Position numbers and translations under genes: made by a program
Shown: positions 1-64,000 of the stretch, piece after piece
How positions within the stretch are numbered: the stretch's first letter is position 1
Layout: each line of letters opens with the position of its first letter
From: an uncultured Clostridium sp.
Lineage (GTDB): Bacteria > Bacillota_A > Clostridia > TANB77 > CAG-508
NCBI GenBank assembly: GCA_930980675.1
Contig: CAKNIU010000002.1
Span: 10,788 to 74,787, forward strand
Reading direction: 5' to 3'
Length of the DNA: 64,000 bases
Notes under the pieces: model-generated
What the model was told of the DNA's origin: nothing
Seen by the model: the letters and a program-made list of their open reading frames with translations, nothing else
Database searches by the model: none

Positions 1-211
1 AACATATCATAAATTAGCATTAACAGCTAACACGTATCCGATTTATATAGAGGCCCAAAAAGATATTGATACAACAGTTGAAAAAGGAATACTTGAATTA
101 GAAAAAAACGGAATGCTAGAAAAAGGCGATAAAATAGTTATAGCTGGTGGAAACAAAATACTTCCACTTGAAAAAGAAAGCCAAGTAATTGGTGGAATTA
201 TGAAGATATAA
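1..211 (+). CDS. pyk: Pyruvate kinase, C-terminal end (5' truncated by window)
   Basis: About 69 codons of an open frame run in from the left edge to a TAA at 209-211. The peptide has the shape of the pyruvate kinase C-terminal domain: a KLALTANTYPIY strand corresponding to the family's LxLxWGVYP segment, a helix TVEKGILELEKNGML, then KGDKIVIAGG, the 'GDxVVITAG' strand, and a short closing strand. In the family this domain carries allosteric contacts, while catalysis (PEP + ADP to pyruvate + ATP in glycolysis) lies in the N-terminal barrel outside this window. An intrinsic terminator follows 20 bases after the stop, so this is the last gene of its transcript. The assignment rests on the C-terminal fragment only. 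Confidence 0.75.
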   Translation, partial: TYHKLALTANTYPIYIEAQKDIDTTVEKGILELEKNGMLEKGDKIVIAGGNKILPLEKESQVIGGIMKI

Positions 212-230
212 TTCCATTAAGTTAAATAGT

Positions 231-277
231 AAAAGACTCTGATTATTAACCATAATAAAAAGAGTCTTTTATTATTT
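231..277 (+). terminator. Intrinsic terminator after pyk
   Basis: A 10-bp perfect stem (AAAAGACTCT at 231-240, AGAGTCTTTT at 261-270) encloses a 20-base loop and is followed by a T-rich tail, ATTATTT. Confidence 0.8.
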
Positions 278-412
278 ATGCTTAAACTTCTATTAAATTC
301 AGATGTGAATAGTAACACACATTTTAAAACAGAAATAGACGAAAAAACTGTTGAAAAATTTGTCAAAATATGTAAGAATATATATTATAAATAATTTTTG
401 AAGGGGTATACT

Positions 413-1168
413 ATGGAAAATACAAAAACTAAAAAACGAATTACTAAAGAAGAAAAATTACGAGGTAGCAAAGAAAATGTAATACCAAAACTAGATGAAG
501 ATAGAATAATAAAAGAAATTGAAAATGACGCATTGTTTATAAATAAAACCCAACAAAGTGAAAAAATAATAAACAGCTTTTATAAATTTCATAAAAGAAA
601 AATAAAAAGATCAGATTTTTATACACTTTTATTTTGCGGAGCTATTTTAATTGGTACAGGAATAAATTATTTATTAAAAGGAGACGATTATTTTTTTGGT
701 CTACTTTGTAACATTGTAATTAATGTATCACTAATTTTATTAGGAATTTATTTACTAATATATTCTTTTAAATATCAAAAATATGATAAGAAAGAAAGTA
801 AGAAAATATACAAGACAGACATATCTACCTTTTTAAACAGTTATTATTTTAATGACGAAAGAGTAATCATAAAAAATGAAGAGGGAACTACAGAAAGAAG
901 ATATGAGGATTTAGAAAATATTTACGAAGCAAGAAAATTTTATTGCATAATGTTATCAAAAAATAGTGGGTTTGTTATGAGTAAAGATTCTTTTACTAAA
1001 GGTAATGAAGTAGAGTTCAATAAATTTATAAAAAAGAAAATGGGAAGAAAATTTAAAAGAAGATGTCATAGGGGGATTAATAGAAAAGCAAGAAAAAAGA
1101 GTATAAAAGCTAAAAATGAAATAAATAACAAAACTATAAAAATTAAGAAAAGTAAAATAAAAAAATAG
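413..1168 (+). CDS. YcxB-like membrane protein
   Basis: This is a 251-residue protein. I start it at ATG 413 because AAGGGG (401-406) lies six bases upstream; an in-frame TTG at 398 has no ribosome site. A charged N-terminal ~65 residues is followed by two hydrophobic segments (around residues 72-90 and 97-122), and then a soluble C-terminal domain. Its pattern (ERVIIKNEEG, a tyrosine/aspartate step, 'FYCIMLSKNSGFVMSKDSF') resembles the YcxB-like domain of Firmicute membrane proteins of unknown function. The last 45 residues are strongly lysine/arginine-rich, suggesting a cytoplasmic tail that contacts acidic lipid or nucleic acid. It appears monocistronic, between two terminators. The molecular role is unknown; the fold assignment is by eye. 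Confidence 0.6.
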   Translation: MENTKTKKRITKEEKLRGSKENVIPKLDEDRIIKEIENDALFINKTQQSEKIINSFYKFHKRKIKRSDFYTLLFCGAILIGTGINYLLKGDDYFFGLLCNIVINVSLILLGIYLLIYSFKYQKYDKKESKKIYKTDISTFLNSYYFNDERVIIKNEEGTTERRYEDLENIYEARKFYCIMLSKNSGFVMSKDSFTKGNEVEFNKFIKKKMGRKFKRRCHRGINRKARKKSIKAKNEINNKTIKIKKSKIKK

Positions 1169-1191
1169 GCTACCTAGTAGTCTATTTTTTT
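1166..1191. terminator. Bidirectional terminator between convergent genes
   Basis: An 8-bp stem (TAGGCTAC 1166-1173, GTAGTCTA 1177-1184, one G-T pair) has a 3-base loop and is followed by seven Ts. The complementary strand also has Ts after the stem. It overlaps the stop codon of the YcxB-like gene and sits just past the Fic gene, so it can serve both. Confidence 0.75.
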
Positions 1192-1775
1192 GCTTCTAAA
1201 CATTTTAATAAAATGCTTTCTAAGTAAGAAGTGTTAACAACCGATTCAATGCATGCTGAAAGCATTTCTTTTGGATTAATATTTTTAACATCAAATGAAT
1301 AGCCATTTACATATGCAAGCTCTCTAATGAACTCTCTAATAGTTCTACCATTACCTTCTCTAAAAGGATGTAGAACATTTAGTTCAGACATGTAATATGC
1401 AAGCTTTTTAGCCATTTCATCCTTAGATAAATTTTTAAAATTATCTTTTGAAAGTTTATCAAGTAAAAATCTCAATTGTTCTTCAATGTATTCCCATTTT
1501 GCAAAACGAAACGAATCTTTTGCAATATCTTCAGACCTTATTTTACCAGCAAAAGGGTATATATCCTCAAATAGAAATTTATGTATTGATAAAAAATGAT
1601 GAATATCAAAATTACCTATATTCTTATTTTGCATAAGAGTATAAAGTTTTAGAAGGACCAACTTTTTCTCAACTGTTGCTAATTTTTTATTATCATGAAT
1701 ATCTAATTTATTTACTAAAGTATTGCTATTTGGATAACAATATATTGAATTAACTGCTTCATATAGTTCTGTCAT
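1182..1775 (-). CDS. Fic-family protein (toxin of a Fic toxin-antitoxin pair)
   Basis: Fic proteins transfer AMP (or another nucleotide moiety) from a nucleotide to a hydroxyl group on a target protein. The full signature HPFREGNGRTIR is at residues 136-147 counting from ATG 1775, with the catalytic His and the phosphate-binding GNGR arginines intact. The preceding 'YPFAGKIR' flap resembles that of bacterial class I Fic toxins such as VbhT. An in-frame ATG at 1823 gives 16 more residues, but it lies inside a hairpin loop and has no ribosome site; AGAAAGG lies 14 bases before 1775. There is no inhibitory motif within the protein. A small VbhA-like gene directly upstream (1867-2037) supplies it, which fits a class I toxin controlled by a separate antitoxin. 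Confidence 0.85.
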   Translation of the reverse strand: MTELYEAVNSIYCYPNSNTLVNKLDIHDNKKLATVEKKLVLLKLYTLMQNKNIGNFDIHHFLSIHKFLFEDIYPFAGKIRSEDIAKDSFRFAKWEYIEEQLRFLLDKLSKDNFKNLSKDEMAKKLAYYMSELNVLHPFREGNGRTIREFIRELAYVNGYSFDVKNINPKEMLSACIESVVNTSYLESILLKCLEAKK

Positions 1776-1810
1776 AAGTAAAAGACCAACCTTTCTTTTG
1801 TAATAAAAAT

Positions 1811-1833
1811 ATTTGCATTTCACAAATGCAAAT
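1811..1833 (-). promoter_or_regulatory. Perfect hairpin upstream of the fic ribosome site
   Basis: A 10-bp perfect inverted repeat (ATTTGCATTT / AAATGCAAAT) has a 3-base loop. Read on the minus strand it is followed by ATTTTTATTA. It sits between the antitoxin terminator-like hairpin and the fic ribosome site and could limit transcription or translation of the toxin. Confidence 0.55.
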
Positions 1834-1851
1834 TTATTGAAGTATAAAAGA

Positions 1852-1888
1852 AATAAAAGCAGAAAATTAATTTAATTCTGCTTTTATT
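1852..1888 (-). terminator. Terminator-like hairpin between antitoxin and toxin
   Basis: A 13-bp perfect stem (plus-strand arms 1852-1864 and 1876-1888, 11-base loop) overlaps the antitoxin stop codon. On the minus strand it is followed by TTCTTTTATAC. It would end or attenuate most transcripts after the antitoxin. Confidence 0.6.
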
Positions 1889-2037
1889 ATGCTTGTAATA
1901 GCATCGCCTAAAGACATTTCATTGTTAGAATATTTTCTTAACATAGAAATATCATCATCATTTATATAAATATTTTCAATTGCCAAATCGTTTTTAATAT
2001 TAGCTAAATCTTTATTAAATTTTTCTTCGAAATTCAT
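1867..2037 (-). CDS. VbhA-like antitoxin of the Fic pair
   Basis: This is a 56-residue protein, too short for many gene callers, with a good ribosome site (GAAAGGA ten bases before ATG 2037). The C-terminal segment SNNEMSLGDAIT matches the 'xxGEIsxdEAI' ending typical of VbhA-type antitoxins. An upstream helix carries DLAIENI, which resembles the [S/T]xxxE[G/N] inhibition motif with Asp in place of Ser/Thr. In that family the motif glutamate (Glu21 here) blocks the gamma-phosphate site of the partner Fic enzyme. It is directly upstream of fic, in the usual antitoxin-first order. The identification is by motif and position; the missing Ser/Thr is a deviation from the known motif. Confidence 0.7.
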   Translation of the reverse strand: MNFEEKFNKDLANIKNDLAIENIYINDDDISMLRKYSNNEMSLGDAITSIIKAELN

Positions 2038-2063
2038 CTTATTAAATTCCTTTCAAAAATAAA

Positions 2064-2110
2064 ATATATATGTATGGTGTTTGGAATATTTGACAACCAC
2101 ACATATATAT
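2064..2110. promoter_or_regulatory. Inverted repeat at the antitoxin promoter (possible operator)
   Basis: Arms ATATATATGT (2064-2073) and ACATATATAT (2101-2110) are separated by 27 bases. The right arm overlaps the -10 box and probable start site of the antitoxin promoter. The placement would suit autorepression, but A/T-rich arms can arise by chance. Confidence 0.35.
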
Positions 2111-2137
2111 TATATCACATTTTAATGAAAAAATCAA
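2109..2137 (-). promoter_or_regulatory. Sigma-A-type promoter for the Fic antitoxin-toxin pair
   Basis: On the minus strand: TTGATT (2137-2132), a 17-base spacer, then a perfect TATAAT (2114-2109). The predicted start near 2102 gives a leader of about 65 bases before the antitoxin ATG. Confidence 0.7.
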
Positions 2138-2167
2138 ATTTTGGTTAAGCAAATCTGATAAAAGATT

Positions 2168-2792
2168 TTAGCATTTACAATTGTTATCATTGTTGTTCAT
2201 ATTGCAATTTCCCATTGTAAAGCATCTTCTTTCTGCAAGTTTATCTTGCACTCCACGTAGAGCTTCACCAAATCTTTGGAAGTGAACTATTTCTCTTTGT
2301 CTTAAAAAGCGCAATGCATCTACAACATCAGCATTATCTTTACATAAATTAATTAATTTTTCATAAGTAGCGCGAGCTTTTTGTTCCGCACTAAGGTCCT
2401 CTTGTAAGTTTGCAATAGGGTCACCCTTACAAGCTAAGCAATTAGCGTCAAAAGGGAAACCAGCAGCAGCTTGAGGATATACATCTAATCCATGGTCTGT
2501 ATAATAAGCACCAAGTCCTGCCTTTTCTGCTTCTTCAGCAGTTATACCTTTAGTTAATTGATGAACTATAGTACCTACCATTTCAAGGTGTCCGAAGTTC
2601 CTCAGTTCCTACGTCATTAAGTATAGCCTTACTGTTTTGGTCAGGCATACCAAATCTTTGGCTCAAATATCTTAGAGAAGCTCCAAGCTCTCCATCAGGA
2701 CCACCGTATTGAGAAATTATAAACTTAGCTAAACGAGGGTCTTGCTGTTTTATTTTAATTGGATATTGAAGAGTTTTATTATAAGTCCACAT
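2168..2792 (-). pseudogene. cotJC: CotJC, spore-coat manganese-catalase-like protein, frameshifted
   Basis: Two frames together make one CotJC. The first (2792 down to 2583) gives MWTYNKTLQYPIKIKQQDPR to DVGTEEL, then runs into RTP and a stop. The second (from about 2590 down to 2168) continues as HLEMVGTIVHQLT through FLRQREIVHFQRFGEAL. Deleting one base near 2597 (CTTCGGACACC to CTTGGACACC) restores the family's GTEELGHLEM at the break, which carries metal-binding Glu/His residues. CotJC is a dimanganese catalase-like protein of the inner spore coat. The C-terminus has an unusual Asn/Cys-rich tail (NCNMNNNDNNCKC). It is the third gene of the cotJ operon. Either a real disruption or a single-base sequencing error would explain it. 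Confidence 0.85.
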
Positions 2793-3100
2793 TAGAAATT
2801 ACCTCCTTCCCAAGGCCAAGGTTGTTCTAGCCATCTCCATTTATTACATGGATAAAATATTGAAAGTGCTCCGAATTTCTTTTGGTATTTTTCAACGGCT
2901 TCTTTATAACATTTGCAATACTCTCTGTGCAAAGCCAAAGCTCTGCTATCAGTTGGATGAGTATCTAAGTATAAGCCTAGTTCAACAATTGCAAAATTAA
3001 AACCTCTTACATCATTCATCATTTCTTCTCTTGTAGGAGTATTATTATTATCTTTACAAGTACAATTGCAGGTGCAAGTACTATTATTATTACATTCCAC
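2792..3100 (-). CDS. cotJB: CotJB-family spore coat protein
   Basis: This is 102 residues from a GTG at 3100, chosen because AAGGAGG sits eight bases upstream; an in-frame ATG at 3124 lies before that site. The core 'VRGFNFAIVELGLYLDTHPTDSRAL...' and the tryptophan-rich end 'NKWRWLEQPWPWEGG' match CotJB, a small spore coat protein encoded with cotJA and cotJC. An Asn/Cys-rich head (CTCNCTC) is an addition to the usual family length of about 85. The start overlaps the end of cotJA by 11 bases and the stop touches the cotJC start, so the three are translationally coupled. Such operons are normally transcribed in the mother cell during sporulation. Confidence 0.85.
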   Translation of the reverse strand: MECNNNSTCTCNCTCKDNNNTPTREEMMNDVRGFNFAIVELGLYLDTHPTDSRALALHREYCKCYKEAVEKYQKKFGALSIFYPCNKWRWLEQPWPWEGGNF

Positions 3101-3416
3101 TATTGCATCCCTCCTTAACTTCATTTGAACATCTTAAAAATTGGTCTTCTTCCATACTTTGACCAGCTGTATAAGGGTCTACAAGTTTAGGGAATATAGT
3201 TCCCATTTTTAATCCTGTACATGGTCTAAAAGTAGTAGTCATTCTTTGAATAGGAACATAGCTTTGACCAAACATATAGTTCTCAGGGAAAACAGATTCT
3301 TCATCAAATCCACATTCGCATTCATCATCATCTTGCATATTATTATTAATCATTCTGACATCTATCATATTAGAATTATTATTATTCATGCAGTTATTCA
3401 TTCTACATCTACACAT
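3090..3416 (-). CDS. cotJA: CotJA-family spore coat-associated protein
   Basis: This is 108 residues from ATG 3416, nine bases after AAGGAGG; an in-frame ATG at 3440 lies upstream of the ribosome site. The middle region 'YVPIQRMTTTFRPCTGLKMG' followed by 'TIFPKLVDPYTAG' is the CotJA signature (AYVPxQ ... GTIFPELxxPF). The N-terminus is unusually rich in Asn, Met and Cys. It is the first gene of the cotJA-B-C operon, whose products are spore coat components in Bacillus. The C-terminal coding region contains the cotJB ribosome site. I could not find a convincing sporulation-sigma promoter in the 60 bases upstream. Confidence 0.85.
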   Translation of the reverse strand: MCRCRMNNCMNNNNSNMIDVRMINNNMQDDDECECGFDEESVFPENYMFGQSYVPIQRMTTTFRPCTGLKMGTIFPKLVDPYTAGQSMEEDQFLRCSNEVKEGCNSGM

Positions 3417-3570
3417 ATATTGAACCTCCTTACTAGTCATATTATGCAGTCTACATAAATGAAGTTACAATTAACATAAAAAATAGAAAAACATATTATA
3501 TAATAAAAAATCTTTGTAATATTTCGGGATGAGTTACTTTATAGAACTGATTATAAGACTTAAAGTATAA

Positions 3571-3734
3571 TGGGGGGTGGAGATTTGAAAAAAGTACATA
3601 AAAAGAAAAAGAGTTTTTGCCAATATTCAAATATGAAATGTGATATTCTTATTTGCTTCTTAGTTGCAATTATTATAGGATTATTTGTCATTTTTTTGAA
3701 TTTGCTTTTTAATAATTATTTCTATGTAGGTTAA
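3571..3734 (+). pseudogene. Possible broken small membrane protein gene
   Basis: The stretch 3417-3894 (478 bases) has no intact gene of normal size. Within it, a G-rich ribosome-like site (GGGGGTGGAG) precedes a TTG (3586) opening a lysine-rich frame LKKVHKK. An A-run around 3600-3610 is one base out of phase with a following open frame, 3603-3734. That frame encodes a hydrophobic segment, CDILICFLVAIIIGLFVIFL, and a short tail. Joined by a one-base change they would make a roughly 50-residue basic, single-pass membrane peptide. It could equally be non-coding. The rest of the gap shows only A/T-rich sequence and promoter-like TATAAT strings. Confidence 0.25.
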
Positions 3735-3894
3735 ATTAATTTACATAAAATTATAGCAATATGGAAATATATTTTCAATTATTCCTAGTTTTAATCCATA
3801 AACAATAGATTTATGAAAAAATATATTATATAATAATACTTGTTAAAAAGCTTTAATATAATTAAAATAAACTATTATTAAGGAGGAAAAGCTA

Positions 3895-4515
3895 ATGAAA
3901 GTATTATTAGTAAATGGTGGACCACACGAAAAAGGTTGTACATATACAGCTTTAGAAGAAGTATCTAAAACTTTACAAAAAAATGGAATTGAAACAGAAA
4001 TTATTTGGCTTGGAGTAAACCCAATTGCGGGTTGTATAGGATGTAATGCTTGTTTAAAAACAGGCAAATGTTTTAGAAACGACATAGTAAATGATTTTAT
4101 AGAGAAATCAAAAGAAGCTGATGGATTTGTATTTGGTACACCAGTGCATTTTGCATCAAGTGCAGGAAGTTTAACATCTTTTATGGATAGAGTATTTTAT
4201 GGTAGAGGAGAGTTATTCAAAAATAAGCCTGCTTGCTGTGTAGTAAGTTGTAGAAGAGGTGGAGCAACAGCAACTTTTGACCAGATTAATAAATATTTTT
4301 CAATATGCAATATGCCAATAGTTACATCACAATATTGGAACCAAGTACATGGAACAAATCCTGATGAAGTAAGAAAAGATGAAGAAGGAATGCAAACAAT
4401 GCGAACTCTTGGAAACAACATGGCATGGTTATTAAAATGTATTGATGTAGCAAAAAAGAATGGAGTAGAATATCCAGAAAATGAAAAGCCTGTAAAGACT
4501 AATTTTGTTAGATAA
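3895..4515 (+). CDS. Flavodoxin-fold NAD(P)H-dependent FMN oxidoreductase
   Basis: This 206-residue protein has a strong ribosome site, AAGGAGG, at 3880-3886. The N-terminus MKVLLVNGGPHEKGCTYTAL is the flavodoxin-fold phosphate-binding loop. A CIGCNACLKTGKC cluster at about residues 48-60 is typical of the iron-sulfur-flavoprotein-like and multimeric flavodoxin families. It is followed by 'ADGFVFGTPVHFASSAGSL', the FMN-isoalloxazine loop. Such enzymes pass electrons from NAD(P)H or ferredoxin to quinones, nitro compounds or other acceptors; the substrate here is unknown. The gene appears to stand alone, and the next gene has its own promoter just downstream. With only this cysteine set visible I cannot say whether an Fe-S cluster binds. 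Confidence 0.8.
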   Translation: MKVLLVNGGPHEKGCTYTALEEVSKTLQKNGIETEIIWLGVNPIAGCIGCNACLKTGKCFRNDIVNDFIEKSKEADGFVFGTPVHFASSAGSLTSFMDRVFYGRGELFKNKPACCVVSCRRGGATATFDQINKYFSICNMPIVTSQYWNQVHGTNPDEVRKDEEGMQTMRTLGNNMAWLLKCIDVAKKNGVEYPENEKPVKTNFVR

Positions 4516-4518
4516 ATA

Positions 4519-4547
4519 TTGACTTTTTCCTTTTACTATTATATAAC
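4519..4547 (+). promoter_or_regulatory. Sigma-A-type promoter upstream of tsaB-rimI
   Basis: TTGACT (4519-4524), 17-base spacer, TATAAC (4542-4547). The start near 4554 leaves a leader of about 90 bases before ATG 4647. Confidence 0.65.
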
Positions 4548-4646
4548 TTATATAGCAAAAAAACTCGAAAAAAGTATAATTATCATATTTTGTATAAATA
4601 TTATTTTTAATTAAGAACAAGTTATAAAATAGAAAGGAAAACATCA

Positions 4647-5810
4647 ATGAAAATACTATCAATTGACACATCATCAAGCATATGCTCAGTAGCAATACTG
4701 GAAGATACCAAAATAATAAAAGAAATGCATAATTTTAGCGAAAAAGAGCATTCAGAAACATTAATGCCAATGATAGATGAGCTATTCAAAACTACAAATT
4801 TAAGCTTAGATAATATAGGACTAATTGCCTGTTCAGTAGGACCGGGCTCTTTTACAGGAATAAGAATAGGAATAGCAACAGTAAAAGCATTTGCAGACGC
4901 AAAAAATATTCCCGTAGTTGGAGTTAACTCATTAGAAGCTATGGCTTATTTGGGAGTATCACAAAAAGGTGATGGAGAATATGTTTCAATATTAGATGCA
5001 AGAAATGATAATGTATATTTTGCAATTTATAAAATGAAAAAAGGTCAATTTTCTATATATAAAAACCCAGAAGCAATGCAAATATCAGAAGCAATTACAT
5101 ACATAGATAATTTAAAATTACCTATCTATTTTTTGGGGGATATAGTAAATGCAGACCTTGCAAGAATTGAGCAATTATATTTATCAAGAGTATCCATAGA
5201 AAAGGCAAATAGTGAAGATGTAAACAAACATGAGTATTTAACAAATGTAGGACCACCCGCTATTGGAGTAGCTTTAGCAGGATTAAATAGATATGCAAAT
5301 GGAATATATGGTAATTCAAATTCTCTAACACCAATGTATTTAAGAAAGCCACAAGCACAGAGACAAAAAGAAGGTAAGTCAGATGATATATCAATTTTAG
5401 AAATGAGCTATACAGACTTAGAAAACATTAAATTAAACTATTCAATGTTTCCAAATATATGGGAATATGACGTTCTACAAGATGATTACAATGATTCAAA
5501 ATATATTGTAATAAAGCAGAATGAAGAAATATATGGCTTTGCAGGATTTAGAACAATATTTGAAGAAATGGAAATTATGAATATAGTAACAAAAGTAGAC
5601 AAGCGTAATCAGGGATTTGCTTCAAATATGTTAAGTTATATTTTAAGATATGCTCATAATCACGAAATGGAAAAAATAAATCTTGAAGTCAATGAAAACA
5701 ATTTGCCAGCAATCAAATTATATAAAACATATGGATTTCAAGTGGTGGGAAAGAGAAACAAATATTATAAAGATGGTGGAAATGCTATTTTGATGACGTA
5801 TTTTGTTTAA
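4647..5810 (+). CDS. tsaB: TsaB-RimI fusion: t6A threonylcarbamoyl complex subunit plus N-acetyltransferase
   Basis: Residues 1 to ~235 are TsaB: MKILSIDTSSS at the start and SVGPGSFTGIRIG at about 63-75. TsaB is the ASKHA-fold partner that activates TsaD for threonylcarbamoylation of tRNA A37. Residues ~245-387 are a GNAT acetyltransferase of the RimI type, with the acetyl-CoA loop 'RNQGFASNML' (about 318-328) and 'LEVNENNLPAIKLYKTYGF', the RimI C-terminal signature. RimI acetylates the N-terminus of ribosomal protein bS18. The two genes are usually adjacent, and here they are one reading frame joined by a basic, glutamine-rich linker. AGAAAGGA precedes the ATG. The following Lon-like gene is 51 bases on, so the two may be co-transcribed. 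Confidence 0.9.
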   Translation: MKILSIDTSSSICSVAILEDTKIIKEMHNFSEKEHSETLMPMIDELFKTTNLSLDNIGLIACSVGPGSFTGIRIGIATVKAFADAKNIPVVGVNSLEAMAYLGVSQKGDGEYVSILDARNDNVYFAIYKMKKGQFSIYKNPEAMQISEAITYIDNLKLPIYFLGDIVNADLARIEQLYLSRVSIEKANSEDVNKHEYLTNVGPPAIGVALAGLNRYANGIYGNSNSLTPMYLRKPQAQRQKEGKSDDISILEMSYTDLENIKLNYSMFPNIWEYDVLQDDYNDSKYIVIKQNEEIYGFAGFRTIFEEMEIMNIVTKVDKRNQGFASNMLSYILRYAHNHEMEKINLEVNENNLPAIKLYKTYGFQVVGKRNKYYKDGGNAILMTYFV

Positions 5811-5861
5811 AAATTTGCACATACTAAAAACAAAAGATCTTAGAAAGGAAAGAAAATCAAA

Positions 5862-8228
5862 ATGAAAAATACAAATGAAGTATCATGGAAAAAATTAAAA
5901 TACAAATGTAATCCAGATGTATTTAACTTTGTTACAACAGAAGAATTAGAAAGAAATTATGATGGCATAGGACAAGAAAGGGGCATATCATCATTAAAAT
6001 TTGGGCTAAATGTGGACGTAAATGGATATAATCTTTATTTAGAAGGGCCATCAGGTGTAGGCAAAACTATGTACACCAAAAATTATTTGAACAAGATAAG
6101 TAAAAATAAAAAAGTACCACAAGATTGGTGCTATGTGTATAATTTTGAAAATCCAAATGAACCAGTTGCAATAGGTTTTCCAGCAGGACAAGGTCAAGAA
6201 TTTAAAGACTGCATGGATAAGTTCATAAAAGATATAAAAATAGAACTAAAAAGTACTTTTAATAATAATGATTTTGAAAAACAAAAAAATGTAATTGTTC
6301 AAAAATATCAAGATAAAAGAAATAAATTATTAGAAGACTTAAACACACAATCTGCAAAATATGGGTTTCAAGTTAAGGCATCTGATACTGGTATATATAT
6401 GATGCCAATGTTAGATGGCAAAGTTATAAAAGAAGAAGATTTTGATAAATTAGATGATAAATTAAAGCAAGAATATGAAAGCAAGTCGACCATAGTTCAG
6501 GAGCAAATAATCCAAGTTATAGGTAAAATAAAAGAAATAGAACAAGAGTCAGAGAAAAAGGTAAATGAATGGCAATCAAGTATAGCCTCATTATCTGTTG
6601 AAGGACATATAACATATGTAAAATCTAAATTTAAAAGAAATAAAAAAATAAATAAATTTTTAGAGGGTGTAAAAAAAGATATACTTAAAAACATTTCAAA
6701 ATTTATTGGCGAAGATAAAAAGCCTCAAGAACAAGCAGGACCAAGAGTTATAGAAACAAAGCCTTGGGACAACTATAGAGTAAATTTATTTATTGACAAT
6801 AGCCATACAGAGGGTGCGCCTGTAATAATGGATAGTAACTATTCATTTAGCAATATTTTTGGAAGGCTAGAGTATGAAAATTATTATGGTGTATTAAAAA
6901 CAGATTATACAATGATAAGACCAGGACTTTTACATGAGGCAAATGGTGGATATATCATATTCCAATCAAACGATTTACTTACAAATCCAGCAGTTTATGA
7001 TAACCTAAAAAAAGTTCTTAGAAATAAAGAACTTGGGATAGACAACTCAATGGACCAAAAATCTTCAATGGTAATGGTGTCTTTAAAACCAGAGCCAATT
7101 CCACTTGATTTAAAAGTTATAATAATTGGAAATGAAAATGTTTATCAAACATTACTTTCAGTAGATAATGACTTTAGAAAATTATTTAAAATAAAAGTAG
7201 AATTTGAAGATGATGCTCCATTAAATGAAAAAAATCTACAAGATTTAGCAAGATTTGTACATGGATATTGTGAAGATGATGAACTTCCACATTTGGACAA
7301 ATTTGCAGTTGCAAGACTTGCAGAATATTCAACAAGAGTATCAACAAACCAAAATAGAATATCTACAAGGTTTGGAGAATTAGCACAGGTTATTGCAGAA
7401 GCGGCAACATGGGCAAGATTAGATAAAGCAAAAGTTGTTACAGCAGATTATATAGATAAAGCCTTAGAAGAAAGAAAAAATAGACAAAAAAAATATGATG
7501 AAAAATACACAGAAATGATACAAGAAGGAACACTTTTAATAGACACAGAAGGAGAAAAAGTTGGACAAATAAATGGGTTAACAGTAATGTCAATAGGAGA
7601 TTATTCATTTGGAAAACCTGTAAGAATAACAGTAAACACATATACAGGTAAAAAAGGAATAATAGACATTGAAAGAGAAGTAGAACTTTCTGGTTCATCA
7701 CATTCAAAAGGAATTCTTATATTAAATGGATATTTAGGTGAAAAATTTGCAAAAGATATGCCATTATCACTTACTGCAAGTATATGTTTTGAGCAATTAT
7801 ACAATGGGGTTGATGGAGATAGTGCATCAAGCACAGAGCTATATGCATTACTTTCAAACCTAGCAGGAATCCCTATAAATCAAGGAATTGCAACAACAGG
7901 TTCAGTAAACCAAAAAGGAGAGATCCAAGCAATTGGCGGAGTTAATGAAAAAATAGAAGGATATTTTGAAATTTGCAAATTAAAAGGTTTAACAGGAAAT
8001 CAAGGCGTAATAATTCCTAAACAAAATATTCAAAACTTGAACCTAGATGACGAAGTTGTAAATGCAGTAAAAAACGGAAAATTCCATATTTACGCTGTGT
8101 CTACTATTGATGAAGGAATAGAAATATTAACAGGAGTTCCAGCAGGTAAAAAAGATGTTCCGGGAACAGTAAATGCAATGGTGTACAATACACTAAAAAA
8201 ATATGCAAAAGCAAGCAAGGAAGAGTGA
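5862..8228 (+). CDS. Lon-family ATP-dependent protease (AAA_32 / LonB-like)
   Basis: This 788-residue cytosolic protease lacks the classical Lon N-terminal domain. A short head is followed by an AAA+ module with Walker A EGPSGVGKT at residues 61-69. A long coiled-coil-rich insertion (about 110-300) comes next, then the rest of the ATPase, and a C-terminal Lon protease domain. The catalytic dyad is visible as Ser654 in GDSASSTEL and Lys697 in GGVNEKIEG. These are the family's Ser/Lys positions, so the protease looks active. This 'AAA_32 plus Lon_C' architecture is the Lon-like family common in Clostridia, acting in ATP-driven protein degradation. It lies 51 bases downstream of tsaB-rimI and a hairpin follows its stop codon. 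Confidence 0.9.
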   Translation: MKNTNEVSWKKLKYKCNPDVFNFVTTEELERNYDGIGQERGISSLKFGLNVDVNGYNLYLEGPSGVGKTMYTKNYLNKISKNKKVPQDWCYVYNFENPNEPVAIGFPAGQGQEFKDCMDKFIKDIKIELKSTFNNNDFEKQKNVIVQKYQDKRNKLLEDLNTQSAKYGFQVKASDTGIYMMPMLDGKVIKEEDFDKLDDKLKQEYESKSTIVQEQIIQVIGKIKEIEQESEKKVNEWQSSIASLSVEGHITYVKSKFKRNKKINKFLEGVKKDILKNISKFIGEDKKPQEQAGPRVIETKPWDNYRVNLFIDNSHTEGAPVIMDSNYSFSNIFGRLEYENYYGVLKTDYTMIRPGLLHEANGGYIIFQSNDLLTNPAVYDNLKKVLRNKELGIDNSMDQKSSMVMVSLKPEPIPLDLKVIIIGNENVYQTLLSVDNDFRKLFKIKVEFEDDAPLNEKNLQDLARFVHGYCEDDELPHLDKFAVARLAEYSTRVSTNQNRISTRFGELAQVIAEAATWARLDKAKVVTADYIDKALEERKNRQKKYDEKYTEMIQEGTLLIDTEGEKVGQINGLTVMSIGDYSFGKPVRITVNTYTGKKGIIDIEREVELSGSSHSKGILILNGYLGEKFAKDMPLSLTASICFEQLYNGVDGDSASSTELYALLSNLAGIPINQGIATTGSVNQKGEIQAIGGVNEKIEGYFEICKLKGLTGNQGVIIPKQNIQNLNLDDEVVNAVKNGKFHIYAVSTIDEGIEILTGVPAGKKDVPGTVNAMVYNTLKKYAKASKEE

Positions 8229-8237
8229 AATTTTTTT

Positions 8238-8268
8238 ATAATATAGGAAAAGATTTTGCCTATATTAT
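8238..8268 (+). terminator. Hairpin after the Lon-like gene (weak terminator)
   Basis: A 10-bp stem (ATAATATAGG 8238-8247, CCTATATTAT 8259-8268) lies 10 bases past the stop. There is no T-run after it, so termination would be inefficient. Confidence 0.4.
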
Positions 8269-8322
8269 TAGGTTAAATTACATTAGGTACCCCAGCAAAG
8301 CATATATAAGAAAGGTAAGTAA

Positions 8323-9072
8323 ATGAAAAAAATACTTAAAAATATTTTCCTATTTGTTTTAATAGTAGTGTTCTTATTTTCTTTATATAAAATTATTTTA
8401 TACATTGTACAAACAAATACAAGTAAAGAACTGAATAATAAAATTATTAGTGAAGTTATTATTGAAAATTCAATAATAACTTCAAACTCTAATAATGAGA
8501 CCAAAATAAAGTTACCTTTTAAAATTGATTTTCAGAAATTATATAATATGAATACAGATATAAAAGGATGGATTTACTTGGAAAATTCACCAATAAATTA
8601 TCCGATTTTGCAAAGCACAGATAATGATTACTATTTACATAATGGAGTAGACAAGAAAAATAATGTTGCAGGAAGTATATTTTTAGACTATGAAAATAAT
8701 GGAGATTTTTCAGATAAAAATATAATAATTTATGGTCATAATATGAAAAATGACACGATGTTTGGAACCTTGCAAGATTATAGGAGCCAAGATTATTTTA
8801 ATAATCATAACAAAATGTATTTAATGTCACCAACTAAAAACTATTCAATAGAAATATTTGCTGGATTTACCATATCTTCAGATAATAGCATTTATAGCTT
8901 AACAGAAAATAACATCAATCAAGAGCAAATTGCTCAATATATGAAAAACTCAGACTTTAATAGTGATGTAATATTTGATGAAAATGATAAAATAATAATT
9001 TTATCTACATGTTCATATGATTACAAAGATGCAAGATATGTTGTAATGGGAAAAATGATAGAAATAGTATAA
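8323..9072 (+). CDS. srtB: Class B sortase
   Basis: This 249-residue membrane-anchored transpeptidase has an N-terminal basic stretch and one membrane helix (about residues 7-29), then the sortase barrel. The catalytic triad is in place: His139 in IIYGHNM, Cys230 in ILSTCSY and Arg238 in DARYVV. The motifs 'GWIYLENSPINYPILQ' and 'NDTMFGTLQDY' are typical of class B. Sortases cleave a C-terminal sorting signal and join the protein to peptidoglycan or to another subunit. The next gene encodes a giant surface protein ending in an SPKTF signal, close to the SPKTG-type signals used by clostridial class B sortases, so the pair probably belongs together. AGAAAGG precedes the ATG. Confidence 0.9.
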   Translation: MKKILKNIFLFVLIVVFLFSLYKIILYIVQTNTSKELNNKIISEVIIENSIITSNSNNETKIKLPFKIDFQKLYNMNTDIKGWIYLENSPINYPILQSTDNDYYLHNGVDKKNNVAGSIFLDYENNGDFSDKNIIIYGHNMKNDTMFGTLQDYRSQDYFNNHNKMYLMSPTKNYSIEIFAGFTISSDNSIYSLTENNINQEQIAQYMKNSDFNSDVIFDENDKIIILSTCSYDYKDARYVVMGKMIEIV

Positions 9073-9111
9073 CAAAAATATCTGAAAAGTAAACATAAAA
9101 CTCATAAAATA

Positions 9112-9140
9112 TTGACAAATAATATTCAATAATATATAAT
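9112..9140 (+). promoter_or_regulatory. Consensus sigma-A promoter for the giant surface protein
   Basis: TTGACA (9112-9117), 17-base spacer, TATAAT (9135-9140): a perfect match to consensus. The start is near 9147, so the surface protein can be transcribed independently of srtB. Confidence 0.85.
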
Positions 9141-9158
9141 TTTCATATAAATATTTTA

Positions 9159-9175
9159 GTGTAGCATTGCTATAC
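9159..9175. promoter_or_regulatory. 17-bp dyad just downstream of the promoter
   Basis: GTGTAGCA-T-TGCTATAC pairs over eight positions with one G-T. The one-base centre makes it a better protein-binding dyad than an RNA hairpin. It lies about 12 bases after the predicted start site and directly before the AAAAGGGGG ribosome site, so a repressor bound there would block transcription. Confidence 0.4.
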
Positions 9176-9189
9176 AAAAGGGGGTTTTT

Positions 9190-12100
9190 ATGAAAAGAGC
9201 TAAGAAAAGTAATCTTAAGAAGAATTACGTCTTAGCGTTTATTTTTTTACTGGCACTAGCTATAATAATCTCTATAGGAACAATTGCAGTAAGAGCAACT
9301 GGTGAAGTAATTTATAACGCTAATGAATGGGAAAAATTTAAAAGTAGAACAAAAGAAGAAGTAGGAGAACAATATGGATATGCAATGGGATATGACACTA
9401 CATATAGAGATGATGACAGAACTACATGGTATAAAACCACTCCATCAACAGAATATCCATATAATGTGGGAGAGTTAACTCAAGACACACATGAAGTAAT
9501 GACAAGATATGTAAATTTTTATAGATGGTTAGAAGGGGCAGAACCTCTTATAGCACCATCAGAAAGTACAGAGGAATTACAAGCAGGTGCATTGGTACGT
9601 AATTTTTACTTTGATCATACTGTGCCTGATAGTTACAAACCAGAAGATATGGACGAAGACTTATTTAAATTAGGCCAAGATGCAGATCACAATATTCTTG
9701 CAAGATATTCTACTCCAAGAGGAGCCATAAGGGCATGGGTAAATGAAGGATATAGTATGAATTCACAAAGCTTTAACACAACAGGCCATAGAACAGCACT
9801 TACATCAAGTAGTAATGCAGAACTAAGATTCGGATATGCAGGAAGTATAGCAATAGGTGATATATATAGAGGAGGAAATACTCAAAATAAAGCATTTTAT
9901 GCATTCCCAACACCAGGATACATGCCTACAGAAGAAATAAACCCATATGGTTCAGCATGGACAATAGAATTAAATGATGACATAATAACAAATGCAAATT
10001 ATGACAATGTAACAGTTGTTGTTACAAATTTAAATACAAATGAATCATACGAATGTACTACCGCAAATGGAAAATTACTAAGCTATTCTAGGCTACTTAC
10101 ATTTGTACAGCCTACAACAGATGGAAGTTACTATGCAGATGGTGAAAAATTTAAAGTTGAAGTTTATGGGCTAATAGATAAGGCAACAGGAAATGATGCA
10201 AAACTAGAATATACAACTGAATTTTTTGATGTAACAAATTATGCACCTTCTATTGCTACAGAAGCTTATGCTGGAGAAGGCTATGACAATATTGTAATGA
10301 AAAGTGCGGATGATGATAAATTAGAGCAAGTATCAAAAATACTTTCTGATGAAATTTTGGTCAGAACAGATTCTGGTAGAGAAGTAACAATACCAGTAAA
10401 AGGAGAATGGAAAGTTGACAAAGACAGAGAATGTTTTGTTAATGCAGGAGATACATCAGCACTTCCAGAAGGAATAACAGATCCAGACCATGTATTAGAT
10501 GAAATAATAGTAACATATGAAATAGATTCTAGCGATGGTAGTAGACTTATGTCAATTGCAAATGAAAAAGAGGGAACACAAGGTCATATATTATTGTGGA
10601 GATATATGAGTGGCTGTGATAATTATGAGCTTCATCAAGTTTATAAAGATGAAGATGGAGAATATGTAGGTCAAAAAAGATTTGACCAAGATGACAACAT
10701 ACCTATGTATGGAGAAACTGGATGGTTAGACTTTTCTATGACATATACGCTAAATGATAGTGGAACATATTATGGATTATATTATAAAACATCTTCGTAT
10801 TTTAATGATGCATATGTTACAGATGGACTACAAATAGAAGTAGAAGAAAGAGAAGTTGAATCAATTAATATAAGTAATATGCCAAATAAGTTATCATACA
10901 AAGTAGGCGAAACTTTGGATGTAACAGGTGGTAAAATAGAAATTACATATGAAGATGGTTCTAAAACAACTTTAGATATAACCTCTGAAATGATAACAGG
11001 ATTTAATACTACTTCAAAAGGAGTAAAAACAATTACAGTAGCATATAAAAACAAAACTGCTACTTATGAAATATTAGTAGTAGATAACATTGATGGATTA
11101 AATGCCGTATATGGAAATAAGCTATCTGATGTAACATTACCTTCAGATGAATATGGAAAATATACTTGGCAAGTAGACTCATCTACATCAGTAGGTGAAA
11201 TAGGAAAGAATGCATTTAAAGTAAAATATACTCCAAATGACAGCAAATATGCAGAAATATCAGACTTAATAGCAACTATTACAGTAGATAAAGCAACACC
11301 AAATTATAATAAAAATATAGTTTTAAATGCAGTATATGGAAATAAATTATCAGATATAAAATTACCAGATGATGAAAATGGCACATATGAATTTGAACAA
11401 GAATTAACAACTTCGGTCGGAAATGCAGGAACAAACAAAAACATTACAATATCTTATACACCAAAAGATACAGCACATTACAATATTGTAAATAAAATAC
11501 CAGTAACAATAAATGTTGAAAAAGCAAATCCTACATATACATTACCTACAGGATTAAGAGCTAGAGCAGGAGATACTTTATCTAAAACTACTCTTCCAAA
11601 AGGATTTACATGGAATAATCCGGATGAATCAGTAGGAAATGAAGTTGGAACAAAAACATTTGAAGCAATATATACTCCAGAGGATTCAGCAAATTATAAA
11701 ATTGTAAAAGTAAATATAGAATTATTAATAAGAGACATGCCAAAATTTGACGTACCAACTAACTTAACAGCAACATATGGAGACACATTGGCAAGTATTA
11801 CATTACCTACTGCTGAAAATGGAAAATTTACATTTGAAGAGGAACTTACAACATCAGTTGGAAATGCAGGAACAAACACATTTTACTTAACATTTACTCC
11901 AAATGACTTAGAAGTATATGATATTGTAGAACACATTGCAGTAAATATTACTGTAAACAAAAAGAAAGCAGACCCGATAACAATACCTACATTAGGAGAA
12001 ATAACATATAATCCAAATAAAACATTAGCGGAAATAAAATTGCCAGATGGCTGGGCTTGGGAAAAACCAGAAACAATACCAACAGTAGATAATCAAGGAT

Positions 12101-13479
12101 ATAAAGCAATATATACACCAACAGATGCTCTAAATTATGATTATTCAGACCAAAATTTAACACCAAATCTAACACTAAAAGTTTCAAAAGCAACACCAGA
12201 ATATACAGCACCAATATTAGTTGCATATAGAAATCAAACACTTAAAGATGTTGAATTGCCAACTATGTCAAATGGAAAATTTGTATGGCAAGATGATGTA
12301 AATACTCCTGTTGGAGAAATTGGAACAAGGACTTTCAAAGTAACATTTATACCAAATGATGCAGTAAATTACGAAACAATAAAAGACATAGTAGCTACAT
12401 TAGAAGTTGGCAAAAATAAACCAGAATATACTGTACCAACTAATTTAACGGCAACATATGGTGATACTTTAGCAAATATTACATTACCAAAAGGATTTAC
12501 TTGGGATAATCCAAATGAATCAGTGGGAAGTGTAGGAGAACATACTTTCTTAGCAACATATACACCAGAAGATACAGAAAACTTTGCAATAGTAAACAAT
12601 ATTGAAATAAAAATCAAAGTAAATAAAAAGAAAGCAGACCCAATAACAATACCTACATTAGAAGAGATAACATATAGTCCAAACACAACATTAGCAGATA
12701 TAAAGCTTCCAGAAGGTTGGAAATGGGAAGACGAATCAATAGTTCCAACAGTAGACAATAAAGGGTATAAAGCAATTTATACTCCAACAGATACAGTAAA
12801 TTATGATTACTCAGATCAAAATTTAGAACCAACATTAAAATTAACTGTAAATAAAGCAAATGCAACATATACAGTACCAGAAGACATAATTGCATATTGG
12901 GGCTCAAAAATAGAAGAACTTTCTTTACCAGAAGGATTTACATGGGAAGAAGAAGGAACATTGGATGAAATAGGTACTCGCAAAGTAAAAGTAACATATA
13001 CTCCAAAAGACAATGTAAACTACAATACTGCAGAAGGAATAGAAGTTACAGTTAGAGTAATACCAGCACCATTGCCAAATGTGGAATTCCCAGAAGAAAA
13101 CATAAAAGTAGAAAAGCAAGAAAATTTAACATTAGCAGATGTTGAATTACCAGAAGGATGGTACTGGGATGAGCCTGAAACAGTTGTAACAGAAGGAGCA
13201 GGACCATACTTAGCTATTTATGAAATAAGTGAAGAAGACAAAGAACATTATAATACACCAATTGCATACATAAATATAGAATTGGTAGAAAAAGATGAGC
13301 TAGCAGAAGAAAATGCAGATGGAGATATAATAGATAATAATTCAAATAATAATGAAGAAAACAATTTAAATTCTCCAAAAACATTTGATAATATCTATTT
13401 CTACGTAATTTTGCTAGTAATATCAGGAGTGGCTATAAGCTTAATAATCATAAAGAAAAAATATAAAAGCAAACATTAG
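9190..13479 (+). CDS. Giant sortase-anchored surface protein with CAP-like domain and ten Ig-like repeats
   Basis: This 1429-residue secreted protein starts after AAAAGGGGG. A signal peptide (about 1-37) is followed by a region at about 100-245 with CAP/SCP-type features (MTRYVNFYRWL, then TTGHRTALTSS...LRFGYAG). A poorly recognised middle region leads to a bacterial Ig-like group 3 domain (about 556-629, 'YKVGETLDVTGGKIEITYED'). Ten degenerate 70-80-residue repeats span about 636-1370. An acidic Asn-rich spacer precedes SPKTF at 1395-1399, a membrane helix and a basic tail (KKKYKSKH). This is a wall-anchored stalk presenting an N-terminal domain, likely for adhesion or matrix contact. It is encoded directly after a class B sortase, its likely anchoring enzyme. 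CAP assignment is moderate; the function is inferred. Confidence 0.85.
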   Translation: MKRAKKSNLKKNYVLAFIFLLALAIIISIGTIAVRATGEVIYNANEWEKFKSRTKEEVGEQYGYAMGYDTTYRDDDRTTWYKTTPSTEYPYNVGELTQDTHEVMTRYVNFYRWLEGAEPLIAPSESTEELQAGALVRNFYFDHTVPDSYKPEDMDEDLFKLGQDADHNILARYSTPRGAIRAWVNEGYSMNSQSFNTTGHRTALTSSSNAELRFGYAGSIAIGDIYRGGNTQNKAFYAFPTPGYMPTEEINPYGSAWTIELNDDIITNANYDNVTVVVTNLNTNESYECTTANGKLLSYSRLLTFVQPTTDGSYYADGEKFKVEVYGLIDKATGNDAKLEYTTEFFDVTNYAPSIATEAYAGEGYDNIVMKSADDDKLEQVSKILSDEILVRTDSGREVTIPVKGEWKVDKDRECFVNAGDTSALPEGITDPDHVLDEIIVTYEIDSSDGSRLMSIANEKEGTQGHILLWRYMSGCDNYELHQVYKDEDGEYVGQKRFDQDDNIPMYGETGWLDFSMTYTLNDSGTYYGLYYKTSSYFNDAYVTDGLQIEVEEREVESINISNMPNKLSYKVGETLDVTGGKIEITYEDGSKTTLDITSEMITGFNTTSKGVKTITVAYKNKTATYEILVVDNIDGLNAVYGNKLSDVTLPSDEYGKYTWQVDSSTSVGEIGKNAFKVKYTPNDSKYAEISDLIATITVDKATPNYNKNIVLNAVYGNKLSDIKLPDDENGTYEFEQELTTSVGNAGTNKNITISYTPKDTAHYNIVNKIPVTINVEKANPTYTLPTGLRARAGDTLSKTTLPKGFTWNNPDESVGNEVGTKTFEAIYTPEDSANYKIVKVNIELLIRDMPKFDVPTNLTATYGDTLASITLPTAENGKFTFEEELTTSVGNAGTNTFYLTFTPNDLEVYDIVEHIAVNITVNKKKADPITIPTLGEITYNPNKTLAEIKLPDGWAWEKPETIPTVDNQGYKAIYTPTDALNYDYSDQNLTPNLTLKVSKATPEYTAPILVAYRNQTLKDVELPTMSNGKFVWQDDVNTPVGEIGTRTFKVTFIPNDAVNYETIKDIVATLEVGKNKPEYTVPTNLTATYGDTLANITLPKGFTWDNPNESVGSVGEHTFLATYTPEDTENFAIVNNIEIKIKVNKKKADPITIPTLEEITYSPNTTLADIKLPEGWKWEDESIVPTVDNKGYKAIYTPTDTVNYDYSDQNLEPTLKLTVNKANATYTVPEDIIAYWGSKIEELSLPEGFTWEEEGTLDEIGTRKVKVTYTPKDNVNYNTAEGIEVTVRVIPAPLPNVEFPEENIKVEKQENLTLADVELPEGWYWDEPETVVTEGAGPYLAIYEISEEDKEHYNTPIAYINIELVEKDELAEENADGDIIDNNSNNNEENNLNSPKTFDNIYFYVILLVISGVAISLIIIKKKYKSKH
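11096..13300 (+). repeat. Ten tandem Ig-like repeats within the surface protein
   Basis: Each unit has the scheme [L/I]xAxYGxxLxxxxLP...GxFxW...SVGxxGTxxFxxxYTPxDxxNYxxxxxxxxxxVxK. Two longer unit pairs share KKKADPITIPTL and SDQNL segments, showing that duplications of about 450 bp occurred within the array (for example near 11960-12200 and 12620-12850). Confidence 0.85.
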
Positions 13480-13493
13480 AAAGGACAGAATAA

Positions 13494-14579
13494 ATGAAAA
13501 TAGGAATAGTGGGTTTACCAAACGTAGGAAAAAGTACATTATTCAATAGTATAACAAATGCAGGTGCAGAATGTGCAAACTATCCATTCTGCACCATAGA
13601 ACCAAATGTTGGAGTTGTACCAGTACCAGATGAAAGACTAGATGTACTTGGAAAAATGTACGATGCAGAAAAAATAACTCATGCAATAATTGAATTTGTT
13701 GATATAGCAGGACTAGTAAAAGGAGCAAGCAAAGGTGAAGGTTTAGGAAATAAATTCTTGTCACATATAAGAGAAACAGATTCAATAGTGGAAGTTGTAA
13801 GATGCTTTGATGACTCAAACATAGTACATGTAGATGGAAGTGTAGACCCAATAAGAGATATAGAAACAATAAATTTAGAACTAGTTTTAGCAGACCTTGA
13901 AACTGTAAATAAAAGAATCGAAAGAGCTGCAAAGCTTGCCAAAGGCGATAAAAAATATTATGCAGAAGAAGACTTATTCAAAAAAATAAGAGACCATCTA
14001 GAAGCAGGAAAGCCAACAAGAACACTTGAATTAAATGATGATGAAAAAGAAATTATAAAAGATGCATTTTTATTAACAATGAAACCAATACTATATGTAG
14101 CAAATGTGTCAGAAGCGGATATTGGCAAAGAAAATGAATATGTAGCAAAAGTAAAAGAATATGCAAAAGCAGAAAATTCAGAAGTAGTTCAATTATGTGT
14201 AAAAATAGAAGAAGAATTATCAAGCTTAGAAGGCGATGAAAAGCAAGAAATGCTTGAGGCTATGGGACTTGATGAATCAGGATTAGATAAGGTAATAAAA
14301 GCTAGCTATGATTTATTAGGTTTAATGTCATTCTTAACAGCAGGCAAAAAAGAAGTAAGAGCATGGACAATTAAAAAAGGAACAAAAGCTCCTCAGGCAG
14401 CAGGAAAAATACATACAGATTTTGAAAGAGGCTTCATAAAAGCAGAAATAGTGTCTTATGATGATTTGGTACGCTTAGGCTCATATCAAAAAGCAAAAGA
14501 GGCAGGACTAGTTAGACTAGAAGGCAAAGACTATGTAATGCAAAATGGAGACATAGTTGAATTTAAGTTTAACGTGTAA
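13494..14579 (+). CDS. ychF: YchF/Ola1-family P-loop ATPase
   Basis: This 361-residue protein is full family length. G1 is GLPNVGKST at residues 7-15, followed by the hallmark NYPFCTIEPNVGVVPVPDERL, the DIAGLVKGASKGEGLGNKFL switch region and a C-terminal TGS domain ending in 'GDIVEFKF'. YchF is an Obg-related protein that prefers ATP to GTP because its G4 motif is altered (here NVSE). It binds ribosomes and influences the oxidative-stress response and translation fidelity in several bacteria. It begins 14 bases after the surface-protein stop with AAAGGA, so it may ride on the same transcript, although functionally unrelated. Confidence 0.95.
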   Translation: MKIGIVGLPNVGKSTLFNSITNAGAECANYPFCTIEPNVGVVPVPDERLDVLGKMYDAEKITHAIIEFVDIAGLVKGASKGEGLGNKFLSHIRETDSIVEVVRCFDDSNIVHVDGSVDPIRDIETINLELVLADLETVNKRIERAAKLAKGDKKYYAEEDLFKKIRDHLEAGKPTRTLELNDDEKEIIKDAFLLTMKPILYVANVSEADIGKENEYVAKVKEYAKAENSEVVQLCVKIEEELSSLEGDEKQEMLEAMGLDESGLDKVIKASYDLLGLMSFLTAGKKEVRAWTIKKGTKAPQAAGKIHTDFERGFIKAEIVSYDDLVRLGSYQKAKEAGLVRLEGKDYVMQNGDIVEFKFNV

Positions 14580-14588
14580 AAATTATTA

Positions 14589-14617
14589 TTGCAATTAAAC
14601 TTAAATTATGATATAAT
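14589..14617 (+). promoter_or_regulatory. Sigma-A-type promoter for the DUF4143 ATPase
   Basis: TTGCAA (14589-14594), 17-base spacer, TATAAT (14612-14617), in the gap after ychF. It reads into the ATPase gene about 100 bases downstream. Confidence 0.65.
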
Positions 14618-14721
14618 TTATACAAATTCGGAATACAATTCCTAAATTGTATAAAATGGCTTAGAAATTAGTTTCATAACTAAGTGTGTATTTAGGTCAA
14701 AAGAAAGGGTTGATGCCTTAT

Positions 14722-15984
14722 ATGAAATATATTAATAGAAATTTGGAAAAAGAAATTGAAAAAATGATAGGAAAAGTTCCAGTAATTTTAGTTACAGGAG
14801 CCAGACAGACAGGAAAAAGCACTTTGCTAGAATATATAAACACAATCAGTCAAAACAAAATCAATTATGTTACATTGGATGATATGATTGAAAGAGCAAA
14901 TGCAATAGAAGACCCAGAAACATTTTTAAGAAGCCATGAAGCTCCACTAATAATTGATGAATTTCAATATGCTCCAAATTTATTATCATATATAAAAATA
15001 AAAGTAGATGAAGCAAGAAAAAATGAAATGTTTGGAGATGGTAAGCAAACAGGAACCATGTATTATTTAACAGGCTCACAAGTTTTTCAAACTATGAAAG
15101 AAGCTTCAGAATCACTTGCGGGTAGAATTGGAATTTTAGAGCTAAACACTTTATCTACTAGAGAAATTTACGGAAAAAGCGAAGAATGCTTTATTCCAGA
15201 TATAAACTTAATAAAGCAAAAAGAAAAATTGCCATATGAAATATTAGAAAAAGTTTTTGATAGAATATTAAAAGGAAGTTATCCGGCATTGTATAATGGG
15301 CAAGAAAACGATTTAGAAAACTTTTATTCATCATATATTAAAACATATATAGAAAGAGATATTAGAAAATTAATAAATGTAAAAGATGAAATAAAATTTT
15401 TAAAATTTATTTCAGCAGTTGCTGCTAGAACGGCTCAGGAGTATAATGCAAGTGAAATAGCTAATGATGTAGGAATAGATGCAAAAACAGTAGATGAATG
15501 GTTATCTATATTAAAAAATACATTTTTAGTATATATTCTTGGGCCATATTCAAATAATACGACGAGCCGAGCTGTAAAAAGACCAAAAATATATTTTATG
15601 GATACAGGACTAGCTTGTTATTTAGCTGGATATTTAGACGCAAGAACATTGGAAAGAAGTGCATACGCTGGTGCTATTTTTGAAACATATGTTGTGTCAG
15701 AAATAATAAAATCTTATAACAATAATGGTAGAGATACTAGATTGCACTTATATTATTACAGAGATAATAACCAAAAAGAAATTGACTTATTAATAATAGA
15801 CCAAAATAATATTTACCCTGTTGAAATTAAAAAAAGTGCTAATCCGGGAAAAGACGCAATCAAAAACTTTGATGTAGTAAATAAATTTGAAATGAATTCA
15901 CCAAATGGTATTGTAATTTCTCTAAGCAAAGATATACATGCTTTAGATGAGAAAAATTACATAGTGCCAATAGAATATTTGTAG
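14722..15984 (+). CDS. AAA+ ATPase with DUF4143 domain
   Basis: This is 420 residues from ATG 14722, twelve bases after AGAAAGGG; an in-frame ATG at 14713 and a GTG at 14686 are alternatives. Walker A is GARQTGKST (about residues 26-34) and Walker B is PLIIDEFQYAP. A middle winged-helix-like region is followed by a C-terminal DUF4143 module with the PD-(D/E)XK-like pattern 'YRDNNQKEIDLLIID...YPVEIK'. Members of this large AAA_14/DUF4143 family are abundant in gut anaerobes and have no agreed biochemical role; a nuclease-like C-terminus is suggested by the D...ExK residues. A second member lies at 62396-63748. A strong terminator follows. Confidence 0.8.
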   Translation: MKYINRNLEKEIEKMIGKVPVILVTGARQTGKSTLLEYINTISQNKINYVTLDDMIERANAIEDPETFLRSHEAPLIIDEFQYAPNLLSYIKIKVDEARKNEMFGDGKQTGTMYYLTGSQVFQTMKEASESLAGRIGILELNTLSTREIYGKSEECFIPDINLIKQKEKLPYEILEKVFDRILKGSYPALYNGQENDLENFYSSYIKTYIERDIRKLINVKDEIKFLKFISAVAARTAQEYNASEIANDVGIDAKTVDEWLSILKNTFLVYILGPYSNNTTSRAVKRPKIYFMDTGLACYLAGYLDARTLERSAYAGAIFETYVVSEIIKSYNNNGRDTRLHLYYYRDNNQKEIDLLIIDQNNIYPVEIKKSANPGKDAIKNFDVVNKFEMNSPNGIVISLSKDIHALDEKNYIVPIEYL

Positions 15985-16006
15985 AAAATTCGAAGAATAG
16001 TCAAAA

Positions 16007-16039
16007 AGAGCTTTCGATGAAGAAAGCTCTAATTTTTTC
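16007..16039 (+). terminator. Intrinsic terminator after the DUF4143 ATPase
   Basis: A 9-bp perfect stem (AGAGCTTTC 16007-16015, GAAAGCTCT 16022-16030) is followed by AATTTTTT. It separates the upstream genes from the polysaccharide locus. Confidence 0.85.
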
Positions 16040-16070
16040 TTAAAAGATATCAAATTAGTGCATCGAAGTA

Positions 16071-16099
16071 TTGATTTATCAATATAAAAAGTATATAAT
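16071..16099 (+). promoter_or_regulatory. Promoter at the head of the polysaccharide locus
   Basis: TTGATT (16071-16076), 17-base spacer, TATAAT (16094-16099), 34 bases before ATG 16133. With the terminator just upstream, this marks the start of the 34-kb locus. Confidence 0.8.
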
Positions 16100-16132
16100 T
16101 CTTTAGAGCTAACTTAATGATTAGGAGTAAAC

Positions 16133-17719
16133 ATGATAACTATAATAATTGCAATACTATTAATACTAGTAATTATATATATATTAAAAAGAATAAAACA
16201 TTCAAAGAAAAAAGTAATTTTACAAGTAGGCCCTTCACTCAAAGACAAGGGTGGAATGGTGACTGTAATGGAATCTATTATAAATTCACCACTTTCAAAA
16301 AAATACAATATAATTCATATACCAACATATGTATATGGAATAAAATTCCTTTTATTTTTTGCTTCAATTTTTAGAATTATTTTTTATAAATTAATTTATA
16401 GAGTAGAATTAGTTCATATTCATATGGCTTCTTATGGAAGCTTTTATAGAAAATCTATTATTATTTCATTATGTAAAATGCTACACATAAAAGTAGTACT
16501 ACATTGTCATGGAGCGTGTTTTGAAAAGTTTTACGATAGTGTAAAAGAAAGTAAAAAAGAATACATAAAAAAGACTTTTGCTAAAACTGAAAAAGTTATA
16601 GTTTTATCAGAAAGCTGGAAAGAATTTTTTAAAACGATTGTTGATGAAAATAAAATAGCTGTGTTATACAATTCAGTAAATGTTCCAAATAAAATAGACA
16701 GAAACGACTTAAATAAAGTTCCAACAGGGCTATTCTTAGGAAGAATAGGCAAAAGAAAAGGAGCTTATGATTTAATTGAAGCCGTAAAAGCACTGAAAAA
16801 TGAAGGAATTACGCTAAAAATCCTAATGGCAGGCGATGGAGAAATCCAAAAGGCTAAAGATATAATTAAAAAAGAAAATATTGAAGATAGAATTGAAGTT
16901 TTAGGATGGATAGATAATAAACAAAAAGAAGAATATTTAAAATCTTCGGATTTTTACATACTTCCTTCATATGATGAAGGAATGCCGATGTCCGTTTTAG
17001 AAGCAATGAGTTATTCATTGCCAGTTATAACAACTGATGTAGGAGGAATACCAGAAATAATACAGAATGAAGAAAATGGGATTTTGATTAAACCAGGGGA
17101 TAGTAAAGAAATAGCCAAAACAATAAAGCAATTATTAAATGATGAAAAACTAAGACAAAAAATATCGAAAAATGCATATAAAACTATATATAATAAATTT
17201 AACCTAGATAATTATATAAATTCATTAGATAAAATTTACAAAAAAATAAAGCGTAAAAATATAAAGGTTTGTCTAACATCTTCATCAGGTGGACACTTTA
17301 TGCAACTAAAGCAATTATTTAAAGCCACAAATCAATACAATACATTTATATTTACAGAAAAAAATGAAATATCAAAAGGATATAGCAATAAATATAAAAT
17401 GAATTATTTAATACAACAAGAACGAAAAAATGTAGGTTTTATTTTTGAATTTTTATATAATATTATAAAAGCATTTATTATAATTTTTGCAAAAAATCCT
17501 GATGTAGTAATTAGCACAGGTGCTGGAGCAACTACATTTGTGTGCTTATTTGTAAAAATATTTGGTGGAAAAGTAATTTATATAGAATCATTTGCAAAAA
17601 TAAATAGCAAAACAATAACGGGAAAAATAGTATACAAATTTGCAGATGAATTTTATGTACAATGGGAAGAAATGAAAAAGCTATACCCTAAAGCAAAATA
17701 TAATGGGGGAATATATTGA
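16133..17719 (+). CDS. Fused glycosyltransferase: GT4 domain plus Alg14-like (PssD) subunit
   Basis: This 528-residue protein has an N-terminal membrane helix. Residues ~20-372 are a GT-B glycosyltransferase of the GT4 type, with 'GPSLKDKGGMVTVMES' at the nucleotide-loop end and the E-x7-E site in 'SYDEGMPMSVLEAMSYSLPV'. From ~375 onward a second module starts with VCLTSSSGGHFMQL (about 380-392) and contains 'DVVISTGAGATTFVCLF'. These are hallmarks of Alg14/PssD/CpsF, the membrane subunit that recruits an Alg13-like catalytic partner. That partner follows immediately (17719-18204). One polypeptide therefore seems to hold one complete transferase and half of a second, perhaps adding two successive sugars at the membrane. 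AGGAG precedes the ATG. Confidence 0.85.
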   Translation: MITIIIAILLILVIIYILKRIKHSKKKVILQVGPSLKDKGGMVTVMESIINSPLSKKYNIIHIPTYVYGIKFLLFFASIFRIIFYKLIYRVELVHIHMASYGSFYRKSIIISLCKMLHIKVVLHCHGACFEKFYDSVKESKKEYIKKTFAKTEKVIVLSESWKEFFKTIVDENKIAVLYNSVNVPNKIDRNDLNKVPTGLFLGRIGKRKGAYDLIEAVKALKNEGITLKILMAGDGEIQKAKDIIKKENIEDRIEVLGWIDNKQKEEYLKSSDFYILPSYDEGMPMSVLEAMSYSLPVITTDVGGIPEIIQNEENGILIKPGDSKEIAKTIKQLLNDEKLRQKISKNAYKTIYNKFNLDNYINSLDKIYKKIKRKNIKVCLTSSSGGHFMQLKQLFKATNQYNTFIFTEKNEISKGYSNKYKMNYLIQQERKNVGFIFEFLYNIIKAFIIIFAKNPDVVISTGAGATTFVCLFVKIFGGKVIYIESFAKINSKTITGKIVYKFADEFYVQWEEMKKLYPKAKYNGGIY

Positions 17720-18204
17720 TGATATTTATAACACTAGGAACACAGAGATTTCAATTTGATAGAGTTTTAAAAGAAATAGACAAACTTATAGAAAATGGAA
17801 AAATAAATAAAGAAAATATACAGGTTCAATGTGTGTATAGTGAATATGAACCAAAAAACTTTAAAACTTTTAAATTAAAACCTCAAGACGAAATAGACAA
17901 AATAACAGATGAAGCAGATATTATAATTACACATAGTGGTACAGGAAGCATAATAAATTCACTAAAAAAGCAAAAGAAAATAATTATAATACCTAGGCTA
18001 AAAGAATATGGTGAACATGTAGATAATCATCAAATGGAACTTGCTAACGTATTTGGTCAAAAATTTGATATTCCAGTTGTAAAAGACATGGACAATCTTT
18101 ATAATGCAATAGAACATATAGATGAGTATAAACCAAAAAAGTGGAAAGAAAATAATGATGGACTAATTACTGCAATAGAAAACTCTATTGATAAATTATT
18201 ATAG
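17719..18204 (+). CDS. Alg13/PssE-like glycosyltransferase catalytic subunit
   Basis: This is 161 residues from ATG 17719, which overlaps the preceding stop by one base (TGATG); GGGGGA lies eight bases upstream. An in-frame TTG one codon earlier is less likely. 'IFITLGTQRFQFDRVLKEID' and 'ADIIITHSGTGSIINSL' are the Alg13/PssE (GT28 C-terminal) signatures; the 'HSGTGS' loop binds UDP. In this family the soluble subunit works only when bound to an Alg14/PssD membrane subunit, which here is the C-terminal half of the upstream fusion. The one-base overlap supports coupled synthesis in equal amounts. Confidence 0.85.
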   Translation: MIFITLGTQRFQFDRVLKEIDKLIENGKINKENIQVQCVYSEYEPKNFKTFKLKPQDEIDKITDEADIIITHSGTGSIINSLKKQKKIIIIPRLKEYGEHVDNHQMELANVFGQKFDIPVVKDMDNLYNAIEHIDEYKPKKWKENNDGLITAIENSIDKLL

Positions 18205-18243
18205 TTATAAATTAAAATTGATAAATTACTATAGTTAAAAATT
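18187..18243 (+). repeat. 30-bp tandem duplication over the Alg13-like stop codon
   Basis: Copies 18187-18213 and 18217-18243 agree at 25 of 27 positions. The unit contains the last codons (IDKLL) and the stop, so the second copy is an untranslated echo of the gene end. Confidence 0.6.
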
Positions 18244-18291
18244 GCAAATAAAAGCAAAATATAAATCTAAAAATATTGTGGGAGAAAATTT

Positions 18292-19173
18292 ATGATTACA
18301 GAAAAACTTAGAGACATTTACAGAAGTTTAATGGCGGTTATTTCAAATATATCACCAACTTTGACAAGTCAAATTTATTATTTTTCAAAATTTAAGAAAA
18401 AAATAAACTTGAAAAATCCACAAACATTTAATGAAAAGCTTATGTATCTTAAACTAAACGAATATGAACATAATGAATTAATAACTAAATGTTCAGATAA
18501 ATACAAAGTAAGAGAATATGTAAAAGAATGTGGACTAGAAAACACATTAAATGATTTGCTAGGTGTTTATAATAATGCTAATGAAATAGACTTTAGTAAG
18601 TTTCCAAATCAATTTGTATTAAAATGCAATCATGCATCAGGATTTAACATAATTTGTGAGGATAAATCTCAACTTAATATAGAAAAAACAAAAAAGAAAT
18701 TAAATAAATGGTTAAAAACAGATTATTGGAAATATGTTGCAGAAATGCAATACAAAAATGCAGACAAAAAAATAATATGCGAAAAATATTTGAAATCAAA
18801 AGATGAAAATAGTATAGAAGACTATAAAATATATTGTTTTAATGGAAAACCAACAATATGCTTAGTTTGCATTGGTAGAAACTTAGGAAAACCAAAAAAA
18901 TTCTTTTTTGACCAAGACTGGAACTTGTTAAAAATAAATAAAGACAGTAAAGAATTATCAAATGAATATGTAATAGAAAAACCAGCTAATATAAATGAAA
19001 TGTATGAATATGCAAAAAAATTATCAAAACCATTTAAATTTGTTAGAGTAGATTTTTATAATTACAATGGCAAAGTAATATTTGGAGAATTAACCTTTAC
19101 TCCAGCTGGATGCACAAGTACAAGCTACATTGATAACTGGGATCAAAAATTGGGTGAAATGTTAAATATATAA
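18292..19173 (+). CDS. TupA-like ATP-grasp protein
   Basis: This 293-residue protein belongs to the TupA-like ATP-grasp family found in teichuronopeptide and capsule clusters. It shows the N-terminal 'KNPQTFNEKLMYLKLNEY', a 'SDKYKVREYVKECG' helix, 'NQFVLKCNHASGFN' in the nucleotide-binding region, and 'FKFVRVDFYNYNGKVIFGEL' near the C-terminus with metal-binding acids. Such enzymes are thought to use ATP to couple a carboxylate (amino acid, peptide or uronic acid) with an amine. The UDP-glucose dehydrogenase in this locus would give a uronic acid with a free carboxyl, a plausible acceptor. Many members are annotated loosely as glycosyltransferases, but no GT motif is seen. Confidence 0.75.
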   Translation: MITEKLRDIYRSLMAVISNISPTLTSQIYYFSKFKKKINLKNPQTFNEKLMYLKLNEYEHNELITKCSDKYKVREYVKECGLENTLNDLLGVYNNANEIDFSKFPNQFVLKCNHASGFNIICEDKSQLNIEKTKKKLNKWLKTDYWKYVAEMQYKNADKKIICEKYLKSKDENSIEDYKIYCFNGKPTICLVCIGRNLGKPKKFFFDQDWNLLKINKDSKELSNEYVIEKPANINEMYEYAKKLSKPFKFVRVDFYNYNGKVIFGELTFTPAGCTSTSYIDNWDQKLGEMLNI

Positions 19174-19273
19174 AACTTAAATGTTACAATTCACAGCTTA
19201 AATAATTTGCTTAAGCTTCAATATATATTCTTTCACATATTAGTAAAATTTTAATAAAAGAGAGGATTTAAAA

Positions 19274-20236
19274 TTGGAAAAGATAAGTGTATTAGTGCCA
19301 ATTTATAATGCAGAAAAATATATAGAAAAATGCTTAGATAGTATAGTAAATCAAACATATGAAAACATAGAAATAGTATTAATAGAAGATGGTTCAACAG
19401 ACAATTCTCTAGAAATTATAAAAGAATATTCAAAACAAGATAAAAGAATAAAAATAATTTCAATTAAAAATAATGGAGTAGCGGATGCAAGAAATAAGGC
19501 TTTAGAAAATGCTACTGGAGATTATGTAACTTTTGTGGACAGTGATGATTATGTAGAAAAAGATTATGTAGAAACATTGTATACAAATCTAAAGAAATAT
19601 GAAGCAGATATTGCAGTATGCAATTGTTATAACATAATAGAAAAAACAGGTAGCAAAAATTTTAAAACATTTGGCATAAATAAAGTAAAAGAATTTAATA
19701 ATATAGAAGCGGTAGAAAATTTATTTTATTATAACTTTTTTAGACACAGCCCATGGGGAAAGCTATATAAAAAAAATTTATGGAATAATATAAAATTTCC
19801 AGTAGGAAAAAATTATGAAGACTTAGCAACTATTTATAAACTCTTTTTAAAAAGCAAAAACGTTATTTATATTCCAAAAGAAAAATATAACTATTTAATT
19901 AGACAAGGTAGTATAGTTCACAATGAAATGAAAAAAGAAGATGTAGAAGCTATATTAGAATACACTCAAAAAATTCTGCAAGACATAACTCAAAATTATC
20001 CTACGCTCATTCCATCAGCGGAATATATGGTTACATACTTAAATTTATCTTTATGGAAAAAAGTACCTGTAGGCAAATATAAAGAATATGACAAAACTAT
20101 AAAAAATAATATAAAAAAATATAGAATATCAATTATAAAAAATAAAAAAGTCAATAAAAAACCAAAATGCATGATGCTCTTATCTTTTCTTGGAAGAAGA
20201 ATATATAGACCAATAATCTTAAGAGTAAAAAAATAA
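19274..20236 (+). CDS. Family 2 glycosyltransferase
   Basis: This 320-residue protein uses TTG 19274 as start, with AGAGAGGA eight bases upstream. The GT-A core is at the N-terminus: ISVLVPIYNAEKYIEKCLDS, IEDGSTDNS, and the metal-binding VDSDDYV at about residues 92-98, followed by 'PWGKLYKK' and 'NYEDLATIYKLF' typical of EpsJ/CpsJ-like transferases. The C-terminus is basic and probably membrane-associated. It transfers a sugar from an NDP donor to the lipid-linked repeat unit at the cytoplasmic face; the sugar cannot be read from the sequence. It belongs to the early polysaccharide block, between the TupA-like gene and the EpsG-type polymerase. Confidence 0.88.
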   Translation: MEKISVLVPIYNAEKYIEKCLDSIVNQTYENIEIVLIEDGSTDNSLEIIKEYSKQDKRIKIISIKNNGVADARNKALENATGDYVTFVDSDDYVEKDYVETLYTNLKKYEADIAVCNCYNIIEKTGSKNFKTFGINKVKEFNNIEAVENLFYYNFFRHSPWGKLYKKNLWNNIKFPVGKNYEDLATIYKLFLKSKNVIYIPKEKYNYLIRQGSIVHNEMKKEDVEAILEYTQKILQDITQNYPTLIPSAEYMVTYLNLSLWKKVPVGKYKEYDKTIKNNIKKYRISIIKNKKVNKKPKCMMLLSFLGRRIYRPIILRVKK

Positions 20237-20303
20237 GATAAAAAGCAGTATCATGAAAGCATACAATTATAAAAGTAAAAATATTAAATAAAAGGTGAGA
20301 AAA

Positions 20304-21503
20304 ATGATACCATATATAATTATAATAGCCATATCGACTGCATTAGTATATGCAAGTATAAAAATAGAAGAAAAAACAGATAATAAGTTAATAATATATA
20401 TTGCAAGAGCAGTTGCAATATTATTTCCAGCAATTATTGCCGGAATAAGGTATAATGTAGGCACAGATAATGTAGGGACATATAAGAAATTTTTTGATGA
20501 AATAGTATCAGGAGAAATAACATATAGATTAAGAGAATTTGAAATAGGATATGTTCTTTTAAATAAACTAATTATATGGCTTGGAGGAAATTATAATGTA
20601 TTAATGTTTACAGCATCATTAATAACAATTACACCAATATATTTTGGACTATTACATTACAAAGAAAAAATAAGTGTTCCACTTGGATTTTTCATGTTTA
20701 TGGTAATATTTTATCAAAAATCATTTAATTTAGTAAGACAAATGATGTCAGTAGCAATTATATTCTTTGGATTCACATATTTAGATTTCAAAGAAGAAGG
20801 AAAAGAGCATAAAAAATATATTATAATACAATGCATAAAATACATTGCATGTGTGCTGATAGCAGGATTATTCCAAAGAACATCACTAATAATGCTAATA
20901 ATTCCATTTGTAAAAGAAATGTATGCAAATCCAAAATACAAATTTTTGAGCATAGCTTCATATATAGTTTTAATTGCAATAATATTAAATTTTGAATTTA
21001 TAGGTCAAATTATGGCAAAAAGTGAAAAACTATATTACTATTCAATGTATTTTGATAAAGAAGGAGATACACAACTTTCTATAGCATATTTTATAAGAAT
21101 AATCCCTGTTATAATACCATTTTTCTTTGTTATGAAAAAAATAACAAAAGATAAACAAATGAATTTGTTATATAGCATGACTGTAATAGGATGTATATTG
21201 CTATTGCTTGGATATTTAACTTCTACATGGGGAGAAAGAATATCATATTATTTTAGCATTTTCCAAATTGTAATGTTCCCATACTTTATAAGATGTTTAA
21301 AAGATAATAAATTTTTATATATTGCTTCAACAGTTTTAATAATTGCATTCAATTTGGCAATATGGTATTATGATTATATATACATGGGAAGAGATGAAAC
21401 TGTGCCTTATAAAACAATATTTGGCATAAATAGAAACGTAGAGCAAGAAGAAAACAATCTTGTTAATAATTATGAAATAAATATGGTGGAAAAAGTCGAA
21501 TGA
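20304..21503 (+). CDS. EpsG-family membrane protein (Wzy-like polymerase)
   Basis: This is 399 residues from ATG 20304 with AAAGGTGAG at 20291-20299. About ten membrane segments are visible. The segment 'GIRYNVGTDNVGTYKKFFDE' is the EpsG-family signature after the second helix, and 'GYVLLNKLI' and 'FNLVRQMMSVAIIFFGF' are also typical. EpsG-type proteins are the presumed polymerases of Wzx/Wzy-type exopolysaccharides, acting on the outer face of the membrane. A second, unrelated Wzy candidate lies at 33763. The stop overlaps the next gene's ATG by four bases, coupling it to the flippase. Confidence 0.85.
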   Translation: MIPYIIIIAISTALVYASIKIEEKTDNKLIIYIARAVAILFPAIIAGIRYNVGTDNVGTYKKFFDEIVSGEITYRLREFEIGYVLLNKLIIWLGGNYNVLMFTASLITITPIYFGLLHYKEKISVPLGFFMFMVIFYQKSFNLVRQMMSVAIIFFGFTYLDFKEEGKEHKKYIIIQCIKYIACVLIAGLFQRTSLIMLIIPFVKEMYANPKYKFLSIASYIVLIAIILNFEFIGQIMAKSEKLYYYSMYFDKEGDTQLSIAYFIRIIPVIIPFFFVMKKITKDKQMNLLYSMTVIGCILLLLGYLTSTWGERISYYFSIFQIVMFPYFIRCLKDNKFLYIASTVLIIAFNLAIWYYDYIYMGRDETVPYKTIFGINRNVEQEENNLVNNYEINMVEKVE

Positions 21504-22964
21504 AAAAGAAAAGCGTATCAACAAATTATATATACAATTTATTATATCAAATTTTTATCATTATTTTGCCCATAATAACTACACCTTACTTATCTAGAGT
21601 ATTAGGTGCAGAAGGAATAGGCATATATAGTTATACTACATCAATAATTACATATTTTACATTAGTAGGATCACTAGGAATAACTTATTTACGGACAAAG
21701 GGAACTAGCAAAGTATCAAGACAATAAAGAAAAATTAAGTAAAACTTTTTTGTCCCTATTTGTGCTAAGAACCATAACGTTGGGGTTATCATGCTTATTA
21801 TTCCTAGTAGTATTCTGCATAAATAATAGATATTCTACATTCTATAGAATACTTATACTAGAAATCATATCAGCAATGTTAGACATTTCATGGTTATACC
21901 AAGGTATGGAAGATTTTAAAAAAATCACAATAAGGAATTTTATTATCAAAATAACCAGTATTTTATTGATTTTTACTTTGGTAAAAGATGAGAATGGTCT
22001 AATTATATATATGATAATTTATGTTTTAACTAATGTTCTAGGAAATGGTTCTTTATGGATAAAAATAAATAAATATATAGATTTTAAATTTATAAAAAAC
22101 ATAAAAATAAAAAAATATATAAGACCAGCAATTACAATGCTTATACCACAAATTGCATCCTCAATTTACACTGTGCTAGATAAAACTATGCTTGGATTCT
22201 TATGTAATGATATATCAGAAGTAGGTTATTATGAACAAGCACAAAAAATAGCCAAAATATCACTTACAGTAATAACAGCATTCAATACTGTACTAGTACC
22301 CAAAATAGCAAAGAATTTCTATGATGGTCAATATGAAAAAGTGAATGAATATATGGCAAAAACTTTTAACTTTATTTGGTTTTTATCAGTACCAATGATG
22401 TTTGGAATGATTGCCATTTCTGACAAATTTGTACCATGGTTCTTTGGACAAGGATTTGAAAAAGTAAGCATTCTGTTAAAATGCACCACGCCTATTATTG
22501 TATTTATTGCATTTTCTACAGCAATCGGGTTACAATATTTAATGTCAATAGGAAAGCAAAATATTCATACAAAAAATGTTATTATAGGAGCAATTATAAA
22601 TACGGTTGTGAATTTTTTACTTATTCCGAGATTTACATCTATTGGAGCAGTAATTGCATCAGTTATAGCTGAAGGATTTATAGCTATATCTGAAACAATA
22701 TACATTGTAAAAAAAGGTGGAATAAAATTATCAAGTGTATTTAATAAATGTTGGCACTATTTTGTAGCAGGATTAATAATGTTAGTAATTACATATTTTA
22801 CCGGTACAAATTTTGATGCAACAATAAGTACAACTGCAATTCAAATAATTGTAGGAATTATAACATATACAGTTATATTAATATTATTAAAAGATGAATT
22901 CTTAAAAGAAGTAATGAAAACATTAAAAAATAAAATTTCGACAAAATTTTCAAAAAAATGTTGA
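21500..22964 (+). pseudogene. wzx: Wzx-type flippase, frameshifted
   Basis: An N-terminal part (21500-21727) reads MKKKSVSTNYIYNLLYQ to SYTTSIITYFTLVGSLGITY and then shifts into TKGTSKVSRQ and a stop. The rest continues in the +1 frame from about 21690 (GQRELAKYQDNKEKLSKTF) to 22964. The intact flippase at 36984 has GSLGIALYGQREIAYYQ at the same place, which locates the extra base in the TTATTTACGGA stretch (about 21686-21694). Together the two parts give about 487 residues with 12-14 membrane segments, the MATE-like polysaccharide exporter family. The later part also has ATG 21750, but a flippase lacking its first two helices is unlikely to work. This is either a real loss, with 36984 covering for it, or a sequencing error. 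Confidence 0.85.
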
Positions 22965-22990
22965 CGAGATAATAAAAAAAGTTTTATAAT
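22961..22990 (+). promoter_or_regulatory. Promoter for the short sortase-substrate gene
   Basis: TTGACG (22961-22966) overlaps the flippase stop; 18-base spacer, then TATAAT (22985-22990). Confidence 0.7.
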
Positions 22991-23085
22991 AGTATTAGTT
23001 TAGAAAATGTAATAATTTTCTTGCTATAATTTGTTGAAAAACACAAATAATAAAATTAGAGTCAAAAGAAGAAAGGATGAATACT

Positions 23086-23442
23086 ATGAAAAATTCAATG
23101 AAGTATGTTGCAATTTCAATAGTTATGATTTTTGTAGTTTTATTTTTTACAATGCTAAGAGCTAACGCAGCAAGTATTACAATAACAAATCCAAATCAAA
23201 ATGGAACAAACAACACAAATAGTACAAACAATCTAAATACTAATTTGTTAAATACAAATGCTGCACCAGTAAACAATGCACAAGAAAAAGAAAACCTTGT
23301 TAGCGTTAATCAAATTAATGACGCAGAAAAAGATATCCCACAAACTGGTGAGACAGATGTTTACATTATAGCAGGTATAGCAGTTATTACAATAGCTGTA
23401 GGTGCTTTCGCATTTATCAAATCAAGAAAATATGATATCTAA
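23086..23442 (+). CDS. Short wall-anchored protein with IPQTG sorting signal
   Basis: This is 118 residues from ATG 23086, nine bases after GAAAGG; an in-frame ATG at 23077 abuts that site and is less likely. It has a signal peptide ending near RANAA, about 50 residues rich in Asn and Thr with no recognisable fold, then IPQTGE, a membrane helix and a KSRKYDI tail. It is thus almost only an anchor: a secreted, low-complexity stub fixed to the wall. The signal differs from the SPKTF of the giant protein and resembles that of the cohesin-like protein at 46913 (IPQTG), so both probably use another sortase outside this window. It has its own promoter and a strong terminator, so it may be made at high level. 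Confidence 0.8.
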   Translation: MKNSMKYVAISIVMIFVVLFFTMLRANAASITITNPNQNGTNNTNSTNNLNTNLLNTNAAPVNNAQEKENLVSVNQINDAEKDIPQTGETDVYIIAGIAVITIAVGAFAFIKSRKYDI

Positions 23443-23486
23443 TTATGTATAAAAATCAAAAAAATAAATAAAAAGTTGCAACTTAA

Positions 23487-23519
23487 AAGAGTATCGGAAT
23501 AACTGATGCTCTTTTTTTT
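23487..23519 (+). terminator. Intrinsic terminator after the IPQTG stub
   Basis: An 11-bp stem with two G-T pairs (AAGAGTATCGG 23487-23497, CTGATGCTCTT 23503-23513) and a 5-base loop is followed by a run of Ts. Confidence 0.85.
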
Positions 23520-23539
23520 GCAAAAAAACAAATTAATGG

Positions 23540-23568
23540 TTTACAAAATATTTATTTAGTGGTAAAAT
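23540..23568 (+). promoter_or_regulatory. Promoter for the first LCP gene
   Basis: TTTACA (23540-23545), 17-base spacer, TAAAAT (23563-23568), 33 bases before ATG 23602. Confidence 0.6.
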
Positions 23569-23601
23569 TAATATTGACTAAAGAAAATAGGAGATAATAA
23601 A

Positions 23602-24720
23602 ATGAGTAGTAACAATGGAAGAAGAGCAAGAGCTAACAATAATGTAAAAAATAACATGTCAAATAAAAACTATGGAAAAGAAAAGAAACCAAAGTCTAAA
23701 AAGAGAAAGGTACTAAAAGTGCTACTAATAATATTGGTAGTATTAGTAGTAATAATTGCTGCTGTTTTTGCAGCAGGTTATACATACATATATAGTTTAT
23801 TAGGAGAAATGCAACAAGAAGAAATTGATTTAAATGCAGTTAGCATAGATGAAGCGGTTGCTGATGAATTAAGTGACTATAGAAATATTGCACTATTTGG
23901 TATAGATTCTCGTGAAGATGACTATGGCAGAGGAAATAGAAGCGACTGTATTATAATTGCGTCAATCAATAAAAAAACAAACGATGTAAAACTTGTATCA
24001 GTGTATAGAGATACTTACTTACTACTTACAGGTAGAAACTTAGACAAAGTAACTCATGCATATTCTTATGGTGGTCCTGAACTTGCTGTAAGTACACTTA
24101 ATGCAAATCTAGATTTAAATATTGAAGAATACGTTACAGTTAATTTTGATGCTGTAGTTGATGCAGTAGATGCATTGGGTGGTATTAGAATGACAATTAC
24201 TAGTGATGAAGTTGAATACATCAATAGATATATTGATGGAAACAACAAAATTACAGGACATAATTCTAGTCATATAACAACAGCAGGTACATATAATTTA
24301 GATGGTGTTCAAGCATTAGCATATTCAAGAATTCGTTATACAGCAGGCGGAGATTATAAAAGAACAGAAAGAATGAGAGATGTACTTGAAGCTATGCTTA
24401 ATAAAGCAAAAACACTAAGTATTAGTGAACTTATTAATTTTGTTAACATTATGCTTCCAAAAATATCTACAAATATAAGTAGTGGAAATATAATTGGATT
24501 GGCGCCAGCATTAATAAATGTTAATATATCAGAAAGCGATGGATGGCCAAAAAAGACACAAGGTGATACAATTGGTGGCGTTTATTATGGTGTGCCAATA
24601 AACTTAGAAAAAAACGTAACTCAATTACATGAAGAATTATTTGGACAAACTGATTATGAATGTTCAGAAACAGTAAAAAATATAAGCAATCAAATAATAA
24701 ATAAAACAGGTATACAATAA
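23602..24720 (+). CDS. LytR-CpsA-Psr (LCP) family phosphotransferase, first copy
   Basis: This 372-residue protein has a basic cytoplasmic head (about 1-38), one membrane helix (about 39-61) and an extracellular LCP domain. 'NIALFGIDSREDD', 'RSDCIIIASINKKTNDVKLVSVYRDTYL', 'KVTHAYSYGGPE' and 'YSRIRYTAGGDYKRTERMRDVL' are the family motifs; their Asp and Arg residues bind Mg and the polyprenyl pyrophosphate. LCP enzymes move a finished glycopolymer from its undecaprenyl carrier to peptidoglycan. A second LCP gene lies at 25560, on the other side of the initiating transferase. AGGAG precedes the ATG. Confidence 0.92.
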   Translation: MSSNNGRRARANNNVKNNMSNKNYGKEKKPKSKKRKVLKVLLIILVVLVVIIAAVFAAGYTYIYSLLGEMQQEEIDLNAVSIDEAVADELSDYRNIALFGIDSREDDYGRGNRSDCIIIASINKKTNDVKLVSVYRDTYLLLTGRNLDKVTHAYSYGGPELAVSTLNANLDLNIEEYVTVNFDAVVDAVDALGGIRMTITSDEVEYINRYIDGNNKITGHNSSHITTAGTYNLDGVQALAYSRIRYTAGGDYKRTERMRDVLEAMLNKAKTLSISELINFVNIMLPKISTNISSGNIIGLAPALINVNISESDGWPKKTQGDTIGGVYYGVPINLEKNVTQLHEELFGQTDYECSETVKNISNQIINKTGIQ

Positions 24721-24813
24721 ATTACTATTTATTAAATAGTAAATAGCTTATTTAATACTACGCTAACTATAAAACATTATATTCATTATACTATTAAAAG
24801 GGGGATAATAGTA

Positions 24814-25518
24814 ATGGCTGATAATGAAGCAATTTTACTTAGAGATGAAGAAAATGAAGACATTAAGCCGATTATCGTTGAAACAAAAAAGCAAAATATA
24901 GGTTACCGATTTATAAAAAGAGCTGTTGATATAATAGGAGGTATTGTTGGAGTTATACTTTTAATTCCTATCACTTTAATTGTTGGAGTAATAAGAATAA
25001 TTAAAAAAGAAAACGATGGACCTTTGTTTTACGAACAATTAAGAATTGGTAAAAATGGAAAACAATTCAGGATGTATAAATATAGGTCAATGTGCTTGAA
25101 TGCAGATCAAACTTTAAAAGAATATTTAGAAAAAAATGATGAAGCACGAAAAGAATACAAAAAATATAAAAAATTAAAATGCGATCCAAGAATCACTAAA
25201 GTAGGTAAAGTGTTAAGAGCAACAAGCTTAGACGAATTTCCACAATTAATAAATGTGCTTAAAGGTGAAATGAGTTTAGTTGGACCTAGACCATATCTTC
25301 CAAGAGAAAAAAATGAAATGGGAGAATATTATAATACTATAATAAAAGTAAAACCTGGAATAACAGGACCTTGGCAAATTAGAGGAAGAAGCAATATATC
25401 TTTTGAAGACAGAGTAAAAATGGATTTGGACTATGCACAAAATTCTAGCATAAAAAAAGATGTAATTATTCTTTTCAAAACATTTTCAAAAGTTGTAGAC
25501 AAAGATGGTGCATTATAA
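24814..25518 (+). CDS. Undecaprenyl-phosphate sugar phosphotransferase (initiating enzyme)
   Basis: This 234-residue polyprenol-phosphate hexose-1-phosphate transferase is of the short type, with only the C-terminal catalytic domain. There is a soluble head, one re-entrant hydrophobic helix (about residues 37-60, 'AVDIIGGIVGVILLIPIT'), then 'FRMYKYRSM', 'LDEFPQLINVLKGEMSLVGP', 'RPYLPRE' and 'KPGITGPWQIRGRSNISFED'. It transfers a sugar-1-phosphate from a UDP-sugar to undecaprenyl phosphate on the inner leaflet, the first step of the repeat unit. A GGGGG ribosome site precedes the ATG. Its place between the two LCP genes pairs the first and last steps of the pathway. Confidence 0.92.
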   Translation: MADNEAILLRDEENEDIKPIIVETKKQNIGYRFIKRAVDIIGGIVGVILLIPITLIVGVIRIIKKENDGPLFYEQLRIGKNGKQFRMYKYRSMCLNADQTLKEYLEKNDEARKEYKKYKKLKCDPRITKVGKVLRATSLDEFPQLINVLKGEMSLVGPRPYLPREKNEMGEYYNTIIKVKPGITGPWQIRGRSNISFEDRVKMDLDYAQNSSIKKDVIILFKTFSKVVDKDGAL

Positions 25519-25559
25519 TTATAAATCTAGTATACATAAAATAACGATAGGAATGAAAT

Positions 25560-26687
25560 ATGATGAAAAAAGATAGAAACAATTTAAACGAAGTAGAAAA
25601 TTCAAATAACGAAAATAGTAAAAATACTAAAAAAGCTAAAAATAAATCAAAACATAAAGCTATAAAAATAATAGGTATAATAGTTCTAATTATTATACTT
25701 ATTTGTGTAGCTTTATTTTTTGCGGCAAATGGCTTTATAAATTCTAAACTAAATAAAATGCAATATGAACCTATAACAAACAATTTAAATGAACTAGGAA
25801 TAGATGAGGCATCTAATTCTGATTCTCAAATGAGTAAGTTTAGAAATATTGCAATACTTGGTGTAGACTCAAGATATGATGATTATGACACAGTATATAG
25901 AACAGATTGCATAATGATAGCTAGCATAAACACAGAAACAAGTGAATTACAATTATATTCTATTTATAGAGATACATATGTGCAAATGGAATTAGATGGA
26001 GAAATAATTTTAGACAAAATAAACCATGCATACTATAATGGTGTGGAAAACACTTTAAAAACAATAAATGAGAATCTAGACCTAAATATAACCGAATATG
26101 CAATGGCCGACTTTACAGCAGTAGTTGATTTAGTAGATAGTGTAGGTGGAATAGACATAGACATAGATTCAGAAGAAATACAATTTATAAATGACTACAT
26201 CAAAGATGTAACAAAAGTTACTGGAAAAGAAGCAGAGAATATTACAAAAACAGGTCTAAATCATTTAAACGGTGTACAAGCCATGTCATATTGTAGAATA
26301 AGATATACAACAGGTTTAGATTATAAAAGAACCGAAAGAATGAGAGAAGTTCTTGGAAAAGTTGCAGAAAAAATAAAAGCGATGGATCTGGGACAAATTA
26401 ATAACTTATTGGATGATTTCTTACCAAAAATAAAAACAAACCTTACAGCAAATGATATAAAAAGCTTAATACCTATGGCATTATCACTTAAGGTAAAAGA
26501 TTCATTCGGATGGCCATATACAACTACAGGTGTTTGGATGAGAGGCGACTTTTATGGTCCAGCAACAACACTAGAAAGTAATGTAAAAAGGCTACATGAG
26601 GAAGTTTATGGACAAACAAATTATGTGGTACCAGAAAGTATAATAGAAATAAGTAATAAAATAATTGAAGATACAGGAGTGCAATAA
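25560..26687 (+). CDS. LytR-CpsA-Psr (LCP) family phosphotransferase, second copy
   Basis: This 375-residue protein has the same architecture as the LCP at 23602: a lysine/asparagine-rich cytoplasmic head, one membrane helix (about 38-60) and an LCP domain with 'NIAILGVDSRYDD', 'RTDCIMIASINTETSELQLYSIYRDTY', 'KINHAYYNGVE' and 'YCRIRYTTGLDYKRTERMREVL'. The catalytic Asp and Arg residues are kept. It is clearly a diverged duplicate, since the closing segments (SDGWPKK against SFGWPYT, then LHEELFGQTDY against LHEEVYGQTNY) align. Two copies may serve different polymers or acceptors. ATG 25560 is immediately followed by an ATG at 25563; AGGAA lies upstream of both. Confidence 0.92.
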   Translation: MMKKDRNNLNEVENSNNENSKNTKKAKNKSKHKAIKIIGIIVLIIILICVALFFAANGFINSKLNKMQYEPITNNLNELGIDEASNSDSQMSKFRNIAILGVDSRYDDYDTVYRTDCIMIASINTETSELQLYSIYRDTYVQMELDGEIILDKINHAYYNGVENTLKTINENLDLNITEYAMADFTAVVDLVDSVGGIDIDIDSEEIQFINDYIKDVTKVTGKEAENITKTGLNHLNGVQAMSYCRIRYTTGLDYKRTERMREVLGKVAEKIKAMDLGQINNLLDDFLPKIKTNLTANDIKSLIPMALSLKVKDSFGWPYTTTGVWMRGDFYGPATTLESNVKRLHEEVYGQTNYVVPESIIEISNKIIEDTGVQ

Positions 26688-26743
26688 GCACTACATAAGT
26701 AAACAATCAATGAATAGTAGACAGAGAAAGGAAGAAAGTTAAA

Positions 26744-27913
26744 ATGAAAATAGCAGTAGCAGGAACAGGATATGTAGGATTGTCTTTAGCAACTTTATTA
26801 AGTCAAAATAACGAAGTTTGGGCATTGGATATTATTCCTGAAAAAGTAGAAAAAATAAATAAAAGAATATCACCAATACAAGATGAGTATATAGAAAAGT
26901 TTTTTAAAGAAAAAAGCTTGAATCTAAAAGCAACATTAGACTATAAAGAGGCATTTAAAGATGCAAAATATGTAATAATTAGTACACCAACTAATTATGA
27001 TGAAGAAAAGAATTTTTTTGATACATCTAGTGTAGAAGACATTATAGAAAAGGTAAAATCAATTAATGATAAAAACATTACTATGGTTGTAAAATCTACA
27101 ATACCAGTAGGATATATAGAAAAAGTTAAAGAAAAATATCAAATTGATAATATATTTTTCTCACCTGAATTTTTAAGAGAAGGAAAAGCTTTATATGATA
27201 ATCTTTATCCTTCAAGAATTATAGTTGGGGAAAAAAGCCAAAGAGCAAAAACTTTCGCAAATTTATTGGTGGAATCAGCAGAAAAAGAAAATATAGATGT
27301 TTTATATATGAATAATACAGAGGCAGAAGCTGTAAAATTGTTTGCAAATACATATTTGGCTTTAAGGGTGGCATATTTTAACGAACTTGATACATATGCG
27401 GAGAAAAAAGGATTAGATGCAAGTGAAATTATTCAAGGGGTATGTTTAGATCCTAGAATAGGAACTCATTACAACAATCCATCATTTGGATATGGAGGAT
27501 ATTGCTTACCAAAAGACACAAAACAGTTACTTGCAAATTATAAGGACGTACCACAAAATTTAATAGAAGCAATAGTAAAATCTAATGCAACTAGAAAACA
27601 ATTTATAGCAGATGATGTTTTGAAAACAAATCCTAAAGTTATTGGAATATATAGGCTAACAATGAAATCGGGTTCAGATAATTTTAGATCAAGTGCTATA
27701 CAGGATATTATAAATATATTAAAAGAGTATAAAAAAGAAATTTTAATTTATGAGCCAACATTGAATGAAGAAGAATTTAATGGTTGCAAAGTAACTAATG
27801 ACTTAGACTCTTTTAAAGAAAACTCTGATATTATAATGGCAAATAGAGTAGCAGAAGAATTAAAAGATGTTAAGAAAAAGGTTTACACAAGAGATATATT
27901 TAATAAGGATTAG
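26744..27913 (+). CDS. ugd: UDP-glucose 6-dehydrogenase family
   Basis: This is a 389-residue NAD-dependent nucleotide-sugar dehydrogenase. The Rossmann start is [19 protein letters not shown]; '[15 protein letters not shown]' and '[20 protein letters not shown]' form the substrate site; '[19 protein letters not shown]' is the central helix; and catalytic Cys254 is in [14 protein letters not shown]. It oxidises UDP-glucose (or a close relative) to the uronate with two NAD+. The length and the 'LYPSRIIVG' form match Firmicute capsule-type enzymes. A resulting hexuronate would make the polymer acidic and give the TupA-like ATP-grasp enzyme a carboxylate to act on. GAAAGGAAG precedes the ATG. 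Confidence 0.9.
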
Positions 27914-27953
27914 AAATAAGCATTATAAAATGAACTAAAAAGGGGAGTAAAAA

Positions 27954-29369
27954 ATGGAGTTTTCATCTACAGTATTTTTATTTATATTTTTACCATTACT
28001 ATTATTAATTTATTATTGTAAATTAATAAAAAGTATTAAAGTAAAAAATATAATTTTATTGATAGCAAGTTTGCTATTTTATGCATATGGAGAACCAATA
28101 TATGTAGTTGTAATGATAGGTTCAATAATAGTAAACTACTTTATAGGAATTTTTATTGATAAATATAAAGATAAGAAAAAAACAAAGAAAACATTTTTAG
28201 TACTAGGAATAATTTTTAATGTATTGTTGTTAGTATGTTTTAAGTATCTAAACTTTATATTTGATAACTTATCATTATTATTTAATAAAGACTTGCTAGC
28301 TTATGACATAGCATTACCTATTGGAATATCTTTTTATACTTTTTCTATATTGTCATATTTAATAGATGTATATAGAGGAGACGCAAAAGTACAAAACAAT
28401 ATATTAAATGTAGCATTATATGTAACTTTGTTTGCAAAATTAACACAAGGACCTATAGTTAGATACAATGATATTTCAGATGAGCTAACTAATAGAAAAT
28501 ATAGCTCAAAGGATTTTACTCAGGGTGTTGTAAGATTTATAGTAGGTTTAGCAAAGAAAGTTATGCTAAGTAACTATGTTGCAATAATTGCAAACAACTG
28601 CTTTATGACAGAAGATTTATCTGTTGGCTTAGCATGGTTAGGTGCAATTGCTTATACTTTCCAAATATATTTTGATTTTTCAGGATATTCAGACATGGCA
28701 ATTGGCTTAGGCAAAATGTTTGGATTCCACTTTGCAGAAAACTTTGATTATCCATATATGTCAGGTTCTATAACTGAATTTTGGAGGAGATGGCATATAT
28801 CACTAGGAATGTGGTTTAGAAATTATGTATATATTCCACTTGGAGGAAATAGAGCAAAAAAGCCTAGATTAATATTGAACTTACTTGTTGTATGGTTACT
28901 TACAGGAATATGGCATGGAGCTAATTGGACATTTATAATTTGGGGATTATTATATTTTGTATTATTAGTAATAGAAAAATTTACAAACCTACATAAAAAT
29001 GAAAAGTTTACAAAAACAATAGGACATGTATATACGTTATTATTTGTAATAATAGGATGGGTATTCTTTAGGTCAAATGATATACAATCCGCTATTTCAT
29101 ATTTAGGAACAATGTTTGGAGTGGGGGCAAATGGAGTTGTAGGAGCAGCCTTAATTGAATATTTGAAAGAAAGCTGGTTTGTATTAATAGCTTGCATAAT
29201 AGCATCATTCCCAATAATAAAGAGTATACAAAAGTTATTTGAAAAACGTAAGGTAAATAAAACTGTTGTAAGTATAATTCAAGCTATATGTTTATGTATA
29301 TTATTTGTTCTAGCAATATCAATATGTGTAAGTAATACATATAGCCCATCTGTATATTTTAATTTCTAA
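27954..29369 (+). CDS. MBOAT-family O-acyltransferase (AlgI/DltB-like)
   Basis: This 471-residue protein has 10-12 membrane segments. It shows family-typical 'LPIGISFYTFSILSYLIDVYRGD', 'KLTQGPIVRYNDISDEL', 'DFSGYSDMAIGLGKMFGFHF', 'ITEFWRRWHISLGMWFRNYVYIPLGGNR' and the catalytic His321 in GIWHGANWTF. MBOAT proteins of this class pass acyl groups (usually acetyl) across the membrane to a partner that modifies an extracytoplasmic polymer. The next gene (29425) is such a partner, an AlgX/AlgJ-like protein. No D-alanylation genes are present, so polysaccharide O-acetylation is more likely than teichoic acid D-alanylation. Confidence 0.92.
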   Translation: MEFSSTVFLFIFLPLLLLIYYCKLIKSIKVKNIILLIASLLFYAYGEPIYVVVMIGSIIVNYFIGIFIDKYKDKKKTKKTFLVLGIIFNVLLLVCFKYLNFIFDNLSLLFNKDLLAYDIALPIGISFYTFSILSYLIDVYRGDAKVQNNILNVALYVTLFAKLTQGPIVRYNDISDELTNRKYSSKDFTQGVVRFIVGLAKKVMLSNYVAIIANNCFMTEDLSVGLAWLGAIAYTFQIYFDFSGYSDMAIGLGKMFGFHFAENFDYPYMSGSITEFWRRWHISLGMWFRNYVYIPLGGNRAKKPRLILNLLVVWLLTGIWHGANWTFIIWGLLYFVLLVIEKFTNLHKNEKFTKTIGHVYTLLFVIIGWVFFRSNDIQSAISYLGTMFGVGANGVVGAALIEYLKESWFVLIACIIASFPIIKSIQKLFEKRKVNKTVVSIIQAICLCILFVLAISICVSNTYSPSVYFNF

Positions 29370-29424
29370 TAAGTTAATTATTTATTATAGGAAATTAAAT
29401 ACATTTTAGAAAGGATAATATGTT

Positions 29425-30762
29425 ATGCAAGAAGATGATAAAATATTAAAAGTTGTAACTAGGATTTTTATAGCAATATTTATTGTTATATTTATTACTA
29501 TAATGATAAGATTTTTAGCTAAAAATGTACTAGTTGATATGATGAATATAGATAATACAATTGTACATACAATAGCTGGAGATGATGAAAAAAATGATTT
29601 AGTACAGATTGGATGGGACAAGGAATATCCTATTGAGAGTTTTAAAACGAATGACATAGAGAGTAAAACATTAAATAATAATTTAATAGAAAAATACAAT
29701 GGAGTAATTAACAAGATAGAGAAACAATTAGAAAAATATTCGAGTGATTTTCTTTTTAAATATGAAAAGATAGTTGAAATTGCAAAAAAATATGAAAAAA
29801 TAATAAATTGGAATTTGATTACACTAAACGATGTAAATACTCCTATATATATACAAGATGGCTATTGGAGTATAGTTAATACTAAAGAAGATTATGGAAA
29901 TGAAGCAAAAAATATAATAGAATTTTATAACTATTTGAATGAAAGAGATATTGATTTAATATATATACAAGCTCCTAAGAAGACACAAGATTATAAAGAC
30001 GGAATGTTTAATATATATACAGATTATTCAGATGAAAACATTGATAATTTAATAAATGAATTAAAAGAAAATAAAATTAATGTATTAGACCTAAGAGAAA
30101 AAATTAGAGAAGATAAAATAGAACCAAGAACGTTATTTTTTAAAACAGATCATCATTGGACTCCACAAGCTACAATCTGGGCTATTAATCATATAGTAGA
30201 TAAATTAAATAATGACTGGAATATGAATATCAATAAGAAATTGTATAAAATTGAAAATTATTATATAATTAATTATAATAATTCTTGTTTAGGATCAGAA
30301 GGTAGGAAAGTTACATTGGCAAAAGCAGATACGGAAGATTTTGATATAGTTTTACCGAATTTTAAAACTAATATAGAAGTAACAATTCCTGAAAAAAATA
30401 TTCATAATAAAGTAGGAGATGTTTGGAATACACTTTTTGACAAAGAAAAATTAAAAAAAAGAAGTTATTATGATTCTTCAGAATATGAAGCGTATGGATA
30501 TGGAAGTGTGTCGTTATTGCATGCGAAGAATAATGATGCAAAAGATAGTGAAAGGATATTATTATTAGCCGACTCGTTTTCTGGAACTTTAACTCCATAT
30601 TTATCTTTAGGAGTTAATGATATATACAGATTGGACTTAAGAAAATTTGATGGAAGTGTAAAATCTTTTATTGAAAAAAATAATATAACAAAAGTTATCA
30701 TGTTATACTATCCAGGAATTTTTCAAGATAATACAGGAAAACAATTGTTGGAATATAAATAA
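29425..30762 (+). CDS. AlgX/AlgJ-like membrane-anchored O-acetyltransferase
   Basis: This 445-residue protein has an N-terminal membrane helix (about 11-33) followed by an extracytoplasmic SGNH-hydrolase-like domain. The characteristic FFKTDHHWTPQATIW carries Asp242, His243, His244 and Trp245, and 'LLLADSFSGTLTPYL' carries the nucleophile-type Ser384 next to Asp383. This combination is the AlgX/AlgJ/DHHW acetyltransferase pattern; in alginate producers such proteins attach acetyl groups delivered by an MBOAT partner. The MBOAT gene lies directly upstream, 55 bases away. An in-frame coiled-coil-like stretch (about 80-130) may hold the domain off the membrane. The acetyl acceptor is presumably the capsule. 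Confidence 0.82.
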   Translation: MQEDDKILKVVTRIFIAIFIVIFITIMIRFLAKNVLVDMMNIDNTIVHTIAGDDEKNDLVQIGWDKEYPIESFKTNDIESKTLNNNLIEKYNGVINKIEKQLEKYSSDFLFKYEKIVEIAKKYEKIINWNLITLNDVNTPIYIQDGYWSIVNTKEDYGNEAKNIIEFYNYLNERDIDLIYIQAPKKTQDYKDGMFNIYTDYSDENIDNLINELKENKINVLDLREKIREDKIEPRTLFFKTDHHWTPQATIWAINHIVDKLNNDWNMNINKKLYKIENYYIINYNNSCLGSEGRKVTLAKADTEDFDIVLPNFKTNIEVTIPEKNIHNKVGDVWNTLFDKEKLKKRSYYDSSEYEAYGYGSVSLLHAKNNDAKDSERILLLADSFSGTLTPYLSLGVNDIYRLDLRKFDGSVKSFIEKNNITKVIMLYYPGIFQDNTGKQLLEYK

Positions 30763-30782
30763 TAATAAGGGAAGAAATTATT

Positions 30783-31988
30783 GTGAAAATACTAATTGTA
30801 AATAAGTTTTTATATCCTAAAGGTGGTGCAGAGACATATACCTTAAAAATAGGAGAAGAATTAAAAAAAAGAGGAAATGAAGTACAATATTTTGGAATGT
30901 ACGATAAAAAAAATACTGTTGGAAATAAGCTAAATTTATACACAAGAAATATGAACTTCCATAGTAAAAGAATCTCTAGAGTGTTATATCCTTTTAAAAT
31001 TATATATTCATTTGAAGCAAAAAGAAAAATGAAGAGGATAATAAAGGATTTAGAGCCAGATATAATTCATTTAAATAATATTAATTTTCAACTGACTCCT
31101 TCTATAATAGATATAGCATATAAGATGAAAATACCGATAGTTCAAACAGTACATGATTATCAAATGATATGTCCTAATCATTTTTTATATAATTGGAAAG
31201 AAAAATGTATTTGTGAGAAATGTATAAAAGGGAGTAAGTGGAATTGTGCAAAATACAATTGTATACATAATAGTAAATTAAAAAGTATTATTGGAAGTTT
31301 GGAAGGTATACTATATTCAAAAATACTAAAAACATATTCGAAAGTAAGTTTATACATTTGTCCGAGCAAATTTTTGGAGGAAAAATTATTAGAAAGTGAT
31401 ATTTACAAAGGTAAAACAGCTACATTATGTAATTTTATTGAGTTAAATAAGAATTATAAAGTTAGCCAAAAAGATGATTATATATTATATTTTGGCAGAT
31501 TATCAGAAGAAAAAGGGTTATTGGAATTATTAGAAACAATGCAAAAATTACCTAACATTAAATTGAAAATTGCTGGAACTGGACCATTAGAAAATATTAT
31601 AAAAACAGAAGGTAATATAGAATATGTAGGATTTAAAACAGGAGAAGAATTAAAAGATCTTATTTCAAAAGCTAAGTTTGCTATTTATCCATCAGTATGG
31701 TATGAAAATTGCCCATTATCTATTTTAGAAGCCGAAAGTTATGGAACACCGGTAATTACCGGAAACTATGGTGGAATGAAAGAATTGGTCGAAAATGGAA
31801 AAACGGGAATTTTAGTTAATGAAATAAATTCTAATACTTTAAAAAATATTATGGAAAAATTATATAACAACAATAAAAAAATTGAAGAAATGTCCCAAAA
31901 TTGCATCGCTAAAAGGAATAAAATGTTGACCATGGAACAATATGTAGAAGAATTGATGAAATTATATGAAAAAATAAATAAAAAGTAA
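30783..31988 (+). CDS. Family 4 glycosyltransferase
   Basis: This is 401 residues from GTG 30783 with AAGGGAAG upstream. It is a GT-B enzyme: MKILIVNKFLYPKGGAETY at the N-terminus, 'DYILYFGRLSEEKGL' opening the C-terminal half, and the retaining-GT4 E-x7-E site in 'YENCPLSILEAESYGTPVI'. After 'TVHDYQMICPNHFLY' comes a cysteine-rich insert (CICEKCIKG, CAKYNC), a putative metal site common in a GT4 subgroup. This gene opens the later polysaccharide block, where codon choice shifts to even more A/T-rich forms. The sugar is not deducible. Confidence 0.9.
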   Translation: MKILIVNKFLYPKGGAETYTLKIGEELKKRGNEVQYFGMYDKKNTVGNKLNLYTRNMNFHSKRISRVLYPFKIIYSFEAKRKMKRIIKDLEPDIIHLNNINFQLTPSIIDIAYKMKIPIVQTVHDYQMICPNHFLYNWKEKCICEKCIKGSKWNCAKYNCIHNSKLKSIIGSLEGILYSKILKTYSKVSLYICPSKFLEEKLLESDIYKGKTATLCNFIELNKNYKVSQKDDYILYFGRLSEEKGLLELLETMQKLPNIKLKIAGTGPLENIIKTEGNIEYVGFKTGEELKDLISKAKFAIYPSVWYENCPLSILEAESYGTPVITGNYGGMKELVENGKTGILVNEINSNTLKNIMEKLYNNNKKIEEMSQNCIAKRNKMLTMEQYVEELMKLYEKINKK

Positions 31989-32038
31989 AATATTGAATAT
32001 AGTATTTGTTCTATGTATATATTTGGAGGTGCAATAAA

Positions 32039-32056
32039 ATGCAAAAGGCTAAGTAA
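32039..32056 (+). other. Five-codon ORF with a strong ribosome site upstream of an acyltransferase gene
   Basis: TTGGAGG lies seven bases before an ATG that encodes MQKAK and then stops. Sixteen bases later the real acyltransferase gene starts with MQKLK. The repeated beginning suggests either a duplicated start region or a leader mini-ORF. Confidence 0.35.
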
Positions 32057-32071
32057 AGGTGAAAGAAGAGA

Positions 32072-32605
32072 ATGCAAAAATTAAAAAGATTATTATTAAT
32101 TATAAGATTATTATTTACCAATAATGGTTGGAAGAAGGCAAAATTACTAAAGAAACATAATGTGTTTTATAATATGGGTGAAAATTGTTATTATCATCCA
32201 TATATAATACCATCAGAGCCTAAATTAATATATTTACATGATAATGTTTTTATATCTTCAGGGGTTAGATTGATTACTCATTCAGCAGTTTCGTGTGTAT
32301 TTAATAGAGAGGATAAAAACCATCATTTTATATTTAAAAAAGGTAAAATAGAAATAGGTTCAAATGTCTATATAGGTGCAGATGCAATAATAAATTTTGG
32401 AGTTACTATAGGTAATAATTCTATAATTGCTGCAGGTGCAGTTGTCACAAAAGATGTTCCAGAAAATTCAATTGTTGGTGGTGTACCAGCTAAGGTTATT
32501 GGTAGCTATGAAGAATCTAAAAAGAAACATTTAGAATGGCAAAAAAGGTTCAAAAATGATAGTGATGTAGAAGAAATAGTTAAGAAAGAATTTGAAAAAA
32601 AATAA
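32072..32605 (+). CDS. Hexapeptide-repeat acyltransferase
   Basis: This 177-residue left-handed beta-helix transferase belongs to the CatB/maltose-acetyltransferase class. The imperfect hexapeptides ('[37 protein letters not shown]') run through the middle, followed by the closing [15 protein letters not shown] and a charged C-terminal helix. Such enzymes transfer an acetyl group from acetyl-CoA to a sugar hydroxyl or amine in the cytoplasm, as trimers. The catalytic His is probably in 'THSAVSCVF'. It lies among glycosyltransferase genes, so it probably acetylates a nucleotide sugar or lipid-linked intermediate of the repeat unit. A GGTGAAAGAAG stretch serves as ribosome site. Confidence 0.85.
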
Positions 32606-32628
32606 AAATGATATTTTAGGAGAAGAGC

Positions 32629-33744
32629 ATGAAGATAGCAATGATTGGTCACAAACGTATTCCTTCGAGAGAAGGAGGAGTAGAAATAGTTGTTGAAGAG
32701 TTATCTACAAGACTTGTGAAAGATGGATATCAAGTGGATGTATATAATAGAAAAGGAAAGAATGTCCAAGATAAAAGTGCTGACAAAGAAAACAGAAAAA
32801 TAAAAAATTATAAAGGTGTAAAAATAATAACAGTACCAACTATTAATAAAAAAGGAATTGATGCTCTATTATATAGTATCTTAGCTACACTCAGAGCATT
32901 GTTTGGGCATTATGATGTAATACATTACCATGCAGAAGGTTCTTGTGCAATGCTATGGCTACCTCATTTGTTTGGAATACGAACAGTTGCAACAATCCAT
33001 GGACTTGATTGGCAAAGGTCTAAATGGGGGGGAATAGCAGCAAAATATATAAAATTTGGAGAAAAAGTTGCAGCGAAATATGCAGATGAAATTATTGTAT
33101 TATCAAAAAATATTGAAAAATATTTTTTAAATACATATAATAGGAATACAGTTTTTATCCCTAATGGAGTTAATAAGCCAACATTAAGAAAAGCCAAAAT
33201 TATAAAAGAAAAATATGGTTTAGGTAAAGATGAATATATATTATTTTTGGCAAGAATAGTACCTGAAAAGGGATTGCACTATTTAATAGAAGCATATAAA
33301 CAAATTAATACAGACAAAAAGCTTGTAATTGCTGGTGGAGCTAGTCATACTAATGATTATTTAAATAAAATTAAAGAAATGGTTAAAGGTAATCCTAATA
33401 TTATTATGACAGGATTTGTACAAGGTTTAGAACTTGAAGAACTTTATAGCAATTGTTATTTGTATTGTTTACCAAGTGATATAGAAGGAATGCCACTTTC
33501 TCTTTTAGAAGCAATGAGTTATGGTTGTAGATGCTTGGTAAGTGATATAAATGAAAATACTCAACTAATTCATGATGATTTTATGAAATTTAAAAAATCA
33601 GATATAAATGATTTAAAGAGAGCATTGTCAAGGAATTTAATAGAAAATAAAAAGAAAAATTATCATTATGATGAAATATTAGATAAATACTATAATTGGA
33701 ATATAATTACAAATAAATATGAAAAAATATATACTCATAAGTGA
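32629..33744 (+). CDS. Family 4 glycosyltransferase with DUF1972-type N-terminus
   Basis: This 371-residue GT-B transferase has an N-terminus KIAMIGHKRIPSREGGVEIV...EELSTRL matching the DUF1972 module found in rhamnosyl- and related transferases. 'VIHYHAEGSCAMLWLP' and 'RTVATIHGLDWQRSKWG' are shared with that group. The C-terminal half has 'ILFLARIVPEKGLHYLIEAY' and the E-x7-E site in 'SDIEGMPLSLLEAMSYG'. It is a retaining transferase; a deoxyhexose donor is possible from the family resemblance, but no dTDP-rhamnose genes are in the window. AGGAGAAGAG lies before the ATG. Confidence 0.9.
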   Translation: MKIAMIGHKRIPSREGGVEIVVEELSTRLVKDGYQVDVYNRKGKNVQDKSADKENRKIKNYKGVKIITVPTINKKGIDALLYSILATLRALFGHYDVIHYHAEGSCAMLWLPHLFGIRTVATIHGLDWQRSKWGGIAAKYIKFGEKVAAKYADEIIVLSKNIEKYFLNTYNRNTVFIPNGVNKPTLRKAKIIKEKYGLGKDEYILFLARIVPEKGLHYLIEAYKQINTDKKLVIAGGASHTNDYLNKIKEMVKGNPNIIMTGFVQGLELEELYSNCYLYCLPSDIEGMPLSLLEAMSYGCRCLVSDINENTQLIHDDFMKFKKSDINDLKRALSRNLIENKKKNYHYDEILDKYYNWNIITNKYEKIYTHK

Positions 33745-33762
33745 AAGGAACATAAATAAAGT

Positions 33763-34950
33763 ATGAAAAGCTCAAAATATGCAAGGATTTATATAATTTT
33801 ATTATATTTATTAGTATTGCAAAATCCTTTACAAAATTACATAAAAATTTTTCAATATTTTGATGAAGTTTTAGCACTAATGTTCTTTCCAATAGCTATT
33901 ATATACTTAATAAGAAATAACGGAAAAATAAAAATTGAAAGAAAAGATATTATAATAGTAATCTGTTTAATAACTATTATTACAATTGGATTATTGGCTA
34001 ACATAATTTATGAATATCAAAGTTTAACTTATATACTAAGTGATCTGTTAGTTTTTTTAAAGTTTTTTTTAATGTATTTTAGTGTACAGATTATATTAAA
34101 AGGAAAGTTAAATGGATATAACAAACTAATCAGTTTACATGTAAAAATAATAACTTTTACTTTATTTGCTTTATCTATAATTAATTATATTTTTAATTTT
34201 TGGCCACCTCAATCATATCGATATGGTATAGGGGTAAACCAAATATGTTTTACACACCCTACAATGCTAGTTGCAGTGACTGTTGCTCTTATGTGCAATT
34301 TGGTGTATTTTAAATATGAAAAAGAAAGATTTTATATTTTTACACTAATTATGCAAATTTTATTGATAATTAGTACTTTGAGAATGAAAGCAATAGCATT
34401 TGTAGTTGTTAGTATTTTATTAATGATATATGTTTTGAAAGTTAACAAAAAAATAAAAGTATTAAATGTTTTATTAGTAGCAGGTATATGTATATTAATA
34501 AGTTATAATCAAATTATATATTATTTTACTGACGATAGTTTTGCTAGGACTGCATTATTGGAAACTTCCTTTAAAATTGCAAATGACAAGTTTCCACTAG
34601 GAACAGGATTTGCCACTTTTGGCTCATTTTTTTCAGGGGTTAATTACTCACCAGTTTATGAACTTTATGGAATAAATAATATATGGGGGCTTAGAGAAGA
34701 TAATCCAGCATTTATAAGTGATACTTTTTGGCCAATGATTATAGGTCAATTTGGATACATAGGTACAATTTTATATATGATATGTATAATGCTAATATTT
34801 TTGAAAATACAAAAAAAATATGACAAAAGAAATAAAAACACTTATGTAGCTAAAATTTTGTGTTTAGTATATTTAGGTATTTCAAGTACTTCAGAATCTG
34901 CTTTTGTAAATTCATTAGCAATTCTTTTGGCAGTATTATTAGCATTGTAA
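33763..34950 (+). CDS. wzy: Wzy-type polymerase / O-antigen-ligase-like membrane protein
   Basis: This 395-residue protein has about eleven membrane segments. The large extracytoplasmic loop near residues 255-320 contains 'RTALLETSFKIANDKFPLGTGFATFGS' and then 'DTFWPMIIGQFGYIG', the arrangement seen in Wzy and O-antigen-ligase-like proteins (arginine plus a 'P-x-GxGxG' stretch). No other similarity can be trusted, since this family diverges strongly. It is the second polymerase candidate in the locus, next to the intact flippase, whereas the EpsG-type one pairs with the broken flippase. The two sets may have come from different clusters. Confidence 0.8.
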   Translation: MKSSKYARIYIILLYLLVLQNPLQNYIKIFQYFDEVLALMFFPIAIIYLIRNNGKIKIERKDIIIVICLITIITIGLLANIIYEYQSLTYILSDLLVFLKFFLMYFSVQIILKGKLNGYNKLISLHVKIITFTLFALSIINYIFNFWPPQSYRYGIGVNQICFTHPTMLVAVTVALMCNLVYFKYEKERFYIFTLIMQILLIISTLRMKAIAFVVVSILLMIYVLKVNKKIKVLNVLLVAGICILISYNQIIYYFTDDSFARTALLETSFKIANDKFPLGTGFATFGSFFSGVNYSPVYELYGINNIWGLREDNPAFISDTFWPMIIGQFGYIGTILYMICIMLIFLKIQKKYDKRNKNTYVAKILCLVYLGISSTSESAFVNSLAILLAVLLAL

Positions 34951-34992
34951 AAACAAGTTTATTTAGATAAGATAGATAGAAAAGAGGAAAAA

Positions 34993-35976
34993 ATGGTATC
35001 GGTAATTATAACAACATATAAAAGAGCAGACTTTTTAGAAAGAGCAATAGAAAGTGTATTAAATCAAAGTTATAAAGATTTTGAATTGATAGTAGTAGAT
35101 GATAATGATAAAGAAACAGAATTTAGACATAAAGTAGAAGAATTAATGCAAAAATATGAAACTAATCCAAAAGTAATTTATATAAAACATGAAAAAAACA
35201 AAAATGGGGCTGCAGCTAGAAATACAGGAATAAAAGTAGCCAAAGGTGAATTTATTTCATTTTTGGATGATGATGACTATTATTTTAAGGATAGATTAAA
35301 GATTTTAGTATCCACTTTAGAAAAATATAATGAATATAATGCAGCATATACATCAGTAATAAAAATCAGAAATAATAGAATTTACGAATATATTAATGCA
35401 AAAGATGATGGAAATCTTGAATTCGAATTTTTGCAATTAAAGTCTTGCATTGGCACAGGAAGCAATATGTTCTTTAGAACTAAAGTATTAAAGCAATTAG
35501 GTGGATTTGATGAAAGCTTTATGAGACATCAAGATTTAGAAGTAATGGTAAGATTTTTTGAAAAAGGAAATATAATTAAAGCAATTGATAAAGTTCTAGT
35601 ATTAAAAGATGAAGCAAGCAGAATAAATGCTCCTAATATAGAAAAGCAAATACAAAATGGCGAAAAATATTTAAATAGATTTGAAAGTAATATAAAAAAT
35701 TATAAAGATAAAAGTAGTATAATATATGAGGAATGTTATTATCAAATGCTGAAATTTTGTGTAAGAAGTGGTGATAAGAAGAAAATAAAATTGATGAAAG
35801 AAAAATGTGAAAAATATCACAAGTTATCATTTAGAAAAAAAATCAAATTACTAATATTGAACGCAAACAGATATGTAAACATTGAAGGTCTAAAAGATAT
35901 AATAAATAATCATAATATTATTAAAAAATTAGATAATGACGTAATTAATGAGATGAAGCAAAATCATTTTATATAG
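34993..35976 (+). CDS. Family 2 glycosyltransferase
   Basis: This 327-residue GT-A transferase starts MVSVIITTYKRADFLERAIE, with IVVDDND, 'GAAARNTGIKVAKGEFISFL' and the metal-binding DDDDY (about residues 94-98). 'GTGSNMFFRTKVLKQLGGFDESFMRHQDLEVMVRFFEKG' holds the acceptor-side acidic residues. It is an inverting transferase acting at the inner membrane face. The basic C-terminal third has no recognisable domain. AGAGGA precedes ATG 34993, and it sits between the Wzy candidate and a galactofuranosyltransferase-like gene. Confidence 0.9.
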   Translation: MVSVIITTYKRADFLERAIESVLNQSYKDFELIVVDDNDKETEFRHKVEELMQKYETNPKVIYIKHEKNKNGAAARNTGIKVAKGEFISFLDDDDYYFKDRLKILVSTLEKYNEYNAAYTSVIKIRNNRIYEYINAKDDGNLEFEFLQLKSCIGTGSNMFFRTKVLKQLGGFDESFMRHQDLEVMVRFFEKGNIIKAIDKVLVLKDEASRINAPNIEKQIQNGEKYLNRFESNIKNYKDKSSIIYEECYYQMLKFCVRSGDKKKIKLMKEKCEKYHKLSFRKKIKLLILNANRYVNIEGLKDIINNHNIIKKLDNDVINEMKQNHFI

Positions 35977-36025
35977 AAGAAAGAAATAAATTAAAATCAA
36001 ACTAAGTTTTCGGATGGGGTGAATT

Positions 36026-36955
36026 ATGAAGGTAGATGTAGTAGTAGTAACATATAATAGAAAACAATTATTAGTAGAATGTATTAATGCAATACTAGAT
36101 CAAACATTTAATGTAAATAAATTGTTTATTATCGATAATGCTAGTACTGACGGAACAAAAGAAGAATTAGAAAATAAGAAAATATTAGATAGAAAAGTTG
36201 TTCAATATATTAAACTTGAAAAAAATATAGGTGGGGCAGGTGGCTTTCACGAAGGAATAAAAGCTGCAAGAGAAGATGGAGCAGATTGGATTTGGATTAT
36301 GGATGATGATACAATTCCAAATAGAGATTGTTTGGAACAATTAGTAGCAGCACTGGACAAAATAAAAGGAAAAGTAAGCTTCTTAGCAAGTGCTGTATAT
36401 GGATTGAAAAATGATTGCATGAATGTTCCCACAATAAGTGAATATAAAGGAGAAAATGGAATGCTTCAATGGCATCAATATGCAAAATATGGAATAATAG
36501 GTATTGATATTGCAACATTTGTCTCTTTACTTATAAACGGGCAAGCGACTAGAGAAGTTGGATTGCCAATTAAAGATTATTTTATATGGGGAGATGATAC
36601 AGAATATACTTTAAGATTAACAAGAAAATTTGGGAGAGCTTATTTAGTTGGAAAAAGTATAGTTATACATAAAAGAAGTGGCTCCAAATCCCTTTCTATA
36701 TATGAAGAGGAAAACATTAACAGAATAAAATTTTATTATTATATGGTAAGAAATAATTATATTAACGCAAAAGAGTATTACTCTAAGTTAAAGAAAATAC
36801 GATTTTATTTAAGTTGGAAAAAAACAACTATAAAATTATTATTTTCTAAGTCAAAAAATAAATTTCTAAAAATTAAAATGATAAATAAAGGATTAAGAGA
36901 TGCAATATTTAAGAAATATGATTATAAATCTTTTGAAAATAGAGAAAATTCTTAG
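36026..36955 (+). CDS. GT2 glycosyltransferase, galactofuranosyltransferase-like
   Basis: This 309-residue protein starts VDVVVVTYNRKQLLVECINA. The features 'IDNASTDGT', 'NIGGAGGFHEGIKAAREDGADWIWIMDDDTIP' and 'IKDYFIWGDDTEYTLRLTRKFG' are the layout of the GlfT-type GT2 group, where DDD binds the metal and WGDDTE supplies the catalytic base. Members transfer galactofuranose (or rhamnose in close relatives) from UDP-Galf. UDP-galactopyranose mutase, which makes UDP-Galf, is encoded 6 kb downstream in the same operon, so galactofuranose transfer is the favoured reading. It begins after a GGATGGGG stretch. Confidence 0.85.
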   Translation: MKVDVVVVTYNRKQLLVECINAILDQTFNVNKLFIIDNASTDGTKEELENKKILDRKVVQYIKLEKNIGGAGGFHEGIKAAREDGADWIWIMDDDTIPNRDCLEQLVAALDKIKGKVSFLASAVYGLKNDCMNVPTISEYKGENGMLQWHQYAKYGIIGIDIATFVSLLINGQATREVGLPIKDYFIWGDDTEYTLRLTRKFGRAYLVGKSIVIHKRSGSKSLSIYEEENINRIKFYYYMVRNNYINAKEYYSKLKKIRFYLSWKKTTIKLLFSKSKNKFLKIKMINKGLRDAIFKKYDYKSFENRENS

Positions 36956-36983
36956 TAATTCATAATAAATAAGGAGACATAAC

Positions 36984-38441
36984 ATGAAAAGTAGTGTAAA
37001 GAAAAATTATATATATAATTTAATTTATCAGATACTAGTAATACTGCTACCTTTAATTACTGCACCATATGTTTCAAGAGTTTTAGGAGCAGAAAATATA
37101 GGAATATATAGTTATACAACTTCAATAGCTTCATATTTTATATTATTAGGATCATTAGGAATTGCTTTATATGGACAAAGAGAAATAGCTTATTATCAAA
37201 ATGAAAATAAAAAGTTTACACAAAAATTCTGGGAAATTTTTATTTTAAAAGCTATAACATTATCTATCTCAACTATAATATTTTATTTCTCTTTTGTATA
37301 TAGAACTAATGAATATAATATTTATTATATGGTCCTTTTAATCGAGATAATTGGAAATATATTTGATATAAGTTGGTTTTTTCAGGGGTTGGAAGAGTTT
37401 AAAAAAACCGTTTTAAGAAATATTTTTATAAAGATTTTATGTCTCATATTAATTTTTACCTTTGTAAAAACTGAGCAAGATCTTATTAAATATTTTTTTA
37501 TAAATGTAATTTCTTTATTTTTAGGTAATTTATCACTTTGGTTGTATTTGCCAAAATATTTAGTAAGAGTAAGAACAAAAGACTTAAATATAATAAAACA
37601 TCTAAAACCCATATTGATATTGTTTATTCCTGAAATTGCAATACAAATATATACACTATTAGATAAAACAATGATAGGTGCAATATATGCTGACAAATCA
37701 GAAGTAGGTTTTTATGAACAGAGTCAAAAAATAATTAAATTATTATTAACTGTTGTAACATCACTAGGAACTGTTTTATTACCAAGGATTGCAAATTTTT
37801 TTGCAAACAATAAAAAAGAAGAAGTGTATACATATATAAGAAAATCTTTTAATTATGTTTACATATTGGCTTTTCCAATGATATTTGGTATTATAGCAGT
37901 TGCTAAAGAATTTGTACCGTTATTTTTTGGCCCAGGATATGATAAAGTAGTAATATTAATGGGAACTATTTCACCAATATTGTTATTTATTGGAATGAGT
38001 AATGTTATTGGAAGACAGTATTTATTGCCAACAAAAAGACAAAAAGAATATACTATATCTGTGGTAGTAGGAGCTGTAATAAATTTTATAGCAAATAGTT
38101 GTTTAATATGGAGATTAGGAGCATTAGGAGCATCAATAGGAACGATTATTGCTGAATTTACTGTAACATTAGTTCAGTTAATTTTTGTAAGAAATGAATT
38201 CAATATAAAAGAAATAATATTCTTGTCACGCAATTATTTGATTGCATCTATAATAATGTATGGAGTATGTAAACTAGTAGGAATAATACCAGTAGCTACA
38301 ATAGTTTCTCTAATACTTCAAGTAGTAATTGGAGCTATGGCATATATATTAATATTGTTAGTAATAAAAGATCAGTTTACTTATGATATACTAAATCAAA
38401 TAAAAGGCAAAGTGCTTGGAAAATTAAAGAACAAGGAGTAG
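36984..38441 (+). CDS. wzx: Wzx-type polysaccharide flippase (intact)
   Basis: This 485-residue protein has 12-14 membrane segments (MATE-like polysaccharide exporter family). Family segments include 'NYIYNLIYQILVILLPLITA', 'SRVLGAENIGIYSYTTSIA', 'LYGQREIAYYQ', 'LDKTMIGAIYADKSEVGFYEQSQKI' and 'FGIIAVAKEFVPLFFGPGYDKV'. It flips undecaprenyl-linked repeat units to the outer leaflet for polymerisation. It aligns along its length with the frameshifted homologue at 21500, so the two are paralogues or independently acquired. AAGGAG precedes the ATG, and the next gene begins three bases after the stop. Confidence 0.92.
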   Translation: MKSSVKKNYIYNLIYQILVILLPLITAPYVSRVLGAENIGIYSYTTSIASYFILLGSLGIALYGQREIAYYQNENKKFTQKFWEIFILKAITLSISTIIFYFSFVYRTNEYNIYYMVLLIEIIGNIFDISWFFQGLEEFKKTVLRNIFIKILCLILIFTFVKTEQDLIKYFFINVISLFLGNLSLWLYLPKYLVRVRTKDLNIIKHLKPILILFIPEIAIQIYTLLDKTMIGAIYADKSEVGFYEQSQKIIKLLLTVVTSLGTVLLPRIANFFANNKKEEVYTYIRKSFNYVYILAFPMIFGIIAVAKEFVPLFFGPGYDKVVILMGTISPILLFIGMSNVIGRQYLLPTKRQKEYTISVVVGAVINFIANSCLIWRLGALGASIGTIIAEFTVTLVQLIFVRNEFNIKEIIFLSRNYLIASIIMYGVCKLVGIIPVATIVSLILQVVIGAMAYILILLVIKDQFTYDILNQIKGKVLGKLKNKE

Positions 38442-38444
38442 TTT

Positions 38445-39428
38445 ATGAAACAACAAATAAAAAAAATAATGAAAAAAGTAGGTATGTATGATTTGATAGT
38501 GAAAGTAAAAAATAAGAGATATTTAAGAAAATGCACCAGTAAAAAAATAAAATTTGAGAATAGGATGAAAGATAGAGAAAAACTATGTATAATATTAGCA
38601 GGCTATAAACCATATTTGTATGATGTTATATTCGAAAGAATAAAAGAATGTATAGAGGAAGATATAGATGTATGCATATTATCGAGTGGAATTTATAGTC
38701 AAGAGTTATCAAATATAGCAAAATCAAATGATTGGTCATATTTAAGTCAAAAGGAAAATAGTGTAGCTAAAGTACAGAATACAGCAATAAACTTGTTTAA
38801 AAATGCAAAATATATATACAAACTTGATGAAGATGTTTTTGTTACAAAAAATTATTTTAGTACATTAATGAAAACTTTAAAGGAATGTGAAAAATGCGGA
38901 GAATATCAAGTAGGATTTGTAGGTCCACTTATTCCTATAAATGGGTTTGGAAATTTAGAAATATTAAAAAGATTTAACCTTGTAGAAACCTATACAAAAA
39001 AATTTGAGAAACCTCTTTATGCAGCTGGAAGAAATAGAATGGTGGAAAATAATCCAGAGGTCGCAAAGTTCTTTTGGGGATATGAGAATTATTTACCGAA
39101 TATAGATGAGATGAATGAAATGCTTCAAAATGATAGTTTTTCATATACATCTTGCCCAATAAGATTTAGTATTGGAGCGATTCTTTTTAAAAGACAACTA
39201 TGGGATGACATGAAGATGTTTGAGGTAAAAAGAGGAGTTGGTTTAGGAAGTGATGAAATACAAATTTGTAATTATTGTATGGAAAATTCTCAAGCAATAA
39301 TAGTATCTAAAAATACTGTTGTAGGGCATTTATCTTTCAAAAATCAAAATAGTACGATGAAACAATACTTTGAAGATAATAAACAAGTTTTTAAAATAAA
39401 AGATGTAATAGTTAAAGGGGACAAATAA
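38445..39428 (+). CDS. Predicted GT-A glycosyltransferase
   Basis: This 327-residue cytosolic protein has a basic N-terminal 45 residues. A GT-A-like core follows: 'LCIILAGYKPYLYDVIFERI', 'SVAKVQNTAINLFKNAKYIYKLDEDVFVT' (the LDEDV as metal-binding DxD-type motif, about residue 130), 'GFVGPLIPINGFG' and 'RGVGLGSDEIQICNYCME'. It looks like a distant GT2 relative found in capsule clusters; the donor and acceptor are unknown. It begins three bases after the flippase stop and ends one base before the acyltransferase gene, in a run of tightly packed genes. Confidence 0.7.
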   Translation: MKQQIKKIMKKVGMYDLIVKVKNKRYLRKCTSKKIKFENRMKDREKLCIILAGYKPYLYDVIFERIKECIEEDIDVCILSSGIYSQELSNIAKSNDWSYLSQKENSVAKVQNTAINLFKNAKYIYKLDEDVFVTKNYFSTLMKTLKECEKCGEYQVGFVGPLIPINGFGNLEILKRFNLVETYTKKFEKPLYAAGRNRMVENNPEVAKFFWGYENYLPNIDEMNEMLQNDSFSYTSCPIRFSIGAILFKRQLWDDMKMFEVKRGVGLGSDEIQICNYCMENSQAIIVSKNTVVGHLSFKNQNSTMKQYFEDNKQVFKIKDVIVKGDK

Positions 39429-39429
39429 A

Positions 39430-40533
39430 ATGGAAAAAACAAAAAAACGAGACATGAATTTTGAGTTACTTAGAATAATATCAATGATTCTAATTATTTC
39501 ATCGCATTATATTATTCATAGTGACATTTTAGATACAATTGATAAATTTTCAGTAAATTACTTTTTTATCGATTATATAAGGGCTTTATCTAGAATATCT
39601 GTTGGATTATATATATTAATAACTGGATATTATATGGTAAAATCTAAAATAAAAATCAAAAAATTGTTTAATACATGGGCAATTGTTGTTTTTTATTCTA
39701 TATTTATGTGTATAGTATCTTTATTATTAAAACAAGATGTTGGGATGAAGGGAATATTAAAATCTTTATTACCTGTTAGTAGTGGATTATATTGGTTTGC
39801 AACAGTATATATTGCATTATATACTTTAGCTCCATTCTTTAATATTTTAGTTAATAAAATAAGCAAAAAACAGTATATAATATTATTATTTATTCTATTT
39901 ATATATTTGGTAATAGATAAAACAGTATTTGCAAATAACAAATATATTGATGCAAGGAATGGAGAAAGTTTTATATGGGTTGCATTTTTATACTTGGTAG
40001 CTGGATATATAAGATTATATTTTGATAAACATATAAACAAAAAAATTGGTATAAGCATTACTTTGTTAGTTCCAGTTGTAATAGTTATATTAAGATTTTT
40101 ATCAATGAAATTAATTAATAAAAATCTAGAAAGATTATTTGATTTTTGCAATATATTTAATTTCATATCATTAATTAGTTTATTCTTATGCTTTAAAGAC
40201 ATAAAAGTAAAGAATGAAAAAGTAAATAATATAATTGGAAAAATAGCACCATTAACTTTTGGAATATATTTAATTCATGATAATGCATATTTTAAACCAT
40301 TTTTATGGGTAGATTTATTAAAAGTTAGTAATTTCGCAAATTCAAAATTTTTAATATTACATTTTATAATATCAGTTATTTTAGTATTTATAGTATGCTC
40401 ATTGATTGAGACAATAAGAGCAAAAATATGGAAATTATGTAGTAAATCTAAAATATCTAAAAAAGTGGATAAATTATTAGATGATTTGAATGATAAATTT
40501 TGGAATATAATGGAGGAAAAAAATGGAAATTAA
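39430..40533 (+). CDS. Acyltransferase 3 family membrane protein
   Basis: This 367-residue protein has about ten membrane helices. The N-terminus 'RDMNFELLRIISMILIISSHYI' is the acyltransferase-3 (OafA/WecH) start, with the catalytic His in SSHYI, and 'SVGLYILITGYYMVKSK' follows as in the family. 'GIYLIHDNAYF' near residue 280 is the usual late motif. These enzymes move acyl groups, usually acetyl, onto sugars of surface polymers. Its 3' end overlaps the next gene, a 3-hydroxyacyl-CoA dehydrogenase, by 11 bases, implying coordinated translation and perhaps an acyl donor other than acetyl-CoA. Confidence 0.88.
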   Translation: MEKTKKRDMNFELLRIISMILIISSHYIIHSDILDTIDKFSVNYFFIDYIRALSRISVGLYILITGYYMVKSKIKIKKLFNTWAIVVFYSIFMCIVSLLLKQDVGMKGILKSLLPVSSGLYWFATVYIALYTLAPFFNILVNKISKKQYIILLFILFIYLVIDKTVFANNKYIDARNGESFIWVAFLYLVAGYIRLYFDKHINKKIGISITLLVPVVIVILRFLSMKLINKNLERLFDFCNIFNFISLISLFLCFKDIKVKNEKVNNIIGKIAPLTFGIYLIHDNAYFKPFLWVDLLKVSNFANSKFLILHFIISVILVFIVCSLIETIRAKIWKLCSKSKISKKVDKLLDDLNDKFWNIMEEKNGN

Positions 40534-41797
40534 AACAGTAACTATAATTGGATCAAATGGAGCATTTGGAACAGGTGTAGGAGCAATATTTGCATCTTTT
40601 GGAAATGCAAAAGTATATATGATTGCAAGAACCAAAGAAAAAGCAGAATATGCAATAAAAAAGGCAGGTTTATCAGTTAGAGCAAATTCAATATGTAAAA
40701 ATATGATACCAAAAACATATGAAAAATTAGAAAATTGTGTAAAAGATTCTGACTTTATTATAGAAACTGTTGTGGAAGATTATAAGATTAAAAAAACTAT
40801 ACATGAAGAAATAAATAGATATATGAAAAATAATTCAATATCTTCTAGTATTACTTCTGGGATATCAATAAATAAGTTGTCAGAGAGTTATAATGATAAT
40901 AATAGAAGAAAGTTTTTTGGAGTACATTTCTTTAATCCTCCATATAACTTGCAACTATGTGAACTTATTACATCAAAGTATTCTGATTCTAAGACAGAAA
41001 GGGATTTAGAAGGATATCTGAAGAATGTATTACATAGAAAAGTAGTAAGAGTAAAAGATAAAGCAGGATTTTTAGCCAATAGAATAGGTTTTCAGTTTAT
41101 TAATAGAGCAATGCAATATGCTCAAGAATGCAGCGGACTTGGTGGAATTGATTATATAGATGAAATTTTGGGAGAGTTTACTGGTAGAAATATGCCACCG
41201 TTGTATACTGCAGATTTTGTTGGATTAGATGTTCATAAGGCAATTGTTGACAATATATTCGAAAATACAGACGATTGTTTCAATACTTCATTTAAAATGC
41301 CAGAGTATGCTAATGAACTAATAAAACAAGGTAATTTAGGAATGAAAGATAATAAAGGATTATATTCTAATAATGGGAAATTAGTATATGATATTGAAAA
41401 AAATGAATATAGAGAAAAAAGAGAATATACACTTAAATTTACAAATAGTATAATAGAACATTTGAAAATAGGGAATTATAAAGAAGCTATAAAAGTTCTT
41501 CTAGAAGAAGAATCAAAAGAAGCTGAAATATGTAGAAAAATGTTAATAAATTACATTATTTATTCATATATTACAACTAAAGAAGTGGGATATAATTTAT
41601 TAGACTGTGATTTGGCGATGGCAGAAGGATTTAATTGGGTACCACCATTTGCGTTGCTTAATCTAATAGGAAAGGAAGAATTTTTAGAAAAGGCAGTAGA
41701 ATATTTTCCAAATTGTAAAAAAGACATATGTGAACTGGTTCAAAAGGATATTAAATCAAAGTATGGTTATGAAAAATTTATGAAAGCAAAGAGGTAA
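40523..41797 (+). CDS. 3-hydroxyacyl-CoA dehydrogenase family protein
   Basis: This 424-residue protein has an N-terminal NAD-binding Rossmann domain, [20 protein letters not shown], where the GxGxxG motif is changed to GSNGAFGTG. It also has '[19 protein letters not shown]', [12 protein letters not shown] and '[17 protein letters not shown]'. '[19 protein letters not shown]' and '[15 protein letters not shown]' are the two FadB/Hbd C-terminal signatures, followed by an extra C-terminal module. It would interconvert 3-oxoacyl- and 3-hydroxyacyl-CoA with NAD(H). No other fatty-acid or butyrate genes are present, only a thiolase four bases downstream. GGAGG lies within the preceding acyltransferase gene. 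Confidence 0.85.
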
Positions 41798-41801
41798 GAG
41801 T

Positions 41802-43055
41802 ATGGAAAAGGTATATGTTATAGGCGGAGCGCAAACAGATTTCGAAAGAAATTGGACAAAGGAAGGAAAAAATGTAATTGCTCTATTAAAAGAAGTGATA
41901 AATAATGCATTAAAAGAAACAAATATATGTTTTGAGGACATAAAAAAATTAAATTCTGAAAATAAAGTGGCGATTTTTATAGGCAATTTTTGCGCAGAAT
42001 ATTATATTAAACAAGGACATTTAGGGCCTTTATTAACAGAAATCGATGAAGCATTTTATGGAGTTCCATCAGCTAGATATGAAGCTGCCTGTGCTTCTGG
42101 CTCAGTGGCGTTAGATGCAGCTATTACAAAAATAAAATCAGGAGACTATGACTTAGCTATTTGTGTGGGATTTGAACTTATGAAAACAGTAAATTCAAAA
42201 ATATGTGGGGATTATTTAGGATTTGCTTCATTATATGAAAAAGAAGCAAAAAGAATTGAATATCCATTTCCAAAATTATTCGGAAGACTTGCAGATGAAA
42301 TATATAAAAAATATAGTTTAGACTTGGATAAATTTAAATATAATTTAGCTCAAATTTCTTGTATTAATTATAGCAATGCGAAACGTAATCCAAATGCACA
42401 AACAAGAAAATGGTTTATGGATATAAGACAAGCCAATTATAGAGGTGAGGAAACTAATGATAATATTGGAAATATGCTAGCACTTTCGGATTGTTCACAA
42501 GTTACAGACGGTGCTGCTGTGGTTATGCTTTGCAATGAAAAGTTTATGAAAGAAAAAAATGTAAACGAAGCTCCAATAGTTAAGGGATATGGTCATAGAG
42601 TTGCTCCTTTTCTATTATCTAAGAAGTTTGAAGAAAGCCGAGATAATGAGTATATCTTACCATGGACAAGAAGAACAATCCTTGATGCGTATAAAAGAGC
42701 TAATTTAACAGTAGAGGATATAGATGTATTTGAGACACATGATTGCTTTACATCAAGCGAATATATGGCAATATCCGCATTTGGAATTACCAAGCCGGGA
42801 AAAGAGTATGAAGCAATTGAAAATGGAACAATAACTATGGATGGTGATAAACCAATAAATCCTAGTGGTGGATTAATTGGATGTGGACATCCTGTTGGTG
42901 CAACAGGAGTTAGAATGATGCTAGACTTATACAAACAAATAGAAAACAAAGCAGGAGATTATCAAATAAAAAATGCTAAGAATGCAATGATGTTAAATAT
43001 TGGAGGGTCTGCAACTACTAATTATGCGTTCATAATAGGAAAAGAAAATGTCTAA
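41802..43055 (+). CDS. Thiolase, SCP2/archaeal type
   Basis: This 417-residue thiolase-superfamily enzyme has its active-site Cys97 in YEAACASGS. '[20 protein letters not shown]' is the HDCFT form of the SCP2-thiolase and archaeal acetyl-CoA acetyltransferase branch. The catalytic His is in [10 protein letters not shown], and GGSATTNY closes the active site. It would condense acetyl-CoA to acetoacetyl-CoA or cleave a 3-oxoacyl-CoA. The archaeal-branch enzymes usually work with a small DUF35 partner, which is absent here. It lies four bases after the 3-hydroxyacyl-CoA dehydrogenase and 20 before glf, inside the capsule operon. With that dehydrogenase it could make 3-hydroxybutyryl-CoA or a longer hydroxyacyl-CoA as an acyl donor. 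Confidence 0.85.
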
Positions 43056-43075
43056 AAAAGATTGGAGGAAAAAAT

Positions 43076-44179
43076 ATGAAATATGATTATTTAATAGTTG
43101 GCTCAGGTCTATTTGGATCAATATTTGCTTATGAGGCAAATAAAAGAGAAAAAAAATGTTTAGTAGTAGAAAAGCGTTCACATTTAGGAGGTAATATTTA
43201 CACGGAAAATGTAGATGATATAAATGTTCATAAATATGGAGCGCATATATTTCACACAAGTAATAAAGAAGTATGGGAATATATAAATCAATTTGCAGAA
43301 TTTAATAGATATACTAATTCACCAGTTGCTAGATATAAAGATGAATTATACAATATGCCTTTTAATATGAATACTTTTAATAAATTATGGGGAGTTATAA
43401 CTCCAGATGAGGCAAAAGCTAAAATTGAAGAAGAAAAAGAAGAGGCAGGAATAACAGAGCCTAAAAATTTAGAAGAACAAGCAATTAGCTTAGTTGGAAA
43501 GACAATTTATGAAAAGCTTGTAAAAGGTTATACTGAAAAACAATGGGGACAAAGGGCAACAGAGCTACCATCTTTTATAATAAAGAGATTACCGGTAAGA
43601 TTTATTTACGATAACAATTATTTTAATGATGATTATCAAGGGATTCCAATAGGTGGATATACACAAATAATAGAAAAAATGTTAGATGGTATTGAAGTTA
43701 GACTAAATACAGATTATTTAGAGCATAAAGATGAATTAGAAAATATAGCAGATAAAATACTTTATACAGGTCAAATAGATAAATATTATGACTATTGTTT
43801 TGGAGAACTTGAATATAGAAGTTTAAAATTTGAAACAGAAGAGTTAAATAAAGATAACTATCAAGGAAATGCAGTAGTAAACTATACAGAGTATGAAGTT
43901 CCATATACTAGGATAATTGAACATAAACATTTTGAAAAAATTAAAAATCATGAAAAAACAATTATTACTAGAGAGTATCCAGATAAGTGGGATAAAACAA
44001 AAGAACCATATTACCCTATAAATAATGATAGGAATAACCAATTATATGCAAAATATAAAGAATTGGCAGATAAAGATAATAAAGTCATTTTTGGTGGAAG
44101 ATTGGGACAATATAAATATTATGATATGGACAAGGTTATAGGATCTGCTTTAGAACTTGTAAAAAAAGAATTAGAATAA
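43076..44179 (+). CDS. glf: UDP-galactopyranose mutase
   Basis: This 367-residue flavoenzyme has the FAD Rossmann motif DYLIVGSGLFGSIFAYE at the start, then 'KRSHLGGNIYTE', 'HKYGAHIFHTSNKEVWEYIN', 'YNMPFNMNTFNKLWGV', 'GYTEKQWG' and 'TREYPDKW', all hallmarks of Glf. It converts UDP-galactopyranose to UDP-galactofuranose with reduced FAD in the cytosol. It indicates that the polymer contains galactofuranose and supports a Galf-transferase role for the gene at 36026. GGAGG precedes ATG 43076. An 83-base A/T-rich gap follows before the next gene. Confidence 0.96.
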   Translation: MKYDYLIVGSGLFGSIFAYEANKREKKCLVVEKRSHLGGNIYTENVDDINVHKYGAHIFHTSNKEVWEYINQFAEFNRYTNSPVARYKDELYNMPFNMNTFNKLWGVITPDEAKAKIEEEKEEAGITEPKNLEEQAISLVGKTIYEKLVKGYTEKQWGQRATELPSFIIKRLPVRFIYDNNYFNDDYQGIPIGGYTQIIEKMLDGIEVRLNTDYLEHKDELENIADKILYTGQIDKYYDYCFGELEYRSLKFETEELNKDNYQGNAVVNYTEYEVPYTRIIEHKHFEKIKNHEKTIITREYPDKWDKTKEPYYPINNDRNNQLYAKYKELADKDNKVIFGGRLGQYKYYDMDKVIGSALELVKKELE

Positions 44180-44262
44180 AATTGTTATAAAAAAAATATA
44201 ATATTGTAACAAAAATGCAATAAACTAATGGTAAAATTATTCTAAATTAGGAGAATAATGCA

Positions 44263-46899
44263 ATGTTACCACGAAAAAGAAAAAAAATAGTAATAATTTT
44301 TGTTACAATATTTATTATTTTATTATTTATTGTAAAAGCATTAAATAAGAATACATATATATCAAAAGATACAAAGGAATTAGAATGGTTATATAACATT
44401 AGAGAACAGGAGTATACAGGAAAGACTTATTATGTTTCAAGTGATGGAACATCTGAAGATGGAACAGATATTAATTATCCAATGTCTTTTGAGAATGCTA
44501 AAAGTAAATATTATTTTGGTGGCGATAAAATATTGTTAAAGAGAGGTGACACTTTTTATGGGCAATTTGCTATTAGTGGCTCTGCTTCTACGGATAAACC
44601 AATATTAATTAGTGCATATGGGCAAGGTGAAAGACCTATAATTAGTGTAGCAAAAATTATTAGCAATAGAAGTGTATGGGAAAATGTAAACTCAAATGTT
44701 TATAGAGTTGATATAACGAATGTTGAAAACTTTTCAGGCTGTATGATGACTGATGCAGATTCATGTAATATTGGATTTTTTACTGATGGAAAATCTAATA
44801 TATATGGAGATAAAAAAGATGGTTTGGAGAAACTGTTAAAATTAGGTGACTTTTTCTCGAATGAGAAGTATTTTTATGTTTATTCAAATGGTAATCCTAC
44901 TGATTTTTTTGGTACAATAAAAATGGCAATAAATAAGCATATTTTTGGAATAGGAAATTATATGGAAATATGTGATTTGACATTAGAATATTCAAGCGGT
45001 CATGCTATGATGAAAGCTAGTTGGCCATTATATAATAGTTATATACATGATTGTTTGATTAATTATATAGGTGGTGCACAACAAGATGAGGTTACTAGAT
45101 ATGGTAACGGAATTGAATTATATGATGGAGCATATAATGTGATTATTGAAAATAATATTATAAAAAACGTATATGATGCGGGGATTACACTACAAGGAAA
45201 TAATCTTGATTGGGATAATATTTTGATTCAAGGTAATATAATAATAAACACTTGTTATCCTTTTGAATTGTGGGCAAAAAAGACATCTACAGGATTGAAA
45301 AATGTAAAAATTACTGATAATATAGTAATAAATCAAGGACGTGGATGGGCTCAACAAGTTAGAACAAGTCCTGGAGTAAGTGCTAACCATGTATTTTATA
45401 CTTATGGTGAAAATGCAAGAATGGATGTATATATTCAAAATAATAGATATTATAATTCATATAGGCTTTTCTATATTACTGAAGGAGATAAAGAGAGATT
45501 TAAAGTAGAAGTTAAAAATGACAATAATAAATATTATATAAAAGATGATGTATATGTGGTTAACAATGTAAAAAACGAAAATATAAAAGGATATTTGAAT
45601 AGTGAATATAATACAGAGCATAATTCTGTTTTTAATTATATCTCCGACCCAGAAATAGAAGAAATCTCAAACCCAGACATACTTAACTCAAACGACTATG
45701 ATGAAATAAAAACATACTATGATAAATTTGATGTAAAGTATAGAAATTCACATGCAACAGAGAATATAATACCTACAATAGGATCAATAATAAACGATGA
45801 AAAATATACTGGCATATTACAGAATAATGAAATTAGTTTAGCATATGAAGAGTTAAAAAAAGCTGTTAGCAATTTGAGTCAAAATATTGACATAATAAAT
45901 GTAGATAGTGTATCATATAGTTATGAGTGTTTATACAACTTTATTAATACAATTAAAGATAAATTCTTAAATAATGAAATAAACATGCAAAAAGATAATT
46001 TTATTGAATTAGTAAGCCAATTAGATTCTGTTTCAAATGAGTATAAAGATATATACTCTTACTATATAACAGAAGACAATACTAGCTTAGACACAATAAA
46101 GAATACGTTAAACAATATCATAGATAAGTACAACAACAATTTAGACTTAGACATAGGATACTTAGAAAATATAATTACTACTGCAAAAGACCTATACAAT
46201 AACAGTATTACAACAGACAATCTATCTTTGAATGTATTAAATAAGCAAAGAATTATTAACATAACTAATCTTGCAAATAGTATTATTGATTTGAAGATTA
46301 ATGAATTTGTTGAATTAGAAAAGCAAAAAATAAAAGTCGAATTTGACAAAGATACAACTACTCCTACTAATGAAAATATCACAGCCACACTAATTGTTGG
46401 CGATAATACTATCATTAAGAACAACGGTGGAAGTAATAAACATATTTTTGAAAAAAACGAAACTTTTACATATGAATTAGAAATAAAGGGAGTTATCTTT
46501 AATGTTCAAGTTACCATATCTAATATTAATAAAGATTATACAATAGAAGAAGAGTATATTACTAATATAGGCGGCAAAACACAAATATTAGATTTTAAAG
46601 ATAATCTTGGAATTTCGAATTTCACCTTTAAACGTGATGATGAATTAGTAAATATAAATGAAGATATTGTAAAAACAGGAGACATCATTACTTTTAACAA
46701 CAAATCATATACTTTAATAGTTTCAGGAGACATAAATAGTGATGGCGGTTGTACTATTAAAGATATAGTTAGCTATAGAAAATATTTATTAAAGTATTCT
46801 GAATATAGTAATATACAATTTAAAGCAGCAGATATAAATCAAGACAATGAATTAACAATCAAAGACTTAGTTGGCATAAGGGAACTATTATTAAACTAA
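44263..46899 (+). CDS. Membrane-anchored or secreted beta-helix protein with C-terminal type I dockerin
   Basis: This is an 878-residue protein. An N-terminal membrane helix or uncleaved signal (about 6-24) is followed by a right-handed parallel beta-helix (about 55-410). The helix shows the pectate-lyase-like opening 'YYVSSDGTSEDGTDINYPMS' and many stacked turns with Asn ladders (NGIELYDGAYNVIIENNIIK, NILIQGNIIINT). A helical Asp/Asn-rich region (about 500-690) and a small beta domain lead to a C-terminal pair of calcium loops: DINSDGGCTIKD (Asp823, Asn825, Asp827, Asp834) and DINQDNELTIKD (Asp857, Asn859, Asp861, Asp868), the two F-hand loops of a type I dockerin. Beta-helix proteins in capsule loci are commonly lyases, epimerases or hydrolases; catalytic residues are not certain. 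The next gene encodes a cohesin-like protein 13 bases away. Confidence 0.85.
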   Translation: MLPRKRKKIVIIFVTIFIILLFIVKALNKNTYISKDTKELEWLYNIREQEYTGKTYYVSSDGTSEDGTDINYPMSFENAKSKYYFGGDKILLKRGDTFYGQFAISGSASTDKPILISAYGQGERPIISVAKIISNRSVWENVNSNVYRVDITNVENFSGCMMTDADSCNIGFFTDGKSNIYGDKKDGLEKLLKLGDFFSNEKYFYVYSNGNPTDFFGTIKMAINKHIFGIGNYMEICDLTLEYSSGHAMMKASWPLYNSYIHDCLINYIGGAQQDEVTRYGNGIELYDGAYNVIIENNIIKNVYDAGITLQGNNLDWDNILIQGNIIINTCYPFELWAKKTSTGLKNVKITDNIVINQGRGWAQQVRTSPGVSANHVFYTYGENARMDVYIQNNRYYNSYRLFYITEGDKERFKVEVKNDNNKYYIKDDVYVVNNVKNENIKGYLNSEYNTEHNSVFNYISDPEIEEISNPDILNSNDYDEIKTYYDKFDVKYRNSHATENIIPTIGSIINDEKYTGILQNNEISLAYEELKKAVSNLSQNIDIINVDSVSYSYECLYNFINTIKDKFLNNEINMQKDNFIELVSQLDSVSNEYKDIYSYYITEDNTSLDTIKNTLNNIIDKYNNNLDLDIGYLENIITTAKDLYNNSITTDNLSLNVLNKQRIINITNLANSIIDLKINEFVELEKQKIKVEFDKDTTTPTNENITATLIVGDNTIIKNNGGSNKHIFEKNETFTYELEIKGVIFNVQVTISNINKDYTIEEEYITNIGGKTQILDFKDNLGISNFTFKRDDELVNINEDIVKTGDIITFNNKSYTLIVSGDINSDGGCTIKDIVSYRKYLLKYSEYSNIQFKAADINQDNELTIKDLVGIRELLLN

Positions 46900-46912
46900 A
46901 GGAGAAAAGCAA

Positions 46913-47773
46913 ATGAAAGAGTTAAAATTAAAATTAATCACAGTTTTATTAATTATGGTATTAATGTTAATTACATCAGTAGCAGTATTCGGAGCAACAG
47001 GTTCTTTAACAGTAAGATGGGTACCAGATGTATCAAATGCAATAGAGGGCAAAGAAGTAAAAGTTACACTTAGTATTACAGATTTCAGCAATGTTGATAC
47101 TAGCCTTCCACTAATAGGTAGTGCAACTTTACAATATGATACTTCTATATTTTCTTCTATAAAAGTAGAAGGTAAAAATAGTTGGGCAGCTACACAAGGA
47201 GGAGAAAATACACTTCTTCTTGAATCTCCAATGAGTGGAACTATAAATGAAGGCGAAATAGCTACTATTACTTTAACTATAAATTCAAATGTTACAACTT
47301 TTGATACCGAAATTAAACTTAATTCATTTGAACTAACAAATGATGATGGTATGGAAGAAGAAGAAGCTAACATTGATATAAGCAATATGAATTTAACAGC
47401 TACAGCTAGAGTAAATTCTGGAAGTGATAATGAGGCTGATAATCCTCAAAACCCAAGCGATGACAATAATAACCAAGGTTCAACAGAAACACCAGATGCA
47501 GAAGATCCATCAGATGACAATCAAAATAATGATCAAAACAACAACCAAGATGAAGAAAATCCAAATGATAATAATTCAGAGGCAGATGATGACCAAAGTG
47601 CAGGAGCAAATGAAATAGAAAAGGTTGAAGACCTTACAGTTGCTAAAGATTCTATACCACAAACTGGTACAAACTATATAGCAATTGCAATAATTGCATT
47701 AGTAGTTTTAATAGGAATTATAGCATTTATAAGATATAAAAAATATGTACAATTAATGAATAAAGGGGTTTAA
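46913..47773 (+). CDS. Cohesin-like protein with sortase (IPQTG) wall anchor
   Basis: This is a 286-residue protein. A signal peptide (about 1-27, ending VAVFGA) is followed by one beta-sandwich of about 135 residues (30-165) with a cohesin-like plan: 'GKEVKVTLSITDFSNVD', 'GSATLQYDTSIFSSIKVEG' and 'NEGEIATITLTINSN'. These match the cohesin strands 'GDTVTVPV', 'xxxLxYDPxVLE' and 'GxxAxIxFxV'. An acidic Asp/Asn/Gln-rich linker (about 165-240), then IPQTG (248-252), a membrane helix and a basic tail fix it to the wall. Cohesins bind dockerins, and the gene 13 bases upstream ends in one. GGAGAAAA serves as ribosome site. Cohesin assignment is by pattern; a generic carbohydrate-binding or pilin-like sandwich is the alternative. 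Confidence 0.75.
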   Translation: MKELKLKLITVLLIMVLMLITSVAVFGATGSLTVRWVPDVSNAIEGKEVKVTLSITDFSNVDTSLPLIGSATLQYDTSIFSSIKVEGKNSWAATQGGENTLLLESPMSGTINEGEIATITLTINSNVTTFDTEIKLNSFELTNDDGMEEEEANIDISNMNLTATARVNSGSDNEADNPQNPSDDNNNQGSTETPDAEDPSDDNQNNDQNNNQDEENPNDNNSEADDDQSAGANEIEKVEDLTVAKDSIPQTGTNYIAIAIIALVVLIGIIAFIRYKKYVQLMNKGV

Positions 47774-47780
47774 TTACATA

Positions 47781-48473
47781 ATGGAAGAGGAAATCGATTT
47801 AAAAAATGTATTGAAATCATTTTGGGATAGAAAAATTGCTATTTTAATAATTCTACTTATATGTATTGTAATTGGATTTGTATATACAACATATTTTGTA
47901 AATCCTATGTATCAAGCTACTGCAACAGCAATACTTACAAGTAATACTGAATCAGGAGAGGGAGCTGTTACTCAAGGTGAAATAACTCTAAATAATTCAC
48001 TTCTTTCTACATACAGAGGTATTGCAACAAGTGATTCTGTTTTAAGCACAGTAATAAGTAATTTAGGTTTACAAACTACAGCAGGAGCTTTAAAAGGTCA
48101 AATCACTGTTACATCAGCTACAAATACTCAAATCATTCAAATTACAGTTGAAAATGCAGATCCTTCTTTATCTGCAAAAATAGCTAATGAAATAAGAGAA
48201 GTATTTACTCAAAGAGTTGCTGAACTTTATGATATGCAAAATATCAAGCCTTTAGATGATGCTAAAGTGCCAACTTCACCAAGCAATATTAATCATGTAA
48301 AAGATATATTAATATTTATTGCAGCAGGCATTGTACTTTCAGTAATATATGTGGTTTTAGCAAACTTATTGGATAATACAGTAAAAAGTAGCACTGATAT
48401 AGAAAAAGCGACAGGACTAAATGTTATAGCAGAAATACCAGTTTATGAATTTAGTAGAGGGAGGAAAAGATAA
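47781..48473 (+). CDS. Wzz/CpsC-type chain-length regulator and kinase activator
   Basis: This 230-residue membrane protein has two membrane helices (about 17-37 and 175-196) flanking an extracytoplasmic Wzz domain. It opens with 'EEEIDLKNVLKSFWDRKIAILII' and 'YQATATAILTSN', and closes with a proline-rich 'DDAKVPTSPSNINHVKD' before the second helix, as in CpsC/YveK proteins. Its C-terminal cytoplasmic tail 'STDIEKATGLNVIAEIPVY' activates the BY-kinase, encoded without a gap at 48474. Together they set polymer length and control export. It starts seven bases after the cohesin-like gene. Confidence 0.9.
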   Translation: MEEEIDLKNVLKSFWDRKIAILIILLICIVIGFVYTTYFVNPMYQATATAILTSNTESGEGAVTQGEITLNNSLLSTYRGIATSDSVLSTVISNLGLQTTAGALKGQITVTSATNTQIIQITVENADPSLSAKIANEIREVFTQRVAELYDMQNIKPLDDAKVPTSPSNINHVKDILIFIAAGIVLSVIYVVLANLLDNTVKSSTDIEKATGLNVIAEIPVYEFSRGRKR

Positions 48474-49472
48474 ATGAAAAAGGAAATTATAACACAGTCA
48501 GATCCAAAATCACCAATTTCAGAAGTCTTTAGAGCCCTAAGAACAAATTTGCAATTTATAAAAAAATCTGATAATTGTCAAACAATATTATTAACTAGTA
48601 CAGTTCAGTCAGAAGGGAAAAGTTGGATTTCTGCAAATTTAGCAACTACTTTTGCTCAGACTGGAAGTAGAACATTGATTATCGATGCCGATATGAGAAG
48701 ACCTAGACAATATAAGATCTTTCAAATTAATCCAACTCCTGGTTTGTCAAACTTTTTATCAGAAATAAATGAAACTGGAAGAAGACAAAAAATTGATGCA
48801 TTAGATTGCATTAAAAAAACAGAAGTAGAAAATTTATATTTACTACCTTCTGGAAATATACCACCAAACCCATCAGAGCTTTTAATGTCAGAAAAAACAC
48901 TTGAACTTATTGATGCAGTTACAAATAATTTTGATGTTGTTATTTTTGATGGAGCACCTTGCTTACTTGTTACAGATTCAACTATTATTTCTAGACTAGT
49001 AGATAATACAGTTCTTGTTACAAGCTATAAATATACAAAAATAGATGATTTGAAAGAGGCAAAAAAGCGTATAAAAAGAGTTGGTGGAAATATTGCCGGT
49101 GTAATTTTAAATAGAATAGAAATTTCTAAGAAAAAATATGAAAATAAATATTATTATGCTAGTAGCACTAATACTCCAACTTTAAGAAATGATAGAAAAA
49201 GAATGTCTACAAATACTAGCGAAAGAACAAAATCTAAAGATTTAGATAATGAGTTGGATTTAATAAGAAAAATAAGAATAGATTCAAAGGAAGAAAATAA
49301 TACGGAAAAAACTACAAGTAAAAAGATAGATGATTACATTAATGACAAATTAGAAGATACTCAAAAACAAATACAAAAAGAAATACAAAGTACAAAAAAG
49401 TTTAAATCAAAAGTAGAAGTACCATCAGATAAAGCAAAAGAAATATTAGATAGTATAAAAAAATATAAATAA
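48474..49472 (+). CDS. Bacterial tyrosine kinase (CpsD/CapB-like) with long C-terminal extension
   Basis: This 332-residue P-loop tyrosine kinase opens with SEVFRALRTNLQFI, the contact to the Wzz partner. Walker A is TSTVQSEGKSW, with Lys49. Walker A' is LIIDADMRRPR and Walker B is VVIFDGAPCLLVTD. A YYY triplet at about residues 225-227 marks the usual Tyr cluster, but about 105 further residues follow that are Lys/Glu-rich and probably coiled-coil, without a second cluster. Typical CpsD proteins end shortly after their tyrosines. It autophosphorylates and regulates polymerisation, and is reversed by the phosphatase at 49531. The start codon follows the Wzz stop directly. Confidence 0.9.
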   Translation: MKKEIITQSDPKSPISEVFRALRTNLQFIKKSDNCQTILLTSTVQSEGKSWISANLATTFAQTGSRTLIIDADMRRPRQYKIFQINPTPGLSNFLSEINETGRRQKIDALDCIKKTEVENLYLLPSGNIPPNPSELLMSEKTLELIDAVTNNFDVVIFDGAPCLLVTDSTIISRLVDNTVLVTSYKYTKIDDLKEAKKRIKRVGGNIAGVILNRIEISKKKYENKYYYASSTNTPTLRNDRKRMSTNTSERTKSKDLDNELDLIRKIRIDSKEENNTEKTTSKKIDDYINDKLEDTQKQIQKEIQSTKKFKSKVEVPSDKAKEILDSIKKYK

Positions 49473-49530
49473 ATTTGTTTATGCTAAAATCATTTTATAG
49501 AAGAATGTTAGTTGAAAGGATTATAAATAA

Positions 49531-50289
49531 ATGATAGATGTTCATACACATATATTACCTAGCATTGATGATGGTTCAAAAGATATAGAAGAAACATTTA
49601 AAATTATTAGTGAAGCTTGCTCAGCGGGTTTCACTGATGTTTTTGCTACATCACATTATATTGAAGGTGAATATGAGTTTAATAAGACAGATAGAGAATT
49701 TATAATAGAAGCGATAATGCAAAAAGTTGAGGAAGAGAACATTGATATCAAAATACATGTAGGAGCAGAAGGGTATATATCTAATGAATTGCCAAACTTA
49801 ATTAAAGAGGGTGTTGTACCCACTTTAGGGGATAGTAGATATGTACTTTTTGAATTACCATTAAGAGCTAAAGTTATGTATACGGAAGAGGTTATAAATA
49901 AACTTATTCAAATGAAACTTGTACCGGTTATAGCACATCCTGAAAGATACGAACTTATTCAAGATGAACCCAATATTGCTATAGACTGGATTGAGCAAGG
50001 TGCACTTCTTCAATGCAATTATGCAAGCATTATTGGAAGATATGGAATGAAGGCAAAGGAAACCTTATATAAGTTACTAGATGCAAATGCAGTTCATTTT
50101 TTAGGAACAGATAATCATAGAGCAGGAAGCATATATACTAGGATGGATGATATATTGAGTGAATATAAGAGAAAAATCGGAAAAGAAAAATTATATGAAT
50201 TGAGCGAAATCAATCCTAGAAGTATTATAAATGACGAAGAAATTGATGTAGATATGCCAAGAAAAATAAAAAAAGGAAGATTGTTTTAG
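49531..50289 (+). CDS. CpsB/YwqE-type PHP-family tyrosine phosphatase
   Basis: This 252-residue metal-dependent phosphatase starts MIDVHTHILPSIDDGSKD, the PHP metal-binding head. Later come 'TSHYIEGEYEF', 'VPVIAHPERYELIQ' and 'HFLGTDNHRAG', the remaining metal ligands. It removes phosphate from the BY-kinase and its targets, completing the Wzz-kinase-phosphatase control module of the capsule. GAAAGGA precedes the ATG. It lies 58 bases after the kinase and ends the polysaccharide locus; the following 88 bases are T-rich without a clear terminator. Confidence 0.92.
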   Translation: MIDVHTHILPSIDDGSKDIEETFKIISEACSAGFTDVFATSHYIEGEYEFNKTDREFIIEAIMQKVEEENIDIKIHVGAEGYISNELPNLIKEGVVPTLGDSRYVLFELPLRAKVMYTEEVINKLIQMKLVPVIAHPERYELIQDEPNIAIDWIEQGALLQCNYASIIGRYGMKAKETLYKLLDANAVHFLGTDNHRAGSIYTRMDDILSEYKRKIGKEKLYELSEINPRSIINDEEIDVDMPRKIKKGRLF

Positions 50290-50377
50290 AAAATATAAAT
50301 TTTATTTATTTTCTGTCTTCCTTCTTTTTGCTTTTTAGTATATAATAAATTTAATATAGAATAAAGATGGAGAAAAT

Positions 50378-51100
50378 ATGAAAATTTTTAAAAGAATTAT
50401 AATTACTTTATTTGTTCTAATAGTAGTAGCAGGCTTAGGCGTAGGCATGTATGGCTATACATTATATGAAGATAAATTAGATGAACAACCTTTGGCAGAT
50501 AAAGTTAATGATGTAAAAATCGATGTTAATTTTGTGAGTATAAATGAAGTCTCAGATGATTATATTAATGCAATAATTGCAGTAGAAGACCATAGATACT
50601 ATGACCATGGGGCTATAGATATTATAGGATTAGGAAGAGCACTCTTTACAAATATTAAAAATGGTGAAATGCAAGAAGGTGGAAGTACAATTACTCAGCA
50701 GGTTGCTAAAAATTTATATTTTATCGAAGAGGATAATGTATTTAGAAGAAAAATTGCTGAAATGTTTATGGCAATTGATATAGAAAATAATTATGATAAA
50801 GAAGATATATTAGAATTGTATATTAATACAATTTACTTCGGAGATGGATATTATGGCATTAAAGAGGCTTGTGCCGGATACCTAAATAAAGAACCTAAAG
50901 ACATGACTTTAGCGGAATCAACAATGATGGCAGGCGTACCCAATGCACCATCTGTATATGCACCAACTGCAAATAAAGAACTTTGCAAGCAAAGACAAAA
51001 TAAAGTAATTTCCTCAATGGTTGAGTATGGTTACATAAGTCAGGAAGAGGCAGATAGCATAGATAATAGTTTTATAGATGCAATTAGTGCTACTAATTAA
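50378..51100 (+). CDS. Monofunctional peptidoglycan glycosyltransferase (GT51)
   Basis: This 240-residue protein has one N-terminal membrane helix (about 6-27) and a GT51 domain with the catalytic glutamate in AVEDHRYYDHGAID (about residue 69). It also has 'EGGSTITQQVAKNLYF', 'KIAEMFMAIDIENNY', 'ELYINTIYFGDGYYGI' and 'AESTMMAGVPNAPS'. There is no transpeptidase domain, so it is an MtgA-type enzyme that polymerises lipid II. Class A PBPs are over 600 residues; the clean stop and immediate terminator suggest a genuine monofunctional form. It lies next to the capsule locus but makes wall rather than capsule. Confidence 0.9.
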   Translation: MKIFKRIIITLFVLIVVAGLGVGMYGYTLYEDKLDEQPLADKVNDVKIDVNFVSINEVSDDYINAIIAVEDHRYYDHGAIDIIGLGRALFTNIKNGEMQEGGSTITQQVAKNLYFIEEDNVFRRKIAEMFMAIDIENNYDKEDILELYINTIYFGDGYYGIKEACAGYLNKEPKDMTLAESTMMAGVPNAPSVYAPTANKELCKQRQNKVISSMVEYGYISQEEADSIDNSFIDAISATN

Positions 51101-51113
51101 AAGAATTTTATAC

Positions 51114-51172
51114 TCCTACGAAATTCTACAATTACTTATTTAAAGTTTTTTAGAATTTTGTGGGATTTTTTT

Positions 51173-51173
<1 letters not shown>
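51114..51173 (+). terminator. Strong intrinsic terminator after the GT51 gene
   Basis: A 15-bp stem with two G-T pairs (51114-51128 with 51151-51165) is followed by eight Ts. The T-run abuts the 3' end of the oppositely oriented tRNA gene. Confidence 0.85.
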
Positions 51174-51246
<73 letters not shown>

Positions 51247-51319
51247 AAATTTTGTTGGATAAAAAGTTTGTATTATATTAAAAGAAATGGCAAATGTGTT
51301 TTTATAACTTAACAATAAA

Positions 51320-51349
51320 AGTATACCATATTTGACCCATTTATTGCAA
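51320..51349 (-). promoter_or_regulatory. Promoter for tRNA-Gly
   Basis: On the minus strand: TTGCAA (51349-51344), 18-base spacer, TATACT (51325-51320), about 70 bases before the mature tRNA 5' end. Confidence 0.55.
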
Positions 51350-51387
51350 ATAAATTTCATAAACTAGTACACTTTTTCAGAAAACTA

Positions 51388-51396
51388 TGTTATACT
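51388..51396 (+). promoter_or_regulatory. Possible extended -10 promoter for ftsY
   Basis: TGTTATACT is an extended -10 (TGnTATAAT) without a good -35 box. It lies 128 bases before ATG 51524 and upstream of the leader element, so a transcript from here would include that element. Confidence 0.4.
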
Positions 51397-51446
51397 TATT
51401 ATGTGAAAAAATTAGAAATATGCATAAACAAAGCATTTTAGTAAAA

Positions 51447-51479
51447 AGGTTATAGGTAACCTAAAAACCTAAATACATA
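51447..51479 (+). promoter_or_regulatory. Leader RNA motif upstream of ftsY, shared with pgsA
   Basis: The element AGGTTATAGGTAACCT, a short A-rich stretch and ACCTAAATACATA recur at 55372-55408 before pgsA. TAGGT can pair with the downstream ACCTA, and AGGTT with AACCT, giving a possible hairpin or small pseudoknot. A Shine-Dalgarno sequence follows both copies. Confidence 0.45.
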
Positions 51480-51523
51480 AAAAAGGAGATTCGCATTAAT
51501 ATAACTTATGCGAAAGTAGAAAA

Positions 51524-52402
51524 ATGGGTTTTTTTGATAAGTTAAAACAAGGACTAGCAAAGACAAAGCAAGTATTTAGTTTTACAAAAGTAGATGAAAA
51601 TTTACTAGATGAATTAGAAGAAAAGTTAATAATTGCAGATGTTGGAATGGAAACAACAGAAAAAATAATAGATAATTTAAGAACTAGAATTAAGAAAGAA
51701 AATTTAAAAGAAGCAGAACAAGTAAAACAAGCTTTAAGAGAAGAAATAGAAGAAATATTTAAAGATAATAATCCAGAGCTAGATTTAACTAACAAACCAG
51801 CAGTAATATTAATGGTTGGTGTGAATGGAGCAGGAAAAACAACATCAATCGGAAAAATAGCTAATAATTTAATAAAGCAAGGAAAGAAAGTTATAATTGC
51901 TTCAGGAGACACTTTTAGAGCAGCGGCAACAGAGCAACTTGAAGTATGGGCTAATAGAGCAGGTGCAGAATTAGTTAAAGGACCTGAAGGCATAGACCCA
52001 GCTTCAGTTATATTTGATTCAATAAAAGTTGCAAAAGAAAAAAATGCGGATGTACTTATTTGTGATACAGCAGGAAGATTGCAAAATAAGAAATACTTAA
52101 TGGATGAATTAGAAAAGATTAAAAGAGTTATAGACAGAGAACTACCAAATAGTTCAAAGGAAGTTTTATTAGTATTAGATGCATCAACAGGTCAAAATGC
52201 AATATCTCAAGTAAAGGCATTCAAAGAAACTACTGGAGTAACAGGATTAGTTCTTACAAAACTAGATGGAACAGCAAAAGGTGGAGTAGTTATAGGAATT
52301 GTAGATGAAAATAAAATACCAATAAAATACATAGGTATAGGGGAACAAATTGATGATATGGAAGTATTTAATAGCAAGGATTTCATTGATGCTATTATAT
52401 AG
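51524..52402 (+). CDS. ftsY: FtsY, signal recognition particle receptor
   Basis: This 292-residue SRP-family GTPase has the N domain (about 1-90) and then the G domain: GVNGAGKTTSIGKIA (G1, about residues 101-115), 'ASGDTFRAAATEQL', 'VLICDTAGRLQNKKYLM' and 'VLTKLDGTAKGGVVIG'. The long acidic A domain of the E. coli protein is missing, which is usual in Firmicutes. FtsY docks ribosome-SRP complexes at the membrane for co-translational insertion. The best Shine-Dalgarno (AAGGAG, 51483-51488) is 35 bases before the ATG, with a perfect 7-bp hairpin (51490-51514) in between that could bring them together. Confidence 0.96.
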   Translation: MGFFDKLKQGLAKTKQVFSFTKVDENLLDELEEKLIIADVGMETTEKIIDNLRTRIKKENLKEAEQVKQALREEIEEIFKDNNPELDLTNKPAVILMVGVNGAGKTTSIGKIANNLIKQGKKVIIASGDTFRAAATEQLEVWANRAGAELVKGPEGIDPASVIFDSIKVAKEKNADVLICDTAGRLQNKKYLMDELEKIKRVIDRELPNSSKEVLLVLDASTGQNAISQVKAFKETTGVTGLVLTKLDGTAKGGVVIGIVDENKIPIKYIGIGEQIDDMEVFNSKDFIDAII

Positions 52403-52417
52403 CCAAAGATTTTTAAA

Positions 52418-52449
52418 TTATATAGGAAAAATCAGGTTTTCCTATATAA
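52418..52449 (+). terminator. Perfect 13-bp hairpin after ftsY
   Basis: Arms TTATATAGGAAAA (52418-52430) and TTTTCCTATATAA (52437-52449) enclose a 6-base loop. A T-run lies inside rather than after the stem, so this may be a weak terminator or an mRNA end-protecting hairpin. Confidence 0.5.
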
Positions 52450-52497
52450 TTAAAGCTACGATAAAATCATGCTTAAAATTTAAGGAGGAGATTCTGT

Positions 52498-55311
52498 TTG
52501 AAAAAAGAAAATGAAAATAACAATTCAGTAAAAGTTAAAAAAAGAACTAGAAAAAGAACAATAATAGTTTTGGCAATCTTAGTAATTGCACTTATTGCTT
52601 TATATGTATATGTAAGAGGTAGTTACCTTGAATTCAAAGCTATTGGCGAAAATTATATACCAGTATTTTGGAGAAACTTAACATATTCACTACTTACTTT
52701 TGCGGTTAACTTTATATTTTTATATTGTGCTTTCTATTTTACAAATAGAACACTAAAAAAAGGACTTAAGGTATTTTTTGATGATGAAAAGAAAGAAATG
52801 CCAAAGTTTCCAAATAAATCAGTTTCATTTATAATAGCACTTATAGGAAGTATTGCTACAACTCAATTTTTTCTAAACAACATCTTACTATGTTTTAGCA
52901 ATTCACAATTTGGTAGCACAGATTTAGTATTTGGAATGGATATTTCATATTTCATGTTCCAAAGACCTTTTATAACATTCTTATTATCATATTTGCTTAT
53001 AGTAGTTGTTGCTACAATTATTTATGCGGTTGTATATGCGCTAATTGTTTTAAACATTAGCTTTGAGGGAGTTGCGCGTGAGTCAATCAAAAAGGTTGAT
53101 TTAGTTTCTAAACTTGGCTCAAGAGTTAAGCTAATTGCTATATTATTAGGACTATTTGTATTCTTCTCTATGGTGCAAAATATAGGCAATGAGAGATTCT
53201 TAACAATAGAATTAAGTGATGCTACTCAATATTCATTATTCGGCGCAGGAGATTCTGATGTTACTATTAAGCTATGGGGATATATAATATTTGCTGTATT
53301 AGCAGTAATTTCAGTATTCAGAGCATACAAAGCATTAAAAGATAAAAGTACAAGAAGAGTTTTAGGAAACTTACTTATTGTGCCAGTTTATTTAATAATA
53401 TTAGCTGTAGTTTTAGCAGGATATCAATTAATATTTATTGGCTCTAATGAAGTTGATAAAAACCAAGAATACATAGCTGAAAATATTAGGCAAACTAAAA
53501 ATGCTTTTGGAATAAATATTGAAGAACAAAATATAAATTATAGTGGAACAATTACAAAAGAAGAATTGAATCAAAATGAAAATGTTATAGATAATATTGC
53601 AATAGTAAGCAGTAGCAATGTTTTACAAGATTTACAAAGCTCACAAACCGAAAAAGGATATTACACATATAGAAATACTCAAATTGAACTATATAACATA
53701 AACAACAAGCCTACTACTGTGTATGTTAGCCCTAGAGAAATAGATAGTAGTAATACTACATATTCAAATAAAACTTATGAATATACACATGGTTATGGCA
53801 CTGTAATTACTATGGCAGGTAATACAGATGAAGAAGGAAACTTAAATAATATTCAAAAAGAGTTTGGAGATTTATCAGATAGTAGTATATCAACTTCTGA
53901 ACCAAGAATATACTTTGGATTAGAGACAAATGATGCAGTTGTTGTAAATCCAGATGAAAATACAGAATTCGATTACTTGAATGATGATGGAACTGAGAAA
54001 AACTATTCATACACAGGTGATGCGGGATTAACTCTAAATTTCTTAGATAGAATTATTCTTGGAATAAAAGAAGGAGATTTACAATTAGCATTTTCAGGAA
54101 ATGTAGATAGCGATAGCAAAATAATTATTAACAGAAACATAATAGAGAGAGCAAAAATAATTATGCCATATCTAACATATGATGAAAATCCATATATGGT
54201 AATAGATGACTCTGGAAATCAATATTGGGTAATAGATGCATATACAACATCAAATAGCTATCCATTCTCTGAGCAAATAGAGTTAGAAGATGGTCAAACA
54301 ATAAATTACATACGTAATTCAGTAAAAGTTATAGTAAATGCATTTGATGGAACAATGAAATTCTACATTACAGATAGAACAGACCCAATTGTTATGGCAT
54401 ATAACAACATGTATCCTGGTCTATTTGTAGACAGAGATGAAGAAATTCCAGAAGATATAAGTAAACACTTTGTATATCCACAATATTTGTATGATATACA
54501 AGCAGAAGTAATACAAAAATATCATAATATTCAACCAGAAGTATTATATAGAGCAAACGATATATGGCAAATTGCAGAAACTAATAATAGTGGAAGAACA
54601 ACACAAATGGAAAGCTACTATACAATGGTAAAACCAGCTGGAACTGATGAAGAAACTTTAGGATTAGTAATACCATTTACTCCATATGGAAAACAAAATA
54701 TGATTTCATATATGGTAGGAACATATGAAAATGGAGAGGCAAAACTTACATTATATGAATTCCCATCTGATAGCAATGTACTAGGACCAATGCAGGTTGA
54801 AACACAAATAAATCAAGATGGAACAATTTCAACTGATATAGCTAGTCTTTCTGTAAGTGGAACAAGAATTACAAGAAATTTAATAGCAGTTCCAATAAAC
54901 AATACTATTTTATATGTAGAACCAGTTTATCAACAATTATTAAATGAAACAACAGAGCAAAAGCCTACTTTAAGAAGAGTTGTAGTTGCTTCAGGTAACA
55001 AAATAGCTATTGGAAATACATTAGATGAAGCATTAACAAACTTGTTATCACAATCAGCAGGTAATATAGAAATTACAAATCCAGATAATATTGATGACTT
55101 AATAAACGAGATAATCAAAGCAAATGGAAATGTTAAAAACTCTAGTAGCAATAATGATTGGAGATTATTCGGTGAAGATATGCAAACATTAACAGGATTA
55201 ATTGATCAATTAGAAAATGCTGTAAGTGCACAAGAAACTAATGCAGTTGCAAATGAAACAGAAATGCAAAATGAAGTAGTAAATGAAACTGTTAATAATA
55301 CAGCAGAATAA
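52498..55311 (+). CDS. UPF0182-family integral membrane protein
   Basis: This 937-residue protein starts at TTG 52498, seven bases after AAGGAGGAG; no better start is present. Seven membrane segments occupy about residues 20-330, among them 'YIPVFWRNLTYSLLTFAVNF' and 'ISYFMFQRPFITFLLSYLL'. A large extracytoplasmic domain follows, containing 'RIILGIKEGDLQLAFSG', 'PYMVIDDSGNQYWVIDAYT', 'IRNSVKVIVNAFDGTMKFY' and 'HFVYPQYLYDIQAEVIQKYH', the UPF0182 core. The last ~60 residues are acidic and Asn/Gln-rich. The family is widespread in Gram-positive bacteria; its function is unknown, although a transport or envelope role is likely from topology. It is 95 bases after ftsY. Confidence 0.9.
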   Translation: MKKENENNNSVKVKKRTRKRTIIVLAILVIALIALYVYVRGSYLEFKAIGENYIPVFWRNLTYSLLTFAVNFIFLYCAFYFTNRTLKKGLKVFFDDEKKEMPKFPNKSVSFIIALIGSIATTQFFLNNILLCFSNSQFGSTDLVFGMDISYFMFQRPFITFLLSYLLIVVVATIIYAVVYALIVLNISFEGVARESIKKVDLVSKLGSRVKLIAILLGLFVFFSMVQNIGNERFLTIELSDATQYSLFGAGDSDVTIKLWGYIIFAVLAVISVFRAYKALKDKSTRRVLGNLLIVPVYLIILAVVLAGYQLIFIGSNEVDKNQEYIAENIRQTKNAFGINIEEQNINYSGTITKEELNQNENVIDNIAIVSSSNVLQDLQSSQTEKGYYTYRNTQIELYNINNKPTTVYVSPREIDSSNTTYSNKTYEYTHGYGTVITMAGNTDEEGNLNNIQKEFGDLSDSSISTSEPRIYFGLETNDAVVVNPDENTEFDYLNDDGTEKNYSYTGDAGLTLNFLDRIILGIKEGDLQLAFSGNVDSDSKIIINRNIIERAKIIMPYLTYDENPYMVIDDSGNQYWVIDAYTTSNSYPFSEQIELEDGQTINYIRNSVKVIVNAFDGTMKFYITDRTDPIVMAYNNMYPGLFVDRDEEIPEDISKHFVYPQYLYDIQAEVIQKYHNIQPEVLYRANDIWQIAETNNSGRTTQMESYYTMVKPAGTDEETLGLVIPFTPYGKQNMISYMVGTYENGEAKLTLYEFPSDSNVLGPMQVETQINQDGTISTDIASLSVSGTRITRNLIAVPINNTILYVEPVYQQLLNETTEQKPTLRRVVVASGNKIAIGNTLDEALTNLLSQSAGNIEITNPDNIDDLINEIIKANGNVKNSSSNNDWRLFGEDMQTLTGLIDQLENAVSAQETNAVANETEMQNEVVNETVNNTAE

Positions 55312-55330
55312 TTTAAAATTGATGTATAAT

Positions 55331-55365
55331 TAGGAAAGCTATATAAATGTTTATATAGCTTCCTA
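55331..55365 (+). terminator. Long hairpin after the UPF0182 gene
   Basis: A stem of about 15 bp with one bulged A (AGGAAAGCTATATAAA against TTTATATAGCTTCCT) has a 2-base loop. It is followed by A's rather than T's, so canonical termination is doubtful. Confidence 0.4.
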
Positions 55366-55371
55366 AAAAGC

Positions 55372-55408
55372 AGGTTTATAGGTATCCTCTTAAAGACCTA
55401 AATACATA
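55372..55408 (+). promoter_or_regulatory. Leader RNA motif upstream of pgsA, shared with ftsY
   Basis: The element AGGTTTATAGGTATCCT, a short spacer and ACCTAAATACATA matches the ftsY leader at 51447-51479. The pairing TAGGT/ACCTA is kept although the sequence between differs. The ribosome site AAGGA follows four bases later and the ATG is at 55427. Confidence 0.45.
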
Positions 55409-55426
55409 TGCAAGGAATGTAGCTTA

Positions 55427-58026
<2,600 letters not shown>

Positions 58027-58037
58027 AGGAAAGTAAT

Positions 58038-58098
58038 TGTCAATAGGGATGCCACATCATTGTCACTAAGTAGTAAATAAGAAGCGTCCCTATTGGCA
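58038..58098. repeat. Intergenic inverted repeat, possible miniature element
   Basis: A 15-bp stem with three G-T pairs (58038-58052 with 58084-58098, arms around CAATAGGGATGC and GCGTCCCTATTGG) encloses a 31-base loop. It fills the gap between ligA and the next gene and lacks a T-run. The GC-richer arms stand out from the A/T-rich surroundings. Confidence 0.55.
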
Positions 58099-58130
58099 CA
58101 AATTTATTAAAAAGGAGAGATTATTACTAA

Positions 58131-58373
58131 ATGGATGGCAAGTACACTTTCAAACGCTTTTCAGAAGATTTAGACGATGGATATAAAATATTATTTAATT
58201 ATGTAAGAAATAGATATATGGTTTATAAAGTTAGAGAAAATTGCTATATGCAAGAACTAGTTGAACAAATGAGTAGAAACCCAGTACCAGTAAAAGCAAT
58301 GATTACAACAAAAGCAATTAAGCAAATGTTCCCGTATATGGAAGAAATAGAATATAAACAGGATAATGGGTAA
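58131..58373 (+). CDS. Conserved-looking small protein of unknown function
   Basis: This 80-residue protein has a clear ribosome site (AAAGGAGAG at about 58112-58120), so it is very likely expressed. It begins MDGKYTFKRFSEDLDDGYKI, has a basic aromatic middle ('YVRNRYMVYKVRENCYMQEL'), and ends 'IKQMFPYMEEIEYKQDNG'. No membrane segment, signal or metal motif is seen. The alternating charged and hydrophobic residues suggest a compact alpha/beta protein that may bind RNA, DNA or another protein. It lies alone between ligA and proS, with short gaps to both. I do not recognise the family. Confidence 0.7.
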   Translation: MDGKYTFKRFSEDLDDGYKILFNYVRNRYMVYKVRENCYMQELVEQMSRNPVPVKAMITTKAIKQMFPYMEEIEYKQDNG

Positions 58374-58439
58374 TGATTATTGAAATTTATATGAATAAAT
58401 TATATAATAAATACTATTACGAGTAGGAAAGGAAAAAGA

Positions 58440-59879
58440 ATGGCAAATAAAGAAGATTATGTAAAAGAAATAACAAATATTGATGAAAATTTTGCACAAT
58501 GGTATACAGATATTGTTAGAAAGGCAGAATTAGCAGATTATACAGAAACGAAAGGTTGCATTGCAATAAGACCTTATGGATATGCAATATGGGAGAATAT
58601 TCAAAATTATACTGATAAATTGTTCAAAGATTCAGGTGTAAAAAATGCATACTTTCCAGTACTAATTCCAGAAAGCTTATTACAAAAGGAAAAGGATCAT
58701 GTAGAAGGCTTTGCACCAGAAGTAGCATGGGTTACTGAAGCAGGTGGAGAAAAGTTAGATGAAAGGCTTTGTATAAGACCTACTTCAGAAACAATTTTTA
58801 CTACAATGTATTCAAAATGGTTAAAATCTTGGAGAGACTTACCAATGGTATATAATCAATGGTGTAGTGTATTAAGATGGGAAAAAGAAACAAGACCATT
58901 TTTACGTTCAAGAGAATTCTTATGGCAAGAGGGACATACAATTCACGAGACAGAAAAAGAAGCAAAAGAAAGAACTTTAACAATGCTTGAAATTTATGCA
59001 GATGTTCTAGAAAACTTCTTAGCAATTCCAGTAATAAAAGGAATAAAAACAGAAACAGAACGTTTTGCAGGTGCAGTTGAAACATATACAGTTGAGGCAA
59101 TGACTTATGATGGAAAAGCATTACAAGCAGGAACTTCACATTATTTTGGACAAAACTTTACAAAACCATTTGATGTAAAATTTCAAAACAGAGAAGGAAA
59201 CCAAGAATATGCTTATCAAACATCATGGGGAATATCAACAAGATTAATAGGGGCAATAATAATGGCTCATGGCGATAATAGAGGATTAAAATTACCACCA
59301 AAGGTAGCACCTATACAAGCAGTAATTGTGCCTATTGCAATGCATAAAGATGGTGTCAAAGAAAAAGCAGAAGAGCTATACAATTCATTAAAGGATAAAT
59401 TTAGAATGGAAATAGACCTTAGAGATCAAGTATCACCAGGTTTTAAGTTTAATGACTGGGAAATGAAAGGAGTTCCATTAAGAATTGAATTAGGACCAAG
59501 AGATATAGAAAATGAGGTATGTGTATTAGTTAGAAGAGATAATTCAGAAAAAATTACAGTAAATTTAAATGAAGTAGAAGAAAAAATTGAAAAAGTACTA
59601 AAAGACATACATAAAAATATGTTTGAAGCTTGTAAAAAAAGAATGGAAGCAAAAACAACAGTAGCACATAACTTAGAGGAATTTCAAGCAAATATGAATA
59701 AAGAACAAGGTTTTATAAAAGCCATGTGGTGTGGTAGCAGTGAGTGTGAGGCAAAAATAAAAGAACTTACAGCGGCAAAATCAAGATGTATACCATTTGA
59801 GCAAGAAAAAGTTGGGGACACATGTGTATGCTGTGGTAAAAAAGCAGATAAAATGGTAATTTGGGGTAGACAGTACTAG
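58440..59879 (+). CDS. proS: Prolyl-tRNA synthetase, archaeal/eukaryotic-like type (ProS type 3)
   Basis: This 479-residue class II synthetase is of the short form without the editing insertion. Motif 2 region: 'LCIRPTSETIFTTMYSKWLKSWRDLP', 'RWEKETRPFLRSREFLWQEGH'. Motif 3 region: 'TSWGISTRLIGAIIMAHGD', followed by the anticodon-binding domain ('RMEIDLRDQVSPGFKFNDWE') and a C-terminal zinc-type domain with CxxxxC and CVCCGKK. It charges tRNA-Pro. This type is common in Clostridia and Mycoplasma-like bacteria beside the bacterial type in others. AGGAAAGG precedes the ATG. Confidence 0.96.
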   Translation: MANKEDYVKEITNIDENFAQWYTDIVRKAELADYTETKGCIAIRPYGYAIWENIQNYTDKLFKDSGVKNAYFPVLIPESLLQKEKDHVEGFAPEVAWVTEAGGEKLDERLCIRPTSETIFTTMYSKWLKSWRDLPMVYNQWCSVLRWEKETRPFLRSREFLWQEGHTIHETEKEAKERTLTMLEIYADVLENFLAIPVIKGIKTETERFAGAVETYTVEAMTYDGKALQAGTSHYFGQNFTKPFDVKFQNREGNQEYAYQTSWGISTRLIGAIIMAHGDNRGLKLPPKVAPIQAVIVPIAMHKDGVKEKAEELYNSLKDKFRMEIDLRDQVSPGFKFNDWEMKGVPLRIELGPRDIENEVCVLVRRDNSEKITVNLNEVEEKIEKVLKDIHKNMFEACKKRMEAKTTVAHNLEEFQANMNKEQGFIKAMWCGSSECEAKIKELTAAKSRCIPFEQEKVGDTCVCCGKKADKMVIWGRQY

Positions 59880-59902
59880 GGTTTTAAAATCTAAATTATA
59901 AT

Positions 59903-59937
59903 AACGCTCTTTAAAGTTTAATACTAAAGGGCGTTTC
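59903..59937 (+). terminator. Intrinsic terminator after proS
   Basis: An 11-bp stem with one G-T pair (AACGCTCTTTA 59903-59913, TAAAGGGCGTT 59925-59935). The T tail is short, so efficiency may be moderate. Confidence 0.6.
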
Positions 59938-59989
59938 TAAAGTTTATTTTTAAGTTTCAAAAATTTTAAGAAAGAAAGAAGAAAAAATA

Positions 59990-60388
59990 ATGGATGAAGA
60001 AGAAAAAGAGTATCAAATAGAAGATGCAGAAGCAAATGCTGACAATAAAGAATTTATGCTTCAAGCTTTAAAAGACAAAGCAAGTTGGGTATTAGCATAT
60101 GCATCAAGTAAGTTATTTGAAGATAAAGATTTAGTTCTAAAAGCAGCTTCTCAAGATGGACAACTTTTGTATTATGCAAGTAAAGAACTTAGAGATGACA
60201 AAGATGTTGTTTTAGCAGCTGTAACTAATAAAGGCTTAATACTAAAATATGCAAGCAAAAGACTTAGAGGAGATAAAGACATTGGGATGGCTGCAATAAA
60301 ACAAGATAAAAGAGCAGAAATGTTTTTGACTGATGAACTTAGAAAAGATGAAGACATAAATAATTTCTTGCATCCACCAGAAGGATAA
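59990..60388 (+). CDS. DUF4116-repeat protein
   Basis: This 132-residue soluble acidic protein has an N-terminal DEEEKEYQIED head followed by three to four copies of a roughly 25-residue helical unit. The units read like 'DKDLVLKAASQDGQLLYYASKEL', 'DKDVVLAAVTNKGLILKYASKRL' and 'DKDIGMAAIKQDKRAEMFLTDEL', the DUF4116 pattern (D.DVVLAAV...G..L.YAS..L). Such repeats form small helical solenoids found in bacteria, amoebae and giant viruses; their role is unknown, probably protein-protein contact. AAGAAAGAAG precedes the ATG, and a long hairpin overlaps its stop codon. Confidence 0.85.
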   Translation: MDEEEKEYQIEDAEANADNKEFMLQALKDKASWVLAYASSKLFEDKDLVLKAASQDGQLLYYASKELRDDKDVVLAAVTNKGLILKYASKRLRGDKDIGMAAIKQDKRAEMFLTDELRKDEDINNFLHPPEG

Positions 60389-60427
60389 ATTTTTTAGTTG
60401 GGGGGCCGTTCCCAACTAAAAAAATTT
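60387..60427. repeat. Long inverted repeat between convergent genes
   Basis: A stem of about 16 bp (AAATTTTTTAGTTGGG with CCCAACTAAAAAAATTT, one bulged A) has a G-rich 8-base loop. T's precede and A's follow the GC core on both strands, the reverse of a normal terminator. It could still end both transcripts by pausing, or act as an mRNA 3' end. Confidence 0.5.
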
Positions 60428-62321
60428 AAAAGTCGATTCCTGATGTTGGTTCCACATTAACAGTTTTTTGATTTGTATAAATAACGTACCCTGGAACTGC
60501 ACCATTTGGCTTTTTTACATATTTAACTAAAGTATAGTCAACTGGTACGTTAGATGAAAACTTGGCTTTACTATAATAAGCAGCGATTTTGGCACATTTT
60601 ATTATTGTTTCCATTTTTGGCATATCACCACCACAGCGTAGTATTACGTGGCTTCCATGAATATCTTTAGTGTGAAACCAGTAATCATTATCATTTGCAA
60701 CTTTCATAGTTAAATAATCATTTTGCCTGTTATTTTTACCAATTAAAACTGTGTAACCATCAATATTCATCCTCATATAATTATCTATACTAGAAGTTTC
60801 TTTTTTTACTTCTTTATTTTGCATTTTACCATTTGATTTTAAATTAGTGTTATCATTAAATAATATATTTTCAGAAATTTCATTATATATTTCATTCACA
60901 GAATCTAAATCATTAGCATTGTCTAATTCATAGATTAGGCTTTCTAAATAATCTAATTCTTTCTCAGAATCCTTTTTTTGAGCATTTACTATTTCTAATG
61001 TATTCTTTTGCTTATTGTACTTTTTAAAGTAATTTTCAGCATTTTGAGAAGTAGAAAGTTCATTATTTATAGGAATTTTAACTAAATTATTATTATCATA
61101 GTAGTTTTCTAATTCCACAAAGTCATCTGATGTTTTTAATGTATCAATTCTATAAATATTTGCAATAAGCAATTCTCCATAAACCTTGTATTTCTCCATA
61201 TTTTGACATGCTTCTATTTTGGAATTGATATTATCTAGTTTTCTTGTAAGCTTATCTAGAGTTCCGTTAATTATTTTAAGAAGATTATTTCTATAATTTT
61301 TAAAAATATCCTCTTGAGCTTTATTAAAATAAAAATCATCTAAAAAAAAGTTTATTTGTAGGTTAGTATTTGCATCATTATGTATATTAATATTATTATC
61401 GCTTGAATCACTTAAACTCATTTCAACTTTTGAATTTATATGAGTATTATTTTCTGCATTGTCTTTAAAAATAGTATAATTATTTTTATAATTTTTGCAA
61501 ATGCTATTTCCATCTAAAATATCTTTTATATATTTGTAAATTTCTTTTAAACTATTTTCAGAAACGGTATTAGATATTTTTAACTCTTCTAAACAGCTTT
61601 GAATAAATAGTTTGCTTATTCCAGTAAATGAAGAGGGTAGTAAAGCGTCTAAAGTATGATAATCTGATTTCATACAATAATCCACAAAATCTTTTTCAGT
61701 AAAACTTAAGAAGTCTTGCTTATCTGAATTAGGAAAAACATATTTACGACCAGGCATAATGTCTCTTCTAATATTCGATGAATTAGTATTGGTTATATTC
61801 TTTTCATTTGAGATTTGAGTATTAGAGTCCTGTATGTTTAAAACTTTAGAATTGCTATTTGATGCAGTTATTATTTCAGATTCACTGTCAAACCTTTTTA
61901 AAGCATCAATTATAGTATTTTCAGAATTAACAAGAATGACATTACTGTATTTTCCCATAAGCTCAATAGCTAAAGTTCTATAAATTTTATCATTCATTTC
62001 ATTAAAGCATTCAAATTCAATAAAGCAAATTCTTTCTAAGCCATTTGTATAAATTTTGTTAATTTTTGAGTTTATTAAATATTTTCTTAGAAGCATACAA
62101 AAATTAGGCGCAACAAAAGGATTAGGCTTTTCGTTTGTTGTTAAATTTAACCTGTAATTGTTTGCACTTATATCTATATTTAGAGCGTAAGTATTGCCAT
62201 TTGCATAGATACTTATTAAAAGCTCATTTTTATTTGGCTCATATATTCTATTAACTTTACCATTTTTTAAAATTTGCAATTCATCTACAACTCTTTTTAA
62301 AACTATTCCGTCAAATGCCAT
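60426..62321 (-). CDS. rqcH: RqcH/NFACT-family ribosome quality control protein
   Basis: This 631-residue protein starts 'AFDGIVLKRVVDELQILKNGKVNRIYEP' (NFACT-N), with 'FCMLLRKYLINSKI' and 'RTLAIELMGKYSNVILV'. 'DIMPGRKYVFP' precedes the coiled-coil middle section, and the C-terminal NFACT-R domain carries 'DYWFHTKDIHGSHVILR'. RqcH binds stalled 50S subunits and recruits tRNA-Ala to add an alanine tail that marks the nascent chain for degradation. Two Asn/Ser-rich insertions (about 150-185 and 290-325) make it longer than the usual ~570 residues. It is convergent with the DUF4116 gene. AGGACTGATTAC precedes the ATG. Confidence 0.93.
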   Translation of the reverse strand: MAFDGIVLKRVVDELQILKNGKVNRIYEPNKNELLISIYANGNTYALNIDISANNYRLNLTTNEKPNPFVAPNFCMLLRKYLINSKINKIYTNGLERICFIEFECFNEMNDKIYRTLAIELMGKYSNVILVNSENTIIDALKRFDSESEIITASNSNSKVLNIQDSNTQISNEKNITNTNSSNIRRDIMPGRKYVFPNSDKQDFLSFTEKDFVDYCMKSDYHTLDALLPSSFTGISKLFIQSCLEELKISNTVSENSLKEIYKYIKDILDGNSICKNYKNNYTIFKDNAENNTHINSKVEMSLSDSSDNNINIHNDANTNLQINFFLDDFYFNKAQEDIFKNYRNNLLKIINGTLDKLTRKLDNINSKIEACQNMEKYKVYGELLIANIYRIDTLKTSDDFVELENYYDNNNLVKIPINNELSTSQNAENYFKKYNKQKNTLEIVNAQKKDSEKELDYLESLIYELDNANDLDSVNEIYNEISENILFNDNTNLKSNGKMQNKEVKKETSSIDNYMRMNIDGYTVLIGKNNRQNDYLTMKVANDNDYWFHTKDIHGSHVILRCGGDMPKMETIIKCAKIAAYYSKAKFSSNVPVDYTLVKYVKKPNGAVPGYVIYTNQKTVNVEPTSGIDF

Positions 62322-62395
62322 GTAATCAGTCCTTTCATTAAAATATTAACTTTTATTTACAAATGCTACAACCTTTAATTGTATCAATTTTGGTT

Positions 62396-63748
62396 TTAAA
62401 GTAATCCAGTCATATATACAGGTAAGTATAAAATATTATCTTGAATTTTTAAATCTTTTGTATGGATAATTATCGGATTACCCAAATAATCATTGTATTT
62501 TGTTACAAATTTTGAAATAGAAGAAAATGTGTATCTATCTCCAGACTTTACTTCTATTGGAATAATATTATGTTTTGAGGTTATTTTATTATTTAGTATT
62601 AGAAAATCTATTTCCATTGTTTCAGTAGAGTCTTCTCTACTATTTCTAGAGAAGAAGTACAATTTTCTTCCTCTGCTAACAAGCATTTGAGCTACCATAT
62701 TTTCTAAAATCATACCTTCATTAAAAGATAATTTATCAAATAATATTTTTTTATAAACTTCTTCACTTATAATATTTTTTTCATTAAAAGTCATAGAAAG
62801 AAGTAAACCAGTATCAAACATATAACATTTTAAACTGTTGTTATCAATTCTTTGTCCAAGGCCTATATTTGGCTCTGTTGTATTGTAGGCAATATTTATT
62901 AGGCCCGCATCTGTTAACCAATAAAACGCACCTTCATAATTTCTGTATCTAGCATTTGCATCTAAAGTAGATATATTGAACTTTTTCTCATGTTTTTGCA
63001 ACTGAGATGGGATAGTGTCAAAAATTTGTTCTACCTTTAAATTTAATTCATCTGCATGTTTTCTAATATCTTCGCGATATAAATTTAAAATATTTCTTTT
63101 TATTTTGTCTGCTTTCTCAAAATCTCTTGTTTCTCTATATTCTAAAACAGCCTGAGGCATTCCACCAATTATTAAATATTCTTTAAAATAGTCCATTGCC
63201 TTACGGTGAAGAGGCTGACCTAGTTCTTTTTGTGTAGAATAGCAATCTTTTATAAAGTTCATTAAAGTATCATTTCCCATAGCCCATAAAAATTCCTCGA
63301 AATCCATTGGATTCATTTTCAATATTTCCTCTTCAGATGGAATTAAAATATCTTTAACATTTTTCTTAATGGATATTAAAGAACCGGTTTCTATATAATC
63401 ATATCTGCCATCAGCAACGAGATGTTTTATTGCACCTCTAGCTCTTGGACAAAATTGTATCTCATCAAAAATAAATAAAGAGTTTCTTTCATACAATTTT
63501 ACTCCATAATATTCTGCTAAGTAAGTAAATAAATAATTCAAATTATCTAAATAGTTATCAAATAATTCTGATATTTCCTTAGGAACCTTTGAAAAATCAA
63601 TTAATATATATGATTTGTAATTTTCTTTAGCAAATTTTTCAACAATGTAACTTTTGCCTACACGTCTAGCACCTTCGATTAGTAAAGCAGTTTTGCCATT
63701 GCTTTGATTTTTCCAGTTTAAAATGTCGTTATAAATTTTTCTTTTCAT
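62396..63748 (-). CDS. AAA+ ATPase with DUF4143 domain, second copy
   Basis: This is 450 residues from ATG 63748, nine bases after GAGAGGAG; an in-frame ATG at 63805 lies before the ribosome site and at the promoter. Walker A is LIEGARRVGKSYI and Walker B is SLFIFDEIQFCPRA. The DUF4143 half has 'YMFDTGLLLSMTF', 'FNEGMILENMVAQML' and 'TMEIDFLILNN...NIIPIEVKSGD', a PD-(D/E)XK-like ending. It differs clearly from the ATPase at 14722, so the two are not recent copies. Three regularly spaced repeats lie directly upstream of its promoter. The biochemical role of the family is unsettled. Confidence 0.8.
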   Translation of the reverse strand: MKRKIYNDILNWKNQSNGKTALLIEGARRVGKSYIVEKFAKENYKSYILIDFSKVPKEISELFDNYLDNLNYLFTYLAEYYGVKLYERNSLFIFDEIQFCPRARGAIKHLVADGRYDYIETGSLISIKKNVKDILIPSEEEILKMNPMDFEEFLWAMGNDTLMNFIKDCYSTQKELGQPLHRKAMDYFKEYLIIGGMPQAVLEYRETRDFEKADKIKRNILNLYREDIRKHADELNLKVEQIFDTIPSQLQKHEKKFNISTLDANARYRNYEGAFYWLTDAGLINIAYNTTEPNIGLGQRIDNNSLKCYMFDTGLLLSMTFNEKNIISEEVYKKILFDKLSFNEGMILENMVAQMLVSRGRKLYFFSRNSREDSTETMEIDFLILNNKITSKHNIIPIEVKSGDRYTFSSISKFVTKYNDYLGNPIIIHTKDLKIQDNILYLPVYMTGLL

Positions 63749-63773
63749 ACACTTAAACTCCTCTCTAAAAATA

Positions 63774-63802
63774 ATTTTATCATAAAGTAATGCTGAATGC
63801 AA
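63774..63802 (-). promoter_or_regulatory. Promoter for the second DUF4143 ATPase
   Basis: On the minus strand: TTGCAT (63802-63797), 17-base spacer, TAAAAT (63779-63774). The start near 63767 leaves about 18 bases before the ATG. Confidence 0.65.
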
Positions 63803-63812
63803 CATTTATTTA

Positions 63813-63895
63813 CACAAAATCAAAAATAACAAAAGCTGAAATACACACAAAATCAAGAATAATGAACACACTATTTTGCACAAAATCAAAAATAA
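63813..63895. repeat. Three 17-bp direct repeats at an exact 33-bp period
   Basis: CACAAAATCAAAAATAA at 63813-63829, CACAAAATCAAGAATAA at 63846-63862 and CACAAAATCAAAAATAA at 63879-63895. The 16-base spacers between them are unrelated. The array begins 10 bases upstream of the -35 box of the ATPase promoter. Confidence 0.85.
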
Positions 63896-63952
63896 TAGAA
63901 TATAAATTGTAACTACGAATACAAGAAATTTTTGTGAATTTTTTTAAAATTA

Positions 63953-63981
63953 TTGACATTGAGCCATTTTATCAATATAAT
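63953..63981 (+). promoter_or_regulatory. Consensus sigma-A promoter reading out of the window
   Basis: TTGACA (63953-63958), 17-base spacer, TATAAT (63976-63981): a perfect consensus for a gene beyond the right edge, divergent from the ATPase. Confidence 0.75.
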
Positions 63982-64000
63982 ACAAAGGTAAAACATTGGA

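Follow-up and report, generated by a model that had tools for sequence, protein, structure and literature searches.

What do a protein ending in a dockerin and a wall-anchored cohesin protein, encoded close together, do within a capsule cluster? In the 64-kb stretch of DNA analysed here (the window), all genes concerned lie on the forward strand. Positions 23602 to 44179, upstream of the docked-protein gene, encode two LytR-CpsA-Psr proteins, a priming sugar transferase, a UDP-sugar dehydrogenase, an MBOAT protein, an AlgX-like protein, glycosyltransferases, a flippase-like protein (36984-38441, recognised by eye), acyltransferases and a UDP-galactopyranose mutase (43076-44179). The cohesin gene is followed by genes for a Wzz-type chain-length determinant (47781-48473; PF02706 with 8e-16 and TIGR01006 with 4e-49, the latter below its cut-off), a BY-kinase (48474-49472; TIGR01007 with 9e-59) and a CpsB/CapC-type phosphatase (49531-50289; PF19567 with 9e-54), and the capsule setting claimed in the preliminary description of this locus is thus borne out on both sides of the pair. 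A search of positions 20000-55000 with Rfam at gathering scores gave one tRNA and nothing else.

The docked protein (878 aa, 44263-46899) is composed of an N-terminal membrane helix (residues 4-47), a right-handed beta-helix (approximately 50-460), a helical stalk (approximately 480-687), a beta domain (approximately 691-820) and a dockerin (821-878, encoded at 46723-46896). The two-loop type I dockerin first read from the sequence is real: it matches Pfam Dockerin_1 with 7e-7 and 29.8 bits against a cut-off of 22.9, both calcium loops are complete in the translation (DINSDGGCTIKD and DINQDNELTIKD), and the best match of the dockerin family profile to solved dockerins was likewise 7e-7. No fitting family was found in NCBIfam for the window protein or for the docked proteins of four relatives, one of which was searched with its first piece only. 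The earlier view that the protein is clamped to the wall overlooked the N-terminal membrane anchor, and the protein may bridge membrane and wall rather than being clamped to the wall. A weak signal-peptidase-like motif (VKA) is present in the window protein, G003 and G150 (three of the six named loci), and motifs of this type occur in 8/108 database relatives; going by this motif, the docked protein might be released from the membrane. In G001, two stops near the start of the beta-helix frame leave a copy that, as it stands, is without the membrane helix.

The partner protein (286 aa, 46913-47773) consists of a signal peptide, a single cohesin domain (residues 30-170), an acidic linker, an IPQTG anchor and a membrane segment. 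Its predicted structure takes the cohesin fold, so that the cohesin-like sandwich proposed earlier does model as a cohesin. Pfam Cohesin (PF00963) gave no match at E≤1 for the window protein itself, and the G002 cohesin, which is 49% identical to it in the domain, scored 25.8 bits with a cut-off of 24.1. The wall anchor also stands as first described, with 17.6 bits for TIGR01167 (cut-off 15.9) and 16.7 bits for PF00746, the latter under its cut-off of 20. This LPXTG-type anchor marks the protein as a candidate sortase substrate; sortases, judged from the genomes of relatives, were present in all nine tested.

The same arrangement was found in relatives. A scan of GTDB contigs gave five relatives of the cohesin, from uncultured Clostridia or Clostridium sp., each with a dockerin gene upstream and with Wzz, BY-kinase and CpsB genes downstream; dockerin and cohesin genes adjoin in four of them (12 bases), and four genes lie between them in the fifth (L002). 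With Wzz as bait, a TIGR01006 match was present in 22/31 genomes of the genus and 57/145 of the family, and the loci compared cover all 26 places in the genus and, for the 80 places in the family, 47 mostly better-scoring regions. Sixteen loci were left out for having fewer than four ORFs upstream, and G001 (three ORFs) was kept, both genes being found there. Among the six ORFs upstream of wzz, automatic calling gave 13 loci with both genes, one with the cohesin-like gene only (G013), none with the dockerin only and 35 with neither, and since the detection profiles were seeded from the same families, divergent cohesins may be missed in these counts. Automatic calling passed over G150 and G158; in G150 this was because the wzz frame is masked by a reverse-strand frame, and the dockerin of this locus reaches 17.8 bits where 22.9 are required. 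With G150 added by eye, a cohesin beside wzz goes with a dockerin upstream in 14/15 relatives, compared with 0/35 for the wzz loci without cohesin, and the two genes are neighbours in 12 of the 14 pair-bearing relatives. The Fisher p-value is 5e-11 for the 13 automatic calls and 2e-10 without the short G001 locus, calculated for loci that are not independent of kinship. The pair, earlier thought to be dedicated to the capsule, is tied to this site and recurs beside wzz and BY-kinase genes, although one gene was seen without the other in a single case, the dockerin-less G013.

These counts bear on the possibility that the docked protein is a general variable surface protein, for instance an antigen, an adhesin or an enzyme acting on foreign glycans, at a recombination hot spot around the capsule genes, with its diversity coming from immune or phage pressure or from hitch-hiking. 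The same bacteria do use pairs of dockerin and cohesin-like proteins elsewhere, with leucine-rich repeat, SH3 and transglutaminase-like proteins, which makes the tether a generic one, and related beta-helices are found away from capsule genes on other surface proteins: G160 has one on a 1193-aa LPQTG protein without dockerin, and G150 has one on a 909-aa DUF285 protein. We consider this explanation unlikely, given the presence of dockerin and cohesin upstream of wzz in nearly all loci with the cohesin and the absence of the dockerin from all those without it.

Lining up the relatives was also the sole way in which a promoter-like element was noticed at 44204-44237, 25 bases upstream of the dockerin gene, with the sequence TTGTAA-N19-TGGTAAAAT (an extended -10 form). 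Its consensus across loci is TTGTAA-N19-TGNTAWWAT, a pattern derived post hoc from these same loci and hence a lead rather than an independent test. The element has one exact match in the 64-kb window (0.07 expected from shuffles), and lies at the same spot upstream of the dockerin gene in L001, L003, L004 and L005, with one mismatch in G002. It is absent upstream of the G150 beta-helix gene, and upstream of the six other capsule-site genes tested there was no copy with fewer than two mismatches, while a general promoter scan found no excess over shuffles (55 versus 57.7 expected). An element at this position would be compatible with a single transcript.

Cassette exchange at this locus was missed in the preliminary description. 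By sequence comparison, the beta-helix (about residues 49-460, 44407-45642) is a cassette that is swapped at one fixed junction (45637-45645, placed by the change point in third codon bases), and the stalk, dockerin and cohesin are constant. Homologue lists were clustered at 90% identity, and among the best 120 of 401 homologues the C-terminal half of the window protein (residues 455-878) is 94-98% identical to P0077, P0078, P0079 and P0087, compared with 34-37% for the beta-helix (over 274 positions for P0087, a protein of 722 aa); these alleles appear to belong to the species of the window. In the same best 120, there are 320 pairs with a C-terminal identity of at least 85%, of which 132 have beta-helices with at most 60% identity and 105 with at least 85%, and 10/16 C-terminal groups contain more than one class of beta-helix allele. 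Cassette exchange, as read from these alignments, is not peculiar to the window's group.

Protein comparison, DNA homology to three relatives and a break in codon composition agree on a junction near codon 460. Identity jumps between residues 440-459 and 460-479 in 11/13 pairs profiled, the exceptions being P0090/P0111, with the jump one interval later, and P0104/P0114, which are 83% identical already at 440. In blastn searches, homology to L003, L004 and L005, which have the other class of beta-helix, restarts at 45643 in all three (in L003 and L004 the beginning of the gene also has short conserved segments), and the DNA alignment to L001 and L002, with the window's class of beta-helix, is continuous through the beta-helix. 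As L005 and the window also agree at 83% over positions 43073-44285, which take in the mutase gene and the first part of the dockerin gene, an exchange can be confined to the beta-helix. Within the window gene, the change point in third codon bases is at codon 459, with an LLR of 21.8, compared with at most 11.6 for 500 shuffles that were scanned every fifth codon, and C occupies 4% of the third codon positions before it and 15% after it. We rejected misassembly of metagenomes as the source of chimeric alleles, since independent groups have their junction at nearly the same residue, some of the alleles are represented by between 7 and 50 sequences (P0077 7, P0078 14, P0164 50), and the codon composition of the window gene itself shifts at the junction.

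The constancy of the partner is seen in a cohesin domain that is 100% identical to that of the window alongside three different beta-helix alleles (matching longest contigs of 66228, 69461 and 49061), where sharing of a contig by dockerin and cohesin means equal longest contigs, directly confirmed only for the 10612-base contig of L001. A second group has the same pattern, with cohesins 96-99% and beta-helices 46-58% identical. In P0033 the cohesin domain is replaced (32% identity), yet linker and anchor are 91% identical to those of the window, as if, on this comparison, plug and socket had moved together; a protein search with the G157 enzyme did not find the dockerin partner of P0033. A position at the margin of the capsule cluster, as the junction has, would suit a variable surface protein, and the divergence of the beta-helices could be due to hitch-hiking with capsule exchange.

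The slot upstream of cohesin and wzz contains a beta-helix in six of the 14 pair-bearing relatives (G001-G005 and G150), a TIM barrel in four (G157, G033, G022 and G075), a GH10-like barrel in one (G151) and leucine-rich repeats in three (G113 and G024 from Pfam, and G053, nearly identical to G024 in the parts compared). In G157 (7e-79), G151 (3e-58) and G075 (1e-85), other N-terminal domains are joined to a stalk and dockerin recognisable as those of the beta-helix family, and judged by such profile matches the slot is occupied in different lineages by unrelated folds, two of these folds resembling hydrolases. A profile made from G157, G033, G022 and six homologues (A3) matched the catalytic domain of PslG with 1.1e-16 and 5jvk with 5e-19, and beta-xylosidases and other barrels more weakly than PslG; G022 alone matched PslG with 3e-9. 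E274 and E375 of the NEP and TE motifs, which we take to be the catalytic glutamates, are invariant in all nine TIM-barrel sequences, and these barrels, presumably GH39, are called PslG-like here for their catalytic-domain match together with both presumed catalytic residues. With Pfam, no hydrolase family reached its cut-off for the TIM-barrel relatives. G075, with its gene broken into two frames, was assigned to the TIM barrels by eye (Glyco_hydro_cc 19 bits, cut-off 21 bits), and G151 matched a beta-xylanase with 5e-5 over residues 202-315 and had no Pfam GH10 match. Among the clues to what the slot does, the PslG match is the strongest, and the PslG-like and GH10-like proteins would favour a polymer-cutting role; the recurrence in the slot of a match to a polysaccharide-operon hydrolase also argues against a general surface protein.

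For the window's own beta-helix the fold matches are split. Foldseek returned XylC as best match (3.6e-10), followed by lacto-N-biosidase (1.2e-9), with low TM-scores, the VIA matches were spread over hydrolases and lyases, and the sequence match of the family to 6kqs covers the N-terminal stretch only; in comparing GH120, GH136 and GH141, the family numbers of XylC and BT_1002 are our assumption. Across 51 beta-helices less than 70% alike, E285 is present in 50, and D305 and E335 in all 51. Such conservation of three acidic residues among divergent proteins is at odds with a lectin or staple, matched to capsule type, that would bind the polymer without cutting it and keep it at the wall. The PslG-like barrels, with both presumed catalytic glutamates kept, and the GH10-like barrel in the same slot also speak against such a binding protein, which we regard as quite improbable.

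The evidence best supports an enzyme docked for work on the capsule of its own cell, for which we infer the binding of the partners, the activity of the protein, its substrate and its pairing with the type of capsule. On balance, the docked protein is probably a capsule-processing enzyme, exchanged by allele through recombination, plugged by its dockerin into a constant wall-anchored cohesin and acting on the cell's own capsule. Sortase would link the cohesin protein to the wall, the dockerin would click into the cohesin with calcium, and the beta-helix would thereby sit between the membrane and the wall, close to Wzz and the site of export. In this place it would cut or trim the capsule polymer, for release, for control of chain length or for clearing of stalled chains, in a PslG-like manner, and cassette exchange would ensure that the enzyme fits whichever capsule the cell makes. 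More tentative, and one that we would hesitate to call probable, is the wider idea that a wall-anchored cohesin encoded next to Wzz is a standard socket, with every capsule type having its own enzyme to plug in. The enzyme domain, whether a beta-helix allele or a PslG-like or GH10-like barrel, would be swapped by recombination in front of a constant stalk and dockerin, with a capsule switch and the matching enzyme arriving in one crossover. Weighing against a docked capsule enzyme are the beta-helices outside the slot (G160 and G150), the missing dockerin in G013, the three slots with leucine-rich repeats, the split fold matches, the G001 copy lacking the membrane helix and the split G075 gene. 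The location at the wall, beside Wzz, would also suit a transglycosylase or ligase that attaches capsule chains to either the wall or the docked protein, and retaining hydrolases are able to transglycosylate; however, two LytR-CpsA-Psr proteins, members of a family known as wall ligases, are already encoded in the cluster, and we consider this very unlikely.

PslG of Pseudomonas aeruginosa is a hydrolase from the Psl operon, and as outlined in PMC6813494 and PMC9075953 its activity and its association with the inner membrane take part in biosynthesis. The likeness lies in a hydrolase within a polysaccharide cluster, and the TIM-barrel version of the slot protein matches the PslG catalytic domain, whereas the window's own docked protein is a beta-helix and thus has another fold. 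PslG is from a Gram-negative organism and, to our knowledge, comes without cohesin or dockerin. By analogy, the pair would work like PslG-type operon hydrolases with the addition of a cohesin-dockerin tether. As in cellulosomes and mucinolysomes, the dockerin is on the putative enzyme and the cohesin on a wall-anchored protein, a combination of cohesin and LPxTG anchor that is also outlined for Limousia cSca5 (PMC12997984). Those systems serve the digestion of food glycans, whereas here there is one cohesin per anchored protein and one partner encoded nearby, within a capsule biosynthesis cluster; with its single cohesin domain in 286 aa, rather than a multi-cohesin scaffoldin, the pair is not a cellulosome. 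Among the cohesin modules of Clostridium perfringens (2vo8, 2jh2 and 2w1n), 2vo8 and 2w1n are, by their titles, modules of glycoside hydrolases, in contrast to the separate anchored protein of the window, and RbmB of Vibrio cholerae differs in being a secreted lyase that is not docked. CcsZ from the clostridial cellulose synthase operon is a Gram-positive hydrolase whose gene accompanies those for making its own polymer (PMC7710045), but it is a GH5 enzyme of a synthase-dependent system, and the outline of that work mentions neither exchange nor docking. In titles and abstract openings, with few subscription journals covered, we found no cohesin/dockerin system tied to capsule or Wzz, and titles and abstract openings likewise gave no system of this form combining a capsule-locus hydrolase with LPXTG anchoring.

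If the proposed role is correct, cohesin-dockerin docking would gain a function in making, rather than digesting, a polymer, and the exchange of cassettes would explain how a polymer-specific processing enzyme keeps pace with capsule switching. The account of PMC9075953 puts forward as an open question why clusters that make a polysaccharide also encode hydrolases for it. That question would then extend to the Wzz/BY-kinase clusters of the Clostridia, for which the swapped enzymes would provide a natural test set.

The homologue P0033 and the cohesin protein of the window (46913..47773) are 32% identical in the cohesin domain but 91% identical in the linker and anchor: in P0033 the cohesin domain has been swapped. 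In G075 (L103:4857-10381) two overlapping frames make up the broken gene for the docked enzyme; between the cohesin gene and wzz lies an acyltransferase-like gene, named by eye. Other family members (L162, L166, L156, L149 and L152), as read by eye, have no cohesin pair at the site upstream of wzz; there a sortase-like gene stands together with one for a small surface-type protein. A conserved promoter-like element (44204-44237) is located 5' of the dockerin gene (44263..46899), and is preceded by TTACAA in the relatives' loci L003, L004 and L005, creating an inverted repeat. Within the capsule cluster of the window, a 3-hydroxyacyl-CoA dehydrogenase-like and a thiolase-like gene (40523-43055) perhaps point to an unusual acyl decoration.

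Related beta-helices were also found outside capsule clusters, in G160 on a 1193-aa protein with a terminal LPQTG anchor (L104:790-4371), and in G150 C-terminal to a DUF285 region (L106:8648-11377). Further dockerin genes adjoin cohesin or cohesin-like genes at three loci (L107:3142-12843, L108:3946-12620 and L111:5455-9978), where the dockerin proteins are SH3 proteins, BspA-type LRR proteins and one transglutaminase-like protein, the dockerin of the latter being assigned by eye; the partners at L107 have no Pfam cohesin match. Docking in pairs seems to be a general surface strategy of these bacteria.
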